Shown in pieces: positions 1-13,552 of a stretch of DNA of 13,552 nucleotides (the first letter of the stretch is position 1; every line of letters starts with the position of its first letter). Under the pieces are notes generated by a model, which saw only the letters and a list, made by a program, of their open reading frames with translations, was not told the DNA's origin and did not search any database. Source of the DNA: Bacteroidales bacterium (GTDB lineage: Bacteria > Bacteroidota > Bacteroidia > Bacteroidales > Dysgonomonadaceae); assembly GCA_012799155.1 (NCBI GenBank), contig JAAZLV010000158.1, positions 1 through 13,552 on the forward strand, read 5' to 3'. The translations under genes and the position numbers were made by a program.

Positions 1-799
1 GGGCATACCTGCCATCTTTGACGGCAGCAACAACGACGACCGTTTTTTGCGCAACGCCATCAGGTTACGGGTAATCCCCCTGCTGGAGCAGCTCAACCCC
101 TCAGTGAAGGAGGCCATCCACCGTACCTCGCAACATCTTACGGAGGCGGAGAAGGTTTACACCTCCGCGATCAACGAACAGACGGCGTCACTCTTTCAAG
201 GGGAAGAAATCAACATCGATGCGTTGAAAAGGAACCCCTCTCCAAGCTCCCTCCTCTACGAGATCCTCACGCCGCTTGGATTCAACTCTTCGGTGATTGG
301 GGACATTGCTGAAAGTCTCAATGCTACTCCGGGCAAACAGTTTCTGGGAGACCGTTTCAGAGTGATCAAAGACCGGGAAGCCTTTCTGGTAACAGCGCTT
401 CCTGAAACCGAAACTACCAGCATCTATACAATTGAAGAGGATACACCATCTTTGACAAAGCCATTGAGCATGGAGATCCGCTCTTTGGAGATGCCGGTGG
501 CGATTGAAAAAAACAAATCGACTCTTACTGTTGACCGTGATCTGTTACACTTTCCTTTGCTACTGCGGCGTTGGCAGGCAGGCGACTGGTTCATACCCTT
601 TGGGATGAAGGGAAGAAAGAAGCTAAGCGACTTTTTTACAGACCGCAAGATGAACCTGCGCGACAAAGAAGAGGTGTGGGTGCTGCTGTCGGGGGAAGAT
701 CTGGTCTGGATTGTGGGAGAGCGGCCCGACAACCGATTTCGGGTCACTGAGAAGACGAAAAGGGTGTTGCAGATAAGTATATGTCCCGAAAATGTGTGA
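1..799 (+). CDS. tilS: tRNA(Ile)-lysidine synthetase TilS, 3' part
   Basis: TilS uses ATP and lysine to convert the wobble cytidine of the CAU-anticodon tRNA-Ile to lysidine, so that it reads AUA. It is a cytosolic, normally essential enzyme. The reading frame is open from base 2 to a TGA at 797-799, giving 265 residues; the N-terminal PP-loop ATPase domain lies outside the window. The visible part begins with the family's linker region (DDRFLRNAIRLRVIPLLEQ near 35-100), followed by a helical middle domain. The C-terminal TilS domain (about 540-780) contains RRWQAGDWFIPFGMKGRKK, LSDFF and VGERPDNRFRV, as expected for tRNA binding. A TTG at 47 could be read as a start, but homology continues upstream of it, so the gene is simply cut by the window edge. 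No clear terminator follows; the next 120 bases are AT-rich spacer. Confidence 0.95.
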   Translation, partial: GIPAIFDGSNNDDRFLRNAIRLRVIPLLEQLNPSVKEAIHRTSQHLTEAEKVYTSAINEQTASLFQGEEINIDALKRNPSPSSLLYEILTPLGFNSSVIGDIAESLNATPGKQFLGDRFRVIKDREAFLVTALPETETTSIYTIEEDTPSLTKPLSMEIRSLEMPVAIEKNKSTLTVDRDLLHFPLLLRRWQAGDWFIPFGMKGRKKLSDFFTDRKMNLRDKEEVWVLLSGEDLVWIVGERPDNRFRVTEKTKRVLQISICPENV

Positions 800-921
800 A
801 AAATGCCTTTTGTTGGAATTTTTTACGCTTGTAATGCAACGTTTTTGCGGTTATTCCATCTTACAAAGAGAACTCTAATTGCGGATTTGTTGTTATATCT
901 ACTCAATAATAAACCATACAA

Positions 922-1059
922 ATGAAAACCAATACACTTAAAGACATCTTACTGCTTGGCGCTTTCGCCGGTTTTGCCTTTTATATCTCACGCAATTACA
1001 GAAAGAAGAAACAAAAAGAGAAAGATATGCGTGAGACACTCCATTTTCAATTGTTCTGA
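922..1059 (+). CDS. Hypothetical single-helix membrane microprotein, 45 aa
   Basis: A short open frame runs from ATG at 922 to TGA at 1057-1059. The product has a hydrophobic stretch at residues 8-23 (DILLLGAFAGFAFYI), then a strongly basic segment (RNYRKKKQKEK, about residues 25-35) and a short tail. By the positive-inside rule this suggests one membrane helix with a cytoplasmic C-terminus. The bases before the ATG are A-rich (aaaccatacaa), as is common for starts in Bacteroidota, which rarely use Shine-Dalgarno sequences. It lies between tilS and serS on the same strand, 122 nt after tilS. I saw no convincing -7 element directly upstream. I do not recognise the family and cannot tell from sequence alone that it is translated. 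The start context and the helix-plus-basic-tail layout are the only support. Confidence 0.5.
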   Translation: MKTNTLKDILLLGAFAGFAFYISRNYRKKKQKEKDMRETLHFQLF

Positions 1060-1099
1060 TCCCATTACATCGTTCGGTAGATAATTTACGGCCCTGCTG

Positions 1100-1128
1100 T
1101 TTGAATGCACCTAATTTTTGTATCTTTG
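1100..1128 (+). promoter_or_regulatory. serS promoter (Bacteroidota type)
   Basis: TTTG at 1100-1103 and a perfect TAnnTTTG element (TATCTTTG, 1121-1128) are separated by 17 nt. This matches the -33/-7 pattern described for the primary sigma factor of Bacteroidota. Transcription would start near 1135, giving a leader of about 23 nt before the serS ATG at 1158. Confidence 0.75.
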
Positions 1129-1157
1129 CATTCTGAAAAACAGTTGAACAATTTGTT

Positions 1158-2429
1158 ATGCTCACACTCAAGGTAATCAGAGAAAACCGGGATGAGGTGT
1201 TGGTTCGCCTCGCACGTAAAAATTTCGATGGCAATGTGATTGTTGATGAAATCATCGCACAAGATGATTTAAGACGCAGTTCGCAGACCTCCCTCGATGC
1301 AGTGTTGAATGAAGTCAACACCCTTTCACGCTCCATAGGTGCATTGATGAAAGAGGGTCGGAAAGAGGAGGCCAACGACGCACGTGCAGAGGTGAACAGA
1401 TTGAAAGAATCGTCCAGGGAACTCGAAGAGTCCCTTCGTGCTGCTCAGGAAAAGATTGAAAGCTTGCTGGTTACCATCCCAAACCTGCCTCATGTCTCCG
1501 TACCGGAAGGTAAAGGAGCGGACGACAACTTGGTGGAACAGAGTGGGGGAGAAATGCCTCTCTTGCCTGAAGGTGCAATGCCTCACTGGGAACTGGCAAA
1601 GAAATATGATCTGATTGATTTTGAACTGGGTGTGAAGATAGCCGGTGCCGGTTTTCCTGTCTATAAGGGCAAGGGTGCACGGTTGCAACGCTCCCTGATT
1701 AACTTCTTCCTCGACTGTGCCCGCGATGCGGGTTACCTGGAGGTGCAACCCCCTTACGTGGTGAACAGTGATTCCGGATTTGGTACGGGCCAGTTGCCCG
1801 ACAAGGAGGGTCAGATGTATCACGTGGGACTTGACGACCTCTACCTGATACCCACCGCTGAGGTACCGGTTACAAACATCTATCGTGATGTGATCCTCGA
1901 AGAAAAGCAACTCCCGGTTAAAAATACAGCCTATTCTGCATGCTTCCGCCGTGAGGCTGGCTCCTATGGAAAAGATGTGAGGGGGTTGAATCGACTACAC
2001 CAGTTCGACAAGGTGGAAATCGTATGTATTGACAAGCCTGAGAACTCCTATGCACGGCTTGATGAAATGGTTGCTTACGTACAGACGCTGGTGGAGAGAC
2101 TGGGGTTGCCCTGGCGCATCCTGCGTCTTTGTGGTGGTGACATGAGCTTCACTTCGGCACTCACCTTCGATTTCGAGGTATACTCCGCAGCACAGCAACG
2201 CTGGCTGGAGGTGAGTTCCGTATCCAACTTCGAGAGCTACCAAGCCAACCGGCTCAAGTGCCGTTATCGTGATGCGGACCGCAAGACACAGCTCTGCCAC
2301 ACATTGAACGGTAGCGCACTGGCCCTTCCCCGCATCATGGCTGCCTTGTTGGAGAACAACCAGACTGCCGACGGTATCCGCATCCCTGAGGTGCTGGTCC
2401 CTTACTGCGGATTTGAAGTGATCAACTAA
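1158..2429 (+). CDS. serS: Seryl-tRNA synthetase
   Basis: A class II aminoacyl-tRNA synthetase that charges tRNA-Ser (and tRNA-Sec where present) in the cytosol. The 423 residues match the usual bacterial length. Residues 1-105 form the N-terminal tRNA-binding arm, with a charged coiled-coil region around 30-104. The catalytic core follows: the serine/ATP pocket signature TAEVP at 233-237, motif 2 beginning CFRREAG at 262-268 and running to about 285, and motif 3 NGSALALPR at 384-392 with its conserved arginine. The ATG at 1158 lies about 23 nt downstream of the inferred transcription start and gives the standard N-terminus (MLTLKVIRENRDEV). The stop codon lies inside the 3' end of the oppositely oriented cinA, with an 8 nt overlap, and no hairpin terminator is seen between them. 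I see no missing catalytic residues. Confidence 0.98.
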   Translation: MLTLKVIRENRDEVLVRLARKNFDGNVIVDEIIAQDDLRRSSQTSLDAVLNEVNTLSRSIGALMKEGRKEEANDARAEVNRLKESSRELEESLRAAQEKIESLLVTIPNLPHVSVPEGKGADDNLVEQSGGEMPLLPEGAMPHWELAKKYDLIDFELGVKIAGAGFPVYKGKGARLQRSLINFFLDCARDAGYLEVQPPYVVNSDSGFGTGQLPDKEGQMYHVGLDDLYLIPTAEVPVTNIYRDVILEEKQLPVKNTAYSACFRREAGSYGKDVRGLNRLHQFDKVEIVCIDKPENSYARLDEMVAYVQTLVERLGLPWRILRLCGGDMSFTSALTFDFEVYSAAQQRWLEVSSVSNFESYQANRLKCRYRDADRKTQLCHTLNGSALALPRIMAALLENNQTADGIRIPEVLVPYCGFEVIN

Positions 2430-3663
2430 AGGAATCCTCCTGCATCATTCTTAGCAACTGTAATATTGCTATCCCTGCTGTGCGCTCAATGTTTTGTGCA
2501 CGATTGTTGCCTACATTGTATTTACGTGTAATTATTTCCTCTCTGTAAAGGGTGGCAATCCACACGGTGCCCACAGGCTTTTCCTTTGTGCCACCCTCAG
2601 GCCCCATGATGCCGGTGACAGCGATGGCACAGCTTGTTTCTGTTGCCGTTGCCACACCCATCACCATCTGCTCCGCCACCTCGCGGCTCACTTCACCATA
2701 CGTCTCAATTGTCTCATTTTTTACCTTTAGAAGCTTCTTCTTGACGCTGTTGTCGTAGGCGATCACACTCCCCATGTACCATGAGGATGCTCCCGGAATA
2801 GAGGTAATCAGGTGGGCTATATAACCGCCGGTGCAGCTCTCGGCGGTGGAGAGATTAAGCTGTTTCCCGCAGAGCAACTCCCCAAGCAGTTCTTCTGCTT
2901 TTTTGTTGCCTTCCGTAATGCAGTTGTTACCCAGTAGCCTGCGAAGTTCACAGCCCTGTAGATCCATTGCTGAAGCATGCTCCTCCCCCCATGCCGAGAG
3001 GCGTAAAAGGATGCCGCCGTATGAGGGCAGGTAGGCAAGTGAAAAAGGTGCCGGGAGCTGATCTTCAAACAAGGCAAGATGGGAAGCCAGTGCCGACTCG
3101 CTATAGCCTGTCACCAGGTAGTCACGTCGCAAATAACTGTTCACCTGAAATTGTCTCTTTAAGCGGGGGATAATCTCCTCCCGCATAGCCGTACGCATCT
3201 CCCCAGGCACCCCCGGCATCGATACCAACAGCTGCTCTCCCTTTCGGAACCAAAGCAATGGTGCGGTACCCACGCTGTTGGTGATCACTGTGGCCAGTTC
3301 CGGTACCAACGCCTGGTCACGTGTCAACGGATTGAGTGTGATCCCGCGGCGAGAGAAGAGGTTTTCAACATGTTGCAATACCTCATTGTTGAGAATGAGA
3401 CCGCAACCGAAATAGTTGCAGAGGGTCTCTTTGGTGCGATCGTCGCGTGTTGGGCCTACACCGCCGGTAAGCAGCAGGATATCGGCTCGTGAAAATGCAT
3501 GGTTGATAGCATTCAGCAAGTCATCGGCAGCATCGCCAACAGTGGTGATGGCACCTACCGCGAATCCTTCTGCTGTCAACTCTCTTGCCATCCAAGCTGC
3601 GTTGGTATCGGTGATCTGTCCAATTAGCAGTTCATCGCCAATGGTGATAATTTCAATCTTCAT
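2422..3663 (-). CDS. cinA: CinA-family protein with C-terminal NMN amidohydrolase (PncC) domain
   Basis: A two-domain protein of 413 residues, the usual length for full CinA. Residues 1-170 are the MoaB/MogA-like (COG1058) domain, in which some homologues have ADP-ribose pyrophosphatase activity; its signature LTGGVGPTRDD is at 65-75. Residues 255-410 are the CinA C-terminal domain, known in other bacteria as NMN deamidase PncC, which recycles nicotinamide mononucleotide to nicotinic acid mononucleotide. Its active-site motif TAESCTGG is at 273-280, and the substrate-binding stretch GPEGGTKEKPVGTV is at 354-367. The link to competence suggested by the name holds for some Gram-positive bacteria and is not implied here. 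The gene is transcribed toward serS. A short inverted repeat (CTTCA-AA-TGAAG, 3672-3683) sits just upstream of the start codon. I found only an imperfect -7 element on this strand. Confidence 0.95.
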   Translation of the reverse strand: MKIEIITIGDELLIGQITDTNAAWMARELTAEGFAVGAITTVGDAADDLLNAINHAFSRADILLLTGGVGPTRDDRTKETLCNYFGCGLILNNEVLQHVENLFSRRGITLNPLTRDQALVPELATVITNSVGTAPLLWFRKGEQLLVSMPGVPGEMRTAMREEIIPRLKRQFQVNSYLRRDYLVTGYSESALASHLALFEDQLPAPFSLAYLPSYGGILLRLSAWGEEHASAMDLQGCELRRLLGNNCITEGNKKAEELLGELLCGKQLNLSTAESCTGGYIAHLITSIPGASSWYMGSVIAYDNSVKKKLLKVKNETIETYGEVSREVAEQMVMGVATATETSCAIAVTGIMGPEGGTKEKPVGTVWIATLYREEIITRKYNVGNNRAQNIERTAGIAILQLLRMMQEDSFS

Positions 3664-3756
3664 GTCACTTGCTTCAAATGAAGTACAAAATAAGGTATAA
3701 TCACCAACAATATCACTTTTTTTGTCACCAATCGGTAAATATTTTATTGAAATGAT

Positions 3757-3764
3757 TATCTTTG
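3757..3764 (+). promoter_or_regulatory. Upstream TATCTTTG element, possible distal rpmE2 promoter
   Basis: A perfect TAnnTTTG match lies 184 nt before the rpmE2 ATG. No TTTG is found at the expected -33 distance, so it is weaker evidence than the serS or lnb promoters. If used, it would give a leader of about 175 nt before rpmE2. The only ATG frame close behind it (3769, 26 codons) resembles nothing I know. Confidence 0.35.
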
Positions 3765-3901
3765 AATCATGTACTACATTTCACAAACCATTAGCGTTGC
3801 CTTTTTATTTATCGCCCGCTCATCTACTCCAATGAAATTGAGGTGCTGACAATCAACGTAAAAAAGAGTGGGATTTATTTTTTTAATTTGGGAGATTGTA
3901 C

Positions 3902-3909
3902 TATCTTTG
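3902..3909 (+). promoter_or_regulatory. Proximal rpmE2 promoter, -7 element
   Basis: A perfect TAnnTTTG element (TATCTTTG) is placed so that transcription would begin near 3916, about 32 nt before the rpmE2 ATG. The -33 position is only T-rich (TTTT at 3881-3884, 17 nt upstream); a better TTTG at 3887-3890 is too close (11 nt). Confidence 0.6.
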
Positions 3910-3947
3910 CCATCCGAAAAAGAGAATAATATAAAACAGAGGATATA

Positions 3948-4205
3948 ATGAAAAAAGAAATTCACCCAAACAATTACCGTCCGGTAGTTTTCAAGGATAT
4001 GTCAAACGAAGAGATCTTCATCTCTCGTTCAACCATCAATGCAAAGGAAACTATTGAAATAGATGGCATTACCTATCCGTTGGTGAAACTTGAAATCACC
4101 AGTGCATCACATCCCTTCTACACCGGTAAGCAGAAGCTGGTTGATACAGCAGGACGTGTAGACAAGTTCATGAACCGTTACGGAAACCGTAACAAGAAGA
4201 AGTAA
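3948..4205 (+). CDS. rpmE2: 50S ribosomal protein L31, type B
   Basis: A large-subunit ribosomal protein of 85 residues at the subunit interface. The sequence matches the type B (YkgM/RpmE2) family: [19 protein letters not shown] at the N-terminus, then [11 protein letters not shown] around residues 49-59, [17 protein letters not shown] at about 62-78 and a basic tail ending KKK. It contains no cysteine, so it lacks the zinc-binding CxxC pairs of type A L31; in bacteria with both forms, the type B protein is often the zinc-starvation substitute. I see no Zur-like palindrome upstream, and it may be the only L31 here, as is common in Bacteroidota (inference). It is monocistronic by appearance, with its own -7 element and a strong terminator 26 nt after the stop codon. 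Confidence 0.97.
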
Positions 4206-4231
4206 AAATAGATTCTGGTAACGGAATTTGC

Positions 4232-4261
4232 ACGGCGATCTGTTGAGACCGCCGTTTTTTT
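4232..4261 (+). terminator. Rho-independent terminator of rpmE2
   Basis: The 6-bp stem ACGGCG (4232-4237) pairs with CGCCGT (4250-4255). An inner TCT/AGA pairing extends it across one mismatch, with GTTG as the loop. A run of seven T follows at 4255-4261. It begins 26 nt after the rpmE2 stop codon. Confidence 0.9.
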
Positions 4262-4272
4262 GTCTATTTTTG
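4243..4272 (+). promoter_or_regulatory. Promoter of the lnb-secA cluster, overlapping the terminator
   Basis: TTG at 4243-4245, in the terminator loop and inner stem, and TATTTTTG at 4265-4272 (a TAnnTTTG match) are separated by 19 nt. Transcription would start near 4279, giving a leader of about 29 nt before the ATG at 4308. It shares bases with the rpmE2 terminator. Confidence 0.65.
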
Positions 4273-4307
4273 CAACTGTGATTGTTGATAAGAACAAATT
4301 GAGACAG

Positions 4308-5594
4308 ATGAAACAAGCAGTTACAACTCTTTTTACCCGAAATCGAATCTTCATACCAGTATTATCTGTTTGCATGCTACTGATGGGCCAGTCGCTGCAT
4401 GCCCAAGTGCAGCTGAACGACAGTGCATCGGTAAGTCTGCTTACTGCCTCCCCCTGGAATGGCGCCCTCTATGCCCTATTCGGTCACACTGCTATCAGGG
4501 TACAGGATGACTCCACCGGTATGGATGCAGTTTTCAACTATGGCTTCTTCGATTCCTCGCAACCGGGATTCATCTACAATTTCGTGAGGGGTAGAACCGA
4601 TTATATCCTTGGAGTGACCTCTTTTGCTGATTTCCTATATGAATACAACGCCAAGGGGCAACAGGTGGTGGAACAGCAACTGAACCTCTCTCAGCATGAG
4701 AAACAGCTGCTTTACAATGCCCTTTATGAAAATGCACTCCCTGAAAACAGAGGATATCGCTACAACTACTTTTACGATAACTGCGCAACCCGTCCCCGTG
4801 ACATGGTTGAGAAATATATGGAGGGAGTGGTTCAATATCCTCCGACTGTCAAATCACAGTCCTATCGTGACCTGGTACATGAATCGCTCGTGCATTATCC
4901 ATGGTATCATTTTGGAGTTGACCTGCTGATTGGTACAGAAGCGGACAGTACCATTGGCGTGCGGGAAAAGATGTTCATCCCTTCCTATTTGATGGACTCC
5001 TTTGAAAAAGCGACCATCAGAAAGAATGATTCAATTACAATACCACTGGTGGTTCGTTCTGAGGTTCTTATTGCACAGGATCATGTGCGCAATGGTGTTG
5101 CGGAGCAGAGTTTCTTTACACCGCTGGTAACTGCACTCATCTTATTGTTCTTCTCACTGATAATTTCACTGATACAGGTTTTCAAGATGAGCAGGAGTCG
5201 CTTTTTTAGGATCTATGATACCCTTCTCTTCGGTGTTGCCGGGCTGGGAGGAGTGATCATCTTCTTCTTGATGTACTTCTCATCACATCCTGCTACCAAT
5301 CCGAACTGGAACCTCGTCTGGCTGAATCCTGTTGCTTTGCTAGCCGCTCTTTTCTTTTGGGTGAAATCAGCCCGAGGAAGTGTTTATATCTATCATTTTA
5401 TTAACTTTGTACTCTTAACGCTGTTCTTGCTTTGTTGGTGGTTTTTACCACAACAATTACCGGTGGCTACCATACCTTTTTCCATGAGTCTCTGGATTCG
5501 TTCGGCGACAAACTTATTAGTTGTCAGGAAGCTGAAACTAATAAGCAGACGTTTTACATCCAGTCGGGAGATGAAGGCAGCATGGGGACAATAA
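4308..5594 (+). CDS. lnb: Lnb-family (DUF4105) lipoprotein N-acyltransferase candidate
   Basis: A 428-residue envelope protein. Residues 1-32 look like a signal peptide or N-terminal membrane anchor (basic RNR, hydrophobic IFIPVLSVCMLLMG, then LHAQ). Residues 40-250 are the DUF4105/Lnb N-terminal periplasmic domain, with the likely catalytic pair His60 in ALFGHTAIRVQ and Cys159 in YDNCATRPRD. The C-terminus holds four or five hydrophobic segments (about 272-292, 305-324, 336-352, 362-380, possibly 388-404) and the family motif HPATNPNWNLVWLNP at 327-341. From memory, Bacteroides homologues were reported to N-acylate the lipoprotein amino-terminal cysteine, replacing Lnt; applying that here is inference. 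The frame is open upstream to a TTG at 4260, but that codon lies in the terminator and before the inferred transcription start, so the ATG at 4308 is preferred. The next gene begins 10 nt after its stop. Confidence 0.85.
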   Translation: MKQAVTTLFTRNRIFIPVLSVCMLLMGQSLHAQVQLNDSASVSLLTASPWNGALYALFGHTAIRVQDDSTGMDAVFNYGFFDSSQPGFIYNFVRGRTDYILGVTSFADFLYEYNAKGQQVVEQQLNLSQHEKQLLYNALYENALPENRGYRYNYFYDNCATRPRDMVEKYMEGVVQYPPTVKSQSYRDLVHESLVHYPWYHFGVDLLIGTEADSTIGVREKMFIPSYLMDSFEKATIRKNDSITIPLVVRSEVLIAQDHVRNGVAEQSFFTPLVTALILLFFSLIISLIQVFKMSRSRFFRIYDTLLFGVAGLGGVIIFFLMYFSSHPATNPNWNLVWLNPVALLAALFFWVKSARGSVYIYHFINFVLLTLFLLCWWFLPQQLPVATIPFSMSLWIRSATNLLVVRKLKLISRRFTSSREMKAAWGQ

Positions 5595-5604
5595 TAATAT
5601 TCTG

Positions 5605-7203
5605 ATGGGCAGTAACAATATGATTCGCATACTCTCTTCGCTGGTTGCATTTTTCGCCATTGCACCACTCACTGCACAAAACCGTTCAGGAGAGGTGCCA
5701 AAGCTTGTTGTTGCCATCACTGTGGACCAACTGCGCGGCGACTATCTGGAGATGTTCCGCCATAGCTTTGGCAACAAAGGGTTCAACAGGCTTATAAGCA
5801 ATGGGCTTGTATACAGTAATGTACAATACAACTATCCCAATCCCGACAGGGCTTCGGCCATCACAACACTTTTTACCGGTGCCTATCCCTCCTACCATGG
5901 CATCACGGGTGAAAATCGGTATCAGTTAGAAACAGGACAGGAGGTCTCTTCCTTTGCTGACGACCGATACCTGGGTAACTACACAACAGAAAAGCTTTCA
6001 CCCCGTTCCATAAAAGTCTCCACCATCACTGATGAGCTCAAGATAGCTTCGGGGGGACAATCGGATGTTTACACTTTTGCACCCTACGCCTCACAGGCAC
6101 TTGCTTCGGGAGGACATGCCGCAAGTGGTGCCTACTGGATTGAGGAAAGCAAAGGCAAGTGGGCCACCAGCACCTTTTTCTCAAACAAACAGCCGGCAGT
6201 GGACCAACAAAACCGAAGTGACAAGTCGCTCACTTACACCATTGGCAGCATTACCTGGCGTCCCTCACGGGAAATAGAGAGCTACGATGCTTTCCCTTAT
6301 ACAAAGAACAGATACCGTTTTCAGCATAACTTTGGGAACGACAAAAAGGATAGTTACGAGCTTTTCAAGCAGTCACCCTATGTGAACAGTGAGGTGAACA
6401 GCATGGCGATAAAGGTGCTGGAGAGTAATCAACTTGGGAAACGAATGAATCCCGACTTTCTGGCAGTAACTTTCTACGCCGGAAATTATGATAAAGCACT
6501 CGACAAGAACTACTCGGTTGAGATACAGGACACCTACTACCGTCTCGACCAGGAGATCGGTCGATTATTAGATGCCATTGAAGCATCAGTCGGTTTTAAA
6601 CACACTCTTGTATACCTGGTCTCTACCGGATATTTCACTGAGCAGGAGATCATACCGGAGGGGATGCTACCTGCAGGTGGCGATTTTCATCCCGACAGAA
6701 GTCAGGCACTCCTCAACATGTACCTGATGGCACTCTACGGTCGCCAGCAGTGGATCAAAAAGTATCATGACCGCCACATCTTCTTCGACCGCAAGTTGGT
6801 GGAAGACCATAAGATCGATTTTGCTGACTTTCAAGAGAAAGCGGCAGCTTTTCTGGTGCAGTCTGCCGGAATTCAGCAGGTGATCACTGCAAACCAAATG
6901 ACGCAGGCAGGTCACAATGAACAGACCCTCTTTCTGCGAAACGGTTATTACCCCGGAATCTCCGGTGACCTCATGCTGGAACTGCAACCCGGTTGGAGGG
7001 TAGTAGAACCTGGATCGGATCTGCAGGTACGCGAACGGAGCAATGCTGTCATTTCTCCAGTCATCTTCTTCGGCAATGACATTAAACCGCAGAAGATAAA
7101 TCGTACCATTGATGCCACAGAGATAGCACCCTCGGTTTCCTACCGCCTGCGTATTCGTGCACCCAACGCTGCCAAGGGGAAGATACTGGAAGAACTCTAT
7201 TGA
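5605..7203 (+). CDS. Secreted alkaline phosphatase/phosphodiesterase-fold protein, probable pseudoenzyme
   Basis: A 532-residue protein with a signal peptide (MIRILSSLVAFFAIAPLTAQ, residues 6-25; the start may be the ATG at 5605 or at 5620). The first metal-ligand region is typical (KLVVAITVDQLRGDY, with Asp41), as are TGAYPSYHGITGENRY (91-106), the helix SVEIQDTYYRLDQEIGRLLD (304-323) and the end region VIFFGNDIKPQKINRTIDATEIAPS (486-510). These place it in the type I phosphodiesterase/nucleotide pyrophosphatase branch of the alkaline phosphatase superfamily. The catalytic positions are not conserved. The nucleophile Thr position holds Asp81-Arg82. The TDYxxH pair is N294 and A298. The ADHG motif has become STG (340-342). 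The last His before the PLIFYG-like strand is Ile483. I therefore infer loss of phosphatase activity, based on a by-eye alignment. It lies 10 nt after lnb and 99 nt before secA, on the same strand. Confidence 0.8.
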   Translation: MGSNNMIRILSSLVAFFAIAPLTAQNRSGEVPKLVVAITVDQLRGDYLEMFRHSFGNKGFNRLISNGLVYSNVQYNYPNPDRASAITTLFTGAYPSYHGITGENRYQLETGQEVSSFADDRYLGNYTTEKLSPRSIKVSTITDELKIASGGQSDVYTFAPYASQALASGGHAASGAYWIEESKGKWATSTFFSNKQPAVDQQNRSDKSLTYTIGSITWRPSREIESYDAFPYTKNRYRFQHNFGNDKKDSYELFKQSPYVNSEVNSMAIKVLESNQLGKRMNPDFLAVTFYAGNYDKALDKNYSVEIQDTYYRLDQEIGRLLDAIEASVGFKHTLVYLVSTGYFTEQEIIPEGMLPAGGDFHPDRSQALLNMYLMALYGRQQWIKKYHDRHIFFDRKLVEDHKIDFADFQEKAAAFLVQSAGIQQVITANQMTQAGHNEQTLFLRNGYYPGISGDLMLELQPGWRVVEPGSDLQVRERSNAVISPVIFFGNDIKPQKINRTIDATEIAPSVSYRLRIRAPNAAKGKILEELY

Positions 7204-7239
7204 GAAATTATATCACATCTATATAAGATAACAGGAGAA

Positions 7240-7276
7240 CTGACTTAATCCCATCTGATGGTGGTAGTCAAGTCAG
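7240..7276 (+). repeat. Inverted repeat in the secA leader
   Basis: CTGACTT (7240-7246) and AAGTCAG (7270-7276) are perfect 7-bp inverted arms separated by 23 nt. Inside lies a small CCATC-T-GATGG palindrome (7251-7261). No T-run follows, so it is not a canonical terminator. It ends 26 nt before the secA ATG. It could be a leader structure, a weak intra-operon processing or termination site, or chance. Confidence 0.4.
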
Positions 7277-7302
7277 GTTACACTACAAATAAACAATGAA
7301 TT

Positions 7303-10608
<3,306 letters not shown>

Positions 10609-10632
10609 ATCAAAAACTGTAACAATTAAGAA

Positions 10633-10663
10633 AACAGGGGGTAATAAACTCCCTGTTTTTTTT
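10633..10663 (+). terminator. Rho-independent terminator of secA
   Basis: AACAGGGGGT (10633-10642) pairs with ACTCCCTGTT (10648-10657) through one G-T wobble. The loop is AATAA, and a run of eight T follows (10656-10663). It begins 24 nt after the secA stop codon. Confidence 0.92.
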
Positions 10664-10692
10664 GTTAAACTGCGGGAAAAGCTGTATCTTAG
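10661..10692 (+). promoter_or_regulatory. gyrA promoter, overlapping the secA terminator
   Basis: TTTG at 10661-10664, formed by the end of the terminator T-run, and TATCTTAG at 10685-10692 (one mismatch to TAnnTTTG) are separated by 20 nt. Transcription would start near 10699, leaving a leader of about 87 nt before the gyrA ATG at 10786. Confidence 0.5.
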
Positions 10693-10785
10693 TATATTGA
10701 AACGGGGACTGTTTGTTGAAATCAGAACCGTTTGAGATTAAACTACATACACTTTTTTAGAAAAAGAGAAATCACGTTTTTTCAT

Positions 10786-13329
10786 ATGATGGATCAGGAA
10801 GACAGAATCATCAAGATCAATATCGAAGATGAAATGAAATCGTCATACATCGATTACTCGATGTCTGTGATTGTTTCACGTGCTTTGCCCGACGTTCGCG
10901 ACGGGTTCAAGCCAGTACACCGCCGCATACTTTTCGGAATGTCGGAGTTAGGGAACACGCACGATAAGCCACACAAGAAATCCGCCAGGATTGTGGGTGA
11001 GGTGCTGGGTAAATACCACCCCCACGGCGACTCGTCAGTATACAATGCCATGGTACGTCTTGCTCAGGTGTGGAGCATGCGTTATACCCTGGTAGATGGT
11101 CAGGGAAATATGGGAAGTGTTGATGGTGACAGCCCCGCAGCCATGCGTTATACGGAAGCACGTTTGAACCGGCTTGCCGAAGAGATGCTGCGTGACATCG
11201 ACAAGGAGACTGTAGACTTTCAGCTCAACTTCGATGACACACTGCAGGAACCAACCGTGTTGCCAACCCGTATTCCCAACTTGCTGATCAACGGCTCCTC
11301 CGGGATTGCGGTGGGGATGGCTACCAACATTGCCCCCCACAACTTGACAGAATGTATCAATGGCATCATTGCCTACATTGACGACCGTGAAATCGATACC
11401 AAAGGATTGATGGAGCACATCAAGGCACCTGATTTCCCCACCGGATCCTTTATCTATGGTTATAAAGGTGTGGAAGAGGCATTTGAGACTGGTCGTGGTC
11501 GCATTGTGATGCGCGGTCGTGCTGAGATTGAGTCAGGCAAGACCCATGACAAGATCATCATCACCGAAATACCCTACCTGGTCAATAAGGCGGATATGAT
11601 CAAACATATTGCAGACCTGGTGTCGGACAAAAAAATTGAAGGCATCTCCAACATCAATGACGAGAGCGACCGTGACGGGATGCGCATTGTGGTGGATATC
11701 AAACGGGATGGTAACGCCAATGTGGTGCTCAACAAGCTCTACAAGCTCACGGCACTACAATCCTCGTTCAGCGTCAACAATATCGCACTGGTGAAGGGTA
11801 GGCCTGAACTGCTCACTCTCAGGCGGATGATCGAGCTCTTCGTGGAACACCGCATCGATGTGGTGATCCGCCGCACCCGATATGAACTACGCAAGGCGGA
11901 AGAGCGGGCCCACATCCTGCAGGGGCTGATCATTGCTTCCGACAACATCGACGAGGTGATTGCCATCATACGCAGCTCATCAACACCGCAGGAGGCAATT
12001 CAGCGTTTGATGGAACGGTTCGAGTTGAGTGACATCCAATCACGAGCCATCGTAGAGATGCGTCTGCGGCAGTTAACCGGTCTGGAACAGGACAAACTGC
12101 ACGCTGAATTTGAAGAGATACAAAAGCTGATCACCCACCTCAACGAGATCCTCAACAACGAGGAACTACGCATGCAGGTGATTAAGGATGAGTTGATTGA
12201 GATCCGCAATAAGTATGGTGATGAACGCCGTTCAGAAATCATCTTCGCATCGGAAGAAATGAATCCGGAAGATTTTTATGCCGATGACGAAATGGTAATC
12301 ACCATATCTCACCTGGGGTACATCAAACGGACACCATTGGTCGATTTCCACACCCAAAACAGGGGAGGGGTAGGGGCGAAGGGCTCCGACACCCGTGAGG
12401 AGGACTTCGTGGAGTATATCTATCCAGCCACCACACACAATTACATGCTCTTCTTCACGCAAAAGGGTAAATGTTATTGGCTGCGAGTCTATGAAATACC
12501 CGAAGGCACAAAAAATTCTAAGGGCAGGGCCATTCAGAATCTACTGAACATTGACCCGGATGATGCTGTAACTGCTTTTGTCAGGGTAGAAACGCTGAGC
12601 GACAAGGAGTATATCAACTCCCACTATCTCCTCTTCTGTACCCGTCAGGGGGTTATCAAGAAGACCTCTCTTGAGGCATACTCTCGACCGCGACAAAACG
12701 GAGTGAACGGCATCACCATTCGTGAAGATGACCAGGTAATCTCAGTGCGACTTACCGATGGGAACAAGCATGTGATATTGGCCAACAAGAATGGTAGAGC
12801 CATCCGGTTTGAAGAGGAAGCTGTTCGTCCAATGGGTAGAACTGCCACCGGTGTCAGGGGAATGACACTCGATGAGGATGGACAGGATGAGGTGATAGGC
12901 ATGATCTGCATGGATCCCGGTAGTGAAAATACAATCCTGGTTGTATCGGAACAGGGTTATGGAAAACGTACTTTTCTCGACGATGAGAACGGTGAACCGG
13001 TATACCGTATCACCAACCGTGGCGGTAAGGGTGTGAAGACGCTGAATGTCACTGACAAGACAGGTAAACTGGTAGCCATCAAGAGTGTGTCGGATGAGAA
13101 CGATTTAATGATTATTAACAAGTCAGGCATTACCATTCGCCTGAATATTTCCGATATTCGCACCATGGGACGTGCTACACAGGGAGTACGACTTATCAAT
13201 TTGGAAAAACGAAGTGATCAGATTGCATCGGTTTGCAAGGTGAATAGGATGGAAGAGGAATCAATTGAGGATGATGCTATTGTGGAGAATATTCCCGATG
13301 ATCCGATCATTCAGGAACCGGAAGAATGA
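10786..13329 (+). CDS. gyrA: DNA gyrase subunit A
   Basis: The breakage-reunion subunit of gyrase, which with GyrB introduces negative supercoils. It is 847 residues from the ATG at 10786 (a second ATG follows directly at 10789; an upstream in-frame TTG at 10732 would add 18 unrelated residues). With the 10786 start, numbering coincides with E. coli GyrA: the quinolone-determining region [20 protein letters not shown] has Ser83 and Asn87, and the catalytic tyrosine is Tyr122 in [10 protein letters not shown]. Residues 1-490 form the winged-helix, tower and coiled-coil core; the rest is the beta-pinwheel DNA-wrapping domain, with a GyrA box variant QNRGGVG at 524-530. The C-terminus is acidic (about 828-847, many Glu/Asp), as in other GyrA proteins. 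ParC is the main alternative, but the GyrA-box-like motif and E. coli GyrA numbering favour GyrA. Confidence 0.95.
12362..12383 (+). other. Putative G-quadruplex motif within gyrA
   Basis: Four G-runs (GGGG 12362-12365, GGGG 12367-12370, GGGG 12373-12376, GGG 12381-12383) with loops of 1, 2 and 4 nt satisfy the usual G3+N1-7 rule on the coding strand. They encode the GyrA-box region. Whether it folds cannot be judged from sequence. Confidence 0.5.
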
Positions 13330-13427
13330 CACAACCGATTAAACTTTTTGCTTTTTTTCAGTCAAAAACGTACAACAGAAATAGTAACAATCAATTGCAA
13401 CAATTACACACATAAAAATTGAACAAC

Positions 13428-13552
13428 ATGAGAAAGATCCTATTCATTACAATGATGGCTGTTCTGACCAGTGGAAGCATCTTTGCACAGAAGTCGGCAT
13501 TGAAGGATGCCAAAAGAGCATTGGGTCGAGATGATCTGAATGAAGCCAGAAC
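13428..13552 (+). CDS. Secreted protein, N-terminal fragment (possible TPR protein)
   Basis: An ATG at 13428, preceded by A-rich sequence (attgaacaac), opens a frame that runs off the window after 41 codons. Residues 1-21 are a clear signal peptide (MRKILFITMMAVLTSGSIFAQ), with cleavage expected near SIFA-Q. The following KSALKDAKRALGRDDLNEA is an amphipathic helix that resembles the first helix of a tetratricopeptide array, but too little is visible to be sure. It starts 98 nt after the gyrA stop. I see no good -7 element or strong terminator in that AT-rich gap, so co-transcription with gyrA is possible. The export signal is well supported; the TPR assignment is a guess from the helix and from my recollection that TPR proteins often follow gyrA in Bacteroidales. 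Confidence 0.7.
   Translation, partial: MRKILFITMMAVLTSGSIFAQKSALKDAKRALGRDDLNEAR

Follow-up and report, generated by a model that had tools for sequence, protein, structure and literature searches.

A degenerate PafA homologue paired with the lipoprotein N-acyltransferase Lnb in Bacteroidales

What becomes of an alkaline-phosphatase-fold protein once its active site has been taken apart, and why is such a protein encoded between a lipoprotein acyltransferase and secA? The question is raised by a stretch of 13,552 nucleotides from a Bacteroidales genome, called the window here. We use the working name X for the protein encoded at 5605..7203 on the forward strand, and write the gene pair as lnb-X. 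The recently discovered acyltransferase Lnb carries out the step that completes lipoproteins in Bacteroides, a group whose surface machinery consists largely of lipoproteins. In other bacteria the same reaction is performed by Lnt, which is unrelated to Lnb. The features of the locus are collected in Table 1. The window genome (G000, 85% complete) is by appearance a Proteiniphilum relative, as a Proteiniphilum MAG (L053) has the same gene order and 70-99% protein identity. No intact PafA was found in G000, which has one short PF01663 match on contig C372.

Table 1. Features of the lnb-X-secA segment, in window coordinates
Feature	Position	Strand	Basis
lnb, lipoprotein N-acyltransferase family (Lnb_N and Lnb transmembrane domain), GHT and DNC motifs	4308..5594	+	Pfam
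X, degenerate PafA (alkaline-phosphatase-fold pseudophosphatase)	5605..7203	+	532 codons plus stop, uninterrupted
Signal-peptide-like N-terminus of X, residues 6-25	5620..5679	+	Read by eye from sequence; without lipobox
Asp41, equivalent of PafA Asp38, sole core residue kept in X	5725..5727	+	D in 120/120 nearest listed and 120/120 listed Bacteroides-type homologues
Arg82, replacing nucleophile Thr79	5848..5850	+	K or R in 116/120 nearest listed homologues
Asn294 and Ala298, replacing zinc ligands Asp305 and His309	6484..6498	+	Alignment
Thr341-Gly342, replacing zinc ligands Asp352-His353	6625..6630	+	Alignment
Core of newly conserved patch, residues 361-383 (helix 363-378, W383)	6685..6753	+	Relative entropy; helix from model
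Gln474, replacing last zinc ligand His486 (not Ile483)	7024..7026	+	Alignment
secA, conserved downstream neighbour	7303..10608	+	Pfam SecA domains

The fold of X and its lost active site

X is read from an intact frame of 532 codons, as the initial annotation had stated, and its true translation start is probably 5620 because residue 6 is the first aligned residue for most of its homologues. The predicted structure has a single N-terminal helix (residues 6-27) over the signal-peptide-like stretch, with a globular domain after it, and a simple lipobox pattern matches none of the 111 Lnb-linked proteins. X appears, from its N-terminal sequence, to be exported to the periplasm. It belongs to the type I phosphodiesterase/nucleotide pyrophosphatase family (PF01663; 84.8 bits against a gathering cut-off of 23), and a PDB sequence search with X returns two PafA entries as the best matches (5too, 8e-51; 5tj3, 1.4e-50). 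The model of X superposes on PafA over 485 residues and has the PafA fold across the whole protein. The NCBIfam PafA equivalog (NF042991), however, gives X 308 bits, under half of its cut-off of 650, and canonical Bacteroidales PafA proteins from other genomes score 772, 668 and 703 bits (L033, L036 and L148).

The correspondence of active-site residues was taken from an alignment of 215 proteins. We take the zinc ligands of PafA to be D38, D305, H309, D352, H353 and H486, a numbering that agrees with the 5tj3/5too sequence, and the title of 5too names T79, N100, K162 and R164. X keeps one of the six zinc ligands (D41), its Thr nucleophile is gone, and the phosphate-binding residues N100, K162 and R164 have become E103, Y161 and S163, so that all three are lost. 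X shares its fold with PafA and little of the catalytic site. Most of the residue assignments made by eye in the initial annotation hold in this alignment: the nucleophile is replaced near Asp81-Arg82 (T79 to R82), the ligands of the TDYxxH motif are N294 and A298 (the D305 and H309 columns), the DH pair is T341-G342 (D352 and H353), and Asp41 alone is in place (D38). The assignment of the final His to Ile483 was mistaken, as H486 corresponds to Gln474; the His is lost either way and the conclusion is unaffected.

At the Gln474 column every canonical row (76/76) has His, as do 4% of the rows for Lnb-linked proteins. A phmmer alignment places Leu473 opposite H486 of PafA where the 215-protein alignment places Gln474. 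Counted along the 5tj3/5too sequence, H486 lies in the THS/THG motif, nine residues before the His of YDxH. When the last ligand is scored at YDxH instead of THG, 14 rows keep 6 rather than 7 of 7, and the canonical and degenerate sets, and with them the trees, are unchanged. We also considered active-site residues at shifted positions. This possibility was rejected on the predicted structure, given its full-length superposition on PafA and the absence of the residues from the alignment.

Shared loss and relocated conservation

Relatives of X were scored out of seven for the nucleophile and the six zinc ligands, some genomes being drawn from two collections, with identical proteins removed before residues and spacings were counted. 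A loss of this sort is common to the Lnb-linked proteins: among the 215 aligned proteins, all 111 Lnb-linked relatives examined keep 0 (3 proteins), 1 (99) or 2 (9) of the seven residues. A further 76 proteins keep 7/7, and the other 28 keep 0 to 4. The nearest homologues of X (best 120 of 1115 matches) keep 1 (104) or 2 (16), and those nearest to a Bacteroides-type member (best 120 of 2214 matches) keep 1 (114) or 2 (6). We rejected chance, and likewise sequencing error or decay confined to a single assembly, as the source of the loss, since homologues share it and dN/dS is low.

In a FastTree phylogeny of an enlarged set, all 165 degenerate proteins (165/165) form a single clade with one intact protein (L148, 7/7), with support of 0.999; in a smaller set, 139/139 degenerate proteins again group with L148. 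The enlarged tree omits L231 (278 aa) and all fusions except L133 and seven others. The same clade holds proteins that keep 5 (L233), 4 (L147, L037 and L226), 3, 2, 1 or 0 of the seven residues, a graded loss that would fit a stepwise dismantling of the site. Within it, the Lnb-linked X proteins (111 including the fused L133, plus seven more fused proteins) fall in one clade of 125 with support of 0.961, which also contains seven proteins with no Lnb seen in their locus.

X is under purifying selection. Against the two nearest loci (L053 and L071) its dN/dS is 0.057 and 0.059, rough figures from a simple Nei-Gojobori count in which pS of X, at 0.59 to 0.79, is near saturation. The corresponding values are 0.117 and 0.093 for Lnb, 0.044 and 0.047 for SecA, and 0.116 and 0.133 for CinA. 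Only eight pairs yielded values for X, ranging from 0.057 to 0.111, and more diverged pairs gave none. X has a lower dN/dS than Lnb in five of the six pairs with values for both, the exception being the pair with L055 (0.102 for X against 0.099 for Lnb).

Mean conservation is alike in the Lnb-linked and canonical PafA sets (relative entropy 2.05 and 1.93), and its distribution along the protein differs. Relative entropy is 1.66 in Lnb-linked proteins against 2.88 in canonical PafA over residues 286-306 (the first ligand loop), and 1.63 against 2.88 over residues 471-491 (around the last His). It is 2.92 against 1.07 over residues 363-383, 2.41 against 1.47 over residues 384-404, and 2.37 against 1.23 over residues 406-426. 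Constraint has thus shifted away from the active site and onto a patch at residues 361-426, newly conserved in comparison with PafA, which includes F361, R365, L369, Y373, Y378 and W383. R82, E103, Y161, S163, N294, A298, G342 and Q474 are about 2.5 to 5 bits less conserved across families than their counterparts in canonical PafA. Position 82 is Q, R, K or E depending on the family, which argues against one conserved pocket ligand. From these conservation profiles, the patch is a candidate interface. The maintained non-catalytic role, as opposed to decay, that had been suggested for X gains support from the low dN/dS, the shared loss and the move of conservation to the patch.

Association of X with Lnb

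The window carries, in order, the end of tilS, serS, cinA (reverse), L31, lnb, X, secA and gyrA. The gap between lnb and X is 10 nt to the first ATG and 25 nt to the likely start. Window Lnb matches PF13387 (92.2 bits) and PF25221 (152.2 bits) above their cut-offs. Its activity is inferred from these Pfam domains because its score against NCBIfam NF051878 (395 bits) is below the cut-off of 550; only 2/247 Bacteroidales genomes have an Lnb above that cut-off. The named loci are the 80 best of 568 confirmed stretches; in these, Lnb lies upstream of X in 74/80, SecA lies downstream in 75/80, and both are present in 72/80. The position between an Lnb-type acyltransferase and secA, first read from the window, is therefore a conserved one.

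Spacing was examined for 108 distinct X proteins with a separate Lnb, the window left out. In 106 of these the genes are on the same strand and lie within 100 nt of each other or overlap, with 27 overlapping by exactly 4 nt; the remaining two pairs are 199 nt apart. Overlaps other than 4 nt are inflated, as the longest ORF was used. The putative catalytic motifs of Lnb, GH and NC, are found by simple patterns in 107/107 unfused Lnb proteins. At three loci (L101, L104 and L115) X-secA is retained and about 6 kb of surrounding sequence holds no lnb; at two (L119 and L120) neither Lnb nor SecA is seen beside X. In the flanks of about 8 to 9 kb around Lnb-X at L133 and L134, both from one family, no SecA was found. 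The loci L111, L123 and L125 are cut by contig ends, and in G030 and G144 Lnb is on another contig.

At locus L133, Lnb and X form one frame of 924 residues. A search with this fused protein gave 164 matches, and the 120 listed matches together with the query all match both the Lnb and X profiles (121/121). The search used an Lnb-X query only and seeds on the first 500 residues, which favours the Lnb half. In a tree of the X domains of 119 listed matches and L133, from which the truncated P0195 (642 aa) was omitted, the fusions fall into three groups. One has 74 proteins, four named Paludibacteraceae and one Bacteroides sp., and encloses the split locus L048. Another has 45 proteins and is sister to Bacteroides-type L028 and L030 (support 1.0; parent 0.923), and the last is P0203, sister to L041 and L043 (parent 1.0). 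Read from this tree, the pattern suggests at least three Lnb-X fusion events. At L048 (8012-10440) itself, Lnb and X overlap by 169 nt amid fused proteins, perhaps because a frameshift or an assembly error has broken up a fused gene.

In the 12 junctions printed, a hydrophobic, signal-peptide-like stretch is kept, by eye, between the last membrane segment of Lnb and X, and the fused X would therefore stay periplasmic. The GH motif of Lnb is present in 120/121 fused proteins and NC in 113/121, with eight missing NC by the simple pattern. The 120 fused X domains (119 listed and L133) keep 0 (25), 1 (90) or 2 (5) of the seven residues. In 25/120 fused proteins (P0122-P0241 and L133) even the equivalent of PafA D38 has given way to Asn (17) or Glu (8). 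An AlphaFold2 model of the fused protein was built from natural fusions; an unpaired alignment misaligned the X rows. The model has a pLDDT of 92.4 and a pTM of 0.65, with the domains confident and their mutual arrangement not, and it defines no interface between Lnb and X.

The link to envelope protein biogenesis that the position of X had first suggested is supported by these data and sharpened to Lnb, by the close or overlapping genes, the fusions, and the retention of Lnb-X without SecA in one family.

Among 247 Bacteroidales genomes, 96 have both Lnb and an X/PafA match, 49 X only, 16 Lnb only and 86 neither, in counts that ignore phylogeny and include canonical PafA among the X matches. 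X is not present wherever Lnb is, as 16/112 genomes with Lnb have no X match and none of the Lnb loci in these genomes has X nearby (0/16). At two of these loci, from one family, secA follows lnb immediately and X is gone (G068 and G173, listed as 99% complete); the lnb-secA loci without X are L243 (6113-10900) and L244 (2050-6817). These absences indicate that Lnb can work without X. In one other Bacteroidales family, X is the next gene downstream of lnt in three sampled genomes (L223, L224 and L225), with gaps of about 422, 482 and 113 nt by longest ORF. As X is seen with Lnb or lnt, yet is absent from some Lnb genomes, it accompanies lipoprotein N-acylation without being indispensable to it. 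A further six genomes carry lnt on one contig with an X/PafA match, about 5 to 18 kb away. Across the 247 genomes, Lnb and Lnt (the latter above its cut-off) are nearly exclusive: 21 have both and 14 have neither, with 142 of the 143 genomes that have Lnt counted. The 14 without either may be incomplete or may use a different enzyme. PMC12994826 describes DUF4105 as the domain identified as Lnb, and as repeatedly displaced by Lnt.

A possible role for X and competing readings

Computation shows for X the PafA fold, loss of catalytic residues, purifying selection, membership of one clade, lnb-X pairing and fusion in at least three lineages. We think it probable that X is an exported pseudophosphatase derived from PafA that is now a periplasmic accessory partner of Lnb. 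Lnb (DUF4105, a permuted NlpC/P60 protein) is both its neighbour and its repeated fusion partner, and of the two it is Lnb that has the His and Cys motifs of an acyltransferase, whereas X would contribute no known catalysis. The simplest role for a non-catalytic X coupled or fused to Lnb would be that of a partner in docking, presentation or gating. Against a partnership count the loss of X from one family that retains Lnb-SecA, the loci with X but no Lnb nearby, the fused model in which no interface is defined, and the score of window Lnb under its NCBIfam cut-off.

YejM/PbgA/LapC offers a different model for such a protein. YejM carries its own inner-membrane domain ahead of its hydrolase domain, a domain that X lacks, having one N-terminal helix only in its model. 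Following YejM, X could be a sensor or regulator whose non-catalytic hydrolase fold recognises a membrane lipid, such as lipid A or a lysophospholipid, and adjusts Lnb or some other pathway of the envelope, a reading that deserves mention and that we judge unlikely. PMC7773988 describes a periplasmic domain of the same broad superfamily, without proper placement of catalytic residues, in a protein that controls the envelope by regulating LPS synthesis. The fold of X is broadly of this kind, and X has a newly conserved surface besides, a likeness by description rather than by direct comparison. However, YejM acts in LPS control, governing LpxC turnover by way of LapB, and X is tied to Lnb, no ligand or signalling partner is indicated for X, and the precedent is contested, YejM being called a metalloenzyme in the title of PMC7576196.

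It is improbable that X is still an enzyme of other chemistry, such as a hydrolase or transferase that works with one metal or none and relies on Asp41 and on residues new to the pocket. Asp41 is invariant in 240/240 listed near homologues, the nucleophile site is K or R in 116/120 Proteiniphilum-type and 117/120 Bacteroides-type listed relatives, and both listed sets of 120 have G342 throughout and T341 almost throughout; yet conservation at eight former catalytic positions, R82 and Q474 among them, has fallen across families by about 2.5 to 5 bits relative to canonical PafA, and 25/120 fused proteins keep none of the seven residues, the Asp included. That X serves Sec-dependent export as a periplasmic helper of SecA/SecYEG, with a merely positional tie to Lnb, we consider quite improbable. 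SecA is the next gene downstream in 75 of the best 80 loci, and three loci keep X-SecA with Lnb not nearby, but SecA is cytoplasmic and X apparently exported, the fusions found with the Lnb-X query are with Lnb, and L133 and L134 keep Lnb-X where SecA was not found in the flanks. Scarcely credible is a decaying relic carried by the operon: although only one catalytic residue is left and the gene has disappeared from one family, the frames are open and of similar length, a dN/dS of about 0.06 for the nearest pairs contradicts decay, mean conservation resembles that of canonical PafA, and X has been fused repeatedly.

As a partner of Lnb, X would lie at the periplasmic surface of the inner membrane, next to the NlpC/P60-type acyltransferase domain. 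Its surface at 361-426 might hold Lnb, the lipoprotein substrate or the phospholipid acyl donor, and the outcome would be efficient acylation of the alpha-amino group of the lipoprotein cysteine before the move to the outer membrane. More specifically, and tentatively, with a chance we would put a little short of even, an alkaline phosphatase became in Bacteroidales a dedicated non-catalytic subunit for lipoprotein maturation. It would dock on Lnb, and in some lineages serve Lnt (whose gene adjoins that of X in three genomes of one family), by means of a surface that arose during the stepwise dismantling of the zinc site, and would present the lipoprotein or the phospholipid donor. If this is true, many gut Bacteroides genes named alkaline phosphatase or PafA would be lipoprotein-processing factors, and a second protein tied to Lnb would change the study of that acylation step. 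The proposal of Lnb as the partner of X is new here; a literature search found nothing on X, and the original Lnb paper, which lay outside that search, may mention the neighbouring gene.

Some of the Bacteroides-type relatives carry names such as alkaline phosphatase family protein (in Bacteroides reticulotermitis and B. helcogenes), and one is called Alkaline phosphatase PafA. Genes of the lnb locus that carry these labels are not to be taken for such phosphatases, a caution that applies to surveys in which pafA genes are counted towards phosphorus-cycling capacity. One PafA survey counts gut Bacteroidales sequences as PafA (PMC8812569), and any lnb-linked sequences among them should not be assumed active. 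With members that keep 7, 5, 4, 3, 2, 1 and 0 of the seven residues, the clade is a good natural case of the passage from enzyme to partner protein.

Degenerate PafA relatives also occur in this clade outside its Lnb-linked branch (L143 8941-10569, and parts of L136-L152 and L226-L242). These relatives lie near ychF and a cluster of pcrB, phosphopantetheinyl transferase, gldD and gldE (gliding/type IX secretion) rather than by lnb, and no Lnb was found within the fetched flanks of these ychF-, pcrB-, gldD- and gldE-side branches. They retain between 0 and 5 of the seven residues, and part of the 361-426 patch is common to 12 ychF/gld-linked relatives.
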